This document shows, one piece after another, positions 1-64,000 of a stretch of 64,000 nt of DNA. The translations under genes were made by a program, and so were the position numbers. Origin of the DNA: Hyphomicrobiales bacterium (lineage in GTDB: Bacteria; Pseudomonadota; Alphaproteobacteria; Rhizobiales; Rhizobiaceae); assembly GCA_900470155.1 (NCBI GenBank), contig UBZT01000015.1:186001-250000 (forward strand), given 5' to 3'. Under the pieces are notes generated by a model, which was not told where the DNA came from, did no database searches, and worked only from the letters and a program-made list of their open reading frames with translations. Position 1 is the first letter of the stretch. Each line of letters starts with the position of its first letter.

Positions 1-16
1 CCACGATTTTCTTCAT
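1..16 (-). CDS. 5' end of a minus-strand gene leaving the window
   Basis: Only the first five codons are visible (M-K-K-I-V), reading leftward from an ATG at 16. A good ribosome binding site (GGAGG complement at about 22-27) sits at the right distance, so the start is believable. It follows the sugar-isomerase-like gene in the same direction. A sugar-binding protein or another enzyme of the same pathway would fit, but that is inference only. Confidence 0.55.
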
Positions 17-93
17 TGTAATCCTCCACATGTTGTGCGGTGCCCGGCAACACCCCTGAAAGCCGGCACGCCTCCTCCCCAGGAGGCAATTCG

Positions 94-125
94 CCCACAC
101 ACCCAACTCCTCCTGGGCGTGTGGG
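94..125 (-). terminator. Hairpin downstream of the TIM-barrel gene
   Basis: An 11-bp near-perfect inverted repeat (CCCACACACCC at 94-104, GGGCGTGTGGG at 115-125) starts a few bases after the stop codon of the gene ending at 133. There is no run of T on the minus strand, so it may be a weak terminator or an mRNA-stabilising hairpin between this gene and the next one. Confidence 0.4.
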
Positions 126-132
126 GATCTGG

Positions 133-945
133 TCAGAGCTTCTCGCGGATGAAATCCATGCTGCCTTTGACAAGGCCGACCACATCGGTCGTGGCATGAA
201 CAGCGGGCGAGAAAGGCTCGAAAGAGAAGGGGCCTGCGTAAGACTGCGCAAGAAGCGCCCGAATTTGCGCCACATTGGCGAGGCGATCCCCAGCCGTCAC
301 CATGACCCGGTGCGGATCACGCATGTCATCGACGCTGACTTGGCCGTCATCGACCCCTGAGATGTGGACGAGGCCAGTCATCGCCGGAAATACGTCTGGC
401 TCGCCAGCGAGAACGTGATGGAAGGTGTCATGCACCAGCTTGAAGCGGTCCACACCGTTGATCGCCTGCACGGCATCGACGGCTTCCTTCTTGGAGCGCA
501 ATGAACAAATCTGGAAGCCCAGCGGCTCGATGAGACCGATGATGCCGGCCTGCTCGAGGATCGGTTTCAGTCCCTTGAGCGCAACACGAAGATTGCCCTG
601 CCGCTCGCCTTCAAGCTTGCCGGATCCATCATTCACGGGCACCAGCACGAGTGCTTTTGCCCCGCAGGCGCTAGCATAAGCTGCCAGGCCGCGGGCTTCT
701 TCTTCGCGCGCTGGAGTCCATTCGTTGAAGCGTTGCAGCGCATTGATGGAGATAATCTCGACGCCCTCTGCAACCGCCAGTTCGCGAACCTGATTTGGTG
801 AAGTGCCATCCAGAATGGCGTTGCCGGACAGATCGTTGCGGATCTCGAACTGGGTGATGCCGAGTGTCTTGCCAAGCTTGAAAAAAGCGCCAAGCGGCAT
901 CTGTGGCGCAACCATGTGGTTGAGCGCAAAAGTGGGCGCAGTCAT
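133..945 (-). CDS. Sugar phosphate isomerase/epimerase-like TIM-barrel protein
   Basis: 270-residue protein of the AP-endonuclease-2-type TIM-barrel group, which includes IolI inosose isomerase, hydroxypyruvate isomerase and rhizopine protein MocC. Visible family traits are the early phrase FEIRNDLSG, the GLIEPLGF strand carrying a Glu metal ligand near residue 140, KLVHDTFHH near 170 and a C-terminal FSFEPFSP strand. The family isomerises or epimerises keto-sugars or inososes using a divalent metal. The start has GGGAG at 952-956. It lies downstream of and co-directional with the LacI-type regulator, and beside a MocDEF/dehydrogenase operon, so an inosose-type substrate is plausible but not shown. 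Confidence 0.8.
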   Translation of the reverse strand: MTAPTFALNHMVAPQMPLGAFFKLGKTLGITQFEIRNDLSGNAILDGTSPNQVRELAVAEGVEIISINALQRFNEWTPAREEEARGLAAYASACGAKALVLVPVNDGSGKLEGERQGNLRVALKGLKPILEQAGIIGLIEPLGFQICSLRSKKEAVDAVQAINGVDRFKLVHDTFHHVLAGEPDVFPAMTGLVHISGVDDGQVSVDDMRDPHRVMVTAGDRLANVAQIRALLAQSYAGPFSFEPFSPAVHATTDVVGLVKGSMDFIREKL

Positions 946-1046
946 GAAATTCTCCCAATGTGCTCGCGAGCCGGCTTGTCCTCCTCCGGCTCGCTGACTT
1001 CGAAATCATCAGGTTTCATGACGTTCGTCAAAGAGGAAATGATGCG

Positions 1047-1099
1047 ATTCTATTTCATTTCTGATAGAATTTGTGAATTTCAATGATGGAATTACATCT
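1047..1099. promoter_or_regulatory. Putative LacI-type operators upstream of the isomerase gene
   Basis: Two elements lie between the regulator stop and the isomerase start. One is the inverted repeat ATTCTAT (1047-1053) and ATAGAAT (1064-1070). The other is TGATGGAATTACATCT at 1084-1099, an imperfect palindrome. Both types recur upstream of the LacI-type gene (2151-2201), which suggests one protein binds both promoters. Regulation by the neighbouring LacI-type protein is inference. Confidence 0.5.
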
Positions 1100-1105
1100 T
1101 ACGCG

Positions 1106-2137
1106 TCAGATGTTCTCAGGGACGTAGAGTTCCAGAGGCAGAAATGTCTGGCCCGGCGCTGTCGCTGGGCCATCATCTACCGCCGTCACCATCAATTGCA
1201 CCAGTTCACGGCACAGGTTGGCGAGCGGCGTGGCAATCGCCATGGTCACGATCTCGTCTGCCAGAGCGGACCTTGAAATTGGCGTGAGCTCGTTGACAAC
1301 GATAATGTGCTTGCCGCCGAGTTTCTCCTCGCGGAGCGCTGAGATCGCGCCTTCCATCCCGCCGCCAGCCACATAAAAGCCGACGAGATCGGGATGGCGC
1401 ATCAAGAGGTCGAGGGTGGCTTCATGGGTGATCTGAACCGTCTCGAGGTTCACCAATGTGTCGAGTACCTCGAAGTCCGGCGCATGTTCGCGGAAGTAGG
1501 AACGGAAGCCGATTTCGCGCAATTCATGGCCGTGGAATCGATGGCTGCCGACGAAAACAGCGACCTTTCCTGGCTTCTTCGCCGTTTTTGCGATCATCCA
1601 GGCCGCTGTGCGCCCGGCTTTGCGATTGTTGAGGCCGACATAGCCTTCCCGGATGCCGGAAGCAAAATCCGACAGCAGCGAGAAGACGGGCACGCCCTTC
1701 GCCTTCATCTCTTCGACCGCAACAGAAAGGGCAGGGTAATCGGGAGCGGTCATGGCCACCGCCTGGTTTCGCCCGCCGATCTCTCGCAATTTGTCAGCCA
1801 GTTCTGATGGCGTCTGCGATGTGCAGAAGTCGATATGCGCATTGCCCCGAATTCCGGGATGGTTTTGCACCGCGTTTTCGATCTCGCGCGCAAAGGCCTG
1901 ATAGAAGTGATGATCGGGCTTCTGCAGCACGAAGCCTAGCTTGTATTGCGGCAAGCCTTCAAAGACCCGCTGTCTCAGCAGCCCAACGGCGTGGAAGCCG
2001 ATCTCGTTTGCTGCATCGTAGACGCGCCTTGCCGTGTCTTCGCGCACCTTATGGCGTCCATTCAGCACCCGGTCGACGGTGGCGACGCTGACATTGGCTG
2101 CTTTGGCCAAATCGGCAATAGTCGGACGCGATGCCAT
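1106..2137 (-). CDS. LacI-family transcriptional regulator
   Basis: 343 residues. The N-terminal helix-turn-helix (about residues 6-50; TIADLAKAANVSVATVDRVLNG) is classic LacI, followed by a hinge and a periplasmic-binding-protein-like effector domain. The effector domain resembles those that sense pentoses or inositol-like sugars. The start is set by AAGGAGGG at 2141-2148. It is divergent from the mocD-like operon and upstream of the TIM-barrel gene, so it probably represses both transcripts and its own. Described rhizopine clusters use a GntR-type MocR, so a LacI-type regulator here is a difference. Effector unknown. Confidence 0.9.
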   Translation of the reverse strand: MASRPTIADLAKAANVSVATVDRVLNGRHKVREDTARRVYDAANEIGFHAVGLLRQRVFEGLPQYKLGFVLQKPDHHFYQAFAREIENAVQNHPGIRGNAHIDFCTSQTPSELADKLREIGGRNQAVAMTAPDYPALSVAVEEMKAKGVPVFSLLSDFASGIREGYVGLNNRKAGRTAAWMIAKTAKKPGKVAVFVGSHRFHGHELREIGFRSYFREHAPDFEVLDTLVNLETVQITHEATLDLLMRHPDLVGFYVAGGGMEGAISALREEKLGGKHIIVVNELTPISRSALADEIVTMAIATPLANLCRELVQLMVTAVDDGPATAPGQTFLPLELYVPENI

Positions 2138-2150
2138 GAGCCCTCCTTCT

Positions 2151-2201
2151 TGATGTCATTACATCATTTCTTGCCTTCTATATGATGTGAAATGATAGAA
2201 T
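2151..2201. promoter_or_regulatory. Operator region in the divergent regulator/mocD promoter
   Basis: Contains the perfect palindrome TGATGT-CATT-ACATCA (2151-2166) and the inverted repeat TTCTAT (2176-2181) with ATAGAAT (2195-2201). Related elements occur upstream of the isomerase gene. Its position between the LacI-type gene and the mocD-like operon fits autoregulation plus control of the divergent operon. A further small repeat, ATTCG-N5-CGAAT, sits at 2251-2265. Confidence 0.5.
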
Positions 2202-2301
2202 ATATCAAGGCCCCATTGAGCAGAATGAAATCCGCGATATTCCTTCTTGCATTCGTCAAGCGAATTGGTCCGGGCGATGCCGGGCAGGCAAGGAGGATAT
2301 C

Positions 2302-3393
2302 GTGGCGCAGCTAGCGAGCAAGAGAGACTACAGTCTGCTGGGACGCGACGCCCAGGCGGCGGTGGCCAACGGCCTTTCAGCGGCTGAGTGGTATCACACG
2401 GAAGTCCCGCGCAAGCAGATGAAAGAGCTGATGAAACGGGAAGACGGACCGGCCATTCGCGATACTGCGATCTGGCTGGGATCGATGATCGTGTTCGCAG
2501 GCTTCGGCATCCACTTCTGGGGCAGCCTCTGGGCGATCCCCTTTTTCCTTGGCTACGGCGTGCTCTACGGGTCCGCGTCCGATAGCCGTTGGCATGAATG
2601 CAGCCACGGTACTGCCTTCAAGACCATGTGGATGAACACGGTGGTCTACCAGATCGCCTGCTTCATGATCATGCGCAATCCGGTCACGTGGCGCTGGAGC
2701 CACACCCGCCATCATACGGATACCGTGATCGTCGGTCGCGATCCGGAAATCGCCGTGATGCGCCCGCCGGATCTTCTGCGTCTGGTTCTCAACTTTTTCG
2801 GTCTGCTGGACGCCTGGCACGCGATGATCGACATGGTCCGCAATGCCTTTGGCATCATCAGCGCGGAAGAGAAGACCTTTGTCCCGGAGACTGAGCAACC
2901 CAAGGCGATTTTTGCAGCCCGCATTTGGCTTGCGGTTTACGTGGCGACAGTGGCGCTCGCGGTTTACCTCGGTTCAATCCTGCCGCTGATGCTGGTCGGC
3001 CTGCCGCGTCTCTATGGCGCCTGGCACCATGTCATGACCGGGCTCCTGCAGCATGGCGGATTGGCCGACAACGTGATCGACCATCGGCTGAACAGCCGCA
3101 CCGTCTACATGAACCCGATCAGCCGGTTCATTTATTGGAACATGAACTATCACGTCGAGCACCACATGTTCCCAATGGTGCCCTATCACGCGCTGCCGAA
3201 ACTGCACGCGATGATCAAGGATGATCTGCCGGCACCGAACCCGTCGATCCTCGATGGCTACCGCGAGATGATCCCGGCCTTTCTGCGTCAGCTCCGCAAC
3301 GAGGACTACTTCCTCAAGCGCGAACTGCCCATGACGGCCAAGCCTTACCGCGAAGACTTCCACAGCGAAGCCCTGGCGCCGGCGGCAGAATAA
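2302..3393 (+). CDS. mocD: MocD-like di-iron fatty-acid-desaturase-fold oxygenase
   Basis: 363-residue integral-membrane di-iron enzyme. Three histidine boxes are visible: HECSH (98-102), HTRHH (134-138) and HVEHH (284-288), with hydrophobic segments near 55-90, 105-125 and 205-235. The GTG start follows an excellent AAGGAGG. Next door are a Rieske ferredoxin and a ferredoxin reductase in the same order as rhizobial mocDEF. In R. leguminosarum that set was assigned to oxidative demethylation of the rhizopine 3-O-methyl-scyllo-inosamine. The substrate in this strain is inferred, and another O-methyl or hydrocarbon substrate is possible. Confidence 0.85.
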   Translation: MAQLASKRDYSLLGRDAQAAVANGLSAAEWYHTEVPRKQMKELMKREDGPAIRDTAIWLGSMIVFAGFGIHFWGSLWAIPFFLGYGVLYGSASDSRWHECSHGTAFKTMWMNTVVYQIACFMIMRNPVTWRWSHTRHHTDTVIVGRDPEIAVMRPPDLLRLVLNFFGLLDAWHAMIDMVRNAFGIISAEEKTFVPETEQPKAIFAARIWLAVYVATVALAVYLGSILPLMLVGLPRLYGAWHHVMTGLLQHGGLADNVIDHRLNSRTVYMNPISRFIYWNMNYHVEHHMFPMVPYHALPKLHAMIKDDLPAPNPSILDGYREMIPAFLRQLRNEDYFLKRELPMTAKPYREDFHSEALAPAAE

Positions 3394-3436
3394 CGCTGGC
3401 TTCCGAGACATACATAAATTTGGGGAGGAGAACCCG

Positions 3437-3751
3437 ATGAATACCTGGATCGACGTCTGCGACAGGCATGAGATCGACGAAGAGGATGTCATCCGCTTCG
3501 ATCACGACGGCAAGAGCTTCGCCATCTATCGAAGCCCGGAGGATAGCTATCATGCGACGGCTGGTCACTGCACCCACGAAAACGTGCATCTGGCGGACGG
3601 GCTTGTCATGGACGACATCATCGAATGTCCGAAACACAATGGCCGCTTCAACTACAAGACTGGCGAGGCAAAGGGGGCTCCCGTCTGCATCAACTTGAAG
3701 ACCTTTCCGGTCAAGGTCGAAGGCGGCCGCGTCTTCATTCAGGTCGGATGA
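3437..3751 (+). CDS. mocE: MocE-family Rieske [2Fe-2S] ferredoxin
   Basis: 104 residues with both Rieske ligand motifs: C-T-H (Cys45, His47) and C-P-K-H (Cys64, His67), so the 2Cys-2His cluster site is complete. Such small soluble proteins carry electrons from a flavin reductase to an oxygenase. It sits 43 bp after the di-iron oxygenase gene, behind GGGGAGGAG, and its stop is one base from the reductase start. The three genes should form one electron-transfer chain. Confidence 0.9.
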   Translation: MNTWIDVCDRHEIDEEDVIRFDHDGKSFAIYRSPEDSYHATAGHCTHENVHLADGLVMDDIIECPKHNGRFNYKTGEAKGAPVCINLKTFPVKVEGGRVFIQVG

Positions 3752-3752
3752 G

Positions 3753-4967
3753 ATGGGCACGTCTGGCATGGTGATCGTCGGAGCAGGCGAGGCGGGCGTG
3801 CGGGCTGCCTTTGCTTTGCGCGAGCATGGATACCACGGAAGCGTCACCTTGATTGGTGACGAGCTCCATCTTCCCTATGAGCGACCGCCATTGTCAAAGA
3901 CAGAGGACGAACCCGTGCGGCCGATCGTTGCCGAAGCCCGATTTGCCGAGACAGGGATCACTTTGTTGCGGGGGCGCGCGGTCACGGCCATCGAGGCGGC
4001 GGTCAATACGCTTGCGCTTGATGACGGCGATTCGCTTCCTTACGAGCGTCTGCTTCTGGCAACCGGCGCCTCGCCGCGTCGGCTTCAGGGCTTGAACTAT
4101 GGGAAGCGGGTGCACGTTCTCAGAACCGTCGAGCAGGCAGCGGCTATCCGCCAAGCTATGCAGAAAGGCCACCACCTGGCCATTCTCGGCGGCGGCTTCA
4201 TCGGACTGGAGCTTGCCGCAATGGGGCGCAAACTCGGGGCTGCGGTCACGCTGATCGAGGTGCAACCGCGTGTCTTGATGCGTGGTGTTCCCGAGCGATT
4301 GTCACTCGCGCTTCAGGCCCGGCATCTGCATGAAGGCGTCAACATCATCTGCGGTGTGGGAATCGAGGCAATCGCGGAAAATGACACTTCGGTCAGCATT
4401 GCGCTCGCCGATGGTCGCCAATTCGACGCGGATGCTCTGGTCGTGGGAATCGGCGCCGAGCCCAATAACGCGCTTGCGGCAGAGGCGGGGCTGCTACTCG
4501 AAAACGGCATTGCAGTCGATGACCATCTTCGGACAAGCAATCCCGACATTTTCGCCGCTGGCGACTGCTGTTCCTATCCGGTCGCGGTCTATGGAGGTCG
4601 CCGGGTCCGGCTCGAATCCTGGCGGAATGCCCAGGAGCAGGGTACTGTCGCTGCCGCCAACATGCTGGGCAAGGCAGAATCCTTCGATGCCGTTCCGTGG
4701 TTCTGGTCCGATCAATACGACCTGACGCTACAGGTGGCCGGGCTGTCGGATGGCGCGACGTCTCTGGTTGCACGCCCGATATCCACCGAGGCCGAGATCC
4801 TCTTCCATCTTGATCCAGACGGTCGCCTATTGGCAGCGAGCGGTCTCGGTCCTGGCGGCGCAGTCTCGCGCGACATTCGCCTCGCCGAAATGCTGATTGC
4901 CAGGCGGGCGCATCCAGCTCCGTCAGCGCTTGCTGACCCTTCCATCAAGCTAAAATCCCTTTTGTAG
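3753..4967 (+). CDS. mocF: MocF-like FAD/NAD(P)H ferredoxin reductase
   Basis: 404 residues, typical length for oxygenase-coupled ferredoxin reductases (rhodocoxin/BphA4 type). The FAD-binding Rossmann motif is at the N-terminus (VIVGAGEAG), the NAD(P)H-binding motif near 145 (LAILGGGFIGLELA), and the second FAD motif near 265 (IFAAGDCC). It should oxidise NAD(P)H and pass electrons through the adjacent Rieske protein to the oxygenase. Translation is probably coupled to mocE because only one base separates stop and start. Confidence 0.88.
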   Translation: MGTSGMVIVGAGEAGVRAAFALREHGYHGSVTLIGDELHLPYERPPLSKTEDEPVRPIVAEARFAETGITLLRGRAVTAIEAAVNTLALDDGDSLPYERLLLATGASPRRLQGLNYGKRVHVLRTVEQAAAIRQAMQKGHHLAILGGGFIGLELAAMGRKLGAAVTLIEVQPRVLMRGVPERLSLALQARHLHEGVNIICGVGIEAIAENDTSVSIALADGRQFDADALVVGIGAEPNNALAAEAGLLLENGIAVDDHLRTSNPDIFAAGDCCSYPVAVYGGRRVRLESWRNAQEQGTVAAANMLGKAESFDAVPWFWSDQYDLTLQVAGLSDGATSLVARPISTEAEILFHLDPDGRLLAASGLGPGGAVSRDIRLAEMLIARRAHPAPSALADPSIKLKSLL

Positions 4968-4992
4968 GTGCAGGTCGCCAGAGGAATATCCG

Positions 4993-5787
4993 ATGAAATC
5001 CAATCGTCCCACCGTCGCCGACCTATTGGCGCTCAAGGGCAAGCGGCAACTGAGCATGCTGCGTGTCGTCACGCTTGAGGAGGCAGAAGCCGCCGAGAAG
5101 GCTGGCATCGAGATGGTCTCCGTCCCCCCAACCTTGCTGGGCTCCGCCTTCCGTGAGGCAGCGCCTACAGTTTTCGCCGTTCCAGGCCTAGAATACGGCG
5201 ATTACGTTACGGCGGAAGAATATCTCCTCGCAGCTTTCCAAGCGATGCGGGCAGGTGGCGACGCCGTCTATTGTGCTGCAAGTCTCGGCATCATTCGCAG
5301 GCTGCGTGACGAAGGCATTCCTGTCTGCAGCCATGTCGGCCTTATACCCTCGAAGGCCACCTGGACCGGCGGCTTCAAGGCTGTGGGCAAGACGGCCGAG
5401 AGCGCGCTCGCAATATGGATGGCGGTGCAGGCGCTTGAAGAGGCCGGCGCCTTTGCTGCCGAGATCGAGGTTGTGCCGGCCGAGGTCGCGTCCCTCATCA
5501 GTGCAAAAACCGCGCTCTTCATGATCTCGATGGGGGCGGGCGCTGGCTGTGATGCGCAGTATCTCTTTGCCGATGATGTGCTTGGCCAGACACGGGGGCA
5601 TGTGCCTCGCCATGCCAAGACTTACCGTAAATTTGCAGCCGAGTACGACCGGCTTCAGTTGGAGCGGATCACCGCGTTCCAGGAGTTCCGAAAGGATGTC
5701 GAGAGCGGTGCCTATCCGGCGGACGGGCACAATGTCGGCGTGTCCGCAGATGAGCTAGCCCGCTTCAAGACCATGATCAACGGCTGA
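4993..5787 (+). CDS. PanB-like (ketopantoate hydroxymethyltransferase family) protein
   Basis: 264 residues with the C-terminal half of PanB: CSHVGLIPSKATWTGGFKAV, AGAFAAEIEVVPAEVA with the catalytic-type Glu, and SMGAGAGCDAQYL. True PanB binds Mg through Asp residues in a VGDS strand and a D-M-P-F loop; here those places read MVSVPPTLL and FAVPGLEYGD, so the usual metal ligands appear missing. It lies between mocF and the dehydrogenase in one operon, behind GAGGAA. It is therefore more likely a catabolic aldolase or lyase of the PEP-mutase/PanB superfamily than a pantothenate enzyme. Its function is unknown. Confidence 0.75.
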   Translation: MKSNRPTVADLLALKGKRQLSMLRVVTLEEAEAAEKAGIEMVSVPPTLLGSAFREAAPTVFAVPGLEYGDYVTAEEYLLAAFQAMRAGGDAVYCAASLGIIRRLRDEGIPVCSHVGLIPSKATWTGGFKAVGKTAESALAIWMAVQALEEAGAFAAEIEVVPAEVASLISAKTALFMISMGAGAGCDAQYLFADDVLGQTRGHVPRHAKTYRKFAAEYDRLQLERITAFQEFRKDVESGAYPADGHNVGVSADELARFKTMING

Positions 5788-5810
5788 TCGAGCCGATAGG
5801 AGACAAGACT

Positions 5811-6806
5811 ATGACAGTGAATTTCGCCCTTCTCGGCGCGGGCCGCATCGGCCGCGTTCATGCCAAGGCCGTGAGCGCCAATCCGGACGCCCGGCTGCTA
5901 GCCGTGGCCGATGCCTTCCCAGCCGCCGCCCGATCAATCGCCGCTCAATATGGTGCCGAGGTCCGAACCATCGATGACATCGAGGCGGCACGCGACATCC
6001 ATGCGGTCATCATCTGCACCCCGACAGATACCCATGCCGACCTGATCGAGCGCTTCGCCGGAGCCGGCAAGGCGATCTTCTGCGAAAAGCCCGTCGATCT
6101 CGATGTTACCAGGGTGAGGGCCTGCATCGATTTCGTCAAGCAGACGGGCGCCAAGCTGATGGTCGGCTTCAACCGCCGCTTCGACCCGCATTTCATGGCA
6201 GTCAAGCAGGCGATCGATGATGGCCGCATTGGCAAGGTCGAGATGATCACGATCACCTCGCGCGATCCCGGTCCGCCGCCGCTGGATTACATCACCCGCT
6301 CGGGTGGTATCTTTCGTGACATGACTATCCACGACTTCGACATGGCGCGGTTCCTTCTGGACGGTGAAGCGATTTCCTCCGTTTCCGCCCACGCCGCTGT
6401 GCTCGTTGGTCCAGAGATCGGGGCCGCCGGCGACTTTGACAGCGTGACCGTCATCCTCGAAACGGCAACGGGCCGCCAGGCCGTGATCTCGAATTCCCGT
6501 CGCGCCACCTACGGCTACGACCAGCGCATCGAGGTCCATGGCTCGAAAGGCTCGGCCTCTGCTGAAAACCAGCGCCCCATTTCAATCGAGGTCGCGACGG
6601 CAGAAGGCTACACCCGCCCGCCGCTCCACGATTTCTTCATGACCCGATACACAGAAGCCTATGCCAACGAGATTGCCGGCTTCATTGCGGCAGTCGAAAG
6701 CGATGCGCCGATCTCGCCCAATGGAGAAGATGGTCTCCTTGCTCTCGAGCTTGCCGACGCCGCGCTGCAAAGTGTTCGCACAGGTCAACGTGTCCTCGTG
6801 ATTTAG
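5811..6806 (+). CDS. Gfo/Idh/MocA-family dehydrogenase (inositol 2-dehydrogenase-like)
   Basis: 331 residues. The N-terminal NAD-binding motif (LLGAGRIGRVHAK), the CEKPVDLD motif near residue 90 with the catalytic-type Lys, and GGIFRDMTIHDFDMARF near 165-180 match myo-inositol/scyllo-inositol dehydrogenases and MocA. Such enzymes oxidise a ring hydroxyl to an inosose. It is the last gene of the operon, 23 bp after the PanB-like gene, behind TAGGAGA. Together with the oxygenase set and the TIM-barrel isomerase it supports breakdown of an inositol-type compound. It may be called iolG or mocA, but the sequence alone does not decide. Confidence 0.88.
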   Translation: MTVNFALLGAGRIGRVHAKAVSANPDARLLAVADAFPAAARSIAAQYGAEVRTIDDIEAARDIHAVIICTPTDTHADLIERFAGAGKAIFCEKPVDLDVTRVRACIDFVKQTGAKLMVGFNRRFDPHFMAVKQAIDDGRIGKVEMITITSRDPGPPPLDYITRSGGIFRDMTIHDFDMARFLLDGEAISSVSAHAAVLVGPEIGAAGDFDSVTVILETATGRQAVISNSRRATYGYDQRIEVHGSKGSASAENQRPISIEVATAEGYTRPPLHDFFMTRYTEAYANEIAGFIAAVESDAPISPNGEDGLLALELADAALQSVRTGQRVLVI

Positions 6807-7189
6807 AGCCATCCGTTTTGCACGCTTGATCGTGGCCCTGCCGCTGGTTGGGCCTCGCATTCAAATCCGGGATGTCCGCTTCCTTTGACCCTGCGCCAAA
6901 GGAGGGCTATCAGTCTAATCGCAACGCCTGAGTAAAGGTGCTTTTGGCAGTCGGTATTGTTGCCGTGTTGCAGAATGTAACACGGCTTAATGGATCAGTT
7001 GGTTCAGTCCTCAGCGACGATGTTTTCTTCAGCGCTATCCGGTGCCTGGAGCAGCGTTGTCTCAGCGGTCGACGCATGGTCGCCGCATAGCGGGTTTTCG
7101 CAGGGTAGATCTTCCTGTGTTCAAGGCGCAGCCTCGAGGGAGCTGCGACGGAATAACGGAATCCCATCTTGCTGCCTATCCTCTCGATC
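6807..7189. other. Intergenic stretch, no supported gene
   Basis: No coding sequence is convincing here. An 8-bp stem hairpin (GCCGTGTT at 6962-6969, AACACGGC at 6979-6986) is present without a T-run. The stretch separates the catabolic operon from the mosaic region and may hold a decayed sequence. Confidence 0.5.
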
Positions 7190-7218
7190 GTTATACTGTT
7201 TTTGAAAAACAGTATAAC
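7190..7218. promoter_or_regulatory. 29-bp near-perfect palindrome upstream of the nucleotidyltransferase gene
   Basis: Arms of 14 bp (GTTATACTGTTTTT and its exact complement) flank a single central base. It ends 15 bp before the ATG at 7234 and overlaps where the promoter or leader must be. It could be an operator for an autoregulator or a strong mRNA hairpin. Confidence 0.6.
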
Positions 7219-7233
7219 TTTGGAGTCGAGCTT

Positions 7234-8328
7234 ATGAAGTCCATCGACCTCATGTACCAGACTATGCTCGCCGAGCTAGGTCAGCGCTCGCTAGACGCCG
7301 CTTGGACGGCCGATTTCCCTCCAGAGGGTCGGTTCACCCCTGCCAACATTAAGGGGCGCAAATATTGGTACTTCGACATCCCAGATGGACACGGTGGCAC
7401 GAAGCGTCGTTACGTAGGTCCTGCTGACGATCCGGATATCGCGCAACGTGTAGCTGATCATAAGCGGGACAAGGACGATTTACGCGCTCGCAGGCGCTTG
7501 GTAAATACCCTGACCCGTGAAGGCGGGATGATTGCCCCCGACGCTATGTCGGGCGATATCGTCGAAGCTCTTGCCGATGGGGGTCTCTTTCGACTCCGGG
7601 GTATTCTCATCGGTACGGTGGCCTTCCAATGTTATTCAGGATTGCTGGGCGTACGCCTTCCCATGGCTGCAATCCTGACCGGCGATGCCGACATCGCCCA
7701 GGACTATGCCATCAGTCGGGAGGTGGAAGACAGTCTGCCTCCGATCGTTGAGTTGCTGCAGGGCGTCGACGCCAGCTTCAGGCCAGTTCCTCATAGATCG
7801 GGATCCGCGGCCTCGTCGGCATTTCAGAATGCCGACGGCTACAGGGTCGAATTCCTGACGTCGAACCGCGGTTCGAACGACTTCATCAACCAGCCCGCGA
7901 AGATGCCCGCTCCTGGCGGCGCCAGCGCGGACCCACTACGCTTTCTCGACTTTCTTATTAGAGAGCCCGTCAGGACAATATTGCTCCACCGAAGCGGCAT
8001 CCCAGTCGTCGTCCCCGATCCGTCTCGGTATGCGGTCCACAAGCTCATAGTCGCCAGCCGTCGGCATACTGACGGGCAGGGGTCGGCAAAACGAGAGAAG
8101 GACGTTCGTCAAGCTGCGGTGCTCTTTGAGGCCCTGCAGCAAACACGGCGATCAACTGACTTGGCACTCGTCTACAATGAAGCATGGGAGCGCGGGCCTG
8201 CGTGGCAAGAAGGTATTCGAACCGGGGCAGGGATGCTGCCGGCACCGGATGCCGAGCGGTTCAAAACGATCTTGAGCGAGGGCGCTAAGAAAAACCGCGA
8301 AGACATTGAGCTTCCGTTTGGCGAATAA
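7234..8328 (+). CDS. GSU2403-type nucleotidyltransferase-fold protein
   Basis: 364 residues from the ATG at 7234, which has GGAG at 7221-7224; the frame is open upstream but passes through the palindrome. The N-terminus has a W-Y-F-D beta region (YWYFDIPDGHGGTKRRYVG). The middle (residues about 110-175) has a nucleotidyltransferase-like fold with GTVAFQCYSGLLGVRLP and ILTGDADIAQDYAIS. The C-terminal half includes HKLIVASRR. The arrangement matches a family often called GSU2403-type and found on mobile DNA. Its biochemical role is unknown; toxin- or defence-related activity is possible from the fold only. Confidence 0.7.
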   Translation: MKSIDLMYQTMLAELGQRSLDAAWTADFPPEGRFTPANIKGRKYWYFDIPDGHGGTKRRYVGPADDPDIAQRVADHKRDKDDLRARRRLVNTLTREGGMIAPDAMSGDIVEALADGGLFRLRGILIGTVAFQCYSGLLGVRLPMAAILTGDADIAQDYAISREVEDSLPPIVELLQGVDASFRPVPHRSGSAASSAFQNADGYRVEFLTSNRGSNDFINQPAKMPAPGGASADPLRFLDFLIREPVRTILLHRSGIPVVVPDPSRYAVHKLIVASRRHTDGQGSAKREKDVRQAAVLFEALQQTRRSTDLALVYNEAWERGPAWQEGIRTGAGMLPAPDAERFKTILSEGAKKNREDIELPFGE

Positions 8329-8443
8329 GCGGTACACGCTTTGCAGGCAAAGCAGTTGATTTAATTCGAAGTAGCAAAGACAAATAGAGTGCCGAGAGTT
8401 CGATACCGTAGCATGTTGGGAATGACACGCCGTTGAAGTTTTT

Positions 8444-8484
8444 GGCCGCCTGCGCAGCCTCTAAAAATTGCGCAGCAGGCGGCC
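8444..8484. other. Long imperfect hairpin
   Basis: GGCCGCCTG...CAGGCGGCC arms with an internal bulge. It lies about 60 bp upstream of the IS110-like remnant and may be part of that element's upstream sequence. Confidence 0.4.
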
Positions 8485-8544
8485 ATAACCGGGTCTCAGG
8501 TCTCTATAGTGGTTTTGCGAACCACACCACAGAGGAGACCGGCT

Positions 8545-8640
8545 ATGGCCAAGGTTGAGCATACTTCGAATGCCCGTGTTCTGGTACGCATCGACATTTC
8601 CAAACACCGGCACGAGGTACTGATCGCAGTCCCAGGCAAA
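8545..8640 (+). pseudogene. IS110-family transposase, N-terminal remnant
   Basis: About 32 codons from an ATG with GAGGAGACC upstream match the start of IS110-type transposases (VLVRIDISKHRHEVLIAVPG, the first catalytic Asp of the DEDD nuclease domain). After the G-K pair the match stops and unrelated sequence follows. Around 270 or more residues are missing, so this is a dead fragment and not an active element. Confidence 0.65.
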
Positions 8641-8679
8641 ACGGTCGTCACCACCAGTGGCGGCCGCCTGTTCCATGTT

Positions 8680-8802
8680 CCGTTTGTCCTTCAGACCTTG
8701 TGCAATGTCAGCATCCAGCCTTCCCCAGATTGACGGTTTTTGAGCGTTGGGTTTGCGGGACGGTTTGCGTTCAATGATGAACGGCTTGGTCTGCTGACGC
8801 AT
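8680..8802 (-). pseudogene. 5' fragment of a small rhizobial gene cut by the IS110 remnant
   Basis: Reading leftward from an ATG at 8802 with a perfect GGAGG, the product begins M-R-Q-Q-T-K-P-F-I-I-E and continues to SIWGRLDADIAQGLKD before running into sequence antisense to the transposase remnant. The basic start with a short SIWG motif is of a type I associate with short proteins beside rhizobial transposons, but I cannot name the family. The junction suggests an old insertion or deletion. Confidence 0.4.
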
Positions 8803-9257
8803 TGATCCTCCAGGCTACGATTCGCGAGTGCAACGATATCGCACAGGGTAAGTTGGCAAGTGGGCCGATGATGCGGGGGGCTCGTGTCCCCTGACAGAAG
8901 CAAGCAACGACGGTCGACGCGGGGGATGGCGCAAGATGCCATTCGTGCCCGGGCGAGTGCGGCGGAACACCATTGCCATATCCCTTCACGTCAGAGTTTC
9001 CGGCAACCCATCTGCGGGCTCGATGAGGCATGTCTGACCGGAGACCGGCTGCGCCTCGATCGTCTTCCCGCAACGACAAGGCTCAGATTTCTTACCCCGA
9101 AAGGCTGCGCCTTCCTCCTCGCCCACTAACAAATCTGCGACTTGTCGCCCTCCATTTCATTGCGGCCCTATTGGGTGCGGTTCGATCGTCACCGGTCTTT
9201 TGACAGCTATCGAGGTCGCGATGGGCGCGGCCCGAACATGAGAAAAGGAATACGACA
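8803..9257. other. Intergenic leader of the first DUF736 gene
   Basis: No gene is supported. Parts of it (GGCATGTCTGACC near 9028 and the last roughly 45 bp before the ATG at 9258) recur, diverged, upstream of the second DUF736 gene (about 60123 and 60315-60363). The two loci therefore descend from one ancestor including the leader. Confidence 0.5.
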
Positions 9258-9566
9258 ATGGCAACCATCGGCACATTCACCTCCACCGACAACGGCTTCA
9301 CCGGCTCCATCCGCACGCTCGCCCTCAACGTCAAGGCCCGCATCGCCCGGGTTGAGAACCCCTCCGACAAGGGCCCGCAGTTCCGCGTCTACGCCGGTAG
9401 TGTCGAGCTAGGTGCCGCCTGGCAGAAGACCTCCGAGCAGGGCCGCGACTACCTCTCGGTCAAGCTCGACGATCCGAGCTTCCCGGCTCCGATCTACGCA
9501 ACGCTCGCCGAGGTCGAAGGCGAGGATGGCCTCCAGCTCATCTGGTCCCGCCCGAACCGGGACTGA
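9258..9566 (+). CDS. DUF736 family protein, copy 1
   Basis: 102 residues of the DUF736 family, common on alphaproteobacterial plasmids and integrative elements. The family pattern is clear: ATIGTF-N-GF-G-I-T start, [20 protein letters not shown] and [12 protein letters not shown] near the C-terminus. No catalytic residues are recognisable; a small beta-rich fold is likely. AAAAGGAA lies upstream of the ATG. It is strongly similar to the second copy at 60364, especially in the C-terminal half. Function unknown; the family is a marker of plasmid or ICE backbone. Confidence 0.9.
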
Positions 9567-9578
9567 GGAGGATCACAG

Positions 9579-9657
9579 GGCTCCGCCGCCGGCGGAGCCT
9601 TCTTCTCTGCCGAGAAGTCAAAGCCGGACCCGGCATCGAGCTAGGTCCGGCTTTTTT
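9579..9657 (+). terminator. Tandem terminators after DUF736 copy 1
   Basis: First hairpin GGCTCCGCC/GGCGGAGCC at 9579-9599 followed by TTCTTCT. The second has a 10-bp stem AAGCCGGACC (9621-9630)/GGTCCGGCTT (9644-9653) followed by a run of T to 9657. The second is a textbook Rho-independent terminator. Confidence 0.85.
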
Positions 9658-9889
9658 GGTGGCATACGGAAAGCGGGGAAGCTGCTCAGAATGAGCGATC
9701 ACACCAAGCGGCCATCGCGGCCTCAAGGATGAGCGGTTCCCCCAATTTGCTCCACCCGCCCGAAGGGCAGGCTTGCGCAAATCGGCTCCCCCCACTCCTC
9801 GGCTCTGCCGGTCGCTGGCGCGACCCCTGACCCCGCCATCCCCTTCTCGGAACCCTTTGTCATCTTTCACAAACGTCAAGGAGACGAAG

Positions 9890-10060
9890 ATGACCTACGA
9901 ATTCGAGATCCAGATTGAGGAACCGCGGGCTGAGCTTAACAACGCATGCGACGCTGCGGAGCGCCGCGCGATCCAGACCGAACTGGAACTTAGTCGGGCC
10001 GAGTTGGCAATCATCACGGCAGAACAGGACGGTAGCGTCGACGCCGAGCCGCCCTTCTGA
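9890..10060 (+). CDS. Small acidic conserved protein next to DUF736
   Basis: 56 residues, starting at an ATG with AAGGAGACG upstream; the open frame extends further 5' but without a ribosome site. The product is acidic and helical (FEIQIEEPRAELNNACDAAE...AELAIITAEQDG) and ends in DAEPPF. Small proteins like this sit downstream of DUF736 on rhizobial plasmids. No domain or function is known to me. Confidence 0.7.
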   Translation: MTYEFEIQIEEPRAELNNACDAAERRAIQTELELSRAELAIITAEQDGSVDAEPPF

Positions 10061-10190
10061 GGGCGGCATATAACGACGGCCAGGTTGGCGGCTTGCGGTG
10101 TCGAAAGGAGTTGGACGCGCCATGGCGTTCTTGCCGAGCGAGGTCACCGATATCTGAAAAACTGTCGCCGCCAGATGCGGCCACCATATT

Positions 10191-10210
10191 CAGCATTTAC
10201 AACAATGCTG
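10191..10210. promoter_or_regulatory. Putative operator of the Phd-type antitoxin
   Basis: Inverted repeat CAGCAT (10191-10196) and ATGCTG (10205-10210), followed at once by a TGCTGTATT direct repeat (10206-10223) that could hold the -10 region. It lies 74 bp upstream of the antitoxin ATG. Autoregulation by the antitoxin is the norm for this family. Confidence 0.45.
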
Positions 10211-10283
10211 TATTTGCTGTATTTTGCCCCCAGCCGAACTATCTATCCCATTCATTGTGATTTTACTGCGAGGAGATGCTCAA

Positions 10284-10550
10284 ATGACCAGCAGCACCGG
10301 TTCCTACACCACGAGTGACCTCTCGCGGAAGTCAGGCGACATTATAGCCGAGGCCTTGCGCCATCCAGTTACCATCACTCAGCGCAACAAACCGCGACTG
10401 GTGCTGCTGAACATCGAGGATTATGAACGGCTGATGCGCCAGTCCGACATGCGTGCTGCAGGTACGCTTGAGACCATGCCCGACACCTTGCTCGCCGAGT
10501 TTGAGAGCGCTGTCGACGCTTACGCCGACAGCGATGAGACAAGCCGATGA
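10284..10550 (+). CDS. Phd/YefM-type antitoxin
   Basis: 88 residues. The N-terminal part matches Phd/YefM DNA-binding antitoxins (TTSDLSRKSGDIIAEALRHPVTITQRNKPRLVLLNIEDYERL), with a charged C-terminal tail expected to wrap the toxin. The ATG at 10284 has GAGGAGA upstream. Its last four bases overlap the next gene (ATGA), so both are translationally coupled. It should repress its own promoter and neutralise the downstream product. Confidence 0.85.
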   Translation: MTSSTGSYTTSDLSRKSGDIIAEALRHPVTITQRNKPRLVLLNIEDYERLMRQSDMRAAGTLETMPDTLLAEFESAVDAYADSDETSR

Positions 10551-10963
10551 GCGGATATGACGAGATCCAGACAGCGACGGTCATCCGTTATCCCTATCTC
10601 TGGAGCCGTGAAGCCGGAAAGGGCGAAACAGAGGGACGCAAAGACCGACCGGTAGCCGTCGGCGTCCGGATCCCTCAAGCGGGTGGTGACCTCGTGCTGT
10701 TCTTTCCCATCACGACGAAGCAGCCGGAGCGAAGCCGGTTCGCGGCGGAGATACCAGCAATCGAAAAGCGCCGCGCCGGGCTTGATGTCGATTTGCGCCT
10801 TTGGATCATCCTCGATGAGTTCAACAGCGACATTGTCGGACGGTCTTTCTATCTCGAACCTGAACCGCCGATCGGTCGCTTCAGCAAGGCATTTTTCCTG
10901 CCACTCCTCAGGGAGTTCATCGCACGCCGCAAGTCTTTTGCCGAGGTCAGCCGATCCAGATAG
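10547..10963 (+). CDS. PemK-like growth-inhibitor (toxin partner)
   Basis: 138 residues coupled to the Phd-type antitoxin by an ATGA overlap. The start (TATVIRYPYLWSREAGKGETEGRKDRPVAV) resembles the PemK/MazF-like beta-barrel opening, where a G-x-K-x-R-P segment carries the RNase-type basic residues. The rest (DLVLFFPITTKQP) matches the following strands. An mRNA-cleaving toxin is likely from family and context. The protein is a little longer than classic MazF and its catalytic set is unproven. Confidence 0.7.
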   Translation: MSGYDEIQTATVIRYPYLWSREAGKGETEGRKDRPVAVGVRIPQAGGDLVLFFPITTKQPERSRFAAEIPAIEKRRAGLDVDLRLWIILDEFNSDIVGRSFYLEPEPPIGRFSKAFFLPLLREFIARRKSFAEVSRSR

Positions 10964-11112
10964 TGCCGTCCGGCGACGCCATGAACGTCACCAATTCTGG
11001 CTGAAATATCGTTTCACAACGTTGCAGATTTTTTGTGTGGGTAGGAGCGGTCTCCGCGTTCTTCACGGACTGCGGGACCGTATCCTCTTGCTCGCTTCTG
11101 AGAAATTAGTCG

Positions 11113-11259
11113 TTGAGTTTCAGCAGGCATTGACCCGCGTTTTCATTTCGCGTGAGCCCACCAGATCCGGTGTAGTGAATTGATCGCAATCAACTTTATT
11201 CCGCCTGAGCGGATCACGGCGACATGGAAAAATGGATCAAATTCACACGAAAACCAACA
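11113..11259 (+). repeat. 147-bp direct repeat, copy 1
   Basis: Nearly identical (two differences seen) to 13839-13985 in the same orientation. It contains the small palindromes TTGAT-CGCA-ATCAA and CCGC-CTGA-GCGG. It starts a short open frame M-E-K-W-I-K-F that is shared by both copies but has no ribosome site. It abuts the 3' end of the orphan parD gene. Confidence 0.9.
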
Positions 11260-11281
11260 GTGCAGACAATAGAAAGCATAG

Positions 11282-11560
11282 TTAGCTTTCGCGTCGTGAA
11301 GATTCAATGCGATGACGCGCCGCAGCTTTCACCTCTGCCATCGTCGAACGCGAACTCGGACCGCTGTCGATGCCCGCCTGAACACGGGCTCGCAGATCCT
11401 CGACTGTAAACCCGAGCAAATCCCGTCGTTCCTTCCACTCACGCACGGCGTCGCGGATGGCTTCGCTAGTCGACGCATATTCGCTAGCATCGACCGCGCT
11501 TCGCACAAATCCCGCCATCTCAGGTGTCAGTGCGATGGTAATCTTCTCCACCGTTGTCAT
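11282..11560 (-). CDS. ParD-like antitoxin without a toxin partner
   Basis: 92 residues. The N-terminal ribbon-helix-helix (VEKITIALTPEMAGFVRSAVDASEYASTSEAIRDAVREWKERR) is typical of ParD/CopG antitoxins. GAGGAAGG precedes the ATG. The parE toxin gene normally follows and overlaps parD, but here the 147-bp repeat begins 23 bp after the stop and no ParE-like frame exists. It is therefore an orphan antitoxin, possibly able to neutralise ParE toxins encoded elsewhere. Confidence 0.75.
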   Translation of the reverse strand: MTTVEKITIALTPEMAGFVRSAVDASEYASTSEAIRDAVREWKERRDLLGFTVEDLRARVQAGIDSGPSSRSTMAEVKAAARHRIESSRRES

Positions 11561-11726
11561 CGTAGGAGCCTTCCTCTCGTCACATCCTTGGTATGCGATT
11601 TGCGTACCGAAGACGAGATGCCGATATGCCGGACTCGGGCAACTACTTGATTCCCTTAAGCGTCGGCTCGCCGGCCGAGACGGTCCGCGGTTCGAATTCC
11701 ATCACAAGGCGAAATCTAGCAGTCGT

Positions 11727-12156
11727 TTACATCGCGTTCGCTCGAATAGGATTTATGATTTCGATCCCGTGAAAATCTCGCTCATTATCGGTGACAACAA
11801 TACAGCCATTGGATTGAGCGACGGCAGCCACGATCGTGTCCAACGCACTTCGCGGGCGACCCGCCGCCTTTCCCTGCGCCATCAGTTCTCCCCAGATAAG
11901 AGCGGCCTTTTCGTCGAACGAAAGGACACGACCTGCAGAGTGATTGTGGCCCTTCAGTGCCCGCAAACCACTTTTCGAGAGTGGCTCGCTTCTTGCCGAA
12001 CGGTTTCTCCAATATCCCCCCATGTATCTCGGCGACGGTAAGCGATGCGATGAATAAATCAGTGTCAGATTGCTCGGCCATCCATGTCAAAAGTGACACT
12101 GACGGTTCTGGTTTCGTGATGTTGCCGAGAATGTTCGTGTCGAGCAAGTAGCGCAC
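11727..12156 (-). pseudogene. VapC-like PIN-domain toxin, frameshifted
   Basis: The GTG start at 12156 opens a VapC N-terminus (RYLLDTNILGNITKP with the first PIN Asp, then SLTVAEIHGGILE) and runs to about WFAGTEGPQ. The C-terminal half (GRVLSFDEKAALIWGELMA, ALDTIVAAVAQ, IVVTDNERDF with the later PIN acids) continues in another frame. The shift lies near 11940-11950 and equals a loss of two bases or gain of one. The toxin is presumably dead while the antitoxin gene is intact. Confidence 0.75.
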
Positions 12157-12455
12157 TACAGATCGATCTCACGACCTTCGTCGCGTGAGCGAGTTAAATT
12201 GAGATCTGCTCCAACGAGTGGCGAACGGCGGAGCGCCGCCAAAATCCCACCCTTCTTTGTCGGCTCTCCGGCGAGCGCTTCGCTTACAACAGCGCGCAGG
12301 TTAGCTGCCTCAGGGCCATCTTCTGCCAAACGGCGCGCGAGTGATCTAACTAAGCTGCGATCACTATCACGTCCAAATACCTCGAAACGAGCGAGACCAC
12401 GGTCGCCCAGGCGGCTTCTATAGTTCTGAATTGCACGTGTCTGTGAGCTGGCCAC
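12156..12455 (-). CDS. Antitoxin partner of the VapC-like gene
   Basis: 99 residues from a GTG at 12455, the usual start position of this family (ASSQTRAIQNYRSRLGDRGLARFEV), with GGAGGG at 12460-12465; an ATG at 12467 in the same frame is the alternative. The body resembles plasmid-stability/Phd-like antitoxins found with VapC. The stop TAG shares its last base with the toxin GTG (TAGTG), so the pair was translationally coupled. It probably still autoregulates. Confidence 0.65.
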   Translation of the reverse strand: MASSQTRAIQNYRSRLGDRGLARFEVFGRDSDRSLVRSLARRLAEDGPEAANLRAVVSEALAGEPTKKGGILAALRRSPLVGADLNLTRSRDEGREIDL

Positions 12456-12467
12456 TGGACCCTCCAT

Positions 12468-12960
12468 ATGTTTCCAGTAATATAGCCAGACCCGCTGCCT
12501 TCTGCCAGCAATATGAGAACCCGACGTCTGACGCAAATGGCAAGGTGCGTTGGAAATGATAGCAGGACCACAGGTTCAAATCTTTTCAAGCCGTCAAACT
12601 CGGAGCTAAAAAATTAGGGCTGCGGCTGGCGCTGCCAGGGAGGACGATCGTCAGGACGGTAGCTCGCGCCGCACGCCAGGATATGTTGAGCAGTGGCGCA
12701 TTCGATTTCATCAGGGCGCAGCCTTCATGCCGGATTGCTTGTCGGCTGTCGAATATTCTGAGGCTTACGGGATTTTATTGCGATCATGGATGTTATAATC
12801 GGCCGGCAGCGTTTCAGCGTCGCTGATTACCTCGCGACTAGCGCTTGCTCGTTGCGACATCATTTCCCATTTGTGCAATTGCCGTTGAATGCCTGCATCT
12901 GCGGTGTTTCTTGCGTTTTTGACGGATATGTATTACATAGCTTATTGAAAACTGGTGGTG
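12468..12960. other. Intergenic stretch, no supported gene
   Basis: About 490 bp between the vapBC-like pair and the small plus-strand gene. I see no gene, clear terminator or repeat. It is slightly AT-richer toward its right end, where the promoter of the next gene should lie. Confidence 0.45.
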
Positions 12961-13230
12961 ATGACGATGTCTAGCGTTGCGTTTAAGGTACTATCGACGG
13001 TGAACGCCCCCTACGGGACGAACCTTTCGGCTGAGCAACTCGCTTCGAAGATTTCCGATTTCGCGAGCGTTGAGAATTTCGATGCTTCCGCATTCTCATT
13101 CTATTCCGAAGTGAAAGCCGAGCTCCAGCACCAGTTTCTGGATGAGATGGAAATTGACCACGAGGCCGCATCCGAGATTGCTAAGAAATTCTCGCAGCTA
13201 GCCGGATACCCGCTCGCTCTAGCCGCCTGA
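12961..13230 (+). CDS. Small protein upstream of the AbiEii-like fragment
   Basis: 89 residues from the ATG at 12961; ATG 12967 and two upstream GTG codons are alternatives because no strong ribosome site decides. The product (VAFKVLSTVNAPYGTNLSAEQLASKISDFASVENFD...EIAKKFSQLAGYPLAL) has no domain I recognise. It ends 11 bp before a nucleotidyltransferase-like toxin fragment, so it may be the antitoxin of that pair. That is inference from position and size. Confidence 0.5.
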   Translation: MTMSSVAFKVLSTVNAPYGTNLSAEQLASKISDFASVENFDASAFSFYSEVKAELQHQFLDEMEIDHEAASEIAKKFSQLAGYPLALAA

Positions 13231-13241
13231 GGGCTGTCCTG

Positions 13242-13541
13242 ATGAGCCAATGGGAAAGTCTCTTCGACCAGTCTGTGTCGATTATCAATCAGGCGAACTC
13301 TTCTTTTACACTCCTCGATAGCTGGACTTTCGGCGGCGGGACCGCCCTTATGCTCCAGATCAGCCATCGTGAAAGCTTCGATATCGACATTTTCATCGAT
13401 GATCCGCAGGTCCTCCCATATCTGAATCCGACAACGCAGGGCTATACCCTGCAGGTGAACCCAGATGAATATGTTTCGGACGGGACGCATGCGCTCAAGA
13501 TCGTGTTCGCGGGCATTGGTGAAATCGACTACATCGGTTAA
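13242..13541 (+). pseudogene. AbiEii/AbiGii-like nucleotidyltransferase toxin, truncated
   Basis: 99 residues match only the N-terminal catalytic part of AbiEii-type toxins: FGGGTALMLQISHRESFDID, i.e. the G-G-T/S and the D-x-D metal-binding motif. Full proteins are at least twice as long. The frame stops after GEIDYIG and nothing downstream resumes it. Such enzymes transfer nucleotides to tRNA acceptor stems in the known AbiE system. Here it is probably inactive. Confidence 0.65.
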
Positions 13542-13838
13542 CTATCCCTTCGATGCGGATCATTGCGGGTTAGCCAGCGAAACCAAGTGAGGGCGGCGTC
13601 AGCGAGAGCGGAGGTCCTTGCTGCGAGGCTTGGTGATCATGACCGACATCTCCGCGTGTGAGTGAGCGGTTTCCAAACGCTTAGCGAGTCCACGGCCCGT
13701 GGTCGACGGTTCGTTCAGTTCAAGGCGAAAGCGCGGGCAAGGCATTTTTGCTCAAATTCATGGCGCCCACTCGTAGTGACAGCATTGCGCCTCAGCGCGG
13801 CCGTTCGGACATCTGCTGCATCTGCGAAAAGCAGTCTA
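13542..13838. other. Non-coding stretch before repeat copy 2
   Basis: No supported gene. It may be decayed mobile DNA lying between the truncated toxin gene and the second copy of the repeat. Confidence 0.4.
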
Positions 13839-13985
13839 TTGAGTTTCAGCAGGCATTGACCCGCATTTTCATTTCGCGTGAGCCCACCAGATCCGGTGTA
13901 GTGAATTGATCGCAATCAACTTTATTCCGCCTGAGCGGATCACGGCGACATGGAAAAATGGATCAAATTCATACGAAAACCAACA
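13839..13985 (+). repeat. 147-bp direct repeat, copy 2
   Basis: Matches 11113-11259 in direct orientation. The two copies enclose about 2.6 kb carrying parD, the vapBC-like pair and the AbiEii-like pair. Recombination between them would delete that segment as a unit. Confidence 0.9.
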
Positions 13986-14283
13986 AACGGTCGCCGGTAT
14001 CTAGAAATTCCATTTTTTCATCCATTCTCATCCAATTCCTGAGACGCTCTCATCCACCATCTATCCATCCAATTCCATTCAATTTCCACGAGAGAGTTCG
14101 CCAGATCTGTCAGTCGTCAGCTAGATGACTGGCCATACTACATTCGAGCGGATCCAGAATTTTGCAGCGAGACGAGAGAAGATGTACGAGGATGAAAGCT
14201 ATCAGCAATGTGAATGAAGCGGAGATGGCCCGCCGTTGTGGTCGCCACGACGACTTGTGACCCCGACCTTGGAGCGGGGCCTC
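13986..14283. other. Low-complexity CATCCA-rich tract and intergenic DNA
   Basis: From about 14009 to 14090 the sequence is rich in irregular CATCCA/CATTCCA-like units and poor in G. No gene is supported. A short hairpin (CCCCG at 14261-14265, CGGGG at 14275-14279) lies just beyond the stop of the molybdoenzyme gene and could weakly terminate it. Confidence 0.4.
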
Positions 14284-16569
14284 TCACGCGCGTCCGCGTA
14301 TCGTGACTGGAACACCCTTGTAGGCGGGAGTCCCGGATTTCCTGTCGTAGTCGGCCAGCGCGATGACCTTATTCATTTCCGGATAGTAGCCGGCCACCGA
14401 GCCGGCCGGAATGTCATAGGCGACGGCCGTGAAGCCGCTCACGGTTCGGGCATTGCTTGCCGAAATCGACTCGATGTCGATAAGGTCGCCGTCGGCCAGG
14501 CCCCGCGCTTCAAGGTCCAGGCGGTTCATGAAGATGACGTCTCGGCGACCGAAAACGCCACGGTAGCGGTCGTCCAATCCGTAGATCGTGGTGTTGTACT
14601 GGTCGTGGCTGCGCAATGTGGTCAAGACCAGAGCGTCATTGTCGCGCAGGCGCGGATCCTCATCGAGGCCGGGTGCGACCAGGAATTCGGCCTTGCCGGA
14701 CGGTGTCTTCCAGATGCGTTCGCAGGCCGGGACACTGAGGCGAAAGCCGCCAGGTGTCTTGATGCGCGTGTTGAAATCCCGGAAGTCGGGGAAAACGATC
14801 TCGATCTTGTCTCGGATCAGTCGGTAGTCGGCAGTCATCGCCTGCCAGTCGATTGCGTATTTGTCGCCGAGCGTCGCTGCGGCGATGCCGGCTATGATCG
14901 CGGGCTCCGACTTCAGCTCATCGCCAGGGGGCTTGAGGAATCCACGCGAGGAATGCACCATCGACATTGAATCCTCGACGGTCACCGACTGTGGACCTGT
15001 CGTCTGCAGGTCCTGATCTGTGCGGCCCAAGACGGGCAGGATAATCGAGGTCTTGGCGATCAGCAGATGCGAGCGGTTGAGCTTGGTCGCCATATGGACG
15101 GCGAGGTCTAGCTGTCGCATGCCTTGGAAGGTTGCCTCGGGATCGGACATGGCAACGGCGAGGTTGCCGCCGAGGCATACCAGCGCTTTCGACCTGCCCT
15201 CGATAATGGCTTCGATCGCCTCGACGGCATTGTGGCCCTTCTCCGCAGGCGGCCGGAAACCGAAAGCCTTTTCCATGCCGTCGAGCAAAGCATCATTCGG
15301 GATTTCTGTGATGCCGACCGTGCGGTCGCCCTGGACGTTGGAATGGCCACGCAGGGGACATATTCCAGCGCCCTGGCGCCCGATATTACCGCGCAGCATC
15401 AGGAAATTGGCGAGCTGCTGGACATTGGCCGTGCCATTGGCGTGCTGGGTAATGCCCATGCCATAACAAAGGATAACGTTCTTTGCCTTGAGATAGACAT
15501 CGACGGCGCTGTCGAGAGCCTCAAGCGTCAAGCCGGATTTCTCGAAGATTTCAGGCCATTCGGTGCGCGCGACATCGGCTTTCAGCGCTTCGAGGCCAAT
15601 CGTGTGGGTGGCGATGAAATCGCGGTCGAGCACGCCCGGTCCGCCGGCGGCGATATCGGCCGCATCCCGTTCGAAGATGCGCTTCATCATGCCCTTGAGC
15701 GCAGCGAGATCGCCACCGGTGCGAACCTGATGATAGGCAGACGCGATCGGGGTCGAGGACAGGGTCGTCATCTCGATCGGGTCCTGCGGGGCGGCGAAGC
15801 GTTCCAGGGCGCGCTCCTTCAGCGGGTTGAACACCACGATTGGCACGCCGCGGCGGGAAGCCTCGTGCAGTGTCGTCATCATGCGCGGATGGTTGGTGCC
15901 GGGGTTGTGGCCGAACGAAAAGATCGCATCGGTGTGGTCGAAATCCTCCAGGGTCACGGTGCCCTTGCCGACGCCGATCGACATCGGCAGGCCGACGCTG
16001 GTAGCCTCGTGGCACATGTTGGAACAATCGGGGAAATTGTTGGTACCGTAGGCGCGGACGAACAGCTGGAAGAGGAACGCCGCCTCGTTGGAAGCGCGAC
16101 CAGACGTATAGAATTCGGCCATGTGCGGGCTCGGCAGGCTATTGAGCCCCGAGGCGATCCGCGCGAATGCCGCATCCCATTCAATCGGAAGATAGCGGTC
16201 GCTGGCATGATCGTAGATCAGCGGATGGGTGAGCCGCCCCTGGTCTTCGAGCTTGTGGTCGCTCCATTGCCAAAGCTCCGCCACGGTATGCTCGGCGAAG
16301 AAATCCGAGCCGGCGCGCTTGGATGTCGATTCCCAGGTGATCGCCTTGGCGCCGTTCTCGCAGAACTCAAATGAGCTCGTATGTTTCGGGTCCGGCCAGG
16401 CGCAGCCGGGGCAATCGAACCCGGAAGGCTGGTTGGCCTTCAACAGTGTCCGCGCACCCTCGGCGATAATCTGCTGGCGCGCCAGCGTCTGTGCGACGGC
16501 CTTGAGCGCCCCCCAGCCGCCGGCGGGTGCCGTATATGTCTCGATACCATCCGGCCGCTTCTTGCTCAT
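14284..16569 (-). CDS. FdhF/YdeP-family molybdopterin oxidoreductase
   Basis: 761 residues; the ATG at 16569 is preferred over one four codons upstream because GGAG lies six bases before it. The N-terminal C-P-G-C-A-W-P with a later Cys suggests an Fe-S site. Molybdopterin-binding segments follow (EFYTSGRASNEAAFLFQLF, NFPDCSNMCHEATSVGL with a candidate Mo-ligand Cys, FSFGHNPGTNHPRMM), then the C-terminal dinucleotide-binding domain (LTTLRSHDQYNTTIYGLDDRYRG). It matches YdeP-type proteins linked to acid resistance in E. coli rather than proven formate dehydrogenases. It diverges from an MFS transporter gene. Substrate unknown. Confidence 0.85.
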   Translation of the reverse strand: MSKKRPDGIETYTAPAGGWGALKAVAQTLARQQIIAEGARTLLKANQPSGFDCPGCAWPDPKHTSSFEFCENGAKAITWESTSKRAGSDFFAEHTVAELWQWSDHKLEDQGRLTHPLIYDHASDRYLPIEWDAAFARIASGLNSLPSPHMAEFYTSGRASNEAAFLFQLFVRAYGTNNFPDCSNMCHEATSVGLPMSIGVGKGTVTLEDFDHTDAIFSFGHNPGTNHPRMMTTLHEASRRGVPIVVFNPLKERALERFAAPQDPIEMTTLSSTPIASAYHQVRTGGDLAALKGMMKRIFERDAADIAAGGPGVLDRDFIATHTIGLEALKADVARTEWPEIFEKSGLTLEALDSAVDVYLKAKNVILCYGMGITQHANGTANVQQLANFLMLRGNIGRQGAGICPLRGHSNVQGDRTVGITEIPNDALLDGMEKAFGFRPPAEKGHNAVEAIEAIIEGRSKALVCLGGNLAVAMSDPEATFQGMRQLDLAVHMATKLNRSHLLIAKTSIILPVLGRTDQDLQTTGPQSVTVEDSMSMVHSSRGFLKPPGDELKSEPAIIAGIAAATLGDKYAIDWQAMTADYRLIRDKIEIVFPDFRDFNTRIKTPGGFRLSVPACERIWKTPSGKAEFLVAPGLDEDPRLRDNDALVLTTLRSHDQYNTTIYGLDDRYRGVFGRRDVIFMNRLDLEARGLADGDLIDIESISASNARTVSGFTAVAYDIPAGSVAGYYPEMNKVIALADYDRKSGTPAYKGVPVTIRGRA

Positions 16570-16726
16570 CACTGTCTCCATCTCAAATGTCGGGAAAACC
16601 TAGCACCTGCTGCACAAGGGCGAACCTAGACCGATGTATAGGTTCGGCTAGACGTCCATTGAATGTCAGGCAAACGTCTCCGAGCCTAGATTGTGCCACG
16701 ATCACATCAGGCAACGGAGCAAGGTA

Positions 16727-17950
16727 ATGGACATGACAGGACCGAGGCAGACGGTTGGGGCGCACGACAAGAGTGGTAGCGATATCGGACAGGGTGCATT
16801 GCTGGCCATGGCCATTGCCGGCGGCATTGCCGTCGCCAACATTTACTACAACCAGCCTATGCTCGGCATTATCGAGGCCGAGTTCCAGCATCAGCCGATC
16901 ACCGGCATGGTGCCAACGGCGACACAACTGGGCTATACGCTGGGGCTCTTCCTGCTCTTGCCGCTGGGTGACCTTGTCAATCGCCGGCGTATGATCATCG
17001 GCCAGTTCGTGGTTCTGGCTGCAGCCTTGGGTTTGGCTGCACTGGCACCGACTGCCTGGATGCTACTTGCAGCCTCTGTCATTGTCGGGGCCTGTTCGAC
17101 TGTTGCTCAGCAGATCGTTCCCTTGGCCGCGTCGCTGGCACCGGCGGAAAAACGCGGCGCTACGATCGGCACTGTCATGGCAGGCGTGCTGTCGGGTATC
17201 CTGTTCAGCCGCACCCTCTCGGGTTTCGTCGGCGAACATGCCGGCTGGCGGGAGATGTTCTGGATCGGCGTGCCGCTTGCCCTTCTGGCGGCGGGTCTGA
17301 TGTTCGCGGTCCTGCCGCATCACCGGCCGACATCAACGCTGCGCTATCATCAGGCCCTGCGTTCTCTCGGTCAGCTCTGGAAACTGCATCCGGCACTCCG
17401 GGCGGCGACCGTCATTCAGGCATTCCTGTTCGCTTCCTTCACGGCCTTCTGGACAATCCTGGCGCTCTATCTCGCAGGACCGAACTTCCAGCTGGGGGCG
17501 GATGTCGCCGGCCTGTTCGGGATTGTCGGTGCGGTCGGCATATTCGCAGCACCGCTCGCCGGCCGGGTCGCGGATAGAAGAGGGCCGCATTTCGTCGTCT
17601 GGTTCGGGGCCGCACTGACCATCGTCGCCTGGCTGATTTTCTGCGCATGGGCATCCATCGTCACTCTGGTCGTCGGCGTCATCGTGCTGGATTTCGGCAT
17701 CCAGAGTGCCCTGATCTCCAACCAGCACATCATCTATGCGCTCGACGCCGATGCGCGCAGCCGCCTCAATACGATTTTCATGACGGGTATGTTTCTCGGC
17801 GGTGCGGCAGGCTCGGCGATGGCGACATTGGCATGGGGCGAGGGCGGCTGGCTGATGGTCAGTGCGCTGGGTGCGGCCCTCGGCATCGCAGCCTTCGCAG
17901 TCAAGTTCGCGCATCATCGGCGGCACAAGCCCGCTGTGGCTAGGCAGTGA
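16727..17950 (+). CDS. MFS transporter
   Basis: 407 residues from the ATG at 16727 (GGAG upstream), with about 12 hydrophobic segments and the MFS loop between segments 2 and 3 (PLGDLVNRRRMI). The first membrane segment carries AIAGGIAVANIYYNQPML, typical of the YgaY/YfmO-like drug-efflux-type MFS branch. It is followed after 10 bp by an FAD monooxygenase gene, so the two form an operon. Export or import of the monooxygenase substrate is possible; direction is not determinable. Confidence 0.88.
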   Translation: MDMTGPRQTVGAHDKSGSDIGQGALLAMAIAGGIAVANIYYNQPMLGIIEAEFQHQPITGMVPTATQLGYTLGLFLLLPLGDLVNRRRMIIGQFVVLAAALGLAALAPTAWMLLAASVIVGACSTVAQQIVPLAASLAPAEKRGATIGTVMAGVLSGILFSRTLSGFVGEHAGWREMFWIGVPLALLAAGLMFAVLPHHRPTSTLRYHQALRSLGQLWKLHPALRAATVIQAFLFASFTAFWTILALYLAGPNFQLGADVAGLFGIVGAVGIFAAPLAGRVADRRGPHFVVWFGAALTIVAWLIFCAWASIVTLVVGVIVLDFGIQSALISNQHIIYALDADARSRLNTIFMTGMFLGGAAGSAMATLAWGEGGWLMVSALGAALGIAAFAVKFAHHRRHKPAVARQ

Positions 17951-17960
17951 GGAGCGACAG

Positions 17961-19076
17961 ATGGAAAAGCTGCGTATCAGGATCGTCGGCGGGTCGCTCG
18001 CCGGTCTCTTTGCCGGCATCTTGCTACAAAATGCCGGCCATGATGTCCGCGTCTACGAGCGCTCGGTGAGTGGTCTTGCCGGCCGGGGCGCAGGCCTGGT
18101 CGGCCAGAGCGACCTGCTGCGCATTCTTCGACTGATAGGATGCGAGTATGTTGCCCATGTCGGCGTGGTCGCCATGGAGCGCATCTATCTCAACCATGAC
18201 GGTAGCATCGCCCAGACTGTCCACATGCCGCAAACTCAGATCTCCTGGGACATCCTGTTTGATACCCTCGCCTGGCGTATCGCCCCTGGCAGCTATGCCC
18301 TTGGCCGGCAGGTCGTGGACGTCGCAGATGGAACGGGCAGCGCCGAGTTGATCTTCACCGATGGCACGCGGGAGACTGCGGATCTCGTCATCGGTGCGGA
18401 CGGTCTCGGCTCTGTCGTGCGCCGGGCGGTTAATCCTGAAGATCATCAGAACCGCTATAGCGGCTATGTCGCCTGGCGCGGATTGATCCCGGAGACGAGC
18501 CTTCCCTTGGATGCGGGGCTGCTGCTGGATCGCTTCGCCTTCTATGTCCAGCCCGGCGTGCATGTGCTCGGCTACCTGGTGCCGGGCTCGAAGGGGGAAA
18601 GGCAAAACGGCAGCCGTCGTTACAACTGGGTCTGGTACCGCAAGGTGCTGCAGAGTGAACTTGCCGGGACATTCACGGATATGGACAACCGCAGACACGC
18701 ATTTTCTCTGCCGCGTGGTGGTTTGTCCGGCGATCGTCTGGAGGCCTTGCGCGACGATGCCCGGCAGATTCTGCCGCTACCGTTTGCGCTGGCGGTCGCG
18801 ACGGAGCCGAGCCCATCGATCCAGGGTATTTTTGACTATGAAGCACCGCGCATGATCGGCCGGTCGATCGCGCTGATCGGCGACGCTGCCTTCGTCGCAC
18901 GACCGCACACGGCCATGGGTGTGTCGAAGGCGGCTGGCGATGTCATGGCCTTGAGCAACTGTCTCGCGCGGGAGGGTGATCTCACCACAGCCTTGCAACG
19001 CTATGAAGCGGATCGCATCGTCGTTGGACGAGACATCGTCGCCTATGGTCTGCACCTGGGCGCATCGGCGCTCTGA
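17961..19076 (+). CDS. FAD-dependent aromatic monooxygenase (2,6-dihydroxypyridine hydroxylase-like)
   Basis: 371 residues from the ATG at 17961 with GAGGAG upstream. The FAD motif is at the N-terminus (IRIVGGSLAGLFAGILLQNAG), the second motif near 155 (ADLVIGADGLGSVVR), and the C-terminal FAD-contact region is IALIGDAAFVARPHTAMGVS. The R-P-H with following K-A-A-x-D is like 2,6-dihydroxypyridine 3-hydroxylases. It should hydroxylate a ring compound using NAD(P)H and oxygen. Co-transcribed with the MFS transporter. Substrate inferred only to class level. Confidence 0.82.
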   Translation: MEKLRIRIVGGSLAGLFAGILLQNAGHDVRVYERSVSGLAGRGAGLVGQSDLLRILRLIGCEYVAHVGVVAMERIYLNHDGSIAQTVHMPQTQISWDILFDTLAWRIAPGSYALGRQVVDVADGTGSAELIFTDGTRETADLVIGADGLGSVVRRAVNPEDHQNRYSGYVAWRGLIPETSLPLDAGLLLDRFAFYVQPGVHVLGYLVPGSKGERQNGSRRYNWVWYRKVLQSELAGTFTDMDNRRHAFSLPRGGLSGDRLEALRDDARQILPLPFALAVATEPSPSIQGIFDYEAPRMIGRSIALIGDAAFVARPHTAMGVSKAAGDVMALSNCLAREGDLTTALQRYEADRIVVGRDIVAYGLHLGASAL

Positions 19077-19109
19077 CTACGAGGCGGATGCCTTGCGTAG
19101 AATGAAAAA

Positions 19110-19136
19110 CGACCCGTCTGCCTTGCCGACGGGTCG
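19110..19136 (-). terminator. Terminator of the kinase-reductase operon
   Basis: Stem CGACCCGTC (19110-19118)/GACGGGTCG (19128-19136) with a 9-base loop. On the minus strand it is followed by TTTTTC, so it terminates transcription coming from 19162. It sits between convergent genes and may also act weakly on the plus strand. Confidence 0.85.
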
Positions 19137-19161
19137 CTCGCATTTGGGGAGGGCGACGCAT

Positions 19162-20835
19162 TTATCGAGGCGTGCTTGCGAAGCTCAGTGCCTGGTGAAT
19201 TTGAGAGACCACGGCAGCGCCTTCGCCGACGGCCGCCGCAACCCTCTTGGTCGATCCGGCACGGACATCGCCGATGGCAAATACGTTCGGCAGGCTGGTT
19301 TCGAGGGGCAGGGGATTGCGGGCAACGCTGCAACGCGTGTCGAAGGATTGCCCTGTCACGATGAAGCCTTTGGCGTCGAGTTGGACGCGGTCGCTGATCC
19401 AGCCGGTATTGGGATCGGCTCCGATGAAGAGGAACAGGTGATGCAGGGGTAACTGCAGTTCGCTGCCGGAAAGCCGATTGCGCACAGTTGCAGATGAAAG
19501 ACCGATTGTGGCGTCGCCGTCGATCGCCTCAACTTCGCAGTTCATATGGAACTCTACATTGGGGAGAGCTTTGATGCGGTCGATCAGATATTGCGACATG
19601 GTCTGCTCCAGCGCTCGCCGGATGACCAGGTTCAGTTTCCTGACCTGTGGCGCCAAAAAGACGATGGCCTGGCCTGCCGAATTGCCGCCACCGACCAGAG
19701 CCACGTCCTCGCCGGCGCAGAGCTTTGCTTCGATCGGCGAGGCCCAGTAGGAGATGCCTTTTCCTTCGAACGTCGCGATGTTGGCGACGTCTGGCCGCCG
19801 GTAGCGCGCGCCGGATGCGACCACGACGCTGCGCGCTTCCACTGTCTTGCCGCCTACGAGGTCAAGCCTGAGGGGCGCGCCCTCTTCCTTTGGCGGGACC
19901 AGGCTGTTGACTTCAACCGGCAGCACCATCTCCGCGCCGAATTTGAGTGCCTGAGTATGGGCGCGGCCGGCCAGGGCCTGGCCGGATATGCCCGTCGGGA
20001 ACCCGAGATAGTTTTCGATGCGTGACGAGGCGCCCGCCTGGCCACCCACGGACCGTTCGTCGATGACGATCACGTCTAAGCCCTCGGATGCGGCATAGAC
20101 CGCGGTGGCCAGTCCCGCAGGCCCGGCGCCAACGACGGCAAGATCGTAAAGTTTGCCAGGGGTAAGATGTGGCGTCATCCCCAGGCACGCTGCGGCTTCA
20201 GCATCGGTCGGGCTCTTCAACACCGCGCCGTTGGGACAGACCATCAGGGGAAGTTCCGACGCAAGAATGCCCAGCCGTTCGATCAGCGCCCGACCTTCTC
20301 CCTCGGCGGTCGCATCGAGCACGATGTATGGGAAGGCACTGCGGGCAAGAAAGCCCTGCAACCGTGAAAGTGCAGCATTGCCCACCGTTCCGATCAGAAC
20401 GGAACCTGAACCGGCATCGATGAGGCCAACGCGGCGTAGGATGAATGCGCGCATGATGGTCTCGCCGACATCTGCGGAGCCAATGACCAGCGCGCGCAAA
20501 TGCGCGGCGTCGAAAGCGATGGCCGTGCAACCTGACGATCCGGCGCGTGCGCCTGCAAGCGTCGGGCGACCCGACAGCTGGTTGACTTCGCCTGACAACT
20601 GGCCGACACCATGGGTGGTGATCGGCGCCTCATGGGACAGACCTTCGTGGCGAAAAACGTCCATGGATCCTTCGAGCACCAGCCAGGCGGGTGCCGCATG
20701 GTCACCCACCTCGTAGACGTATTCACCGGGCGCGAAGCGCTTCGGCTCACCGCTTGAAAAGCGTTTAGCCGTCTCGATCTGATGGGGTGTGAGCACCGGA
20801 AACATCTGGTGCTGACGTGCACTGAGATCTGCCAT
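19162..20835 (-). CDS. Cyclic-nucleotide-binding, thioredoxin-reductase-like flavoprotein
   Basis: 557 residues from the ATG at 20835 (GGAGG six bases upstream). Residues about 10-130 form a cNMP-binding domain (FSSGEPKRFAPGEYVYEVGDHAAPAWLVLEG). About 135-215 is a thioredoxin-like spacer, and from about 230 there is a thioredoxin-reductase fold with FAD (AVVGAGPAGLATAVYAASEG) and NADPH (VALVGGGNSAGQA) motifs and FAIGDVRAGS. The redox C-A-T-C of true TrxR is replaced by W-A-S-P (ISYWASPIEAKLC), so it cannot use the usual disulfide. Last gene of the sensor-kinase operon, next to a UBP-type zinc finger. Partner unknown. Confidence 0.85.
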   Translation of the reverse strand: MADLSARQHQMFPVLTPHQIETAKRFSSGEPKRFAPGEYVYEVGDHAAPAWLVLEGSMDVFRHEGLSHEAPITTHGVGQLSGEVNQLSGRPTLAGARAGSSGCTAIAFDAAHLRALVIGSADVGETIMRAFILRRVGLIDAGSGSVLIGTVGNAALSRLQGFLARSAFPYIVLDATAEGEGRALIERLGILASELPLMVCPNGAVLKSPTDAEAAACLGMTPHLTPGKLYDLAVVGAGPAGLATAVYAASEGLDVIVIDERSVGGQAGASSRIENYLGFPTGISGQALAGRAHTQALKFGAEMVLPVEVNSLVPPKEEGAPLRLDLVGGKTVEARSVVVASGARYRRPDVANIATFEGKGISYWASPIEAKLCAGEDVALVGGGNSAGQAIVFLAPQVRKLNLVIRRALEQTMSQYLIDRIKALPNVEFHMNCEVEAIDGDATIGLSSATVRNRLSGSELQLPLHHLFLFIGADPNTGWISDRVQLDAKGFIVTGQSFDTRCSVARNPLPLETSLPNVFAIGDVRAGSTKRVAAAVGEGAAVVSQIHQALSFASTPR

Positions 20836-20887
20836 CACTTGCCTCCGGTTCGTTAGGTCAATTGTCCAAGCGTTTTAAGACGCGGAT

Positions 20888-21193
20888 TCAGTAATATCGC
20901 GGTATCGGCCCTCGCTGCGGTGTCTGATCCGGCAGGTCCACCATCGTCTCGTCTACATAACACCAGCCCCAGCCTTCCGGTGGGTCATAGCCTTCGATGA
21001 TCGGATGCCGGGTCGTATTGTAATGTGCGGTGGCATGCCGGCCGGGGGACTGATCACAGCAGCCGACATGACCACATTCGCGGCAGAGCCTCAAGTGGAG
21101 CCAGACTTGCCCGGTCTTGAGGCATTCCTCGCAACCAAGCGTGTGTGGCTTGACGGATCTGATCGTCGCTGTGTGGGAGCATCGGTGAGACAT
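20888..21193 (-). CDS. UBP-type zinc-finger protein
   Basis: 101 residues with the zf-UBP pattern: Cys and His near the start, then C-E-E-C, LRLCRECGHVGCCDQSPGRHATAHYNTTRHPIIEG. In eukaryotes the fold binds the ubiquitin C-terminus; in bacteria such small proteins often lie beside, or are fused to, thioredoxin-reductase-like proteins, as here. GGAGAG precedes the ATG. It probably partners the flavoprotein encoded 52 bp downstream. The ligand in bacteria is unknown. Confidence 0.88.
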   Translation of the reverse strand: MSHRCSHTATIRSVKPHTLGCEECLKTGQVWLHLRLCRECGHVGCCDQSPGRHATAHYNTTRHPIIEGYDPPEGWGWCYVDETMVDLPDQTPQRGPIPRYY

Positions 21194-21223
21194 GACTTTC
21201 TCTCCTTCAACGTGTTGAGGTGT

Positions 21224-21604
21224 TCAATGCGTCAGCGCTTTCTCGAGACACTGCACAAGCTGGTTGAAATCGACCGGCTTGCCAAGAAACGCGAATGCAC
21301 CGCCGTCCATGGCTGCCGCCCTCGTTCGTTCGTCTTGATAGGACGTCATGAAGATCATCGGCGGCTTATGGTCAGCCTGCGCATTCAATACGGTCTGCAG
21401 TTCGATGCCGCTCAGGCCCGGCATTTTGACGTCGACCAGAATGCAGTCGATCGCGACGCGATCGCCATCGGCGAGAAAGTCTTCCGCAGACGAATACAGT
21501 CGGCTCTCGTAGCCGCAAGACGAAACGAGATCGTCAAGGGCTTCGCGGATCGACCGATCGTCGTCAACGATGGCTATGACAGGTGTTTTGGACAATGTAC
21601 TCAA
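21224..21604 (-). CDS. Stand-alone response-regulator receiver protein
   Basis: 126 residues, a single receiver domain: acidic pocket IVDDDRSIREAL, phospho-acceptor Asp in CILVDVKMPGLSG, Thr/Ser in FMTSYQDE, and Lys in FLGKPVD. There is no output domain, so it acts by protein contact or as a phosphate sink. The start is a TTG at 21604 with GGCAAGG before it. It is FixJ-like in sequence and lies between the FixJ-type regulator and the zinc-finger gene in the same operon. Confidence 0.88.
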   Translation of the reverse strand: MSTLSKTPVIAIVDDDRSIREALDDLVSSCGYESRLYSSAEDFLADGDRVAIDCILVDVKMPGLSGIELQTVLNAQADHKPPMIFMTSYQDERTRAAAMDGGAFAFLGKPVDFNQLVQCLEKALTH

Positions 21605-21686
21605 GCCTTGCCTGGTGAAGTCAACTGGCCTTGATATACGCCGCTGACACGGAGCCTTGCACCATACAAGGGTCTAGGTTTTGTAT

Positions 21687-22328
21687 TCAAAGCCCCAACA
21701 GTTCGGCCTTGCGCACCAGTTCGGCGACGGAGCGCGCCTCCATCTTGCGCATGACATTGCCGCGATGCAGTTTGACCGTGATTTCACTGATACCGAGATT
21801 GAAGGCGATCTGCTTGTTCATCAGACCTTGGACCACGGCTGCCATCACCTCGTGTTCGCGGCGTGTTAGTGTCTTGGCCAGTTCGGAGACGGCGCCGTTG
21901 GCAGCGGATTGCTGGCGGACTTCGCGGTCTTTCTGGAACGCCACCGCTACCGCGTCGAGGATGTCCTGGTCCCGAAACGGTTTGGCCAGGAAGTCGATGG
22001 CACCGGCTTTCATGGCCCGCACGGTCATCGGAATGTCTCCATGACCGGTCATGAAGATGATCGGCATGCGGTTGCCGAGTTTTTCCAGATGAAGCTGGAA
22101 GTCCAGGCCATTCGCGCCCGGCAGGCGCACATCAAGCAGAATGCAGCCCGGTCGGTCAAGATCGGCATTGTCGAGCAGATCCTGAGGGCTTTCGAAGGAT
22201 TTTGCTTCCGTTCTGGTCGACAGGAACAGATCGACCAGCGCTTCGCGGATCGAAGCGTCATCGTCGACGACATAAACAATGGGTATATCGCCACCCGGCT
22301 TTTTTGCAGACTTTCTGGCATCATTCAT
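21687..22328 (-). CDS. FixJ-type response regulator with LuxR-type HTH
   Basis: 213 residues. Receiver domain about 15-130 (VYVVDDDASIREALVD; Asp in CILLDVRLPGANG; Lys in FLAKPFRDQDILD), and LuxR/FixJ helix-turn-helix about 145-205 (LTRREHEVMAAVVQGLMNKQIAFNLGISEITVKLHRGNVMRKM). The start overlaps the end of the kinase gene by 8 bp, so the pair is almost certainly cognate. Expected to activate promoters when phosphorylated; targets may include this operon. Confidence 0.92.
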   Translation of the reverse strand: MNDARKSAKKPGGDIPIVYVVDDDASIREALVDLFLSTRTEAKSFESPQDLLDNADLDRPGCILLDVRLPGANGLDFQLHLEKLGNRMPIIFMTGHGDIPMTVRAMKAGAIDFLAKPFRDQDILDAVAVAFQKDREVRQQSAANGAVSELAKTLTRREHEVMAAVVQGLMNKQIAFNLGISEITVKLHRGNVMRKMEARSVAELVRKAELLGL

Positions 22329-23964
22329 GGCTTGCCTCGATCGGTATGGTCATTTCGAACTCGGCGCCGCCATCGCTGTGGTTCCCGGCGCACAGCGTGC
22401 TGCCACGGGCTTCCAGCATACTGCGACAGATGGCAAGGCCCATGCCGAGGCCGGTTTCCTTGGTGGTGCAAAACGGCTTGAATAGGTTTCGAAGGACGTT
22501 TGAGCTCAGGCCGGGACCACTATCGCGAACCCTGATCGCCACTTTCTGGGCGTCGGCTGCTTCAATTGTCACCTCTATCCGCCGCTTGGTTTCCGGTGTG
22601 TCAGCCATGGCCTGGAGGGCATTGGTGATCAGATTGATCAACACCTGCTGCAGCTCTATCCTGACGGCGTTGACAGCGGGCAGTTCACCGGCCGCGATGA
22701 TGTCAAACCGCACCGCATGTCTGAGCAGTTCGCTTTCCATCAGGGCGCGTGTTTCTGCGACAAGCTGTGTCAGCGATACCGGCTCGACAACGGGTGCATG
22801 GTTGCCGAGCATCGACCTTGTGCTTTGGATAATGTCACTGGCGCGCTGGCTGTCGCGGACAATGCGTTCTGCCGAGCGGGAAACCGCCGCCAGATCGGGC
22901 GGGTCGCGATCGAGCCAGCGCTGCAGGGTCTGGGCATTGACGACGAGCGCGCCGAGCGGTTGGTTGAGTTCATGGGCGAGCGAGGCCGAAAGGGCGCCGA
23001 CAGTTGCTGCGCGCGACGCCAGTGCAAGTTCGGCCTGAGCTTCGAACAGTGCCTTCTGGGTCATTTCACGTTCGGTAACATCAAACATTCCAACAATGAC
23101 GCGATTGAAATTGGCGGCATCTTCCGGAAAGCCCACCGTCAGCAACACCATTTTGTTGGTGCCGTCGGCCGCAAGGATCGTCCCTCGACCCTCGAAGTGT
23201 CTCTTGTTTTCGAAGATCGCGACCATCAGCTCAAGAAAGGTCGTGTCGTCCGGTGCAATGTATCGGCGCATCGACCGCACATCCTGCGCATCGACGATGC
23301 CGAGAAGTTCGAGTGCGGCCGCGTTGGCTGCGATTGTGGGCACACGGGCAATGCAGTTTTCGACAAGGTCCGGATTGTCGCGTGCATGCGCACGCAGATC
23401 GACAACGCCCTGTGCCCGTAATGCCATCAACATGGCACGCACCTCGGAGTAATCGCGTTCCCACAGGGCGACACGACCTTGCTCGAAAATTGTGCGGTAG
23501 CGCTCCTCGCTGCTGCGAAGCGCGGCATTGAAACGCAGCAGATCGAGGCGGGCGCGCTGGTTGCGAATGATCAAAGCGCAGGTGATTGCCATTGCAGCAA
23601 CAGCGACAGTCAGGCGGAGTGCCGCGGCAAGATCCCCCTGTAGCCCATGCGCTGTGACATAAGAAAACATCGAAAGGCTGACGCAGAGACCAGTCAGAAG
23701 CAGCATACCCTTTTCCGTCAGCGTTTCGGCCGAGAGCAGCAGGGTGATCACATAGAGCGTGGCGAGCGCGCTGTGGATGTCTGTGAAGGTATCGAGATAG
23801 AAAACCGTCGCGGCGAGGACAACGGCGAACGTGAGTATTCCGATCTCGTGGCGTGCCGGCAGACGCCGTTTCGGGTTCACAAGAACAAGCGACTGCAATG
23901 CTTTACCCCATGTCGGTTTGGATGGCGTGATCAAGCCACTCCAGTTGACAAAAAGCAATCGCAT
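22321..23964 (-). CDS. Membrane sensor histidine kinase
   Basis: 547 residues. Four or five hydrophobic segments lie at about 40-150, followed by a PAS-like region (about 170-320, RTIFEQGRVALWERDYSEVR), a HisKA domain with the phospho-His in SLAHELNQPLGALVVN, and an HATPase domain with N (LINLITNALQAM), G1 (RVRDSGPGLS) and G2 (ETGLGMGLAICRSMLEARGS) boxes. The layout resembles FixL-type kinases but no haem-PAS His is evident. It heads the five-gene operon; upstream lies the putative small RNA. Signal unknown, redox or oxygen status being plausible from the operon content. Confidence 0.92.
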   Translation of the reverse strand: MRLLFVNWSGLITPSKPTWGKALQSLVLVNPKRRLPARHEIGILTFAVVLAATVFYLDTFTDIHSALATLYVITLLLSAETLTEKGMLLLTGLCVSLSMFSYVTAHGLQGDLAAALRLTVAVAAMAITCALIIRNQRARLDLLRFNAALRSSEERYRTIFEQGRVALWERDYSEVRAMLMALRAQGVVDLRAHARDNPDLVENCIARVPTIAANAAALELLGIVDAQDVRSMRRYIAPDDTTFLELMVAIFENKRHFEGRGTILAADGTNKMVLLTVGFPEDAANFNRVIVGMFDVTEREMTQKALFEAQAELALASRAATVGALSASLAHELNQPLGALVVNAQTLQRWLDRDPPDLAAVSRSAERIVRDSQRASDIIQSTRSMLGNHAPVVEPVSLTQLVAETRALMESELLRHAVRFDIIAAGELPAVNAVRIELQQVLINLITNALQAMADTPETKRRIEVTIEAADAQKVAIRVRDSGPGLSSNVLRNLFKPFCTTKETGLGMGLAICRSMLEARGSTLCAGNHSDGGAEFEMTIPIEASHE

Positions 23965-24001
23965 TATTGGCTATTTCCGTGCGAACTCAATCTCATAAGC
24001 T

Positions 24002-24140
24002 GAAAAAGAAGAGGCCATCCCAGGGCGGCTGGGATGGCCTCAATCGGATCGCGACATCCGAAGGTTCAGGGGAGGGGATGCCTGAACCGTCAGGGCCTTG
24101 CAGCCCAGCCTGTCTTCTCGGGAGGGGACAGAAGACACCC
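24002..24140 (-). ncRNA. Putative trans-acting small RNA with C-rich hairpin loops
   Basis: On the minus strand three hairpins follow each other. The first has an 8-bp stem (24111-24118 with 24130-24137) and loop GTCCCCTCCCG. The second has an 8-bp stem (24063-24070 with 24081-24088) and loop CATCCCCTCC. The third has a 12-bp perfect stem (24011-24022 with 24030-24041) followed by TTCTTTTTC, a clear terminator. Two loops exposing CCCCUCC, complementary to Shine-Dalgarno sequences, resemble the anti-SD alphaproteobacterial sRNAs called alpha-r14 or cuckoo/CcsR. It lies between the kinase and dps genes. No transcript evidence. Confidence 0.6.
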
Positions 24141-24276
24141 GATTTGTAACCTGAGCGGCGGCCTTGCGAAACTATACCAAGGTGTGGGTCAGACTAACCA
24201 AGCATTTTATACTGCGGCTCGGTATCCTCATCTAAAAAAGTCTCCAGCAACCGCAACAACCCCAATGGAGACCGTC

Positions 24277-24795
24277 ATGGACCGCAAGCTTACCGAGAAA
24301 CACCGCAAGTCGCCGCTCGCAACGCCGACATCCCTGAGCTCCAACGCAACAACCGATATTGCCGGTGCCCTGACGGCACTTTTGGCCGATGTCTTCGCGC
24401 TTTATCTCAAGACCAAGAATTTTCACTGGCATATGAGCGGACCGCATTTTCGCGATTACCACCTGATGCTCGACGAGCAGAGTGAGCAGATCTTTGCGAT
24501 GACCGACGACATTGCCGAGCGGGCCCGCAAGATCGGTGGCACGACGATCCGTTCGATCGGACACATTTCGAGGGTGCAGCGTCTGCTCGACAATGACGCG
24601 GACTTCGTCACCCCGGACGACATGCTGGCCGAACTTCGCGAGGACAATCTCACGCTGGTCTCGCTGATGAAGGAGACTCACGCACTGTGCGACGAACACG
24701 GCGACATCGCGACCGCCAGTCTGATCGAAAACTGGGTGGACGAGGCCGAGCGCCGCGCCTGGTTCCTGTTCGAGACAACCCGCGGCCCCAAGTGA
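24277..24795 (+). CDS. dps: Dps-family ferritin-like protein
   Basis: 172 residues from the ATG at 24277, chosen because GGAG lies six bases before it. The ferroxidase region is intact: NFHWHMSGPHFRDYHLMLDEQSEQIFAMTDDIAERARKIGG. Dps forms a dodecamer that binds DNA and oxidises iron with peroxide, protecting cells in stress. It is divergent from the sensor-kinase operon and the putative small RNA, and 68 bp before an alpha/beta hydrolase gene, an arrangement that suggests a stress function. Confidence 0.9.
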   Translation: MDRKLTEKHRKSPLATPTSLSSNATTDIAGALTALLADVFALYLKTKNFHWHMSGPHFRDYHLMLDEQSEQIFAMTDDIAERARKIGGTTIRSIGHISRVQRLLDNDADFVTPDDMLAELREDNLTLVSLMKETHALCDEHGDIATASLIENWVDEAERRAWFLFETTRGPK

Positions 24796-24863
24796 TCCGC
24801 TTGAGCCTTTAACATGTCCGTGCCGGATCGGCTTTGAGCCGGCCAAACAAATCGGAGAGGCCG

Positions 24864-25835
24864 ATGACCCCTGAATTTTCTCTTTCTCGCCGGCAGGTTC
24901 TGCTGACCGGAACCACCATTTCTCTGGCTTTGGCCATGCCGGGCCTAGCTTCGGAAACGAGCGCCTCCCTCAACCAAAAAGGAATTGAACCGATGACCCA
25001 TAATTTTGTGACCACCAAGGACGGCGTTGAAATCTTCTACAAGGACTGGGGTCCGAAGGACGCGCAGCCGATCATCTTCCACCATGGCTGGCCGCTGTCC
25101 TCCGACGACTGGGACACCCAGATGTTGTTCTTCGTCAATCAGGGCTACCGGGTTGTCGCGCATGACCGCCGCGGCCACGGCCGTTCGGCCCAGGTCAGCG
25201 AAGGTCACGATATGGACCATTATGCCGCCGATGCGGCTGCCGTCTTCGAACATCTCGACCTGCGCAACGCCGTGCATATCGGCCACTCGACCGGCGGTGG
25301 CGAAGTCGCCCGCTATGTCGCGAAATATGGGCAGCCGCAGGGCCGTGTTGCCAAGGCAGTGCTGGTCAGTGCCGTCCCGCCGCTGATGGTCAAGACAGCA
25401 GCAAATCCGGATGGCACGCCGATCGAGGTTTTCGACGGTTTTCGCGCAGCGCTCGCCGCCAATCGCGCCCAGTTCTACATCGACGTGGCTGCCGGTCCGT
25501 TCTATGGCTTCAACCGCGAAGGCGCCAAGGTCTCGCAGGGTGTGATCAACAATTGGTGGCGCCAGGGCATGATGGGCAGCGCCAAGGCCCACTATGAAGG
25601 TATCAAGGCATTTTCCGAAACCGACCAGACCGAAGACCTTCAGGCCATTACGGTGCCCACGCTGGTCACGCAGGGTGATGACGATCAGGTCGTGCCCTAC
25701 AAGGACGCAGTGGAACTCCAGGCAAAGCTGTTGAAGAACAGCACGATCAAGATCTACAAGGGCTTCCCGCACGGCATGCTGACCACCCATGCCGACGTGA
25801 TCAATCCAGACCTTCTGGCGTTCATCAGGAGTTGA
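24864..25835 (+). CDS. Alpha/beta hydrolase, non-haem chloroperoxidase-like, with Tat-type signal
   Basis: 323 residues from the ATG at 24864 (CGGAGAGG upstream). The N-terminus has a twin-arginine pattern ([22 protein letters not shown]), so export by Tat is likely; an internal Met near residue 44 marks where cytosolic homologues begin. The hydrolase core has [12 protein letters not shown], nucleophile Ser in GHSTGGGE, acid in [10 protein letters not shown] and His in FPHGMLTTH. Family members are esterases that can do perhydrolysis. Downstream of dps in the same direction. Confidence 0.87.
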
Positions 25836-25854
25836 GCTTCCACTCCAAGAGCCT

Positions 25855-25883
25855 CTGTGGCGGCTTGCTTAAAGTCGCCACAG
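25855..25883 (+). terminator. Hairpin after the alpha/beta hydrolase
   Basis: CTGTGGCG (25855-25862)/CGCCACAG (25876-25883) with a 13-base loop, 19 bp after the stop codon. It lacks a strong T-run, so termination strength is uncertain. Confidence 0.5.
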
Positions 25884-26114
25884 ACTTGACTCCCATCAGG
25901 ATAAATCTCGCAACCTGGGTTCCAAGTCACATCAGGAGCAATGCGCGGAAGAGGCGATATGAGGTACTGAGCCCTTCGTTATCCCTGCATTCACGCGGTG
26001 GCGGCTCGGAGCCAGAACCTGCTGTCGTTGTGCCCCACATGTCCGCTTTCCCCGAAGTTTGGTACGCGTACCCCTGCCGCCAACTTTCCGGCAGTAAGGG
26101 CCACCTTTTGCATC

Positions 26115-26433
26115 GGAGCCATAGGCGACGTCGAAACCGGAAAGCTCACCGGCAAGACGATGATTGACCGCCGGGATTTTCAGGAGCTCGTTCAGCGTCT
26201 CGCGCACGGCAAGGGTCGCCGGATCGAACCGGGTGACGAGCCCAACCTGTGACAGGGTGTTGGTATAGAGGATCTGTCCTATTGGACGACGTTCTTCGAG
26301 ATAGGTATCCAGCAGTTCGTCAGGTGCGTCGCCTTTCACGACCGCAGCCAGTTTCCAGCCGAGATTTAAAGCGTCCTGCAGTCCGACGTTCATGCCTTGT
26401 CCCCCCATGGGAGCGTGGATATCGGGTCATGGG
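26115..26433 (-). pseudogene. FAD-dependent aromatic monooxygenase, internal fragment
   Basis: About 105 codons match the FAD-binding C-terminal part of PheA/MhpA/PcpB-like hydroxylases: [38 protein letters not shown] stop lies just upstream in frame and the match fades after FDVAYGSDA. Both the N-terminal FAD domain and the C-terminus are missing. It overlaps the end of the LysR gene and is clearly decayed. Confidence 0.75.
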
Positions 26434-27293
26434 CATTTAAATCCCAGGCCCTCTGCCAGAAACTGCCCGACGGAATTGGCTTCTGTCGAGAGGCCTACCC
26501 GTCCTTTCACCAGTGCCATCTCGGACGCGGGCTGATCGTCAAACCCATCCTTTGGTCCGAGTCGTCGGTGTTCGGTAAGTACGGCGTCGGAAGGCAGGAG
26601 ACTGATTCCAAGGCCAGAAGCGACCGCCGCCTGTACCCCCATTAAGCCTTGGCTGGTATAGGCGATCCGCCAGCGACGACCGCTGCGCTCGATCGCGCGG
26701 ATCGCGCGATCCCGGTATATGCAGCCGACGGGAAACACCGCGAGTAGAACCGGGTCCGTCTCGACAGAACGGGTGGCGCTCTCCACCCAGACCAGCTCTT
26801 CTTTCCAGCTCGCGAGACAGGCCCCATCTCCGGGCTCGCGCTTGATCAGCGCGAGGTCAATTTCGCCCGCATCCAGCAGGCGGCGGAGCTCGGTGCTCCA
26901 GCCACTAACCGTGTCGAGCCTTATGCGAGGCGATGCAGCTGAAAATCCCGACAGCAGATTGATGAGGCGCCGCCCGGCAAAATCTTCCGGAACGCCGAGG
27001 CGAACGGTCCGCGGCGCCAGAGGTTTTCGCATGACCTCGGCGGCCTCATCTGCAATAGCGAGTATTCTGCGCGCATAGCTCAGCAGCAACTCGCCGGTTT
27101 CCGTGGTTTCAACAGTTCCGGTCGATTTGTCCCGCCGCAACAGTGAGGTGCCTAAATTGACCTCCAGCTTCTTGATCTGCTGACTCACCGTCGACTGCGT
27201 CAAGCGCACCCGTTCGGCCGCCTTGGTGAAGCCGCTGCAATCGACGACTGCAGCAAAGGTTTTCAGAAGATCCAGATCGAAGCCGAAGTTCAT
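26427..27293 (-). CDS. LysR-family transcriptional regulator
   Basis: 288 residues from the ATG at 27293; a TTG four codons upstream is less likely. The N-terminal winged helix-turn-helix is classic (DLLKTFAAVVDCSGFTKAAERVRLTQSTVSQQIKKLE), followed by a LysR substrate-binding domain (VRLGVPEDFAGRRLINLLSGF, LGISLLPSDAVL). It diverges from the haloacid dehalogenase/aldolase operon and probably controls it. Effector unknown. Confidence 0.92.
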   Translation of the reverse strand: MNFGFDLDLLKTFAAVVDCSGFTKAAERVRLTQSTVSQQIKKLEVNLGTSLLRRDKSTGTVETTETGELLLSYARRILAIADEAAEVMRKPLAPRTVRLGVPEDFAGRRLINLLSGFSAASPRIRLDTVSGWSTELRRLLDAGEIDLALIKREPGDGACLASWKEELVWVESATRSVETDPVLLAVFPVGCIYRDRAIRAIERSGRRWRIAYTSQGLMGVQAAVASGLGISLLPSDAVLTEHRRLGPKDGFDDQPASEMALVKGRVGLSTEANSVGQFLAEGLGFKCP

Positions 27294-27379
27294 TTGATTT
27301 CTCAATGAAGATGATGAAGAGATTTAATTTCTCAATCTATGCCAGTTTTGTCAACCTCGGGAAATCAAGGAGAAGACAC

Positions 27380-28087
27380 ATGACCCTGACTGGACCGAAG
27401 CCGACCTGGCTGACGTTTGATTGCTACGGAACCCTGATTCAATGGGACGAAGGGCTGCTGGCAGCAATGGACAGAATACTGTCCGCAAAAGGTGGCGATA
27501 TCGATCAGAAGGCCTTCATCACGGTCTACGACCGCCATGAGCATGCGCTGGAGGAGGAGCGTCCGCACCGCACGTTTGCCGAGGTCAGCGCGCTTGCGCT
27601 GGAACGGGCCATGATTGAATTCGACCTGCCGTTCACGAGTATCGATGCCGATATCCTGACCTCCTCGATCGCCAACATGCCGCCGTTTCCGGAGGTCGTG
27701 GCAACCCTTGGAAAGTTGAAAGATGCAGGTTTTTGCCTGGCGATCATCTCCAATACTGATGATGCCATCATTGCTGGAAACGTGGCCCAACTTGGTGGCC
27801 ACATCGACCGCGTCATCACTGCGGAACAGGCCCGTGCCTACAAGCCATCCAGCCAGATCTTCCATCATGCCTGGAAAAGCCTCGGCATCGGCATGGAGGA
27901 TCTGGTGCATATCTGCGCCAGCCCGCATCTTGATCTTGTCGCAGCGCGTGAGCTTGGCTTTCGTACTGTCTGGGTCGACCGTGGCACGGGCCGCAAACCA
28001 CTCGCTGACTACCACCCGAATGAGATCGTCCCGGCGCTCGACAAGATACCTGCCATCCTTGCCACAGCAGGCTGGATGAAGCGATAA
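27380..28087 (+). CDS. Haloacid dehalogenase type II-like HAD hydrolase
   Basis: 235 residues from the ATG at 27380 behind AAGGAGAAG; the frame is open upstream but lacks a ribosome site. HAD motifs: nucleophile FDCYGTLIQWD, IISNTDD, the Lys in ARAYKPSSQIF, and a terminal CASPHLDLVAARELGFRTVW motif. Type II haloacid dehalogenases share FDCYGTL and S-N with it. Phosphatase or dehalogenase activity cannot be separated from sequence alone. It is in an operon with a class II aldolase-like gene 10 bp later and divergent from a LysR regulator. Confidence 0.85.
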   Translation: MTLTGPKPTWLTFDCYGTLIQWDEGLLAAMDRILSAKGGDIDQKAFITVYDRHEHALEEERPHRTFAEVSALALERAMIEFDLPFTSIDADILTSSIANMPPFPEVVATLGKLKDAGFCLAIISNTDDAIIAGNVAQLGGHIDRVITAEQARAYKPSSQIFHHAWKSLGIGMEDLVHICASPHLDLVAARELGFRTVWVDRGTGRKPLADYHPNEIVPALDKIPAILATAGWMKR

Positions 28088-28097
28088 GGAGACCAAC

Positions 28098-28889
28098 ATG
28101 GCGCATGAACTGAATGTTTCGAAGACAAATCCTGCACTTCGGCGCAATCTCCCGCTGGATACTGACGAGATATGGCAGGCACGTGTCGATCTTGCCGCTT
28201 GCCTTCGTATGGCAGCACGGCTCGGCCTTGAAGAGGGGATCTGCAATCATTTCTCGGCCGTCGTGCCTGGCCACCCCGACCTCTTCATCGTCAACCGCCT
28301 CGGCTGGGCGTTTCAGGAGGCGACGGCCTCGTCATTGCTGATCTGCGATTTCGAGGGCAATGTGGTTGCCGGGGATGGCGTGCCGGAGGCGACGGCCTTC
28401 TACATCCATGCGCGCCTGCACAAGACGTCGCCTCGGGTGGGGGCCGCCTTTCACACCCATATGCCGAATGCCACCGCGCTCAGCATGGTGGAGGGGGAGC
28501 CATTGGTCTGGGCAGGCCAGACGGCGCTCAAGTTCTACGGCCGTATCGCGGTGGATCAGAACTATAACGGCCTCGCCCTGGACGAAAGCGAAGGCGACAG
28601 GATCGCCTCCGTCCTTGGCGACAAGGATATCCTGTTCATGAAAAACCATGGTGTGATGGTCTGCGCGCCGAACATCGCCGAAGCCTGGGACGATCTCTAT
28701 TATCTCGAACGTGCTGCCGAAGTTCAGTTGAAGGCAATGGGTTCCGGCCGGAAACTTCTGCCGGTCGTGCCCGCTGTCGCTGATGTGGCGGCAAGGCAGA
28801 TGCGCGAAGGGGACCCCGAAAGTGCCAGGATGCATCTGGAGAGCATCCGGCGGGTCCTCGACCGGCAGGCGCCAGAGTATCGCGATTGA
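28098..28889 (+). CDS. Class II aldolase/adducin-family protein
   Basis: 263 residues. The N-terminal signature (ACLRMAARLGLEEGICNHFSAVVPG) and the Zn site H-T-H (GAAFHTHMPNATALSM) plus a later His (FMKNHGVMVCAP) match class II aldolase/adducin-family enzymes such as L-fuculose- or ribulose-phosphate aldolases and epimerases. TAAGGAGA precedes the ATG. With the upstream HAD-type enzyme it may process a phosphorylated or halogenated small acid or sugar; this is inference. Confidence 0.88.
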   Translation: MAHELNVSKTNPALRRNLPLDTDEIWQARVDLAACLRMAARLGLEEGICNHFSAVVPGHPDLFIVNRLGWAFQEATASSLLICDFEGNVVAGDGVPEATAFYIHARLHKTSPRVGAAFHTHMPNATALSMVEGEPLVWAGQTALKFYGRIAVDQNYNGLALDESEGDRIASVLGDKDILFMKNHGVMVCAPNIAEAWDDLYYLERAAEVQLKAMGSGRKLLPVVPAVADVAARQMREGDPESARMHLESIRRVLDRQAPEYRD

Positions 28890-28912
28890 TGGAATAGGAA
28901 AAAGGCGAAGCC

Positions 28913-29330
28913 TTTGGCATAGTCGCGGCTCATATTTTCGACAGCCCCGAGTTCTCCGAAGGGTACCGAATCTACCGGACCAGGAGGATGGCGCAGCCGC
29001 ATAGATCGCAAACTGAAGCACTCGACGGTTCCTTCGCCGCTCTTCGCCTGGATGTATTCGCCGACCCGAAAGGGGTCGTCGAGCATATAGAACACGCCGC
29101 TGATGATATCTTTGACCAGCGTCTGCGAGCCGAACCGAGTGCCACCCCAAATACACCGGCACCTGCGATAAGGAAACCAATCTCGACAACGAGTTCAGCC
29201 TGTACGATCAGAATTGCGATAACCGCGACCATGACCGCCAGCACATCGCGAAAGATCGGCAGCAGGATCCGAAGACGTCCCTGGCGAGCAGCCTCCGTCG
29301 GGTCGGACAGGGATGTGGGAGATTTACCCA
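28913..29330 (-). pseudogene. MscS-type mechanosensitive channel, frameshifted fragment
   Basis: Two frames together give an MscS core: LPIFRDVLAVMVAVIAILIVQAEL with the pore-helix GVFGVALG in one frame, then FGSQTLVKDIISGVFYMLDDPFRVGEYI and SLRSMRLRHPPGPVDSVPFGELGAV in another. One base is missing near 29131-29137. The N-terminal domain and everything after the NMSRDY motif are absent. A dead internal fragment, antisense to and just past the aldolase gene. Confidence 0.8.
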
Positions 29331-29411
29331 TTGGCCATCTTGGGAGGGCGGAGCTTCGGGCTAACCGTTTCAAGGCCTGTCAAAATGGAGAAGTTTGGAC
29401 GTCACGTCACG

Positions 29412-30359
29412 TCATTGGTCCTCATCGACTGCCCGCGCACTGCGCCGGATAGCCTGAGGTGGCTGTCCGAACGCACGCAGGAATGCCCGGCGCATGCGCT
29501 CCCTATCTGCAAACCCGGTTTCGGCCGCGATGTACTCGATGGGGTGACGACTTTGCTCCATCATCAGGCGGGCGCTTTCTAGACGAAGATGCTCGACTGC
29601 CTTGGCAGGTGACTGTCCCGTCTCCGACCGAAAGGCACGACTGAACTGACGGGGACTAAGATGCGCGGCATCGGCCAGTTCCTCGACCGCCAGAGCCGAC
29701 TTAAGATTCTTCCTTGCGTAGTCGAGGGCGCTCTGGATACGATCGGATTTGGCATCCATCTTGAGCAGTTCGGAATGCTGGGACTGACCACCTGCCCGGC
29801 GGTGATAGAGGACCAGCTTCTGGGCAACCGAGCGAGCGAGCTCTGATCCGTAATCCTTTTCGACCATTCCAAGGGCCAAATCGATCCCAGCACTCATGCC
29901 CGCTGAAGTCCAAATATCTCCGTCGATGATGAAGATTCGATCTTCCTCCATCTTCACCTTGGGGTAGCGCTCCTGCAGTTCGCGGGCAGATAGCCAGTGA
30001 GTTGTCGCTCGCTTGCCATCAAGGAGACCCGCCTGGGCAAGTACAAAAGCACCGGTGCAGATTGAAGCTGTTCTTCTTGACGCCAGACTTGCCCGATGGG
30101 CGAAGTCTATCATTCTGGACGATGACTCGGAGATCTGCATCCCGCCACCGAAGATGATGGTATCGAAATTGGGATCTTCGAAAGCCTTGGTATCCGCGGT
30201 GAGGCCATGCGAACTGCGGACCGCGCCACCCTCTTCAGACAGTACGTCGATCTGATAGACATTCTCGCCAGCGGAGACGTTGGCGAACTCGAATACCGAG
30301 ATTGCCGCCAGGTACATGAGCTGAAAACCCGGTACCAGGACAAACCCAATGCGCTGCAT
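29412..30359 (-). CDS. GlxA-family AraC-type regulator (DJ-1/PfpI + HTH)
   Basis: 315 residues. The N-terminal DJ-1/PfpI-like domain (about 1-175) includes FGGGMQISESS and SICTGAFVLAQAGLLDGKRATTHW with the Cys at the nucleophile elbow. The C-terminal AraC HTH (about 210-305) has LAVEELADAAHLSPRQFSRAF and GFADRERMRRAFLRAFGQPP. GlxA-type regulators sense small metabolites by an unknown mechanism. AGGAGAG precedes the ATG. It diverges from the SDR gene at 30471, its probable target. Confidence 0.92.
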   Translation of the reverse strand: MQRIGFVLVPGFQLMYLAAISVFEFANVSAGENVYQIDVLSEEGGAVRSSHGLTADTKAFEDPNFDTIIFGGGMQISESSSRMIDFAHRASLASRRTASICTGAFVLAQAGLLDGKRATTHWLSARELQERYPKVKMEEDRIFIIDGDIWTSAGMSAGIDLALGMVEKDYGSELARSVAQKLVLYHRRAGGQSQHSELLKMDAKSDRIQSALDYARKNLKSALAVEELADAAHLSPRQFSRAFRSETGQSPAKAVEHLRLESARLMMEQSRHPIEYIAAETGFADRERMRRAFLRAFGQPPQAIRRSARAVDEDQ

Positions 30360-30470
30360 GCCGAACTCTCCTATGGCTGTAAAGGTTGCATATATGACAT
30401 TTGAGACAGACGGAATAGAGCGTACTTTTGTTCACGGCAAGCAATCAAGCTCGCACTGAAAGAAGGATGC

Positions 30471-31274
30471 ATGGCAATGAGCACAGTTGTAAATAACGGA
30501 ACCGCACTCGTCACAGGTGCATCATCTGGGATCGGTGCGGTCTATGCAGATCGTCTCGCCCGGCGCGGCTACGACCTCATTTTGGTGGCACGTAGCGGAG
30601 ACAAGCTGAAAGAACTGGCCGCACGCATCACTGACGAAACTGGGCGATCCGTCGAAACACTTTCCGCCGACCTAACGAAGACGGAAGACCTGGCGCGTGT
30701 CGAGCAAGTGCTGCGCACTGACGCCAGCATCACCCTGCTCGTCAATAACGCTGGTGTCGGAGCCACCGCGCCGCTTCTGCAATCCGACATCGCGAAAATG
30801 GAAGCCATGGTGGAGTTGAACGTTACCGGTCCAATGCGACTGACCTATGCCGTCGCTCCTGCGTTCGTGTCCCGCGGCACCGGTACGATTATCAACATCG
30901 CGTCTATCGTCGCCATTGCACCGGAGGTTCTCAACGGCGTCTATGGTGGTAGCAAGGCGTTCATCCTGGCCTTCAGCCAATCCCTCCATCACGAACTCGC
31001 CGACAAGGGCGTTCGGGTTCAGGCGGTGCTTCCCGGCGCGACAGCAACCGACTTCTGGGATGCTGCAGGGCTCCCAGTGGGCCATCTGCCCTCAGAGATC
31101 GTCATGTCCGCGACCGACATGGTCGAAGCAGCACTTTCCGGGCTCGATCAGGGAGAACTGATCACGATCCCCGCCTTACCAAACGTCGCCGACTGGAATG
31201 CCTTCGATGCTGCGCGCTTGGCACTCGGTCCTAACCTGTCGCATGCGGCTCCCGCAGCTCGGTACTCAGTTTAA
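30471..31274 (+). CDS. Short-chain dehydrogenase/reductase
   Basis: 267 residues. NAD(P)-binding TGASSGIGAVYADRLARRG, the N-N-A-G motif, catalytic Ser in NIASIVA and the YGGSK motif (Tyr and Lys) are all present, so it should be active. Most like DltE/YdfG-type SDRs. AAGGATGC lies before the ATG; a second Met two codons on is possible. Divergent from a GlxA-type regulator. Substrate unknown. Confidence 0.9.
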   Translation: MAMSTVVNNGTALVTGASSGIGAVYADRLARRGYDLILVARSGDKLKELAARITDETGRSVETLSADLTKTEDLARVEQVLRTDASITLLVNNAGVGATAPLLQSDIAKMEAMVELNVTGPMRLTYAVAPAFVSRGTGTIINIASIVAIAPEVLNGVYGGSKAFILAFSQSLHHELADKGVRVQAVLPGATATDFWDAAGLPVGHLPSEIVMSATDMVEAALSGLDQGELITIPALPNVADWNAFDAARLALGPNLSHAAPAARYSV

Positions 31275-31627
31275 GCGTCTCCGTTAAATGCATGGCTGCC
31301 CCGATCGAGAGGCAGTCATGGCATTCCTACTACGGAGACGTCAGCCGATTTCTTATTGGGTCGGTCCGTCCAAATAAAGACGCGGCTCCTTTCAAACGCC
31401 AAGAAGATACACGCCGCCAGCGTCGTATCCGCCGTGCCCGCGCAAAATCCTACTGGCTCAAGCTCCATGAATTGCCCTTTTGCCGCAAGGTGCCGCTCTG
31501 CCATAACGTCCTGGAACGCTTCGAGAGGAGGCTTGCGATCTGATTGATGTGCCGGGCACAAGGCTATCCAGTTGCTGGAACAATTGTTCCGGACTTTCGG
31601 ATCGTTCGGTCATGCGGACAGCCCTCT
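31275..31627. other. Intergenic stretch, no supported gene
   Basis: Open frames exist on both strands here but none has a ribosome site plus recognisable content. The plus frame at 31292 is Arg-rich and unlike its neighbours. Confidence 0.4.
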
Positions 31628-31873
31628 TCAGGTTGCCGTCCGACGCCGTTGCCAATCCTTGTAAGGCGCGAGGAGTTGGCCAGGAAACCGATCCTCAATG
31701 GCCGTCTCGACCAAGGCGATTTTCGCAAACACATCACTACTGTCGCGCTCGTCGGGGCGAATGTCTTCGCTTTCCTCTTCAAGCCCCTGCATCGTTTCGA
31801 ACAACTCGTCGTCACTCATCTCCGAGATACGATCAGCGAAACCGCTGGCATCGAATTCGGCGTGAACAGGCAT
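31628..31873 (-). CDS. Small acidic hypothetical protein
   Basis: 81 residues, acidic in the middle (SEMSDDELFETMQGLEEESEDIRPDERDSS) with a basic end (QRRRTAT). AAGGAGTGACCC precedes the ATG, which supports expression. No known domain. It lies 70 bp downstream of the exonuclease III gene on the same strand and may share its transcript. Confidence 0.6.
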   Translation of the reverse strand: MPVHAEFDASGFADRISEMSDDELFETMQGLEEESEDIRPDERDSSDVFAKIALVETAIEDRFPGQLLAPYKDWQRRRTAT

Positions 31874-31943
31874 GGGTCACTCCTTTTTTTGAAATAGTCG
31901 CGCAAGAGAGACTTTCGGGATAGATATCCCGCTGCAAGATAAG

Positions 31944-32720
31944 TTATCTATCATCCAGTTCAATCCAGACAGGCGCATGGTCGCTTGTGTGGTTCCATCC
32001 ACGCGCAAACTTGTCGACACCACACGTAGTCAGCCGGTCCCGGAGGGACGGGCTGAGCAGGAAATGATCGATGCGCAGCCCCGCATCGCGGGCAAAGGAG
32101 TTCCGGAAATACTTCCAGAACGTGTAGATGCGCTCATGAGGATGAAGATGCCGGATCGCATCTGTCCAGCCTTGGGCCGCGAGGTCGGCAAAAGCGGCTC
32201 TCACCTCCGGACGAAACAAAGCATCGTCCAGCCACCGCTCCGGCTTGTAAACGTCGAGCTCGGTCGGCATGACGTTGAAATCGCCGACCAGCGCCACGGG
32301 CACCTCTAGTTCCAGCAGTTCATCTGCATAGGCGTGCAAGCGTTCGAACCAGCGGAGCTTGTAGTCAAACTTCGGTCCAGGCGCTGGATTTCCATTTGGA
32401 AGATAAAGACAGCCCACGACAATCCCGTCGACCGCGGCTTCGATGTAGCGGCTGTGACTGTCGTCGAGGTCACCTGGAAGGCCCCGTCGAGTTTCGCGAG
32501 GCTCCTGAGCGCGGGCGAGGATCGCAACACCATTCCAGGATTTCTGGCCGTGCCAGACAGCACCGTAGCCGGCACGCTCGATCTCGCGCGACGGAAACTT
32601 CTCCTGCGGCGCCTTTAATTCCTGCAGGCAGACCACATCTGGTTTCGCCTCGGCGAGCCAACGCAGCAGCCCTTCAAGGCGGCCGTTGATGCCGTTGACA
32701 TTGTAGGTGGCAAGCTTCAC
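31944..32720 (-). CDS. xthA: Exodeoxyribonuclease III (AP endonuclease family)
   Basis: 258 residues, full length for ExoIII. Metal and catalytic motifs are visible: ATYNVNGINGRL, CLQELKAP (Glu), VALVGDFNVMPTELDVY (Asp, Asn), RIDHFLLSP (Asp) and NHTSDHAPVW (Asp-His). It cleaves at abasic sites and degrades 3' ends in base-excision repair. The start is a GTG at 32720 with no strong ribosome site, five bases after the stop of an upstream small gene; translational coupling is likely. Confidence 0.92.
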   Translation of the reverse strand: MKLATYNVNGINGRLEGLLRWLAEAKPDVVCLQELKAPQEKFPSREIERAGYGAVWHGQKSWNGVAILARAQEPRETRRGLPGDLDDSHSRYIEAAVDGIVVGCLYLPNGNPAPGPKFDYKLRWFERLHAYADELLELEVPVALVGDFNVMPTELDVYKPERWLDDALFRPEVRAAFADLAAQGWTDAIRHLHPHERIYTFWKYFRNSFARDAGLRIDHFLLSPSLRDRLTTCGVDKFARGWNHTSDHAPVWIELDDR

Positions 32721-32725
32721 CGGTT

Positions 32726-32905
32726 TTATCGGTGCTTTTGGTCGCCCTTGTCACCCTGACCAGGTTTTGCGCCGTGATTGGCATGGTGGCGAGCGTCGGC
32801 CGAGAGCGAGCGGGAGACGTCGACGCTGTCCTTGAACTTGCCATCCTCGTCCCTGCGGACATACCGCTTGTCGGTTCCCGTATCGATCAGTTCGCGTTTC
32901 GTCAT
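32726..32905 (-). CDS. 59-residue conserved protein coupled to xthA
   Basis: The product begins M-T-K-R-E-L-I-D-T-G-T-D and continues KRYVRRDEDGKFKDSVDVSR, then a basic His/Gly-rich tail ending in KHR. GGAGTCTCGCC precedes the ATG at 32905. It is highly charged and probably disordered. I recall similar short proteins in other rhizobia. It ends five bases before the GTG of xthA, so it likely shares the mRNA and lets ribosomes reach the weak xthA start. Function unknown; a nucleic-acid contact is possible. Confidence 0.75.
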   Translation of the reverse strand: MTKRELIDTGTDKRYVRRDEDGKFKDSVDVSRSLSADARHHANHGAKPGQGDKGDQKHR

Positions 32906-33713
32906 GGCGAGACTCCTTCATGGTTGCTACTCTTCATAAACGCACCCGACGCCCAAAAGATGCATCCCAATCGGTGTCCTACCTGGGACTCGCAAAGGGG
33001 GCCGGGCTCCTCTCATGAGAACGCCAAAGCTCCACTGACCGTCAAGAAGCCGGATGCCCAATCCGATCGGAAGAAGCGCTCCGATGTGTCCGGCGGGGGC
33101 GGGGAGCGCGACAGTCATCAGACTCACAGTCCGGTACGTGAAGGACGTCTGTGAGAGCGTCGACCCTCAGCCTCAAGTCACTAGTTCCACTGAAAACTCG
33201 GCGCGTCACTGCCGAGGTTTCTTGATCAGCAGGAACTGCATCAGGGATTGCCAAAGGCAAGGGGCGGTACAACCGCTCACCTATCTGCTGGACGAATGGA
33301 TTGTCGAGCGTCGATGTCGGTTGGCCGTAAAACAGAATTGTTGAGTTCAAAACGCTTCGCGAGCTCTAGAGGCCATCGGCGTAGCATTGTATCTACCCCC
33401 GCAATCCACGTCAGCAAGCGCAAGGGTCAAGAGCTGCGAAACGCCGGGGCCTTCCGCGAGCCGTCGGGCCGTGGACGTCGTGTATCGGCGTCATCGCAGA
33501 GCAAGTCATTCGCGTGAAGCTGGACAGGTTGGACACTGGGAACATTCACCCACGCGAGTGACGCGATCGAAAATATGCGCATCGGGAGGCCGGTTTTGCT
33601 GTTTCATTCCCGGATGGCTTTCATGAGCATTTTGTTCAAAGTCGAACCATCCACGTAACCCATTCTGAAATGCGTTTTGCTAGAGACAAGGCTTACTTTC
33701 GAGAAGTGCTGTC
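32906..33713. other. 808-bp stretch without a supported gene
   Basis: Several open frames run through it on both strands, none with a known motif and a matching ribosome site. A frame ending at 33154 yields a hydrophilic tail (KPDAQSDRKKRSDVSGGGGE) that could be a short protein, but this is not convincing. The promoter of the cyclic-di-GMP gene should lie at the right end. Confidence 0.4.
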
Positions 33714-35519
33714 ATGATTCTCAAGTTGCAGAACGCTATTCTAGAAATGATCGCCAAGGGTGAGCCTTTGGCAGCGACACTCGACAAGATTTGCCTCACG
33801 GTTGAAACCGCTATCCCAGGGGTTACGGCATCAATATTGAGCTTTGACGGAAAGCATCTCTATCACCTTGCGGGACCATCCCTCCCGCCTGACTACGTGT
33901 CAGGAATTGATCGGCTTGAAGCTGGGCCGCTGGCTGGTTCCTGCGGTACGGCTGCGTTCTCCGGAGAGGCGGTCGTCGTTCAAGATATTGAGACCGATCC
34001 GCGCTGGAGCGACTTCAAGGCTCTGGCTGTTCCACTCGGATTTAAGGCGTGCTGGTCATGCCCGATCAAAAGCGGAGAACGGGTGGTTGGGACATTTGCC
34101 TTTTACTATCGAGAACCGCGTAGGCCCAGCGCCATGGAACAGAAGGTGGTTGATGCGTGTGTTCATCTCTGCTCAATCGCAATCGAACGCGAGGATCGGG
34201 TCACAGAACGGCTGCGGCTAACGTACCGCGATGCTTTAACGGGATTGCCGAACCGAGCGCGTTTCGAAAAGTTCTTGGCCGAAGAACTCCTGCCAGGGCG
34301 CCCATGGGGTATCCTGTTGGTCGACATCGACAATTTGAAACTGGTCAACGATACCTTTGGCCATGGCGCAGGCGACGCATTGATAAAAATCGTTGCGGAT
34401 CGAATTTCCGGCGCCACGAGCGGCAACGCATTCAGGCTGGGCGGAGATGAATTTGCTGCGATTGCCTCTGGAGGCGACATCGATCTTGGCAGGTTAGCGA
34501 ACGACATCATTTTATCGCTTTCGTCGCCTTCCAATTGTGACGGTCATGTCGTCTTTCCATCGGCAACCATCGGCGGTGCGCTGGCACCCTCCGGCGCAAA
34601 TCCGGACCAAATCCGCAAACATGCGGATCTAGCTTTGTATCACGCCAAGGAACACGGGCGTGGACAATACATGCAGCACTACGCCGGCCTTGGCACTGCG
34701 CTCACCCGCCGTTTCAGAGCTGTTCGGGATGTCAGCGTTGCGCTGGCGGAGGATCGAATAGATGCTCACTATCAACCGATCGTTCGGCTCGACACCAAGC
34801 AGGTCGTGGGCTTTGAAGCTTTGTGCCGAATGACCTCGACTAGTGGCGATATAATCGCTGCAACCCACTTCCATGAGGCGACGAAAGACGCGCACGTTGC
34901 CGGTGAACTGACGCGGCTGATGTTGTGGCGCGTAGCGAGCGACATCCGCGCTTGGCTCGATGCCGGCCTTCCGGTTCAACACGTCGGTATCAACCTGGCT
35001 GCCGCAGATTTCCGTGGCGGCCATTTGCGCGACCGACTCTGCCAAATTTTCGAAGATACCGATGTTCCCCTCAAACATATCATCTTGGAGGTGACGGAAT
35101 CTGTTTATCTCGGACAACGGGATCACGTGGTGGCCGACGAGATAGGCGCCCTCCGGTCGGAGGGGCTTCTGGTTGCCCTCGATGACTTTGGAACCGGCTA
35201 CGCTTCATTGACCCATCTTTTGACCGTGCCTGTCGATATCATCAAGATCGACAAATCCTTCATCGATCGGATGGTGCCGGGGGATGCCGGAATCTTTATT
35301 GTCGAGGGCCTGATTGGAATAGCGCGCAACCTCGGCGTTCGCGTCGTTGCAGAAGGTATCGAGCACGAAGTTCAAGTCGACCAGTTGAAGACCCTCGGCT
35401 GCATGCTCGGCCAGGGATATCTTTTTTCGAAAGCGGTAGATCGCACGGCCGCAGCAGACATTTTAGCGCGGTACGGGCAACGGCCTCAAGAAAGGAAGTT
35501 AAATGTGGGAGTGGGCTAG
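33714..35519 (+). CDS. GAF-GGDEF-EAL cyclic-di-GMP protein
   Basis: 601 residues. GAF domain about 5-160 (GSCGTAAFSGEAVVVQDIETDPRW), GGDEF domain about 165-320 with an intact active site (FRLGGDEFAAIA), and EAL domain about 335-590 with GFEALCRM, NLAAADF, LEVTES and DDFGTGYASL. Both catalytic cores look complete, so it may make and degrade cyclic-di-GMP, gated by the GAF ligand. No membrane segment. GAGAAG lies before the ATG. Confidence 0.92.
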   Translation: MILKLQNAILEMIAKGEPLAATLDKICLTVETAIPGVTASILSFDGKHLYHLAGPSLPPDYVSGIDRLEAGPLAGSCGTAAFSGEAVVVQDIETDPRWSDFKALAVPLGFKACWSCPIKSGERVVGTFAFYYREPRRPSAMEQKVVDACVHLCSIAIEREDRVTERLRLTYRDALTGLPNRARFEKFLAEELLPGRPWGILLVDIDNLKLVNDTFGHGAGDALIKIVADRISGATSGNAFRLGGDEFAAIASGGDIDLGRLANDIILSLSSPSNCDGHVVFPSATIGGALAPSGANPDQIRKHADLALYHAKEHGRGQYMQHYAGLGTALTRRFRAVRDVSVALAEDRIDAHYQPIVRLDTKQVVGFEALCRMTSTSGDIIAATHFHEATKDAHVAGELTRLMLWRVASDIRAWLDAGLPVQHVGINLAAADFRGGHLRDRLCQIFEDTDVPLKHIILEVTESVYLGQRDHVVADEIGALRSEGLLVALDDFGTGYASLTHLLTVPVDIIKIDKSFIDRMVPGDAGIFIVEGLIGIARNLGVRVVAEGIEHEVQVDQLKTLGCMLGQGYLFSKAVDRTAAADILARYGQRPQERKLNVGVG

Positions 35520-35635
35520 ATTTTTTGAGGCCGACAGCATTCGGCGAGCATATGGTCGTGCGATATCATAAGGCGCAGTTGGTTTGGGGTGCGAACCTCG
35601 CTGATAGTTCTATCGAGACCGCAGCGAGCCCTACA

Positions 35636-35660
35636 ATTGAATTGAATTGAATTGAATTGA
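35636..35660 (+). repeat. Five tandem ATTGA units before the HD-GYP gene
   Basis: Perfect pentanucleotide repeat ending 9 bp before the ATG at 35670 and running into GAAGGG, the ribosome binding site. Changes in copy number would alter spacing in the promoter/leader by 5 bp steps. Confidence 0.9.
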
Positions 35661-35669
35661 AGGGCCCAG

Positions 35670-36635
35670 ATGCAAAAGAGAATTCGGGTCAATCAGCTGC
35701 GGGTGGGAATGTTTGTCGCTGAGGTCGAAGCAACCGACCGGCAGGATGTAGGTAGCTTCAAACCGTTCCTGGTTTCATCAAACCTGCAGGTTGAGAAGAT
35801 GATGGCACGTCACGTGCTGACAGTCATCATCGACCTTTCCAAAGGCGCCGACGTCGCGCCCGCAACTTCCTCATCGCAACACGACGCCCGTGCTGCGTTC
35901 AACGAGCAAATCCTTTCTCACTACTCGAAAAGAGATATCCGGCAAGCGAGACAATGTATTGAAGACACACGTCCACTTATCCGTCACATACTTGCGGATG
36001 CGCGACTCAATGCGTCGTTCGCGAACGAAGCAGCAAGCTCAGCGGTTGAGCGTATCATGTCGGCGGCGTTCGACAACGCCGGCGCACTGGTCGCAGTCGC
36101 GAAATTAAAGGAAAAAGACGAGCTGACGTTTCTTCATTCGCTCGCGGTGAGCGCACTGATGATCACGTTTGGGCGCAGCCTTGGTCACGAAGAAGAGGAT
36201 GTGCGGCAGTTTGGTCTTGGTGGTCTCGTTCATGACCTTGGTAAAATGGCGCTCCCCGACAGCATCTTGACGAAGCCCGGAAAACTCACATCTGAGGAAA
36301 TGGCTCTCGTTCGTGCACATCCTCAGCGGGGGTACGATATGGTGTCGCAAGCCGCGCAAGTGCCCCGGCAGGTGCTTGAGATCTGCCGCTACCACCATGA
36401 AAAGTTTGACGGGTCCGGCTATCCTGACCGGCTCGCTGGCAAACTTATCCCGTACGCGGGGCGTCTTGCCGCGATTTGCGATGTCTATGAGGCGTTGACG
36501 ACGATAAGGCCATACAAGCGCGCCTTCTCACAGGCAGAGGCAATAAAGATGATGATGAATTTCCCGGGTCATTTCGACAGCAGCCTGCTGTCCGCATTCA
36601 TATCAAAGATGGTGATCAGCGGCACGCTTCACTAA
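35670..36635 (+). CDS. HD-GYP domain cyclic-di-GMP phosphodiesterase
   Basis: 321 residues. The N-terminal DUF3391-like part (KRIRVNQLRVGMFVAEVE) is followed by an HD-GYP domain from about 140, with HSLAVSALM, the HD pair in GGLVHDLGKMALPDSIL, HPQRGYDMV, RYHHEKFDGSGYPDRL (GYP) and ICDVYEALTTIRPYK. These enzymes hydrolyse cyclic-di-GMP using two or three metals. It follows the GAF-GGDEF-EAL gene by 150 bp and ends before a terminator. Its leader carries the ATTGA repeat. Confidence 0.92.
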   Translation: MQKRIRVNQLRVGMFVAEVEATDRQDVGSFKPFLVSSNLQVEKMMARHVLTVIIDLSKGADVAPATSSSQHDARAAFNEQILSHYSKRDIRQARQCIEDTRPLIRHILADARLNASFANEAASSAVERIMSAAFDNAGALVAVAKLKEKDELTFLHSLAVSALMITFGRSLGHEEEDVRQFGLGGLVHDLGKMALPDSILTKPGKLTSEEMALVRAHPQRGYDMVSQAAQVPRQVLEICRYHHEKFDGSGYPDRLAGKLIPYAGRLAAICDVYEALTTIRPYKRAFSQAEAIKMMMNFPGHFDSSLLSAFISKMVISGTLH

Positions 36636-36740
36636 GCCGTAGCGACGATTCACTTGAACGGGTTACGGTTCGTTAACCATGAACTGGCACTCTTAAGTTA
36701 CCGACGCGGTTCTCCTCCCTCCGCTGTCGAAGAAAAACCT

Positions 36741-36772
36741 GGGCCGTGAGACATTGTCTCCGGCCCTTTTTT
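36741..36772 (+). terminator. Rho-independent terminator after the HD-GYP gene
   Basis: GGGCCG (36741-36746) pairs with CGGCCC, with an inner GAGAC/GTCTC stem, followed directly by TTTTTT. Confidence 0.9.
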
Positions 36773-36884
36773 CGTACTTCGATGCCCAGGCGCTCCGACG
36801 TGATTGAATAATTAGCTATCTCGGCCAGAACGGGGAAGTATCGTTTCTGGCGGAGCGGTCCCCAGCGGAATAAGGTGACTGATA

Positions 36885-37184
36885 TTGAAAATCAAGACGA
36901 TAGCGGTATGGTTGACGGCACTCGCCTTGCCTGTGGTTGTCCTGATCGGCGCGCAGATTGACACGGCCTCCGGACCTTCGATCGGGGGTGGAGGCTACGA
37001 TCTTGGTCCGTTTTTGTATTCCTGGCTGCTGGTGATTGTCACAGGTGTCTGGTCACTCTGCACGTGCGCAGCCTCCTTGTTGTATCGAGATCGGGCATCC
37101 TCGAGGCAGGCTCTAATCCTGACAGCGATCGGGATCACCACTCTCGCCATGGTCCTGGTTTTCTACCGAGACAACCTCTCGTAA
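36885..37184 (+). CDS. Small membrane protein
   Basis: 99 residues from a TTG start behind AAGGTG. Three hydrophobic segments (about 8-24, 43-66, 76-93) with a Gly-rich loop (GPSIGGGGYDLGP). No family recognised. Its neighbours are cyclic-di-GMP genes on the left and remnants on the right; no role can be assigned. Confidence 0.6.
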   Translation: MKIKTIAVWLTALALPVVVLIGAQIDTASGPSIGGGGYDLGPFLYSWLLVIVTGVWSLCTCAASLLYRDRASSRQALILTAIGITTLAMVLVFYRDNLS

Positions 37185-37499
37185 ATTCCAGAGGATCCGC
37201 AGGGGTGTACAGTTTCGCCGGCACCATCGCTTATGGTCGTTCCTCGAGGACCTCAGAAACGCAATGATGGTGCGGACCTTCAGTGCGAGATGCTTGGCTG
37301 ACGGAAACAGCACCGAGACGATCCGTCTCACCGATTGCCCTCGTGAGCCCGCACCGGCACGAAGGGTTCCCGCGTCTGCGAACTTTCTAAAGCGCGGCGA
37401 GACGCTCTCGCTGTCTAGCGGCGCACACCTTACGCGTTCCCATTCAAGAGTAGTCAATGAGGCTAAGACACGGAACCTCACCCTCGAAGCGAAGTTTGA
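37185..37499. other. Non-coding stretch before a hydrolase remnant
   Basis: No gene supported. An in-frame TGA at 37497 bounds the remnant that follows. Confidence 0.4.
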
Positions 37500-37853
37500 T
37501 CCTGGTCCTTCGATGATGAAACGTTCGAGCGAACCGCAGCCTCTTTCGACAATCCCGACTTCGTCGATGTCGTCATCCATTCCTATCGGCATCGGTATGG
37601 CGTCATTGCAAGCGATCCGGCTTATGTAGACATCGAAGCGAGACTGGCACGCCAACCCGATATTTCCGTACCAAGCATTGTGGTGCTGGGTGCAGACGAT
37701 GGCGTCGATCCTCCCTCACCAAAAGAGGAGGATGCAAAAAAGTTCATCGGGTTCTATAACCGCCGGGTCCTGCCGGGTGTTGGGCACAACGTGCCGCAGG
37801 AAGCACCGCGCAGTTTCGCGGAAGCAATTCTGGCACTGCGCGAGCAAAATTGA
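37500..37853 (+). pseudogene. Alpha/beta hydrolase, C-terminal remnant without start codon
   Basis: A frame with no start codon reads W-S-F-D-D-E-T-F-E-R-T..., then IHSYRHRYGVIASDPAYVDI, ISVPSIVVLGADDGVDPP and VLPGVGHNVPQEAPRSFAEA before a TGA at 37851. This is the C-terminal third of an alpha/beta hydrolase with the acid (GADDG) and the catalytic His (GVGHN). The N-terminal half with the nucleophile is absent, so it is a decayed gene end. Confidence 0.75.
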
Positions 37854-38060
37854 GAAGGTTTCGCGCGCGTTAGTTAGTTGGACTGCCCATCAGGCGTTCC
37901 GCCTGCATCAACACGCGCGAGGCGGTTCTGGTAAGCATTCTCGTATTTGAAAAAACCGATTTCGCTGCGACATAATATTTTCGCGCATGAGGCGTAGCCA
38001 AGATATTTGAATGATTGCCCGCTTGTACGTCTCGCCGCTATCTTTGTGACCGCTTCAGCC

Positions 38061-38393
38061 TTACCTGTCCGGGCAAACGGCTTTGCTGGAGAAACGTCCA
38101 GCGACTGGAGGCGCCTTCAGCCAACCGGCGATCGCATCAAGGGCCCGCCGCAATTGCTTCCTGAGTTCAGCGGTCATGTCGTCTTCGATACCTCAGGCCT
38201 CTCCGATCGCAGTCCAGTCGAGATGGTCGTTCAGGATTGGCGGCCGTTTGCGGTAAATGATCAGGCTGGTCAGGTAGGGCCGGATATTCTCCAGCACCCG
38301 CTTCGAGGATATCGGTGCAATAAGCACCGCGCGAAATTCCGAAACTTTTTGCTGAAAATGACGTGATGAAAGATCGTGTCTGGGCATGCTCAT
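38061..38393 (-). pseudogene. N-terminal remnant of a large integrase-like protein
   Basis: From an ATG at 38393 the product reads M-S-M-P-R-H-D-L-S-S-R-H-F, FRAVLIAPISSKRVLENIRP and PPILNDHLDWTAIGEA. It then hits a TGA at 38193-38195 where a Cys codon would fit and continues in frame GIEDDMTAELRKQLRRALDA to a stop at 38061. I recall this N-terminus from long rhizobial integrase or recombinase proteins on mobile DNA. A nonsense mutation plus truncation makes it a relic. The family name rests on memory only. Confidence 0.45.
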
Positions 38394-38517
38394 TCCGTCT
38401 CTCCCTGGCACCAGTGCCGAGGGCGAGCGGAAATAGGGTCGTGTGGTAAACCAAGCATGTATGGTGAGTGCATCTCGCCAGCGTTGGCGCGGCCGTTTAA
38501 AAACAACAATAATGATA

Positions 38518-38555
38518 TATAAACGGATCATATGTACAATAATGATCCGTTTATA
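38518..38555. promoter_or_regulatory. Operator of the hipBA locus
   Basis: Perfect 13-bp inverted repeat TATAAACGGATCA (38518-38530)/TGATCCGTTTATA (38543-38555) with a 12-bp spacer, about 75 bp upstream of hipB. Spacing and AT-rich surroundings fit an HipB dimer site over the promoter. Confidence 0.7.
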
Positions 38556-38629
38556 ATTCTTTTGCGTTGACCGATCCTGGAATCTTTGAGATAGTTGCCC
38601 TTGTCAACGGAGACGGTTGGGGAGGTCGG

Positions 38630-38944
38630 ATGGCGCGGTCTGAGTCAGAATTCTTGCTGGAAATCGGGCAGTTGCTGAAGGCTACGCGTAAAGGCCTGCA
38701 ATTGACCCAGGAGCAGGTTGCCGACTTGGCGGGTATATCGCGTCCCCGCTATCGTGAGATAGAGGCCGGAAGCAGTGCTGCGCGCACGACGACGCTGATC
38801 AATATCGCCCGCGCTCTCGGGCTTGAATTGATGCTTATACCGCAGGCGATGGTCCCAGCCGTCGATGCGCTGTTGCGGCCCCATGACGATGTCGACGATC
38901 TCCCGGCATTCATGGCGCGTCCAGGCGGGGATGAGAATGTCTGA
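38630..38944 (+). CDS. hipB: HipB-like XRE antitoxin
   Basis: 104 residues from the ATG at 38630, chosen for GGGGAGGTCGG just before it. The helix-turn-helix is clear (GLQLTQEQVADLAGISRPRYREIEAGSSAARTTTLINIARALGLELML), and the C-terminal tail is acidic. It should bind the palindrome upstream and repress hipBA while neutralising HipA. Its end overlaps the hipA start by 8 bp. Confidence 0.88.
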   Translation: MARSESEFLLEIGQLLKATRKGLQLTQEQVADLAGISRPRYREIEAGSSAARTTTLINIARALGLELMLIPQAMVPAVDALLRPHDDVDDLPAFMARPGGDENV

Positions 38945-40211
38945 AGTCCCATCCGATCCTAGATTCATTTCGTCGCTCGATGTGCTGCTGAACAATGTGA
39001 AGGTCGGCACGATCGTCAGGACGCCCGGCGATTTTAACGCTTTCAGCTTCGAGGACGGTTATCGCGCAACCGGCGGCTTGCCGGTGCTCAGTCTGTCTTT
39101 TCGCGCAGCGACTGGCGGCTTGCGTAAGGACCCGAAACCCGTCGCCAGAGCGTTGCCAGCGTTTTTTGCCAATCTGCTTCCCGAAGACAAGCTGCGCGAG
39201 GCGATGGAAATACACCACGCGGGGAGTGTTCGCGCGGGAAACGATTTCGACCTGCTTGTCGCTCTCGGTTCGGATCTGCCAGGTGCTGTCCGCGTCGTGC
39301 CGAATGCCAGCACGGTTGTGCATTTCGACAACCTGCCTGCTCCCAAGCCGAAGGCCCGGTTCTCGCTTGCCGGCGTCCAGATGAAGCTTTCGGTCATCAA
39401 GGACACGGGGAAGGGCGGTGGACTGACACTGCCGCTCGGCGACGACCAGGGATCCTACATCGCCAAGTTTCCATCGACCTCGTTTCCCGGGGTGTCGGAA
39501 AACGAATATGCCAATCTCGCATTGTCTGAAGCGATCGGGATGGAGGTGCCGGAACGCGAACTTGTGGAGCAATCGGAGTTCGAGGGTATACCAAAGGAAT
39601 TCGAGACGCTGTCAGATGGAAAGGTCTTGCTCGTCAGACGCTTCGATCGCGGCGCAAACGGCGAGCGCATCCATATTGAGGATTTTGCGCAGGTATTCGG
39701 CGTCTATCCTTCGCGGAAATACGAAGGTGCCGCCTATCATGATGTTGCGGGGGCCTTGAACGTCGCTGTATCGTCGTCTGCCGCGCTTGAGTTCGTCCGC
39801 CGGCTGGCTCTCGCTGCCATCACCGGCAATGGCGACATGCACTTGAAGAACTGGTCACTGATCTATCGCGAGGCAGGCGAGAAGCCGCAACTCGCACCTG
39901 TCTACGACGTGCTCTCGACAATCCCTTACATCCCCGCGGATGCCATGGCTCTGTCGCTGGCCGGCGAGCGCTCCTTCAAGGCGCTGAACGTGCAGCGTTG
40001 GAAAGCCTTCGCCAATCGTGCACGGTTGCCGGAAGCGGCCGTGCTTAAAGCGGTGGTCGATACAGTTGAACAGGTGAATGGATTTTGGTGGTCGCTGCCG
40101 GAACGAAAAGTCGTTCCGACGAAGGTCCTCGAGCGTATCGATACGCATGTAAGGCTAATGACGCCGATACTTGGCACGTGCGCGGAGCGAAGCCCTTCGG
40201 CCGAGCGGTAG
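38937..40211 (+). CDS. hipA: HipA-family serine/threonine kinase toxin
   Basis: 424 residues from the ATG at 38937 (an ATG six bases earlier is possible). The N-subdomain (LDVLLNNVKVGTI), the kinase region with the ATP-site GVQMKLSV, the catalytic loop ITGNGDMHLKNWSLIY and the DFG-like PVYDVLST are all present, so it looks active. E. coli HipA phosphorylates glutamyl-tRNA synthetase and causes growth arrest. This is the only canonical-order hipBA pair of three HipA loci in the window. Confidence 0.9.
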   Translation: MSEVPSDPRFISSLDVLLNNVKVGTIVRTPGDFNAFSFEDGYRATGGLPVLSLSFRAATGGLRKDPKPVARALPAFFANLLPEDKLREAMEIHHAGSVRAGNDFDLLVALGSDLPGAVRVVPNASTVVHFDNLPAPKPKARFSLAGVQMKLSVIKDTGKGGGLTLPLGDDQGSYIAKFPSTSFPGVSENEYANLALSEAIGMEVPERELVEQSEFEGIPKEFETLSDGKVLLVRRFDRGANGERIHIEDFAQVFGVYPSRKYEGAAYHDVAGALNVAVSSSAALEFVRRLALAAITGNGDMHLKNWSLIYREAGEKPQLAPVYDVLSTIPYIPADAMALSLAGERSFKALNVQRWKAFANRARLPEAAVLKAVVDTVEQVNGFWWSLPERKVVPTKVLERIDTHVRLMTPILGTCAERSPSAER

Positions 40212-40273
40212 CCTCCCTGTCCTAGCTCATTCGCCAAAACGAGGAAATTGCTGCACGATCCCGCAGGTTGCAT

Positions 40274-41485
40274 TCACCGAGCGATCTGTTTGTTCTGGGT
40301 GGTATCAGGGGGAAAGCCGATCACCGTGCCGAACGACCTGCGCTCTGGGCCGAGAGCATAGACGGTAAAGCCGTTTCTGCCTCCTCGCTTTGTCTCGTAA
40401 AGCGCACGATCTGCCTCCTCCATGAGGACATCTGGTTGGGCTGTTTCGGTCCTCGACGATGTTATCCCGATGCTTGTTGAAATATCCAAGGAGACATGTC
40501 CCCAAAGGAACGGAGACTCTTTCAAATTCGCAATCGCTCGCTCTGCGAGGCAAGCGGCCTGATCCTCTCCGGTGTCCGGCAAAAGAACAGAGAATTCGTC
40601 TCCTCCGAGCCGGGCAAATATATCACCTTGCCGCAAGTGCTTGCGGACTACCTCTGCCGCATGCCTGAGGGCAGCATCTCCTGCCGCATGACCATGGGTA
40701 TCGTTGATCGTCTTGAAGCGATCAAGATCGAAAAGCATCAGACTGAACATTTTGGAATGGGCAGCAGAACATGCCATCTCCAGATGCTTCATGAACAGCC
40801 GGCGGTTTGCCAGGCCCGTCAGATCGTCCTGATTGGCGAGGCGGTCCACTTCGCGGTGCAAGTGATCGATCACCGAGATGAGGAAACCGAAATTCCAGGT
40901 AACTTTGGCAAAGAGAAATACAAGCAATGCAAGCGCTGCGGCATCGCTCAGATCGAGGGCCGGCATGACGTTCACAAGCAGCAGGATGTTTCCACTGGCG
41001 ATGACCCAGTGTGAAACGCATGCGACAGCCAAGGCAGCGCAGGTGATGCCTGCGCCCAATTCCCACACCTTGTTCCGCAGTAAATAGAGGGCAGTCAGGA
41101 AAAGCGGTAGGGACTGCGACAGAGTGTAAAGAGGATTGCGGCCGTACCAAACATGGAAAGTTGCAAGCATCGCACCTGCGCTCAAGGCGAGGAACAAGCC
41201 AGCCCTGAACGGATCTGGATCGTCCCCGTGAAAACGGCGCACCCCTAGGTAGTTCAGCCAGAAACCGAGGACAACAACCGTGTTTCCTGCGACGGTCGCC
41301 GGAAGCAGCCCGGAATCGCCTTGGGTAGACAGGATTAAGCCGCCGAGTACGCCTGCAACGCTCCCGGCCAGCCAGTAACGTGCGGCGTAGAGGTCGCGGT
41401 AACGATAGACGATCGCTCCCCAAATGACACAGTTGGATAGTCCGAAAAGCAGGACAAGCAGGTAGATCGTGTAAAAGTCAGGCAT
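40274..41485 (-). CDS. Membrane diguanylate cyclase
   Basis: 403 residues. Six or so hydrophobic segments span about 5-215, followed by a GGDEF domain: DDLTGLANRR, LFDLDRFKTINDTHGHAAGD and active site FARLGGDEFSVLLP. The RxxD inhibitory site is not obvious. It should synthesise cyclic-di-GMP in response to a membrane signal. It is convergent with hipA and the third cyclic-di-GMP gene in 8 kb. Confidence 0.92.
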   Translation of the reverse strand: MPDFYTIYLLVLLFGLSNCVIWGAIVYRYRDLYAARYWLAGSVAGVLGGLILSTQGDSGLLPATVAGNTVVVLGFWLNYLGVRRFHGDDPDPFRAGLFLALSAGAMLATFHVWYGRNPLYTLSQSLPLFLTALYLLRNKVWELGAGITCAALAVACVSHWVIASGNILLLVNVMPALDLSDAAALALLVFLFAKVTWNFGFLISVIDHLHREVDRLANQDDLTGLANRRLFMKHLEMACSAAHSKMFSLMLFDLDRFKTINDTHGHAAGDAALRHAAEVVRKHLRQGDIFARLGGDEFSVLLPDTGEDQAACLAERAIANLKESPFLWGHVSLDISTSIGITSSRTETAQPDVLMEEADRALYETKRGGRNGFTVYALGPERRSFGTVIGFPPDTTQNKQIAR

Positions 41486-41672
41486 TCCGGCATTACCTTC
41501 GTGAGGCCCCGTATCGGGTTACCGTCGCAACACGAAACACAGGATGAATTTTTTCATCGGCATTTGACCCATTGTCTTCTCGTTTGAGGTGCCATGTAGG
41601 TTTCGGGCAACCTAGGTCCGATATCGGGACAAGGCGTTCATAGATCGGCGCAGACATTTTTAAGGGGCAACC

Positions 41673-42398
41673 ATGAGTATGAAAAAATATTCCGCGGAGG
41701 CAATCGGCACATTCTGGCTAACGTTCGGAGGATGCGGTAGCGCAGTCATCGCCGCCGGCTTGCCGAATGTTGGCATCGGCTACCTCGGTGTTTCACTCGC
41801 CTTTGGCCTGACCGTCGTGACCATGGCCTATGCGATCGGTCATATCTCAGGCTGCCATCTCAATCCGGCGGTGACCTTCGGCTTGGCCGCAGGTGGTCGG
41901 TTCCCTGTCAATCAGATCGTTCCTTATGTCGTTGCGCAGGTTGTTGGCGGACTAATTGGCGGCGCTGTCCTCTATGTCATCGCCAGCGGCAAGGCGGGTT
42001 TCGACGTTGTTGGAGGCTTTGCATCAAACGGCTACGGCGAGCACTCGCCGGGGCGATATTCTCTTCTCGCCTGCCTTATGGCGGAATTCGTTCTGACGGC
42101 GATGTTCCTGTTCATCATCATGGGCGCCACACATGGTAAAGCCCCCGCTGGCTTTGCTCCATTGGCAATCGGCCTTGGACTAACCCTCATCCACCTCATC
42201 AGCATCGATGTGACCAATACCTCAGTGAACCCGGCTCGCAGCACTGGTGTGGCGATGTTTGCAGGAGGCTGGGCCATCCAACAGCTGTGGCTGTTCTGGG
42301 TTGCGCCAATTGCTGGGGGCATCGTTGGCGGGGTGAGCTATCGGTGGCTCAGCTCTGAGCCGACTGGTCAGATTGTCGGCTCTGCGGCCGCAAAGTAG
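41673..42398 (+). CDS. aqpZ: Aquaporin Z
   Basis: 241 residues with six membrane spans and both NPA boxes: [13 protein letters not shown] and [14 protein letters not shown]. The R after the second NPA and the [10 protein letters not shown] context fit a water-selective AqpZ rather than GlpF. AAGGGG lies before the ATG. It stands alone. It allows osmotic water movement across the inner membrane. Confidence 0.93.
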
Positions 42399-43231
42399 GC
42401 ACGGACAGAAACTAAGCGATTGGCCTTTGCGGACGTCGAATCGACCCGCAAGGGCCTCGAGAGACCGCAAACGTCGCCCCTTTTGTTGACAACCCGCTTG
42501 AGTGTCCATTGGCACTCCTATCCGGGTGGCGTAACGAGGAATCAACGCTTTGCATACTTGGAGCCGGACAAAGCGAGCTAGTTCCCCGCAGGCAGACCTG
42601 CGAGATCGGCGCTATCGTGCCAAAGTCGCGACATCACGGTGTCGTCACGCGCGAGTGCCGAGATTTCCGGCCATGTCAGCTGGCGTGCCACCTGGGACGC
42701 ATATATCTCGCCTTCCGGCGGCACTGCCAGCATCCCGCCGCCATCCTCCACGGTGTTCAAGGGTCGGTAGAGGCCTTGGATGGCTCCCATTGCCGCAATA
42801 AACGGAATGAAGAACGCACCTGCGTCGGCGACCTCTACCTTGCAATCGCACGTCACCGAAACGACCAGCATGCATCCCAAGCTTGCCGTGTCGTTTCCTG
42901 TAAAGTGCTCCCTGTCAACGGAACATCAGTAAATTTGCTACCCCCGAGCCTGCCGGCAGATCGCTTCCGGATATCATTGGCAACATGTCCCCCGAATCTG
43001 GCGACCCAAAGTCGAACGGTCTGATGAGAGACGATGACGCCACGCGCTGCCAGCAGACACTGCCATCCTCAGTCTGAGCGGAAATCGAAAACACAGCCAA
43101 GCGGCATGGCAATCACCACGCCTGGAAATCGGTGGCGGCGAGAAAGAGGATGACGGGTGAATCTGGGCATCCGCCAGATCTCACACCTTGATCGATGCTC
43201 GGTTAACGTTAGGTGCCGGGCCAATCTATGA
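42399..43231. other. 833-bp stretch with one doubtful minus-strand frame
   Basis: A frame at 42578-42880 (minus) gives up to 100 residues (FIPFIAAMGAIQGLYRPLNT, GGGMLAVPPEGEIYASQVAR) but its start is a TTG or a poorly served ATG and I know no homologue. Nothing else is supported. It may be a relic or a strain-specific small gene. Confidence 0.35.
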
Positions 43232-44476
43232 TCAACTCTCAGCCAGTTGCTGGGCTGCCTGACGGAGAGCCACTGCGGACGCGCAGTAACGTTCCAGAAG
43301 TTGATCGATCTTTGCAGGGCCAAAGACGTCATCCAGGAGCAGATAGGCGGCGCCAAACAGGGCGCTGTCATCATGTACTGTAGTCAGCACGATTGAAAGA
43401 TCGCGCGTGGCGAGCGGAAGGCATCGCTGGTAGACCAGTTCGCGAATACCGGAGAGAAGGATATCGCCACCGCGCGCAAGCGTGCCGCCGATGACGATGA
43501 GGCTCGGATTGATGATGCTGACCACATCCGAGATGACTTCGCCGATCGTGCGTCCGGACGCCCGCAGCAGCATCAGGGCCTCCGGCTTGTGCTGTTCTAC
43601 GAGATCGATCACATCGCGGGCAGTCTCGGCGTGAAAACCGCGCTGGGAAAGGTCTCGCGCGATGGCCCAACCCGCAGCACGGGCCTCCACGCATCCGAAC
43701 TTTCCGCAACGACACAGCGGCGCGTCGTCAGAGAGAAACTGGATGTGGCCGATGTCGCCGGCCGCACCCTGTGCGCCGCGGAACACGCGGCCACCCGCAA
43801 TCATGCCGCTGCCGATACCGGTGCCGACCTTCACGAACAGCATGTCTTCGACCGCCGGGAAGCGGCGCTTGTGCTCGCAGACCGTCATGAGGTTCACATC
43901 ATTCTCGACATAGACCGGAACGGCGAAGCGTGCCTGCATGAAGCCGATAACGTCGAATTCATCCCAGCCGGACAATACCGACGGGCCGACGACACAGCCG
44001 CGCTTGAAATCGACTGGCGTCGGTAAGCTGATGCCAATGCCGATGAGAAAGCCATGCGTTTTCTGCACCTGCGCGGCAAGGGCGGCCGCCGCATCGCTGA
44101 TCCGGGCCAGGGTATCCTCCGGCCCGCTCATCACGGAAAAAGAGAGTGTCGTCTGGGCCAGGATTGCCGGGCTCAGGTCCATCGCGGCGAGATGAATGTG
44201 GGTCTCTCCCACATTGGCAACCAGCAAAAATCCACCTGCCGCATTGAGCGCGAGAATGCGTGTCGGTCGGCCGCCGCTCGGCAAGGTCTGTTCCGTCTCG
44301 CGCACCAGCCCGCAGGCGATCAGCGCGTTCAGCCTATGTGTCACGGTTGCGCGCGATAGGCCCGATTCCAGCAGCAATTCTGCTCGAGATGACCCGTTCC
44401 CTCTTGCTATCAGGGAGAGGATGCTCCCAGCGCCTTCGAGCACCTGTCTGTCATACTCCGGTTCCGGGCTACCCAT
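43232..44476 (-). CDS. ROK-family repressor of the sugar cluster
   Basis: 414 residues from the ATG at 44476 (AGGAG upstream). The N-terminal winged helix (SSRAELLLESGLSRATVTHRLNALIACGLV) is followed by a ROK sugar-kinase-like domain with VKVGTGIGSGMIAGGRVFRG and the zinc motif PLCRCGKFGCVEARA. ROK repressors release DNA on binding a sugar or sugar phosphate. It diverges from the FGGY kinase gene, with a strong palindrome in between, and resembles FrcR of rhizobial fructose systems in context. Confidence 0.9.
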   Translation of the reverse strand: MGSPEPEYDRQVLEGAGSILSLIARGNGSSRAELLLESGLSRATVTHRLNALIACGLVRETEQTLPSGGRPTRILALNAAGGFLLVANVGETHIHLAAMDLSPAILAQTTLSFSVMSGPEDTLARISDAAAALAAQVQKTHGFLIGIGISLPTPVDFKRGCVVGPSVLSGWDEFDVIGFMQARFAVPVYVENDVNLMTVCEHKRRFPAVEDMLFVKVGTGIGSGMIAGGRVFRGAQGAAGDIGHIQFLSDDAPLCRCGKFGCVEARAAGWAIARDLSQRGFHAETARDVIDLVEQHKPEALMLLRASGRTIGEVISDVVSIINPSLIVIGGTLARGGDILLSGIRELVYQRCLPLATRDLSIVLTTVHDDSALFGAAYLLLDDVFGPAKIDQLLERYCASAVALRQAAQQLAES

Positions 44477-44554
44477 GCCAAAGCTCCTGTTGCATCCTCG
44501 CTTTAGCGGGAAAGGGCGGGGAGATAAAGTAGCGACGTAAATAGCTATCTTCAA

Positions 44555-44593
44555 TTATGTATAATATCATACATAAGATTGCCATTTATGTAT
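44555..44593. promoter_or_regulatory. ROK operator in the divergent promoter
   Basis: Perfect inverted repeat TTATGTAT (44555-44562)/ATACATAA (44569-44576) and a third TTATGTAT at 44586-44593 in the AT-rich region between regulator and kinase. Three copies of one 8-mer in 39 bp make a regulatory role likely. Confidence 0.7.
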
Positions 44594-44636
44594 CTTTTTG
44601 ACTATATGCGTCGATTGTCATCCTGAGAGGCGTGCC

Positions 44637-46202
44637 GTGACCACCTATCTAATCGGACTCGACTACGGATCGGAATCGGCGCGAGGCGTGTTGATCGACT
44701 CCGAAACCGGCCAGCAGGTGGCGCACGAGGTCCACGTCTACCGGCATGGAATCATGAGCCAGACCCTGCCGGACGGCAGCCGGATGCCGCCGGATTTTGC
44801 CTTACAGAATGCCGATGACTACACTGCTGCGGCCCTGGAGATCCTCTCGCGACTGGGCCGCGGCCGGATCATTGATGGCATTGGCCTTGGCTTCACTGCA
44901 AGCTCGCCCCTACCAGCACGGGCTGATGGCGTACCTTTGTCGCGGCTCCACTCGGCCGAACCCCATGCCTATGTCAAACTCTGGAAACACAATGCGCAGG
45001 CCTTTGCAGATGGGATCAACGCACAAGGCACGCCGTTTCTCGCCAATTTCGGCGGTCGTGTCTCAGGCGAGTGGCTGCTGGCCAAGGCGGTGCAGGTCGC
45101 TTCGGAGGCGCCTGGTATCTGGGCCGCGACGGATCGTTTCATCGAGGGCGGAGACTGGCTCGTCTGGCAACTGACGGGACGGGAGGCGCGCGGTCTGGGT
45201 TTTGCCGCCTACAAGGCGCAATTTTCGACCGAGGCGGGCTATCCCTCGGGCATTTTGCCGGATCTCGACCGGCGCCTTTCCACCCCGCTTCCAGTCGGGT
45301 CGGCGGCTGGCCCGTTATCGCCGGAATGGCGGGAACGGACAGGCATTCAGGGCCGCGCGAGCGTCGCCGTCGCGGTCATCGATTCCCATGTCATGCTTCC
45401 GGCAATCGGCGGTGTTTCGCCCGGCTGCTTTGTCGGGGCGCTGGGCACTTCGGCAGCCTATCTTTATCTCAGCGATGTCTACCGCCCGCTGCCGCCGGGC
45501 ATAGAAGGCGTGGCGTTCGATGGCTCGGTGCGGCATCTCTGGTGCTACGAGGCGGGCCAGCCGAGTTTCGGCGACACGCTCGGCTGGTTTGTGCGCACCT
45601 TCCCGCGCGGCGCCGATGCGCAGGCGAGCTTTCGGGCCTATAACGACGAGGCGTCGGGCCTGGCGCCGGCCGCCGGCCGCCTTGTGGCACTTGACTGGCT
45701 TGGCGGCAATCGCGTGCCTTTCGCCGACGGCAATCTTTCCGGCCTGCTGGCAGGACTGACACGCCAAACGACATCGGCCGAGATCTATCTCGCCCTCATG
45801 GAAGGGCTATGCTTCGGCGCGCGGGCGGTTTTCGATCTCTTTCCGGCCGGCGGCCTGCCGGCGGAGCGTGTGCTGATGGCAAGTGGACTGGCCCGTGCCA
45901 ATCCCCTGCTGATCCAGATCATGGCCGACATCCTGGACCGACCGGTCGAGGTTCCCGATATCGCCAATGCCACCGCAGTCGGCGCGGCAATCCATGGTGC
46001 TGTCGCCAGCGGAACCGTTGCGACCTATGTCGAAGGTGCGGAACGCTTTGGCGCGCGCACGTTCGATCGCATTTCGCCGCGGGTGGAGCATGCCCGCCGC
46101 TATCGCCCCGTCTACGAAGTCTACAAAGGCCTAGCATCAGGAGGCTCGGTTCACGTCGCCATGCATGCACTTCGAAGCCTTGTCCTGGATGATCCGGCGT
46201 GA
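44637..46202 (+). CDS. FGGY-family ketose kinase (ribulokinase-like)
   Basis: 521 residues from a GTG at 44637 (GAGAGG upstream). The N-terminal ATP-phosphate motif LIGLDYGSESARGVLID is AraB-like, with the substrate region FIEGGDWLVWQLTG and the second domain MASGLARANPLLIQIMADIL and NATAVGAAIHGAV. FGGY enzymes phosphorylate the terminal carbon of ketoses or polyols. It opens the plus operon of the sugar cluster. AraB-type ribulokinases accept several pentuloses; a ketohexose is possible because a PfkB kinase and an aldolase-fold protein follow. Confidence 0.88.
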   Translation: MTTYLIGLDYGSESARGVLIDSETGQQVAHEVHVYRHGIMSQTLPDGSRMPPDFALQNADDYTAAALEILSRLGRGRIIDGIGLGFTASSPLPARADGVPLSRLHSAEPHAYVKLWKHNAQAFADGINAQGTPFLANFGGRVSGEWLLAKAVQVASEAPGIWAATDRFIEGGDWLVWQLTGREARGLGFAAYKAQFSTEAGYPSGILPDLDRRLSTPLPVGSAAGPLSPEWRERTGIQGRASVAVAVIDSHVMLPAIGGVSPGCFVGALGTSAAYLYLSDVYRPLPPGIEGVAFDGSVRHLWCYEAGQPSFGDTLGWFVRTFPRGADAQASFRAYNDEASGLAPAAGRLVALDWLGGNRVPFADGNLSGLLAGLTRQTTSAEIYLALMEGLCFGARAVFDLFPAGGLPAERVLMASGLARANPLLIQIMADILDRPVEVPDIANATAVGAAIHGAVASGTVATYVEGAERFGARTFDRISPRVEHARRYRPVYEVYKGLASGGSVHVAMHALRSLVLDDPA

Positions 46203-46212
46203 GGCATTTTCA

Positions 46213-46279
46213 TTTTGGATAAAAACATACAAAAGAAAGGCTTTATTTATTTGACATTATCCAAAAGAAATGAGCTAAT
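46213..46279 (+). promoter_or_regulatory. Promoter and operator before the binding-protein gene
   Basis: TTGACA (46251-46256), 17 bp, then GCTAAT (46274-46279) make a sigma-70-like promoter. The inverted repeat TTTTGGATAA (46213-46222)/TTATCCAAAA (46257-46266) places one arm inside the promoter spacer, fitting repression by looping or dimer binding. Confidence 0.55.
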
Positions 46280-46360
46280 CCCTCTGGCCTTTGAGGAGAG
46301 GCCATGCTCGCCGCAAGAGCCTAAGGGGCTCGGCGGCATCATCTGATTTGGGAGGATTTC

Positions 46361-47371
46361 ATGTCGCTTCGTCGCATTCGCAGTTCGGCACATTCCAATA
46401 TTTTCCGGTCCGCTATAGGTGTCACCGGGCTGGCGCTCGGCCTTGCCTTCGCCGCCGGTCCTGCTTCCGCAGCAGATGTGATTGTAGGCCTTGTCACCAA
46501 AACCGAAGTCAATCCGTTCTTCGTCAAGATGCGTCAGGCTGCTGACGCGCGCGCCAAGGAGAAGGGCGTCAAGCTGATCGCCCGCGCCGGCAAATTCGAT
46601 GGCGACAACGAAGGTCAGGTCGCAGCCATCGAGGATTTGATCAGCGCCGGTGCCAAAGGCATCTTGGTCACCCCGAACAATTCGTCCGGCATGCTGGACG
46701 TCATCAAGAAGGCCCGCGCAGCAGGCGTTCTGGTGATCGCGCTGGACACGGCCACCGACCCGGCCGACGCGGTTGATGCCACCTTCGCCACCGACAATTT
46801 CGAAGCCGGCGTGCAGCAGGGAACTTACGCCCGCAAGGCGATGGGCGACAAGAAGGCCGTCGTCGCCATGCTCGACGGGACACCCGGCGGCACCGTCGAT
46901 ACGTTCCGGCATGACGGTTACCTGAAGGGTTTCGGCATTGCAGAGGGTGACTCATCCATCGCCGGCGCCGCCATCACCAATGGCGCGCAGGACAAGGGCC
47001 AGATCGGCATGGAAAACCTGCTCTCAAAGAATGGTGAGATCAACGCGGTCTATACGATCAACGAGCCCGCAGCGGCCGGCGCCTATGCGGCGCTGAAGTC
47101 GTTCGGCAAGGAAGGCGTCATGCTGACTTCCATCGACGGCGGCTGCGCCGGCGTTCGCGACGTCAAGGACGGCAAGATCGCCGCAACCGTGATGCAGTTC
47201 CCCTACAAGATGGCGGCCATGGGCGTCGATGCGGTGGTGGACTATGCTGCGACAGGCAAGAAGCCGAGCGGCTTCGTCAACACGGGCTCCTTCCTGATCA
47301 CCGACAAGCCTGTTGCCGGCCTGGACTCGAAGGATACCACTTGGGGCCTCGCAAACTGCTGGGGCGACTGA
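46361..47371 (+). CDS. FrcB-like periplasmic sugar-binding protein
   Basis: 336 residues. A signal peptide ends near residue 38 (GLAFAAGPASA before ADVIVGL). The mature part is a type I periplasmic-binding fold of the ribose/fructose group: VNPFFVKMRQAADARAKEKG, IEDLISAGAKGILVTPNNSS, VIALDTATDPADAVDATFAT. It should deliver a sugar to the permease encoded downstream. GGGAGG precedes the ATG. Closest in character to rhizobial FrcB, but substrate assignment needs binding data. Confidence 0.9.
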   Translation: MSLRRIRSSAHSNIFRSAIGVTGLALGLAFAAGPASAADVIVGLVTKTEVNPFFVKMRQAADARAKEKGVKLIARAGKFDGDNEGQVAAIEDLISAGAKGILVTPNNSSGMLDVIKKARAAGVLVIALDTATDPADAVDATFATDNFEAGVQQGTYARKAMGDKKAVVAMLDGTPGGTVDTFRHDGYLKGFGIAEGDSSIAGAAITNGAQDKGQIGMENLLSKNGEINAVYTINEPAAAGAYAALKSFGKEGVMLTSIDGGCAGVRDVKDGKIAATVMQFPYKMAAMGVDAVVDYAATGKKPSGFVNTGSFLITDKPVAGLDSKDTTWGLANCWGD

Positions 47372-47378
47372 TCGGTTT

Positions 47379-47466
47379 CTCCCGGTGGGATCACGGGAGG
47401 CCTTATGCCGAACGTGGTCCTGTCGGGTGAGCTTACGTTCCCGGGGACAGTCCAGCACGGTGCTGG
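47379..47466 (+). other. Two hairpins between binding-protein and permease genes
   Basis: CTCCCG/CGGGAG (47379-47399) and CCAGCA/TGCTGG (47452-47466). Such structures often protect the upstream mRNA so that more binding protein than permease is made. No T-run follows. Confidence 0.4.
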
Positions 47467-47520
47467 ATCGCCTCGGTGGGCAGAGTGCTGCACCAGACGA
47501 TCCTGAAGCACGAGATCTCC

Positions 47521-48507
47521 ATGACCAACGACACCGTTTCCCCACCCGAGACGCTGCGAAGCCTGAAATCGCGCCTGCTTGGCGCCCCTTCGGTGGGGCC
47601 GCTGCTCGTGCTCCTCGGCTTCTGCGTCATTTTCGCGTTCAGCAATCCGCGCTTTCTTGCCACGCACAACCTGTCGATCATCCTGCAGCAGACGGTGATT
47701 ATCGGCGTCCTGGCGATCGGCCAGACGCTGATCATCTTGACGGCCGGGATCGATCTCGCCGTGGGCGCCATTTGCGTGCTTGGCACGATCGTTGCCGGCA
47801 AGCTGGTGAACCTGGGCTACGATCCCGTCCTTTCCATGGGTTTCGCGGTCTTTCTTTGCACGGCAGCGGGTGTCGCGGCCGGCGGTCTCGTCAGCGGGCT
47901 CAGGCTGCCACCCTTCATTGTCACGCTTGGCATTCTCGGCATTTTGACAGCGGCCCTGCGCCTGATCTCGGAAGGCGGCGCCTTTCCGGTTCGCGACCCT
48001 TTCCTTGCCTGGACCGGCAACACGATGAAGCTCGGCGGCTTCGTCCTCACCTATGGCGTGCTGATCATGTTCGCGCTCTACGGCTTGGTCTGGTATCTCC
48101 TGAACCAGACGAAGTGGGGCCGCCATGTCTATGCCATCGGTAACAATTCGGAAGCCGCCCGTCTTGTCGGCATTCCGGTGCAGCGCCATCTGCTGTCGGT
48201 CTACCTGCTGGCCGGCCTGATTTACGGCATCGGCTCCTGGCTCGCGCTCGGGCGTATTCCGAATGCCGATCCGAACGCGATGCAGAGCGCAAACCTCGAT
48301 TCCATCACCGCAGTGGTTATCGGTGGCACCAGCCTGTTCGGCGGGCGTGGCGGCCTGATCGGCACTCTGATCGGCGCCCTGATCGTGGGTGTCCTGCGCA
48401 ACGGGCTGACGCTCGCCGGCATCGACCCGCTTTGGCAGGATCTCGTGACCGGCGTCCTCGTCATCATCGCCGTCGCGCTTGATCAGATGTCCCGGAGGAA
48501 GAACTGA
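47521..48507 (+). CDS. FrcC-like ABC sugar permease
   Basis: 328 residues from the ATG at 47521, with eight to ten membrane spans. Family marks are IIGVLAIGQTLIILTAGIDLAVGA, PPFIVTLGILGI, IGNNSEAARLVGIPV (the ATPase-contact loop) and VIGGTSLFGGRGG. It forms the channel of a CUT2-type importer. Its stop shares a base with the ATPase start (TGATG). In some CUT2 importers one permease gene serves as a homodimer, as expected here. Confidence 0.92.
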   Translation: MTNDTVSPPETLRSLKSRLLGAPSVGPLLVLLGFCVIFAFSNPRFLATHNLSIILQQTVIIGVLAIGQTLIILTAGIDLAVGAICVLGTIVAGKLVNLGYDPVLSMGFAVFLCTAAGVAAGGLVSGLRLPPFIVTLGILGILTAALRLISEGGAFPVRDPFLAWTGNTMKLGGFVLTYGVLIMFALYGLVWYLLNQTKWGRHVYAIGNNSEAARLVGIPVQRHLLSVYLLAGLIYGIGSWLALGRIPNADPNAMQSANLDSITAVVIGGTSLFGGRGGLIGTLIGALIVGVLRNGLTLAGIDPLWQDLVTGVLVIIAVALDQMSRRKN

Positions 48508-49301
48508 TGTCCGCCGATACCAGCATCATGCACACATCCGAACCTGCACAGAGCGTGGTGCTCGAAGCGCGCAATGTCGTGAAGACCTACGGTCATGTGA
48601 CCGCACTCGACGGCGTCGATTTCGAGCTTCGCGCCGGTGAAATCCTCGCCGTGGTCGGCGACAACGGAGCCGGCAAGAGCACGCTGATCAAGACGCTGAC
48701 GGGGGCGGTGCGCCCGACCAGCGGCGAAATCCTGCTGGATGGTCTGCCGATCCACTTCAAGGGACCGCTCGACGCCCGCCATGCCGGCATCGAAACGGTC
48801 TACCAGGACCTCGCCATGGCGCCGGCGCTTGATATCGCTTCCAATGTCTTCCTTGGTCGCGAATTGCGCGCACCGGGGCTGATGGGCAGCCTCTTCCGGC
48901 GCCTGGACAAGAAACGGATGCGCGAGGAGGCGAGACAAGCCATGAACGAGCTGAAGTTTCGCCTGCCGGCGATCGACAATGCGGTGGAGTCGCTTTCGGG
49001 CGGTCAGCGGCAGGGGGTGGCGGTTGCCCGCGCCGCTCTGTTTGCCCGCAGGCTGGTCATCATGGACGAGCCGACGGCCGCCCTTGGCGTGCGCGAGACG
49101 GGGCAGGTCCTGGAACTCATCCGCTCTATCCGCGACCGTGGCCTGCCCGTCGTCCTCATCAGCCACAACATGCCGAATGTCTTCGATATCGCTGACCGTA
49201 TCCACATCATGCGTCTCGGCCGGCGTGCCGCAGTCGTCACGCCGAAGACCCACTCCATGAACGACGTCGTCGCCATTATGACGGGGGCCGCGACCGCCTG
49301 A
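48507..49301 (+). CDS. FrcA-like ABC ATP-binding protein (single domain)
   Basis: 264 residues with one nucleotide-binding domain: Walker A GDNGAGKSTLIKTL, signature LSGGQRQGVAVARA, Walker B LVIMDEPTAAL, switch His in VVLISHNM. Most CUT2 importers (RbsA, XylG) have two fused domains; a single-domain protein as here is the FrcA type. It energises import of the sugar. Confidence 0.92.
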   Translation: MSADTSIMHTSEPAQSVVLEARNVVKTYGHVTALDGVDFELRAGEILAVVGDNGAGKSTLIKTLTGAVRPTSGEILLDGLPIHFKGPLDARHAGIETVYQDLAMAPALDIASNVFLGRELRAPGLMGSLFRRLDKKRMREEARQAMNELKFRLPAIDNAVESLSGGQRQGVAVARAALFARRLVIMDEPTAALGVRETGQVLELIRSIRDRGLPVVLISHNMPNVFDIADRIHIMRLGRRAAVVTPKTHSMNDVVAIMTGAATA

Positions 49302-49352
49302 TCTTCTTGGCCGGCGACATCACAGCCGGTCCACAACGAACGGAGCAAAACC

Positions 49353-50384
49353 ATGTATCGCCTCGACCAGAAACTCGCGCGCATCCGCGCCGGCCAGTAT
49401 ACTCGCAGTGATTTCATCATCGCCGATGCCAAGGACGGCGACATGGGGCCGAGCATGACCTCCTGCGGTCCGAAACGGGCGAAGGACGGAAGCTGGTCGC
49501 GACACTACACCCGCCCGGAATTCCTGGAGAACATTCGCGCGGTCGTTGAGCAGGACATCGTCGATATCATGCTGACCTCCGCCTCCAACATGGAAGCGCT
49601 ATTCGAGATGGGGGTCTACCGCGACAGTGCCGTGAAGCCGGCAATCCGCGCCAACGATACCACCGACGTCTGGGTCTGCCGGGGGGCGACCTATTCGAAA
49701 CAGGCCTCCCGTCCATTCCGGACCGCCTCGCTTTCCCGCGTCTCCACGGGATCCATCGACCCAGCGCCCGGCGCGCCGATCACCGGTACGGACCTCGGGC
49801 TTTACTCCATAACCTTCAACAACGATCTCGACAGCGACTATCAGGCGCTGGAGGCGTTCCAGTTGTTTCGGGACGACGCGGCGCGGAACCGTTTCAAATA
49901 CTTCCTTGAAGTCTTCAATCCTAATGTCGATTCCGGCATCGATCCCGAGATGGTGCCGCATTATGTCAATGACGTGATGATGCGCTGCCTCGCCGGGGTC
50001 ACCAAGGCCGACCGGCCGCAATTCCTGAAGATACCGTTCAACGGCGCCAAGGCGATGGAGGAACTCGCCTCCTATGATCCGAGCGTCATTGTCGGCGTGC
50101 TGGGCGGCGGCGCTGGAACCACGCGCGACTGCTTCGAATTGCTCCACCAGGCCGAACGTTTTGGCGCGCGGGTGGCGCTGTTCGGGCGCAAGATCAATCT
50201 GGCCGAGGACCCGCTGGCCATTGTGCGATTCATGCGCGAGGTCGCGTCGGGAACCATCGGGCCATCAGACGCCGTGAAGGCGTATCATGCGAGCCTGGCA
50301 AAGGACGGCATCACGCCCATCCGTGATCTCGCCGCCGACAATGTCGTGACCGAAGCCGTGCTCAAGCCGGAACAGACACCATGA
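49353..50384 (+). CDS. LacD/DeoC-like aldolase-fold protein of the sugar operon
   Basis: 343 residues with no family name I can state firmly. It has a TIM-barrel pattern: SDFIIADAKDGDMG near the start, DIMLTSASNMEALFEMGVY, then PQFLKIPFNGAKAMEELASY with a Lys placed like the Schiff-base Lys of class I aldolases, and GVLGGGAGTTRDCFELLHQA with ALFGRKINLAEDP, recalling the phosphate-binding end of LacD. GGAGCAAAACC precedes the ATG, and the end overlaps the PfkB gene (ATGA). Aldol cleavage of a ketose bisphosphate is my inference. Confidence 0.65.
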   Translation: MYRLDQKLARIRAGQYTRSDFIIADAKDGDMGPSMTSCGPKRAKDGSWSRHYTRPEFLENIRAVVEQDIVDIMLTSASNMEALFEMGVYRDSAVKPAIRANDTTDVWVCRGATYSKQASRPFRTASLSRVSTGSIDPAPGAPITGTDLGLYSITFNNDLDSDYQALEAFQLFRDDAARNRFKYFLEVFNPNVDSGIDPEMVPHYVNDVMMRCLAGVTKADRPQFLKIPFNGAKAMEELASYDPSVIVGVLGGGAGTTRDCFELLHQAERFGARVALFGRKINLAEDPLAIVRFMREVASGTIGPSDAVKAYHASLAKDGITPIRDLAADNVVTEAVLKPEQTP

Positions 50385-51400
50385 GCAGCGGGCGGCGCGG
50401 CATCCTCACAGGTGGAACCTGGGTTGTGGACTACAACCGTACAGTCAGCCACTGGCCCGGCGAGGATGGTCTGGCCGAGCTGTTTGACGAGGAACGCCAT
50501 GGCGGCGGCTCGAGCTGCAATCTCGCGCTCGACATCAAGCTGCTCGACCCGACAATCCCTGTCGAGACGATCGGTCTTGTCGGGGACGACGACGACGGTC
50601 GCTACCTGCTGGCGACCGCCGCGGCGGCCGGTGTCGACACGCGCCAGATGACCGTGACTGGTGCGGCTGCCACGCAATTCTGCGACGCCTATGTCTCGAT
50701 GAAATCGCACCGGCGCACCCACATTTTCCACGCCGGGACCGGTGCGTTCCTGACCCCGGACCATTTCGACTTTTCCACCACGCGCATGCGCTATCTTCAC
50801 CTCGGCCTGCCGGGCGTTCATCGGATTCTGGACGCGCCCTGGCATGGCGAGCCGAACGGCTGGGTCGCTGTGCTGAAGAAAGCGCAAGCGGCGGGCCTAC
50901 AAACCAATCTGGAACTGGCCAGTATCGACCGGAACCTGATGGCCAGGCTCGTGGCGCCTTGTCTTCCTCATCTCGATTTTCTGATCGTCAACGACATGGA
51001 AATCGGCGCCATTGCCGGGGTGGAGACGATCCGCAACGACGTGCCGGACCGAGAGGCATGCGAGCAAGCGGCATGCATTGTGCTTGAACGGGGTGCGTTG
51101 GAACTTGTCGCCGTGCATTGCCCGGCTTTCGCCATCGCCGTCACTCGGAATGGAGAAAGGGCGGTTCTGCCGTCGTTCAAAATTCCCGAGGCTGAGGTGA
51201 AGGGTGCGAATGGTGCGGGAGATGCCTTCGCAGCCGGCATGCTCTATGGAATTCACGAGGGGTGGAGCGCCGAACGATCGCTTCGGCTGGCCCATGCTGC
51301 GGCCTCAGCGTCCCTGCGCAGCATCTCGACGACAGGCGCAATCGTATCGTGGCGGGATTGCCTGTCGCTGGCCGAGGCATGGGGCGTTCGAGATGACTGA
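50381..51400 (+). CDS. PfkB-family sugar kinase
   Basis: 339 residues. The early GG loop (ERHGGGSSCNLALDIKLL) and the second signature (GANGAGDAFAAGMLYG, with the catalytic Asp) mark the ribokinase/PfkB family, which phosphorylates sugars or sugar phosphates. It is coupled by a 4-bp overlap to the aldolase-fold gene. It could phosphorylate the FGGY product to a bisphosphate or its own separate substrate. It ends the operon; no clear terminator follows. Confidence 0.9.
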   Translation: MSSGRRGILTGGTWVVDYNRTVSHWPGEDGLAELFDEERHGGGSSCNLALDIKLLDPTIPVETIGLVGDDDDGRYLLATAAAAGVDTRQMTVTGAAATQFCDAYVSMKSHRRTHIFHAGTGAFLTPDHFDFSTTRMRYLHLGLPGVHRILDAPWHGEPNGWVAVLKKAQAAGLQTNLELASIDRNLMARLVAPCLPHLDFLIVNDMEIGAIAGVETIRNDVPDREACEQAACIVLERGALELVAVHCPAFAIAVTRNGERAVLPSFKIPEAEVKGANGAGDAFAAGMLYGIHEGWSAERSLRLAHAAASASLRSISTTGAIVSWRDCLSLAEAWGVRDD

Positions 51401-52095
51401 AGCGGGTGCAGGGGGTGCTCGCCGAGCAGGGCACAGCCGTCAACATTCCGGGTTGGGAAGGAAAGAGTGATGAAAACCCATGTGTACAGAAAACCCATTC
51501 CCATTCTTGTGGCTTCGGCTTTCCGGCGGAGGTGGCAGCGCGATGGTCAAGCCGTCTCCGCGTCAGATGCTGACAAGGAGAAGTCATTGAGTGTTTCCTT
51601 AAACGACTGTGAGATACGAAACCGTGTTAGCCCACGGAGAGCGGCTAGTTCATCCAGGCAAATGGGCCTGGAGAGTTTGGCCTCCATATAAACCTGCATC
51701 AGGTCCCGCTGGAACCTGCGCTATTCCGTGGTCCCCGTTGGCGTCCTGTGCTTCACCTGCGCGCTCGATAGACGCTACGTCCAGAGCCACGGTCACGGCA
51801 ACCGTTTCGGCATAAACCTTCGAAAAGGGTGTATCCTGATCCGACATAAGTCGAGCGATCTTGCGCATTTTCCGCCTAGTGTTTTGCTCCCGAAGCCATC
51901 TCGGCCTCTGCAAAAGAGAAAGGAGAAAAGGCCGCCCCGGGAAAAGCATGATCAGAAAGTCCTACTCAGAGGTGGCTCGCTCTTCTCTGTAAAACCGGGC
52001 CCGTTCCCGCTTGCAGACGAGACATTTAGCCTGGCGCAATCATTTTTCGTTAACAATCGTCAATTCATATCGCCGTATTTGATTTGGAGACGGGT
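51401..52095. other. 695-bp stretch, no firm gene
   Basis: An ATG at 51470 after GGAAGGAAAGAG opens a 73-codon frame (M-K-T-H-V-Y-R-K-P-I-P-I) in line with the operon but without recognisable content. A minus frame at 51650-51949 (FSKVYAETVAVTVALDVASI) is also open but unplaced. Neither is called. Confidence 0.35.
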
Positions 52096-54708
52096 ATGGT
52101 TGGCGATACGCGGGTACGAGGAATCAACAAGATGCGCGCTCCTTCGCGCATTGGCCCCAGTCTTCTGACCGGAGGCTCGACCGCTGTGTTGATGCTGATG
52201 TCCGCGGGAGGCGCTCAAGCCATTGACTGGAACGGCTCAACAAGCAGTGACTGGACAGATTCGAGCAACTGGGCAGGAGGCGTCGTTCCCGTTACCGGTC
52301 AGGCGGTCAACATCAGTACGCCGGGCGTGCCGTCGCAAAGGCCCGCCGTCATCGGCGTTACCGGGCCGGTCAGTGTTTCGATCGCAATTACAGGCATTGG
52401 TCAAGCCGGAGCAGTGCCTGGCGTGCTTTCGATCCAGAACGGTAGCATGCTGACAACCACGGGTCAGGCCCGACTCGGGATTGTGGCCGGAAGCACGGGC
52501 CACGTCACTGTATCTGGATCCGGATCCCAATGGATTGCGCTCGGACCTCTGGTCCTCGGATTTTTCGGCACTGGCACACTCAACATAGAGAATGGCGGTC
52601 AAATCTCCGCGGCAACCACGTTGCTCGGGAGCGGCGTCGGCTCTTCAGGCACACTCAACATTACCAGCGGCGGCACTTTGCAGGCCCAAACCTTGCGGGC
52701 CGGGTCCGGCGCGAGCCAGGCCAATTTCGACGATGGCATCTTGCGCGCGACAGCCGCCAACGCGACCTTCATCAACGGATTTTCCGGCAACGAACTCAAC
52801 CTGCTCGCCGGTGGACTGACAATCGATACCGCCGGCTTTGCCGTGGGAACCGACTCGACGTCGGGGTTCAGCGGCGTCGGGGGCATGACCGTCACAGGTG
52901 GCGGAATTTTTACCCTGCAGGCCGACAGCATTTACGCGGGTGAGACCCAGATCGACCCTGGCAGCAGCCTCACGCTTGCCGGCGCCGGCGCCGTCACCAA
53001 ATCCAGCCGGGTTGTAGCCGACGGCGCGTTAGACGTTTCGGCAGCCACAAGCGCGGCCATCCGCAGCCTGGCCGGCGGTGGGACCGTACTGCTCGGGGCT
53101 CAAACGCTGGCGATCACCAATGCCAACGACACCTTCGCGGGCGTCATTGACGGCACAGGCGGCCTGTCGCTCGCCGGCGGCAGCCAAGCCCTGTCAGGCG
53201 TCAACACCTATACCGGCGCAACGACGGTGAGCGGTGGGCGGCTCGCCATCAATGGTTCGGTCACCAGTCCGATCGCGATTTCCGGGGCCGGCATTCTCGC
53301 CGGCACCGGCACAGTCTTCGGCGAAGTGACCAATGCTGGCGTGGTGGCGCCCGGTAATTCGATCGGCACGCTAACAATCGCCGGCGACTATACAGGGACT
53401 GGGGGCACGCTCGAAATAGAGGCCGTGCTCGGCGATGACGCGTCGCCGACCGACCTCCTGGTGGTGACCGGCGATACTGCTGGCACCACGAACGTCACTG
53501 TCATTGATCTCGGCGGCAGTGGTGCGCAAACCGCTGAAGGCATCAAGATAGTCGATGTCGGAGGCGTCTCTGCAGGCTGATTTTCGCTGCTCGGCGACTA
53601 TGTGTTCGAAGGCGACCAGGCTGTGATAGGCGGAGCCTACGCCTATCGGCTATACCAGGGTGGCGTCAGCGCGCCTGCCGATGGAGACTGGTACCTCCGT
53701 TCGACCCTGCTCAATCCTGCGGGCGTTGCAATCGGGACGGTCTATGCGCCGACTGTTCCCCTCTACGAGAGCTACGCCGGCGTGCTGCAGACGCTCAACG
53801 AGTTCGGCACCTTGCGCCAGCGCAGCAGTGGACGAACGATCGACGACGGTCAGCCGGAAGACAATCCCGCCAAAGCAATTTGGACGCGTATCGACAGCAC
53901 ATATGCGAATTTCGATCTCAAGACTTCAACAACCGGTACCGAATACGCCGTGGACACATGGACGGTGCAGACTGGTATCGACGGAATGCTGCAGGAAAGC
54001 TCCGCCGGCTCGCTGGTCGGCGGCGTTGGTCTTCATGTAAACACAGCTTCGGCCGACGTCTCCTCGCGCTTCGGCAAAGGCAACATCGATACCACTGGCT
54101 ATGGTTTCGACGGAACCTTGACCTGGTACGGAAGTAGCGGCTTCTACGTTGGTGCACAGGCTGCCCTGTCCTGGTATGAGAGCGACCTTAAGTCCGCGAC
54201 CCTTAACGATACGCTCGTTAGCGACCATGATGGGTTCGGTTACGGCCTGAGTGTCGAAGCCGGAAAGAAGATAGCCCTGACGCCCCAGTGGTCGCTGACG
54301 CCGCAGGCGCAACTGGCTTATTCGTCGGTGCGCTTCGACGGTTTCACCGACGCCCATGGCGCTTCCGTCTCGCTAGACGATGCCGACAGCCTGACCGGCC
54401 GCCTCGGTCTCTCGGCCGACTATGACATCGACTGGAAGGACGCGACGGGACGGACAATCCGCTCAAAATTCTATGGCATCGCCAATCTCTACTACGATTT
54501 TCTAGACGGCTCGAGTGTCGAAGTCTCGAGCAGCAAATTCGTCAGCGAGAACCAGGCCATGTGGGTAAGTCTTGGCCTTGGCGGTTCGCTCAGTTGGTCC
54601 GACGACCGTTATGCAGTCCGTGGTGAAGCTTTTGCCCGCACCAGCCTCAGGGACTTCGGCGACAGCAGGGCTATCGGCGCCAAACTCGGGTTCAGCGTGA
54701 AGTGGTAG
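52096..54708 (+). pseudogene. Autotransporter split by an in-frame TGA
   Basis: ATG at 52096 with GGAG six bases upstream. The signal region ends near MSAGGAQA, followed by a repetitive beta-helix passenger (repeats such as GTLNIENGGQISAATTLLGS, autotransporter-associated TYTGATTVSGGRLAINGS and GVVAPGNSIGTLTIAGDY). A TGA at 53578-53580 stops it after GGVSAG; the same frame continues FSLLGDYVFEGDQ into a complete C-terminal beta-barrel ending in FSVKW, the usual outer-membrane signature. Without the stop it would be about 870 residues. It is recently inactivated, or read through at a low level. Confidence 0.8.
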
Positions 54709-55149
54709 TGTTTGGTGATCGTAGGTGTAACCTCTCGTCGTTGTTCGAGATATTGATATTGCAACACTATCGGAGGTTTTCACGAACCAAGGAGTATGCT
54801 TTGATGGCGCGAGGACTGGTCTGATCCCGGTAAACTGGAGAGAAATTGGGTATGGCGCTTTTACCGAGCGCCGCAGCAGCTGACGCTGTACTGGATAGCG
54901 CATATTGCTGTCGCACTCGTCGCAAGAGTGATCTCAGTTGGCTGAAGCAACTCAGCGGCTGAGCCGGGCGCAGTCCTGGCCAGCCACTGTCGCGCTGCAA
55001 GGTCGCCCCTCGTGACCGCGGGAATGGTTTGAACGCTTAGAGCGTTTCATGTTTTGACAGAAGCATATCCAGTGTTCGTGAGATAGTTTGCACATTCGTG
55101 TGGCTGGATTGTCGCGACAAGCCTGCCGCCATGGCGCCATGTTTCGTCG
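54709..55149. other. 441-bp stretch without a supported gene
   Basis: Nothing convincing on either strand. It separates the autotransporter from a truncated hipA, whose missing N-terminal part is not found here in any frame. Confidence 0.45.
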
Positions 55150-56028
55150 ATGGTACGTTTTTGGGCCTGCCTCATAACGCCTGCGCGGATCTTTGCGACT
55201 GGCGCAACGCCCCGCCTGTCGGGCGTCCAGATCAAGGCGCCGATGTTCCTTGATACGGACGGCACTCTGATGCCGAGCATCGACAAGCCGTTTACGCATA
55301 TTCTGAAGCCTGCCGGCACGTCGGGATTCGAGGCGCTGCCCGCGATCGAATGGCAATCCATGGAGCTTGGCCGCGCGGCCGGATTCATCGTCCCGGCGAT
55401 CGCGCTTGTTGTCATGCCGGATGGCATGCCACCTGCTCTTGTGGTCGAACGGTTCGATATACGGACTAGTGATGATGACAGGCTACGGCTGGCGCTTGAG
55501 GATATGGCGTCCCTTCTCGGTGTGCGGCCCGAAGATAAATACACCGGCACCATGGAGCGGATCGCGGGGGCTCTGCGTTCACTTTCGACCGACGCCGATA
55601 CGGATCTGCTGCAGCTCTTGAAGCGGGCGCTGTTTGCCTGGCTGATCGCCGATGGCGACATGCACCTGAAGAATATGGCAGTGCTGAAGATCGCAGAACC
55701 AGGTAGCGGAAATTTCAGCACAGTGCGTATGGCGCCGCTTTACGATGCGGTGACGACACGGGTGTTTCCTAACATGAAGCACGACCACTTGGCGCTCAAG
55801 ATTACTGGCAAGGACGAGCGGCTGAAGAGGGCGGATTTCAAGCGTTTTGCCTCGACGGCGGGTATTCCAGCGGTGGCAGCGGATAGGGCCATGGATGAAC
55901 TACTGGGAGCGCTTGCAGACGGACTGGACAATCTCGCACTGCCGCCGCTGATCGATGGTTCCGTAGGCGCGGATCGGGCGGCCAATATGCGGGAGATTGT
56001 CCGCGAGCGCCTGAGTACGTTTTTGTAG
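55150..56028 (+). pseudogene. HipA-family kinase lacking its N-terminal part
   Basis: 292 residues cover only the kinase portion: SGVQIKAPMFLDTDGTLMP (ATP-site region), HILKPAGTSGFEALPAIE, the catalytic loop WLIADGDMHLKNMAVLKI and APLYDAVTTRVFPNM. About 100-120 residues of the N-subdomain are missing and there is no hipB upstream. The first 20 residues have no good ribosome site. It may be a dead gene, or a short HipA-domain protein like those that pair with separate HipS-type domains, though no such partner is visible. Confidence 0.7.
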
Positions 56029-56140
56029 TCGAGTTTGATCAGCCAACTTGCTGATCTGGAGCGTTTGGGCATCGTTGATGAGGTTACCGGCCGCGGCCAC
56101 ACGTTCAGCTACCAACTTGCAATTCTGAACGAAGCCACAA
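56029..56140 (+). pseudogene. Possible Fic-family C-terminal remnant
   Basis: Directly after the TAG of the truncated hipA, the same frame reads LISQLADLERLGIVDEVTGR and TFSYQLAIL. This pattern (linker helix plus winged-helix tail) is like the C-terminal end of Fic-family proteins. No Fic core is present. The identification is weak because the match is short. Confidence 0.35.
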
Positions 56141-56422
56141 ATCCCTTGGCACTCAGTTCATCAGAAAGTCGGCCATGGGGTCGATCTTAATCAAGACGCT
56201 GGCATCGTTGCCTTTCGCAATAGCAGCCGAGAGTAATCGTTTGCTCCGCCTTCACGTTGTATGCGCTCCCTCGGAGACATCACTGCACGCTTGAATGGAC
56301 CACAGAGCGCCGTATTTTAACTCTCTGTGGGTAAGACACCCAGGCAGGTTCACCTTACATGCAGACAGCGGATTGTTTTCTGTTAGAACGCGAATTCCTG
56401 ATGAGAATCGAGAATTTGCAGA
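56141..56422. other. Intergenic stretch before the HPP gene
   Basis: About 280 bp, no gene supported; the HPP-CBS promoter should be within it. Confidence 0.4.
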
Positions 56423-57571
56423 ATGAGACATCTGTTACACTTGATCCTGCCAGAGGCGATGCCGGTCAGCTATCAGGAGCGGCTTCGTTCCGCGACGGGT
56501 GCATTGATTGGCATTCTGCTGACCGGTTTTCTGGGACATCTGGCGATCAGCGACACCGCGGCTCTGCCTGCTTTGATCGCCCCAATGGGGGCGTCCGCCG
56601 TCCTGCTGTTTGCGGTTCCCTCCAGCCCGCTTGCACAGCCATGGTCCATTCTCTGCGGCAATATCGTCTCCGCCGTTATCGGTGTTACAATTGCAAAGCT
56701 GGTTCCGGATCCCTCCGTGGCCGCGGGGCTGGCCATTGGCATCGCCATAGCGGCCATGATGGCTCTACGCTGCCTGCATCCACCAAGCGGTGCGGTGGCT
56801 TTGACGGCAGTTCTTGGCGGACCGGCCATTCACGATCTTGGCTATGGCTTCGTGCTTTGGCCGGTGACTGGCAATTCCATAGCGCTTCTCACCCTGGCGG
56901 TCATCTTCAACAATTTCTCTGGTCGTCGCTATCCGCACGCGCTGCGCATACAGCAAACCAACCACGGCACGAAAGACCCGGCACCAGTCCAGCGCATCGG
57001 GTTCTCGTCGGCCGATCTGGATGATGTTCTGAAGGATTTCGATCAGGTGTTGGACATCGATCGCGACGATCTTGAAACAATACTGCGTCGCACTGAACTG
57101 CGCTCCTACCGCCGTCGAGCCACACATCTGAATTGCGCCAGCATCATGTCCCGCGACGTTGTGGGCGTCGCACCGGATCATCCTTTGAAAACAGCACATG
57201 AATTAATGCGCAACCACCATTTTAAGGCTTTGCCCGTGACAAATGATAACGCGGAGGTCGTCGGCATCGTGACGCAGACAGATTTCCTCGACAAAGCAAG
57301 CTGGGCAAGCGGTCGCCCGACCATCGGCCTTCTTCAACGAATTCGGCTGATATTCTCAGGACGCAGCGCTCCCAACGGCACGGTTAAAGACATCATGACA
57401 TCTCCGGTTAAAACTGTGTCCCCCGAAACGCCCGTCGAAGACGTGATCATCATTCTGGCAGAACAGGGCATGCACTATCTGCCGGTTGTTAGCGGCAACA
57501 ACAAACTTGTGGGGATTATTTCGCAATCGGACGTGTTGGTCGGGATGCTAGCGGATAGAGCAGGAGAATAA
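56423..57571 (+). CDS. HPP-family membrane protein with two CBS domains
   Basis: 382 residues. The HPP domain (about 15-175) has four or five membrane spans and the signature LRCLHPPSGAVALTAVLGG, with LIAPMGASAVLLFAVPSSPLAQP before it. After a linker, a CBS pair (about 235-380) carries IMSRDVVGVAPDHPLKTAHELM and IMTSPVKTVSPETPVEDVI. Plant and cyanobacterial HPP proteins have been linked to nitrite transport; the CBS pair probably senses an adenosyl ligand. It stands alone. Confidence 0.88.
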   Translation: MRHLLHLILPEAMPVSYQERLRSATGALIGILLTGFLGHLAISDTAALPALIAPMGASAVLLFAVPSSPLAQPWSILCGNIVSAVIGVTIAKLVPDPSVAAGLAIGIAIAAMMALRCLHPPSGAVALTAVLGGPAIHDLGYGFVLWPVTGNSIALLTLAVIFNNFSGRRYPHALRIQQTNHGTKDPAPVQRIGFSSADLDDVLKDFDQVLDIDRDDLETILRRTELRSYRRRATHLNCASIMSRDVVGVAPDHPLKTAHELMRNHHFKALPVTNDNAEVVGIVTQTDFLDKASWASGRPTIGLLQRIRLIFSGRSAPNGTVKDIMTSPVKTVSPETPVEDVIIILAEQGMHYLPVVSGNNKLVGIISQSDVLVGMLADRAGE

Positions 57572-57599
57572 GTCGAAAGACAAAATTTGCCCGCATCCC

Positions 57600-57790
57600 C
57601 ACTGGGTCAAACTCGCGCGACAATCAATGATAAAAGCCTTGTCGTTTGAAGCAGGATGATGCCTCCGCCGAGGAAGACCCCGAGGTCGATGGCTCCGGCA
57701 TAGGCGTAGTGACCGACGATGGCGCCAAAGATATTGCTGAGCAGCCAAGCCTGATAATCCGCAAGATCGGTCGAGCGAACAGCACTTGTC
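57600..57790 (-). pseudogene. Unidentified membrane-protein C-terminal remnant
   Basis: A minus frame with no start codon gives AWLLSNIFGAIVGHYAYAGA, then LGVFLGGGIILLQTTRLLSLIVARV and a stop. It looks like the end of a polytopic membrane protein but I cannot name it. It is one of several gene ends packed into 57.6-58.4 kb. Confidence 0.35.
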
Positions 57791-57827
57791 CGGGGCTATT
57801 CGGTCCTGCCACTGCAAGGACAGGATA

Positions 57828-57923
57828 ATGACGACGACGCTTCGAAACTACCATGCCCGGATGCAACGGGTCCTAGATCACATTGATCCGCATCTCGACC
57901 GCAATCTGGACCTTGACGTTTGA
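57828..57923 (+). pseudogene. AraC-family regulator, N-terminal stub
   Basis: ATG with AAGGACAGGA upstream; reads M-T-T-T-L-R-N-Y-H-A-R-M-Q, then VLDHIDPHLDRNLDLDV and a TGA. This is the start of an AraC-type HTH with a C-terminal effector domain; about 250 residues are missing. The sequence changes abruptly into an ABC-ATPase fragment on the opposite strand. Confidence 0.65.
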
Positions 57924-58183
57924 TCGCGTCGAGGTTCTTGACGCTGTCGCCCAGCGGGATGCCGTTGACGGAAATGCTGCCCCGCTGGTGTTGCTCCAGC
58001 CGATTGATGCATCGGATGAGGATTGATTTCCCAAAGCCAGAGGGACCGCAGACGACGATGCGCTCGCCTGTCGCGACGGTGAGGTTGATGCACTTCAGGA
58101 CGTGGAAGCTGCCATACGCTGTGGCTTCGGTGGAGCGTGTGGCTCAATGTGGGCAACGTCGGTGCGACGTTAAACACGGTCAT
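57918..58183 (-). pseudogene. aapP: AapP-like amino-acid ABC ATPase, broken 5' fragment
   Basis: ATG at 58183 inside the stop of the preceding permease fragment, then a frameshift. The recognisable part reads AYGSFHVLKCINLTVATGER, IVVCGPSGFGKSILIRCINRLEQHQRGSI, i.e. the Walker A region of polar-amino-acid importers, with S-G-F-G-K-S-I in place of the usual S-G-S-G-K-S-T. It ends at the junction with the AraC stub. About 190 residues are missing. Confidence 0.75.
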
Positions 58184-58345
58184 CGTGCCTCCACCAATGC
58201 GACATGCGCATTGTACCAGTTCATGAACAGCGAAACGGCAACGCTGATAGTCAGGAAGATGCCGAGCAGCAGCCCGATGCTCTCGATCGCCTGGCCGGTC
58301 TGGTTGATGACCGTGCCGACGACAAGGCCGAGCTCCGGGTACCAT
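58180..58345 (-). pseudogene. aapM: AapM-like amino-acid ABC permease, 3' fragment
   Basis: The last about 52 codons of a polar-amino-acid permease: GLVVGTVINQTGQAIESIGL, LLGIFLTISVAVSLFMNWYNAHVALVEAR. The stop TGA overlaps the ATG of the following ATPase fragment, as in intact aapMP operons. The rest of the gene is absent. This is a relic of a general L-amino-acid transporter operon. Confidence 0.75.
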
Positions 58346-58544
58346 CATCAACGAATACGATCGCTTTGCCTTTCAGATAACTCCTTCGGGGAAGGCGTGC
58401 CGCTTGCGCTGTTGTCCGCGCAAGGAAGGCTTCGCCGCGAGCTTGTCCTGCAGATCTGCACATTGCGAACTGCGCGCTTGCGCGCTTCCATCTTTGCAGC
58501 CTGAGTGCTGACAGCCGGAACAGTCAGAGAGCAGAGGAGGCGAA

Positions 58545-59480
58545 ATGGAAAAGAATGACATTGAAGTGCTACGTACCAGGGTGGGCTGCGCAGCCGTCCT
58601 TGAGCATGAGGGCTTCGCGATGGACAGGAAAGAGAGCACGCGCCGGGCAGTGAAATTCCGGCGCGACGACGAAATCATCATCGTAATACACGACGACAGG
58701 GGCTGGTTCGACGCTCGTTCGGATGCCAAGGGCGATGTTTTCGCGCTCGCAAGCTATCTGCATGGGGTCGGCTTTGCCGAGACCCTGGCGGTGGTCGGCG
58801 ATCTCGTTGCGTTTCAGCCGACCACATCGACTTGGGAGAAGCCTGTCCGCCAAACGCAAATAGGAGCTTCGGTCGCTGACCGCTGGAACCATAGAAAACG
58901 GCCGTGGCGAGCGTCGGCGACGTGGAGCTATCTTCGACAAAACCGGGCGCTGCCATGGCAGGTCATCTCTGCGGCGATCGATGCAGACGTTCTTCGGGAA
59001 GGCCCATATGGCTCGATGTGGGCGAAGCATGTCGATGGGGCTGGCGCCGTCATAGGCTGGGAGGAGCGCGGTCCGGACTGGCGCGGGTTTTCCACCGGCG
59101 GGGCCAAGGCGCTCTTCCAGTTTGGAATGAATGGCGCGCGTCGGATCTGCGTCACGGAGGCGGCGATCGATGCGCTCAGCCTGGCCGCGATCGAGCAGAC
59201 AAGTTCCGGCACGCTCTATGTGAGCACCGGAGGCGGTTGGTCGCCGTTAACAGCGCTCGCGTTGGAAAACTTAGCCTCAGGGGAGGGCGCGTGGCTGGTG
59301 GCAGCGACCGACAACAATGTCCAGGGTGAGGTTTTTGCTGATCGCCTGCGCCAGACGGCGGGATGCGCCGGTTGCGATTTCTTGCGGCTGAGGCCGCGAT
59401 GTGAAGACTGGAATGAGGAATTGAAAGAGATGAGGGAAAGAGGAGAGCTGCCGCATACGCGGCCAACCCATCTAGGGTGA
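58545..59480 (+). CDS. DUF3991/TOPRIM-type plasmid protein
   Basis: 311 residues. The N-terminal part (about 1-180) matches DUF3991/7146-like domains (VLEHEGFAMDRKESTRRAVKFRR, GDVFALASYLHGVGFAETL). The C-terminal TOPRIM-like fold shows RRICVTEAAIDALSLAAIE with the Glu, and LVAATDNNVQGEVFADRL with the Asp. Proteins of this type sit beside DUF736 on rhizobial plasmids and may be primase- or nickase-like. AGAGGAGG precedes the ATG. Biochemical role not established. Confidence 0.82.
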   Translation: MEKNDIEVLRTRVGCAAVLEHEGFAMDRKESTRRAVKFRRDDEIIIVIHDDRGWFDARSDAKGDVFALASYLHGVGFAETLAVVGDLVAFQPTTSTWEKPVRQTQIGASVADRWNHRKRPWRASATWSYLRQNRALPWQVISAAIDADVLREGPYGSMWAKHVDGAGAVIGWEERGPDWRGFSTGGAKALFQFGMNGARRICVTEAAIDALSLAAIEQTSSGTLYVSTGGGWSPLTALALENLASGEGAWLVAATDNNVQGEVFADRLRQTAGCAGCDFLRLRPRCEDWNEELKEMRERGELPHTRPTHLG

Positions 59481-60363
59481 AGTTACCGCCCGCCCGACAG
59501 CTCCCCTTGACTTTCTGCCCGCACCATCTCGGCTTACGAGGGCGTTGCAGGCAAGATCTGGAAGCCATACGAACGCACGGTCGAGTAGCCCGCCAACTCG
59601 GCTGACCAAATGGCCGCAACCATTCAGCTGGCAGCATTCGAATAGGACGATCGTGGCTTCGACCCCGCATTTCTCCAGCGTCCAAAACGCCGTTGCGACT
59701 TGGTTCGAAGCCGTGCCCCTTGCGGATGTCACGTAAAGCCAGCACTAAATTCGGTGACGTCGATTGGCGGCCAGGTTGTTCCTCGCGACCCGGCCGTTCG
59801 TGGTTTTAAGGAACGGGTTGACCGGCGGAAAACATCGATTGGCTTGAAGCACAGGTCGGACTGCCGGCCGGGGGCGTGGCTCGGCTGAAGCTGCGAGTGA
59901 GAGGATTGCCGGCCGCGGCGTTGTCATTCAGGCATGGTACCACAACCAGCTGGGCGAAGAAGCGATGCGCCATTCCCGGCAACCGCCCATATCCGTTCCT
60001 TGGCTTTGACCACTTGTTTGAGGCTTGTGGGCGCTATGCATCCATTCCCACTGGCGCCGCCTGACGATACCAATGTCGTTTCACTTCAACTGCTATCTGG
60101 CACGTCCACTGCGGACTCGTTGGGGCATGTCTGACCAAAGACCGCCTCGCGATGCTCTGCTCGATCGGCATCCGCAACGGCCGGCTCGTTTTCTTCCCCT
60201 GTGCGCTGAAGCGCCCATTCCTCGCGGTGACCAAGAAAGCCTCTCCCTGGCCGTCCTCCACTCCGTTTCGGCCTTTCAGGTGCAGGCCGATCGTCTCCGG
60301 TCCAATCGACTGCCATCGAGGCCGCGATGGACGCGGCCCGAACAACCGAAAAGGATTACGACA
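59481..60363. other. 883-bp stretch, leader of DUF736 copy 2
   Basis: No gene supported. The last roughly 50 bp closely match the leader of DUF736 copy 1, and a GGCATGTCTGACC element near 60123 also recurs there at a similar distance. A minus frame at 59472-59732 is open but unrecognised. Confidence 0.45.
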
Positions 60364-60672
60364 ATGGCAACTATCGGCTCTTTCACCATTTCCGGAAACG
60401 GCTTCTCCGGCACCATCAAGACCCTCAACCTCAACGTCAGGGCAACCATCCGCGCCGTGGAGCGCACCAGCGACAAAGGCCCTGACTACCGCATCCTCGC
60501 AGGCGCTACGGAGTTCGGCGCAGCCTGGAAGAAGACCTCTAACGAAGGCCGCGACTTCCTCTCGGTCAAGCTCGACGACCCGAGCTTCCCGGCTCCGATC
60601 TACGCAACGCTGATCGAGGTCGAAGGCGAGGCAGGCCTCTTCCTCATCTGGTCCCGGTCGAACCGGGACTGA
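60364..60672 (+). CDS. DUF736 family protein, copy 2
   Basis: 102 residues, same length and pattern as copy 1: [52 protein letters not shown]. The C-terminal 40 residues are almost the same in both, while the middle differs ([11 protein letters not shown] versus [11 protein letters not shown]), so the copies are old paralogues or came from different plasmids. The ATG has AAAAGGATT upstream. It follows a TOPRIM-type gene, the usual company of the family. Function unknown. Confidence 0.9.
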
Positions 60673-60680
60673 TACTGGAT

Positions 60681-60700
60681 GCCCCGCCGCAAGGCGGGGC
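60681..60700. terminator. Hairpin after DUF736 copy 2
   Basis: GCCCCGCC (60681-60688)/GGCGGGGC (60693-60700) with a GCAA loop, a very stable tetraloop hairpin between the convergent DUF736 and HU genes. There is no long T-run on either strand. Confidence 0.6.
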
Positions 60701-60715
60701 TCTCCATGTCAGGGA

Positions 60716-60994
60716 TCACTTGTTCAGTGCATCCTTGAGCGCCTTGGCAGGCGCGAAGGTCAGCTTCTTCGAAGCCGCGACCGTCATCTTCTCTCCGGTC
60801 GCAGGATTGCGACCCTCGCGCTCGGGCGATGCCTTCACCTTGAATTTCCCGAAGCCGGGGATCGAGGTTTCAGCGCCGGAGCCTGCGGCATCCGTGATGG
60901 CCTGGAACACTGCCTCGACAACGCCCTTGGCCTGAACCTTCGTCAGGCCGTTGTCGGCTGCAATCTTGTCAGCAATCTCATTGGTGGTGGTCAT
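60716..60994 (-). CDS. hup: HU-family DNA-binding protein
   Basis: 92 residues from the ATG at 60994 (GAGGA upstream). Typical HU: NEIADKIAADNGLTKVQAKG, then FGKFKVKASPEREGRNPATGE with the DNA-bending Pro in R-N-P-A-T-G-E. Basic residues match DNA contact sites. Plasmid-borne HU copies help compact DNA and assist recombination or replication. Convergent with DUF736 copy 2. Confidence 0.92.
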   Translation of the reverse strand: MTTTNEIADKIAADNGLTKVQAKGVVEAVFQAITDAAGSGAETSIPGFGKFKVKASPEREGRNPATGEKMTVAASKKLTFAPAKALKDALNK

Positions 60995-61303
60995 GAAAAT
61001 TCCTCGCATCTTGTTGTCGAAGATAAAATCCGTGTCAGCTTATGATCCGATTGTCATTGGCGACGATGGGCGCGAGGATCAGATCCGCTGGATGTCCACA
61101 GGTGGTTTTGGCCGATAGCCCCGTTTGCGCTTTTCGCGAAGGACATGAGGGCCTGCCGAATTCCACGAAAATCAGCAGCATAACCCTGTGTGGGACGAAG
61201 ACCCCATTTTATAAAAATCAATAGCTTAGTAAAGCCGCCGTCCCACTTTTCCGGCCGTTTCCGCCCCTTCTTTCCCGATCGCATTGCGGCCAGGGAGGCG
61301 CGC

Positions 61304-61440
61304 ATGAGCTGGGCGCGACCATTTCGGGACGTGAAGCTGCAATGGCTTCAGCAGTTGAGCTGGGACAAGGATTTGAGCGACAGCGCGCGATCCGTGGCGC
61401 TCTATATCATCACCACGCATTTGAACGGCCACACCGCCCT
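61304..61440 (+). pseudogene. N-terminal stub of a plasmid HTH/replication-type protein
   Basis: ATG after GGGAGGCGCGC; reads M-S-W-A-R-P-F-R-D-V-K-L-Q-W, LSWDKDLSDSARSVALYII and THLNGHT, the start of winged-HTH proteins found on rhizobial plasmids. The matching region then breaks: the remaining frame (ALRHADAGSAWPPHG) is unrelated and runs antisense into hipB. Likely a deletion relic. Family named from general resemblance only. Confidence 0.5.
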
Positions 61441-61501
61441 TCGCCACGCTGATGCGGGAAGCGCTTGGCCTCCGCATGGGATGAGGTTGGCTTGTGTTCC
61501 G

Positions 61502-61801
61502 TCAGCTTTGAGTATCCGTTTGGTGCTCGGCTTTCGGTACAAAGCCTACGGAAAATCCGAACAGCCGCCCTATTCTTTCCAACGTTTCTAGGGTCGGGTT
61601 CGCAGCCCCAGCTTCGATTTCAGCAATTTGTCGCCGCGTTAGTGCAAGCGTTTTTGCGAACTCCTCTTGAGTCATGCCGAAGCCTTTCCGGATTTCGGCT
61701 ACAGCACCAGGCAGCCTTAAGCCTCCCGTTCGCGCGCGCTCCGCCAATGTTCTTCGGTTTTCAAGAACTTCTTCTTTCGTGGGTTTTTTCCACCGAGCCA
61801 T
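61502..61801 (-). CDS. hipB: HipB-like XRE protein located downstream of hipA
   Basis: 99 residues. HTH: GMTQEEFAKTLALTRRQIAEIEAGAANPTLETLERIGRLFGFSVGF. A basic N-terminus (MARWKKPTKEEVLENRR) precedes it. GGAGG lies just before the ATG, 17 bases after the hipA stop. In known hipBA operons hipB comes first; here the order is hipA then hipB, so antitoxin supply depends on reading through the toxin gene. It is the likely binder of the operator at 63182-63215. Confidence 0.85.
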   Translation of the reverse strand: MARWKKPTKEEVLENRRTLAERARTGGLRLPGAVAEIRKGFGMTQEEFAKTLALTRRQIAEIEAGAANPTLETLERIGRLFGFSVGFVPKAEHQTDTQS

Positions 61802-61818
61802 TTAGCTATCCTCCGGCA

Positions 61819-63141
61819 TCAATGGCACCCAGCCAGAACGCTGTCTGTGATCGCTGTGCAACGTCCCATCGCACGTTCCAGAATGTCTGGAGACGCCCCA
61901 AAATCTTTCGCCATGGTCGGTGCCTGCCGCAGGTGTTCGGCAAAGTCGCAGAGCGCAGCCGCAAGAGCCTTCTGCTCTGCAGGATCTGGCATCACCTCAG
62001 CACAAATGCGTTTCCAATCGGGAAGGTGATCGCGACCACCGTTACGCATCATCGCCCATCGGGTAGAGCGGACGATTCCCTCCTTGGCGAGCCGCATAGG
62101 CGCGAAATCGAACAGCGGAGATAGACGAACGCTGCCGTCCTGATGCTTGCTGAGAGCGGAATTCCGGCCATGGTTGTCGGGATTGCCAAGCGCGAGGTTG
62201 GCAATATCGCGCTTCAGGTATTCGACTATGTCCGCGAAGGGATCGGCCGAATATTGGCGCAGAACGTCGATATAGGCCTCATGCGTACCGACATGGCCGA
62301 AATCGGCGACGCCGACCGCGGAGACAAGGCTTTCCTGCCCCAGTCGGACGATTCCGCCATCTTCTCTCTTCTTCCGGTCGAAACGGGGAATGATAAGGAC
62401 ACCTTCGGCATAGGTCGAAGGTTCGCTGACATTCAGACCGATCTCTTGAGCGATCCGCGAATAGAGGGCTTCGCCTTCGAGGATCAGGCGGTCCACAGGC
62501 TCGTTGCTGCGTACCAGCTTGACGATGACGTGGCGCACGGCCTCATCATCGGTCACGAAGCTGTCGGGATAATAGAGTCCATCATTTGCCTGCGTCATTG
62601 AGACCTTCGGCCATTCGCCCTGCAGGCCGCTGGAGCCGGAGGCGAGCATTCCAAAGCGGTCGGCGACTTCCATGAAGCGATCTGATCGGTCAAGGATTTC
62701 CGCCTCTGTAACCCCTTGGCGCTCAACACCACGCAGCCGTTCTGTTTCGGCCCCGGCCGCTTCCTTGACGCGGATATTGCCTATGCCGCCCGTCGCCGAT
62801 CGGAGAAGCAGCGGGAGATCGGAAGCGCGCGAGCCTTCAGCAAGGCTGAGATGCTCGGCAAGCTTTCGCCTTGCATGCCCCTGGGGCATAAGATCCAAGA
62901 GGAAAGGAGGCCAACTGCGGCTGTATCGATTTTCAAGATCGACGGGATAACGGACGGACAAGGCGCGATGGTCGCGGACCGTCTTTCCGGCAGCAAATTC
63001 CGCCGACGCCACGGTGACGAAATAGTCAAGATCGTAATCGACGATCGACGCGCCCTGGAAGCCGGCCGCGTCGTCCTTGAGTTCTAGCGTCGCGACGTGA
63101 TGCCACTGTCCATCAAAATTGATTTGTAGCGTGAGGCGCAT
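61819..63141 (-). CDS. hipA: HipA-family kinase toxin (reversed operon)
   Basis: 440 residues, full length. N-subdomain VRYPVDLENRYSRSWPPFLLDLMPQGHARRKLAEHL, ATP-site region GLQGEWPKVSMTQANDGLYY, lysine strand AVRHVIVKLVRS, catalytic loop NLALGNPDNHGRNSALSK and LSPLFDFAPM (DFG-like). All kinase motifs are present though the catalytic loop is N-P-D-N-H rather than N-G-D-M-H as in the hipA at 38937, so the two belong to different subgroups. AAGGG precedes the ATG. First gene of its operon. Confidence 0.9.
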   Translation of the reverse strand: MRLTLQINFDGQWHHVATLELKDDAAGFQGASIVDYDLDYFVTVASAEFAAGKTVRDHRALSVRYPVDLENRYSRSWPPFLLDLMPQGHARRKLAEHLSLAEGSRASDLPLLLRSATGGIGNIRVKEAAGAETERLRGVERQGVTEAEILDRSDRFMEVADRFGMLASGSSGLQGEWPKVSMTQANDGLYYPDSFVTDDEAVRHVIVKLVRSNEPVDRLILEGEALYSRIAQEIGLNVSEPSTYAEGVLIIPRFDRKKREDGGIVRLGQESLVSAVGVADFGHVGTHEAYIDVLRQYSADPFADIVEYLKRDIANLALGNPDNHGRNSALSKHQDGSVRLSPLFDFAPMRLAKEGIVRSTRWAMMRNGGRDHLPDWKRICAEVMPDPAEQKALAAALCDFAEHLRQAPTMAKDFGASPDILERAMGRCTAITDSVLAGCH

Positions 63142-63157
63142 TAATTGACCCTTTCAA

Positions 63158-63215
63158 TGGTTCAAATAATGCAGTTTTTGAAATTATTCAACCCATCACA
63201 GTGGGTTGAATAATT
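63158..63215. promoter_or_regulatory. Operator of the reversed hipA-hipB operon
   Basis: Perfect inverted repeat with 14-bp arms, AATTATTCAACCCA (63182-63195)/TGGGTTGAATAATT (63202-63215), spacer 6 bp. A diverged extra half-site TGGTTCAAATAAT lies at 63158-63170, closer to the hipA start. Two or more dimers could bind over the promoter. Confidence 0.75.
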
Positions 63216-63219
63216 GACG

Positions 63220-63471
63220 TTAGAACTGCCAGCTACCGAAGCGGTCATTGAAGCTTCTGATACGGCTGACCATCTTCCGGCCATGCAATGCACTACCGCA
63301 AGCGAACAGCATGAGGGACAGGCTGAGAACAGGTGTCAACCAAGCATCGGAATCGCTTCTCCCATCAAACACAATGAGCAAGACAGCGCTCATCTCCGCG
63401 AAGAAGATCATTCCGAAGTCGTATTGCCTTGAAAGGCTCGGCAGCCGGGCCGAATCTTGGGCATAGCGCAT
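63220..63471 (-). CDS. Small membrane protein, uncertain
   Basis: 83 residues with two hydrophobic stretches (FGMIFFAEMSAVLLIVF; LTPVLSLSLMLFACGSA) and a basic tail. The ribosome site is weak (GAAAAGCG). It overlaps in another frame the end of the regulator remnant, whose frame looks artificial there. It lies just upstream of the hipA operon on the same strand. No family recognised. Confidence 0.4.
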   Translation of the reverse strand: MRYAQDSARLPSLSRQYDFGMIFFAEMSAVLLIVFDGRSDSDAWLTPVLSLSLMLFACGSALHGRKMVSRIRSFNDRFGSWQF

Positions 63472-63874
63472 CGCTTTTCGGATGCCGGTAGATCGCGTTG
63501 GCGGCCGATCGTGTAAAAACCCTGTTCGATTTTCTGTTCAAAGCTCGATTTACTGATATCGCTGACCTCAGATATTTCTCTGCGATTTCCTCTGTGAATT
63601 CGCCGTGTTGTTCGGCGTAGTCGATCAGGAACCGGATGAGCTTCAAGCGCTTGTCCGGTTCCACCTGACAGTTTTCCCGCAGGTCAAAGGCATCAACTTG
63701 GTTCGTGACCTCGTGATACAGATCGACCGTGTCTCGATTGTAAGGGCTGCCTTCCCCGGCCATCATCCAAACTGGATTGACGTTGAACTTCGTGTAGAGC
63801 ACGCGCAGCACGCGAACGGGGATCTCTCGTTGGCCGCGTTCATAGGCGTTGTAGCCGCCCTGGGAAACCCGCAA
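63365..63874 (-). pseudogene. XRE-family regulator lacking its N-terminus
   Basis: The frame contains the recognition part of an XRE HTH (VSQGGYNAYERGQREIPVRV), LYTKFNVNPVWMMAGEGSPY and a C-terminal helical region, but the first helix is absent. An in-frame TAG sits just upstream of the only possible (TTG) start. The sequence upstream is a nuclease gene in another frame, so a deletion has joined the two. The end of this frame beyond about 63540 is probably not original. Confidence 0.6.
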
Positions 63875-64000
63875 GGCCTAGTTCGTGTTCGCGGGCGCAT
63901 CTCGGCGGGCTGAGCTCAGGCGTGTCGACGTCGGCGATCCGTTTCTTTTCGCCTCGGCGCCAGAACGTATCGCCGTCCACCACGCAAGTGATCCGTTGCC
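63840..64000 (-). pseudogene. Thermonuclease-family protein, partial, cut by a junction
   Basis: Enters from the right edge reading RITCVVDGDTFWRRGEKKRI, ADVDTPELSPPRCAREHELGL, the start of a staphylococcal-nuclease-like domain with the V-D-G-D-T metal Asp. After ELGLA it runs into regulator DNA in the wrong frame (GFPGRLQRL) and stops at 63840. At least 70 residues of the fold are missing. The beginning lies outside the window. Confidence 0.7.

Follow-up and report, generated by a model that had tools for sequence, protein, structure and literature searches.

In a 64,000-nucleotide stretch of DNA from a Hyphomicrobiales bacterium (the window), a cluster of seven genes joins a sugar importer, a ROK repressor and an FGGY kinase to a constant core, formed by a ribokinase-superfamily (PfkB-type) kinase and BAR, a protein for which the predicted fold, with a Schiff-base lysine in place, supports assignment as a class I (Schiff-base) aldolase. 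A ketose would be imported under one predicted ROK-controlled regulon, phosphorylated at its far end (likely by FGGY) and at carbon 1 (likely by PfkB), and then likely split by BAR into dihydroxyacetone phosphate (DHAP) and an aldehyde (phosphate), a reading that falls a little short of probable. An importer, two kinase families and an unnamed aldolase-fold family do not seem to have been described in combination in the literature searched; as an earlier note on this DNA had claimed, no pathway with this exact gene set appeared in the titles and abstract starts among the open-access matches listed (subscription papers lay outside the scope).

Gene cluster and predicted operator

All seven genes claimed in the earlier note were found as open reading frames (Table 1), with the ROK gene on the minus strand divergent from the FGGY, binding protein, permease, ATPase, BAR and PfkB genes on the plus strand. 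Pfam matches, all above cut-off, bore out the ROK repressor, the FrcBCA-size importer and the kinases of two families that the note had named, and Pfam likewise detected no dehydrogenase or isomerase among the seven genes. The tight or overlapping junctions it described were present between permease and ATPase (1-base overlap), ATPase and BAR (51-base gap) and BAR and PfkB (4-base overlap), and not between FGGY and binding protein (158 bases, with a second operator-like site inside) or binding protein and permease (at least 104 bases). Because of this 158-base gap with its operator-like site, and the other loose junction, FGGY may form its own transcription unit. The same gene order was seen again in many of 80 fetched related loci, and the cluster is therefore more than a chance arrangement. 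By the codon model the ROK gene starts near 44476, although its open reading frame may reach 44554; FGGY probably starts at GTG 44637, preceded by GAGAGG, in a frame open from TTG 44598. Ribose-binding proteins were among the best PDB relatives of the binding protein, and comparison of its pocket by eye with ribose- and allose-type pockets revealed several polar positions kept, pointing to no single sugar. Elsewhere in the window's genome, a PFK-family gene (PF00365, 121.6 bits) was detected, and PF00274, a class I aldolase family, matched weakly at 29.8 bits.

Table 1. Features of the cluster, by position in the window
Feature	Position	Strand	Evidence or remark
ROK-family repressor gene	43232..44476	-	Pfam ROK 184.9 bits and N-terminal winged-helix matches; start from codon model
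Predicted ROK operator, perfect inverted repeat	44555..44576		Between divergent ROK and FGGY genes
FGGY sugar kinase, 521 aa from GTG	44637..46202	+	FGGY_C 118.8 bits
Second operator-like site, 3 mismatches	46213..46234		Ahead of importer genes
Periplasmic sugar-binding protein, CUT2, RbsB/AlsB-like	46361..47371	+	Peripla_BP_4 168 bits
ABC permease (true start may be later)	47476..48507	+	BPD_transp_2 123 bits
Single-domain ABC ATPase, 264 aa	48507..49301	+	ABC_tran 109.8 bits
BAR, predicted class I (Schiff-base) aldolase, unnamed family, 343 aa, K226	49353..50384	+	AlphaFold, Foldseek, VIA-align
PfkB/ribokinase-superfamily kinase, 339 aa	50381..51400	+	PfkB 102.7 bits

The operator ahead of FGGY, a new element from this analysis to which the ROK protein would bind, is the palindrome TTATGTAT-N6-ATACATAA, and a weaker copy precedes the importer. 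At one mismatch or fewer, the pattern TTATGTAW-N6-WTACATAA occurs at this single place in the 5.48-Mb genome, and 200 Markov-resampled copies of the window yielded a mean of 0.02 sites even at 3 mismatches. A similar site lies between the FGGY and binding-protein genes of five of the fetched loci. A degenerate form of the pattern was found at scattered places outside this locus in five genomes, while its reversed control gave places in three, one of them among those five. The same operator also marks an FGGY gene of S. yambaruensis, 63% identical and situated on a different contig, so that FGGY and BAR-PfkB, together with the importer, probably belong to one predicted ROK regulon; at only 63% identity, this unlinked FGGY may itself be a paralog. 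In Sinorhizobium medicae the degenerate pattern is solely ahead of the importer operon, and thus no co-regulated substitute kinase is visible.

BAR and its kinase partner

BAR matched no Pfam or NCBIfam family and nothing meaningful among PDB sequences (one lysozyme at E 0.59), and none of 79 BAR members matched an aldolase Pfam family at E 1. Membership of the DeoC/DhnA or LacD families of Pfam and NCBIfam was rejected, Pfam being nil for 78 relatives as well. The "LacD/DeoC-like" barrel of the earlier note is thus not visible to sequence libraries, and it reappears in the predicted fold. The AlphaFold model (pLDDT 93.1), built on an alignment of the window's BAR with 24 of the 120 proteins listed and members from 54 of the 80 loci, returned class I aldolases and their Schiff-base relatives as the top PDB matches listed by Foldseek and VIA-align, including LsrF, archaeal FBP aldolase, LacD, YihT and ADH synthase. 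Class I aldolases carry their Schiff-base lysine on strand 6. In the BAR model, K226 occupies this strand-6 position (strand 225–228), is invariant across all 361 aligned sequences, and aligns in a profile comparison (probability 35%) with LsrF K203, which we take to be the catalytic lysine; an hmmsearch alignment of the same stretch sets the lysine off by one column. By sequence, the BAR profile matched neither E. coli FbaB nor YihT. R120 and R123 were considered as ligands of the far phosphate; R123 is found in 347 of 361 rows, some distant relatives having lost it, and R120 in only 191.

LsrF was the best match of BAR in both Foldseek and profile comparisons, as expected if the cluster processed autoinducer-2, with FGGY as LsrK, BAR as LsrF and the CUT2 importer as LsrACDB. 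This is scarcely credible, since FGGY scored 41.8 bits against an LsrK cut-off of 528 and the binding protein 22.3 against an LsrB cut-off of 384, and the cluster has one permease, where E. coli has two, along with a ROK repressor and a PfkB kinase. Membership of the Lsr system was rejected on these defining parts.

The kinase encoded after BAR belongs to the PfkB/ribokinase superfamily by score (cut-off 25.8 bits) and by its GXGD motif, here GANGAGD. Structure comparison with Foldseek and VIA-align again placed it in the ribokinase superfamily and indicated no substrate; the PfkB alignment drew on the window's gene and on 44 of the 54 loci that were usable. Neighborhoods were surveyed in the best 80 of 343 BAR loci found, so that close relatives are over-represented; genes were called with a home-made codon model and grouped by single linkage at 32% identity, on account of which counts can be off by a few, and some fetched loci end near BAR. 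PfkB lies close by in 59 of the 80 loci and an ADP-PFK-like kinase in 11. FrcK-like genes near BAR (5 of 80) were not counted as sugar kinases because the role of FrcK is left unclear in PMC10433430, as far as the available part of that text goes. Since LsrF, which is annotated as a thiolase, and ADH synthase are among the folds nearest to it, and a fold is silent on the reaction, BAR could instead be another Schiff-base barrel enzyme, whether thiolase, transaldolase-like or ADH-synthase-like; this is improbable given a ribokinase-superfamily kinase partner in 70 of 80 loci, often near sugar importers.

BAR relatives made up 7,973 of 8,000 scored candidates, and many of the named relatives listed are called hypothetical. 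On the doubtful side of even, we suggest that BAR stands at the head of a very large, hitherto undescribed class I aldolase family that produces DHAP and acts as a general rare-ketose splitting node in Alphaproteobacteria served by interchangeable kinases (PfkB, bacterial ADP-PFK-like, DhaK/DhaL, or FGGY with a GlpD-like dehydrogenase) and joined in the window's clade to an FGGY-importer module as a two-kinase bisphosphate pathway for a sugar without a known route. If true, a family of thousands of members would gain a testable function, some of the rare sugars on which rhizobia and other Alphaproteobacteria feed would become predictable, and carbon-carbon bond synthesis would benefit from an additional family of DHAP aldolases. 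The occurrence of an ADP-PFK-like kinase in place of PfkB, with the aldolase family unchanged, serves as a natural experiment in kinase specificity.

FGGY kinase and the proposed route

FGGY belongs to its family by its FGGY_C score (cut-off 27) and carries a DSH motif and D249, although Pfam found no FGGY_N domain at E 0.001. Its best PDB relative is a ribulokinase (3qdk, E 4e-95), and ribulokinase is also its closest NCBIfam family; it was rejected as an equivalog of AraB, falling below both cut-offs (378.5 vs 428 and 358.4 vs 583.25 bits). FGGY kinases act on ketoses and polyols. This preference argues against an acid-sugar route like that of IolC and IolJ, in which PfkB would phosphorylate a keto-deoxy acid and BAR would release DHAP and a semialdehyde; with a score far under the IolC cut-off and no inositol dehydrogenase or hydrolase detected by Pfam among the seven genes, such a route is highly improbable.

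FGGY is an optional partner: of the 80 loci, 23 have it no more than 8 genes from BAR and 57 do not. Among genomes with FGGY, 11 of 12 have BAR and a second kinase, and one has no BAR. No FGGY ortholog was found in S. medicae, Pararhizobium polonicum, Inquilinus limosus or three Rhodobacterales genomes; all six have related importers, and each of the five among them that were searched for PfkB has a homolog (36–83% identity). In S. medicae, ROK, importer, BAR and PfkB all have counterparts of 77–94% identity, and its PfkB (83%) is closer to that of the window than those of several FGGY-bearing relatives.

The earlier note had proposed import, phosphorylation at both ends and cleavage. The predicted aldolase fold with its lysine, the probable shared regulon and the tendency of FGGY to occur in genomes that also have BAR and a second kinase support parts of this, and a ketose bearing two phosphates could plausibly be split; the both-end step remains a proposal. 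Counting against kinases acting in series are the 57 loci with no nearby FGGY, the six genomes in which no ortholog was found (S. medicae in spite of its PfkB), the FGGY genome without BAR and the possible paralogy of the S. yambaruensis gene. FGGY is moreover nearest to pentulose kinases, and if a pentulose carried phosphate at either end, cleavage would lead to glycolaldehyde phosphate, which is awkward as a product. Finally, BAR occurs together with FGGY and a GlpD-like dehydrogenase in Agrobacterium/Martelella and with DhaK/DhaL in Lichenicola, which suggests that a single phosphorylation can suffice in more distant relatives.

A ketose-1-phosphate core, with FGGY as an add-on or a parallel branch, fits almost as well. 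In the favored two-kinase reading, too, FGGY looks like an add-on; its action would turn the second product into an aldehyde phosphate, which for a D-ketohexose is glyceraldehyde 3-phosphate. With parallel branches, the product of PfkB would be a ketose 1-phosphate, which BAR would cleave to DHAP and an aldehyde without phosphate, much like the ketohexokinase/aldolase-B route; FGGY would feed an imported pentulose, either this sugar or a different one, into the pentose phosphate pathway. The optional presence of FGGY, the gene set kept in S. medicae, the ribulokinase affinity of the window's FGGY and the FGGYs beside BAR elsewhere, which include a xylulokinase above an NCBIfam cut-off (L139, 478.8 vs 380.25) and, by AraD, a ribulokinase likewise above its cut-off (L028, 508.8 vs 428), all favor such branches. 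We nevertheless regard them as unlikely, as a self-sufficient pentulose kinase would need no BAR, and FGGY tracks it in 11 of 12 genomes.

Transketolase-cluster genes, which 6 of the 80 loci have no more than 8 genes from BAR (L068 holding a scanned, named member), would suit a bypass in which FGGY yields a pentulose 5-phosphate, transketolase converts it to sedoheptulose 7-phosphate, PfkB or ADP-PFK phosphorylates this and BAR splits sedoheptulose 1,7-bisphosphate. The same chemistry is reported for clostridia in the part of PMC7029132 consulted. Such a bypass is quite improbable here, since the window's genome has a transaldolase-family gene and the DhaKL and GlpD-plus-FGGY contexts of BAR do not fit it.

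Comparison with known systems

DhnA-type class I FBP aldolases, LsrF and ADH synthase resemble BAR in predicted barrel, strand-6 lysine and GG and GR motifs, with only 11–17% identity in structure alignments. The LacD tagatose-1,6-bisphosphate pathway differs from the cluster, which has an ABC importer, one FGGY kinase and a BAR without sequence match to LacD families. Sulfo-EMP, with its YihV kinase and YihT aldolase, differs in that the seven genes include no isomerase, sulfoquinovosidase or reductase; membership was rejected, as YihS isomerase and YihU reductase are lacking and BAR did not match YihT by sequence. AraB is the nearest family of the window's FGGY, in a cluster that has neither AraA nor AraD. 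The S. meliloti frc fructose uptake locus comprises a CUT2 importer, a short ATPase and a ROK-type regulator, all of which the cluster shares. The frc locus also has FrcK (PMC10433430); the window has no FrcK, and BAR and PfkB follow in its place.

Gene cluster and predicted route

The nearest named relatives of BAR, the cluster's predicted class I Schiff-base aldolase, are Shinella proteins (93% identity), which places the window's genome (5.48 Mb) near Shinella. The permease and ATPase genes share one base and those of BAR and the PfkB kinase four; 158 bases separate the FGGY kinase from the importer genes. Most likely, the system works by import of a ketose, its phosphorylation and its cleavage by BAR, every step being a prediction: PfkB would phosphorylate the imported sugar at C1, FGGY would add a phosphate at the far end in the FGGY-bearing form, and BAR would split the product via a Schiff base on K226, releasing DHAP and an aldehyde phosphate. 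Upstream of the operon lie genes for a HipA-family protein, a GGDEF protein and an aquaporin-type channel (38982–42398). At 52096–54708, one in-frame stop divides an autotransporter-type gene into a passenger with autochaperone domain (52096–53580) and an ORF for the beta-domain (from 53602, with no shift of frame).

Features of the cluster and of related loci (L, fetched loci with BAR relatives)
Feature	Location	Remarks
ROK repressor gene	cluster 43232–51400	minus strand
FGGY kinase, binding protein, permease, short ATPase, BAR, PfkB, in order	cluster 43232–51400	plus strand
Perfect inverted repeat TTATGTAT-N6-ATACATAA	44555–44576	between ROK and FGGY
Weaker copy of the inverted repeat	46213–46234	5' of importer genes
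ADP-PFK/GK-family kinases (PF04587), Alphaproteobacteria	L047:8423–9721, L128:8346–9602, others
Agrobacterium/Martelella plasmid operon	L123:4628–13952, L133:1667–10968	GlpD-like dehydrogenase, FGGY, CUT1 importer, BAR relative, sugar-binding regulator

Kinase partners of the aldolase

Among the best 80 of 343 places with BAR relatives, PfkB lay within two genes of BAR in 59, an ADP-PFK-like kinase within four genes in 11, and neither in 10; PfkB was directly 3' of BAR in 58 of these loci, with a 4-base overlap in 11. Three scanned ADP-PFK-like kinases matched Pfam PF04587 (53.8, 40.0 and 47.7 bits; cut-off 27), one scanned kinase did not reach the ADP-glucokinase and ADP-PFK cut-offs of NCBIfam, and the GLGD motif is kept in their 13-member cluster. 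Within the order, 14 genomes (297 searched) contain PF04587; 12 of these also have BAR, and in 10 both genes lie within ∼10 kb; among 14 control genomes, only two methanogens gave matches. On a quick LG+G4 tree of 94 BAR rows, its root not inferred, one supported set of 21 held all 15 ADP-PFK rows (two of them identical), one PfkB row and five unlabelled rows, and at least two changes of label are required to explain the ADP-PFK rows.

More distant BARs (∼50–55% identity) have other neighbors: on plasmids of Agrobacterium and Martelella, a CUT1 importer, a GlpD-like dehydrogenase and FGGY; in Lichenicola, DhaK/DhaL. What BAR contexts appear to share is a kinase that, alone or together with a dehydrogenase, could yield a ketose with a phosphate beside its keto group, the kind of substrate usual for DHAP aldolases. 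A sedoheptulose-bisphosphate route is weakened as an alternative by these other partners and by a transaldolase-family gene in the window's genome. Two further arrangements were observed. A polyol-type cluster (L035:1545–12803, the member scanned, and eight similar loci) comprises an AraC regulator, a CUT1 importer, a small DUF2160 membrane protein, a Zn-alcohol dehydrogenase, two to three SDRs, BAR and PfkB. At L028:7673–12092, BAR and PfkB are directly preceded by an AraD-like epimerase and a ribulokinase, each above one NCBIfam cut-off.

FGGY occurrence and operator sites

Ribulokinase is the closest family to the window's FGGY, yet the protein falls below both ribulokinase cut-offs; the main rival reading is that it feeds a parallel pentulose branch. 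Among the best 80 of 343 loci, 23 have an FGGY kinase no more than eight genes away from BAR, and these fall into three clusters: 10 window-like, 11 xylulokinase-like and 2 ribulokinase (one member scanned in each of the latter two). Among 297 genomes from the order, 12 have an ortholog of the window's FGGY at E ≤ 1e-120, the window's own genome included, and BAR is present in 11 of these 12 versus 25 of the 285 others (Fisher p 2e-10, kinship ignored). Nine of the 11 have a PfkB ortholog, some with an ADP-PFK-like kinase too, and in two (G023, G098) the second kinase is ADP-PFK-like only; at the thresholds applied, BAR, a PfkB ortholog and ADP-PFK were all missing from the twelfth genome (G257). 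Several of these genomes have FGGY and importer at a separate site from BAR and PfkB, and the window therefore unites two modules. No FGGY ortholog was found in S. medicae, P. polonicum, Inquilinus limosus and three Rhodobacterales genomes (best matches 29–34% identity), which counts against a strict need for FGGY; S. medicae retains ROK, importer, BAR and PfkB at 77–94% identity.

At spacing 6 and up to three mismatches, the 64-kb window holds two inverted-repeat sites, whereas 200 Markov-resampled copies of it averaged 0.02. Across eight whole genomes (≤1 mismatch), the pattern occurs at nine places, seven of them upstream of FGGY, one per genome in seven; the other two, away from FGGY (G003:C33:290836, G004:C6:27043), are identical in two Shinella genomes. 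With the pattern reversed as a control, the total was a single place, in G002. S. yambaruensis (G003) carries FGGY (63% identical to the window's, perhaps a paralog) and ROK-importer-BAR-PfkB on different contigs, with an operator-like site ∼240 bases upstream of the former and a weaker one at the importer operon. S. medicae had no place genome-wide at ≤1 mismatch and has two degenerate operator-like sites, both 5' of the importer operon. At L017, L021 and L075, the predicted operator site separates ROK from BAR. Because operator-like sites recur before FGGY, the importer operon and BAR, one repressor most likely governs both FGGY and BAR-PfkB; the position of the predicted sites suggests that the ROK protein binds them.

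Relation to known pathways

Searches of an open-access library listed no paper on the family to which BAR belongs, on the combination of FGGY, PfkB and BAR or on the exchange of one kinase type for another. Kinase plus DHAP aldolase chemistry is used by several known pathways, and the predicted route would be a variant of it.
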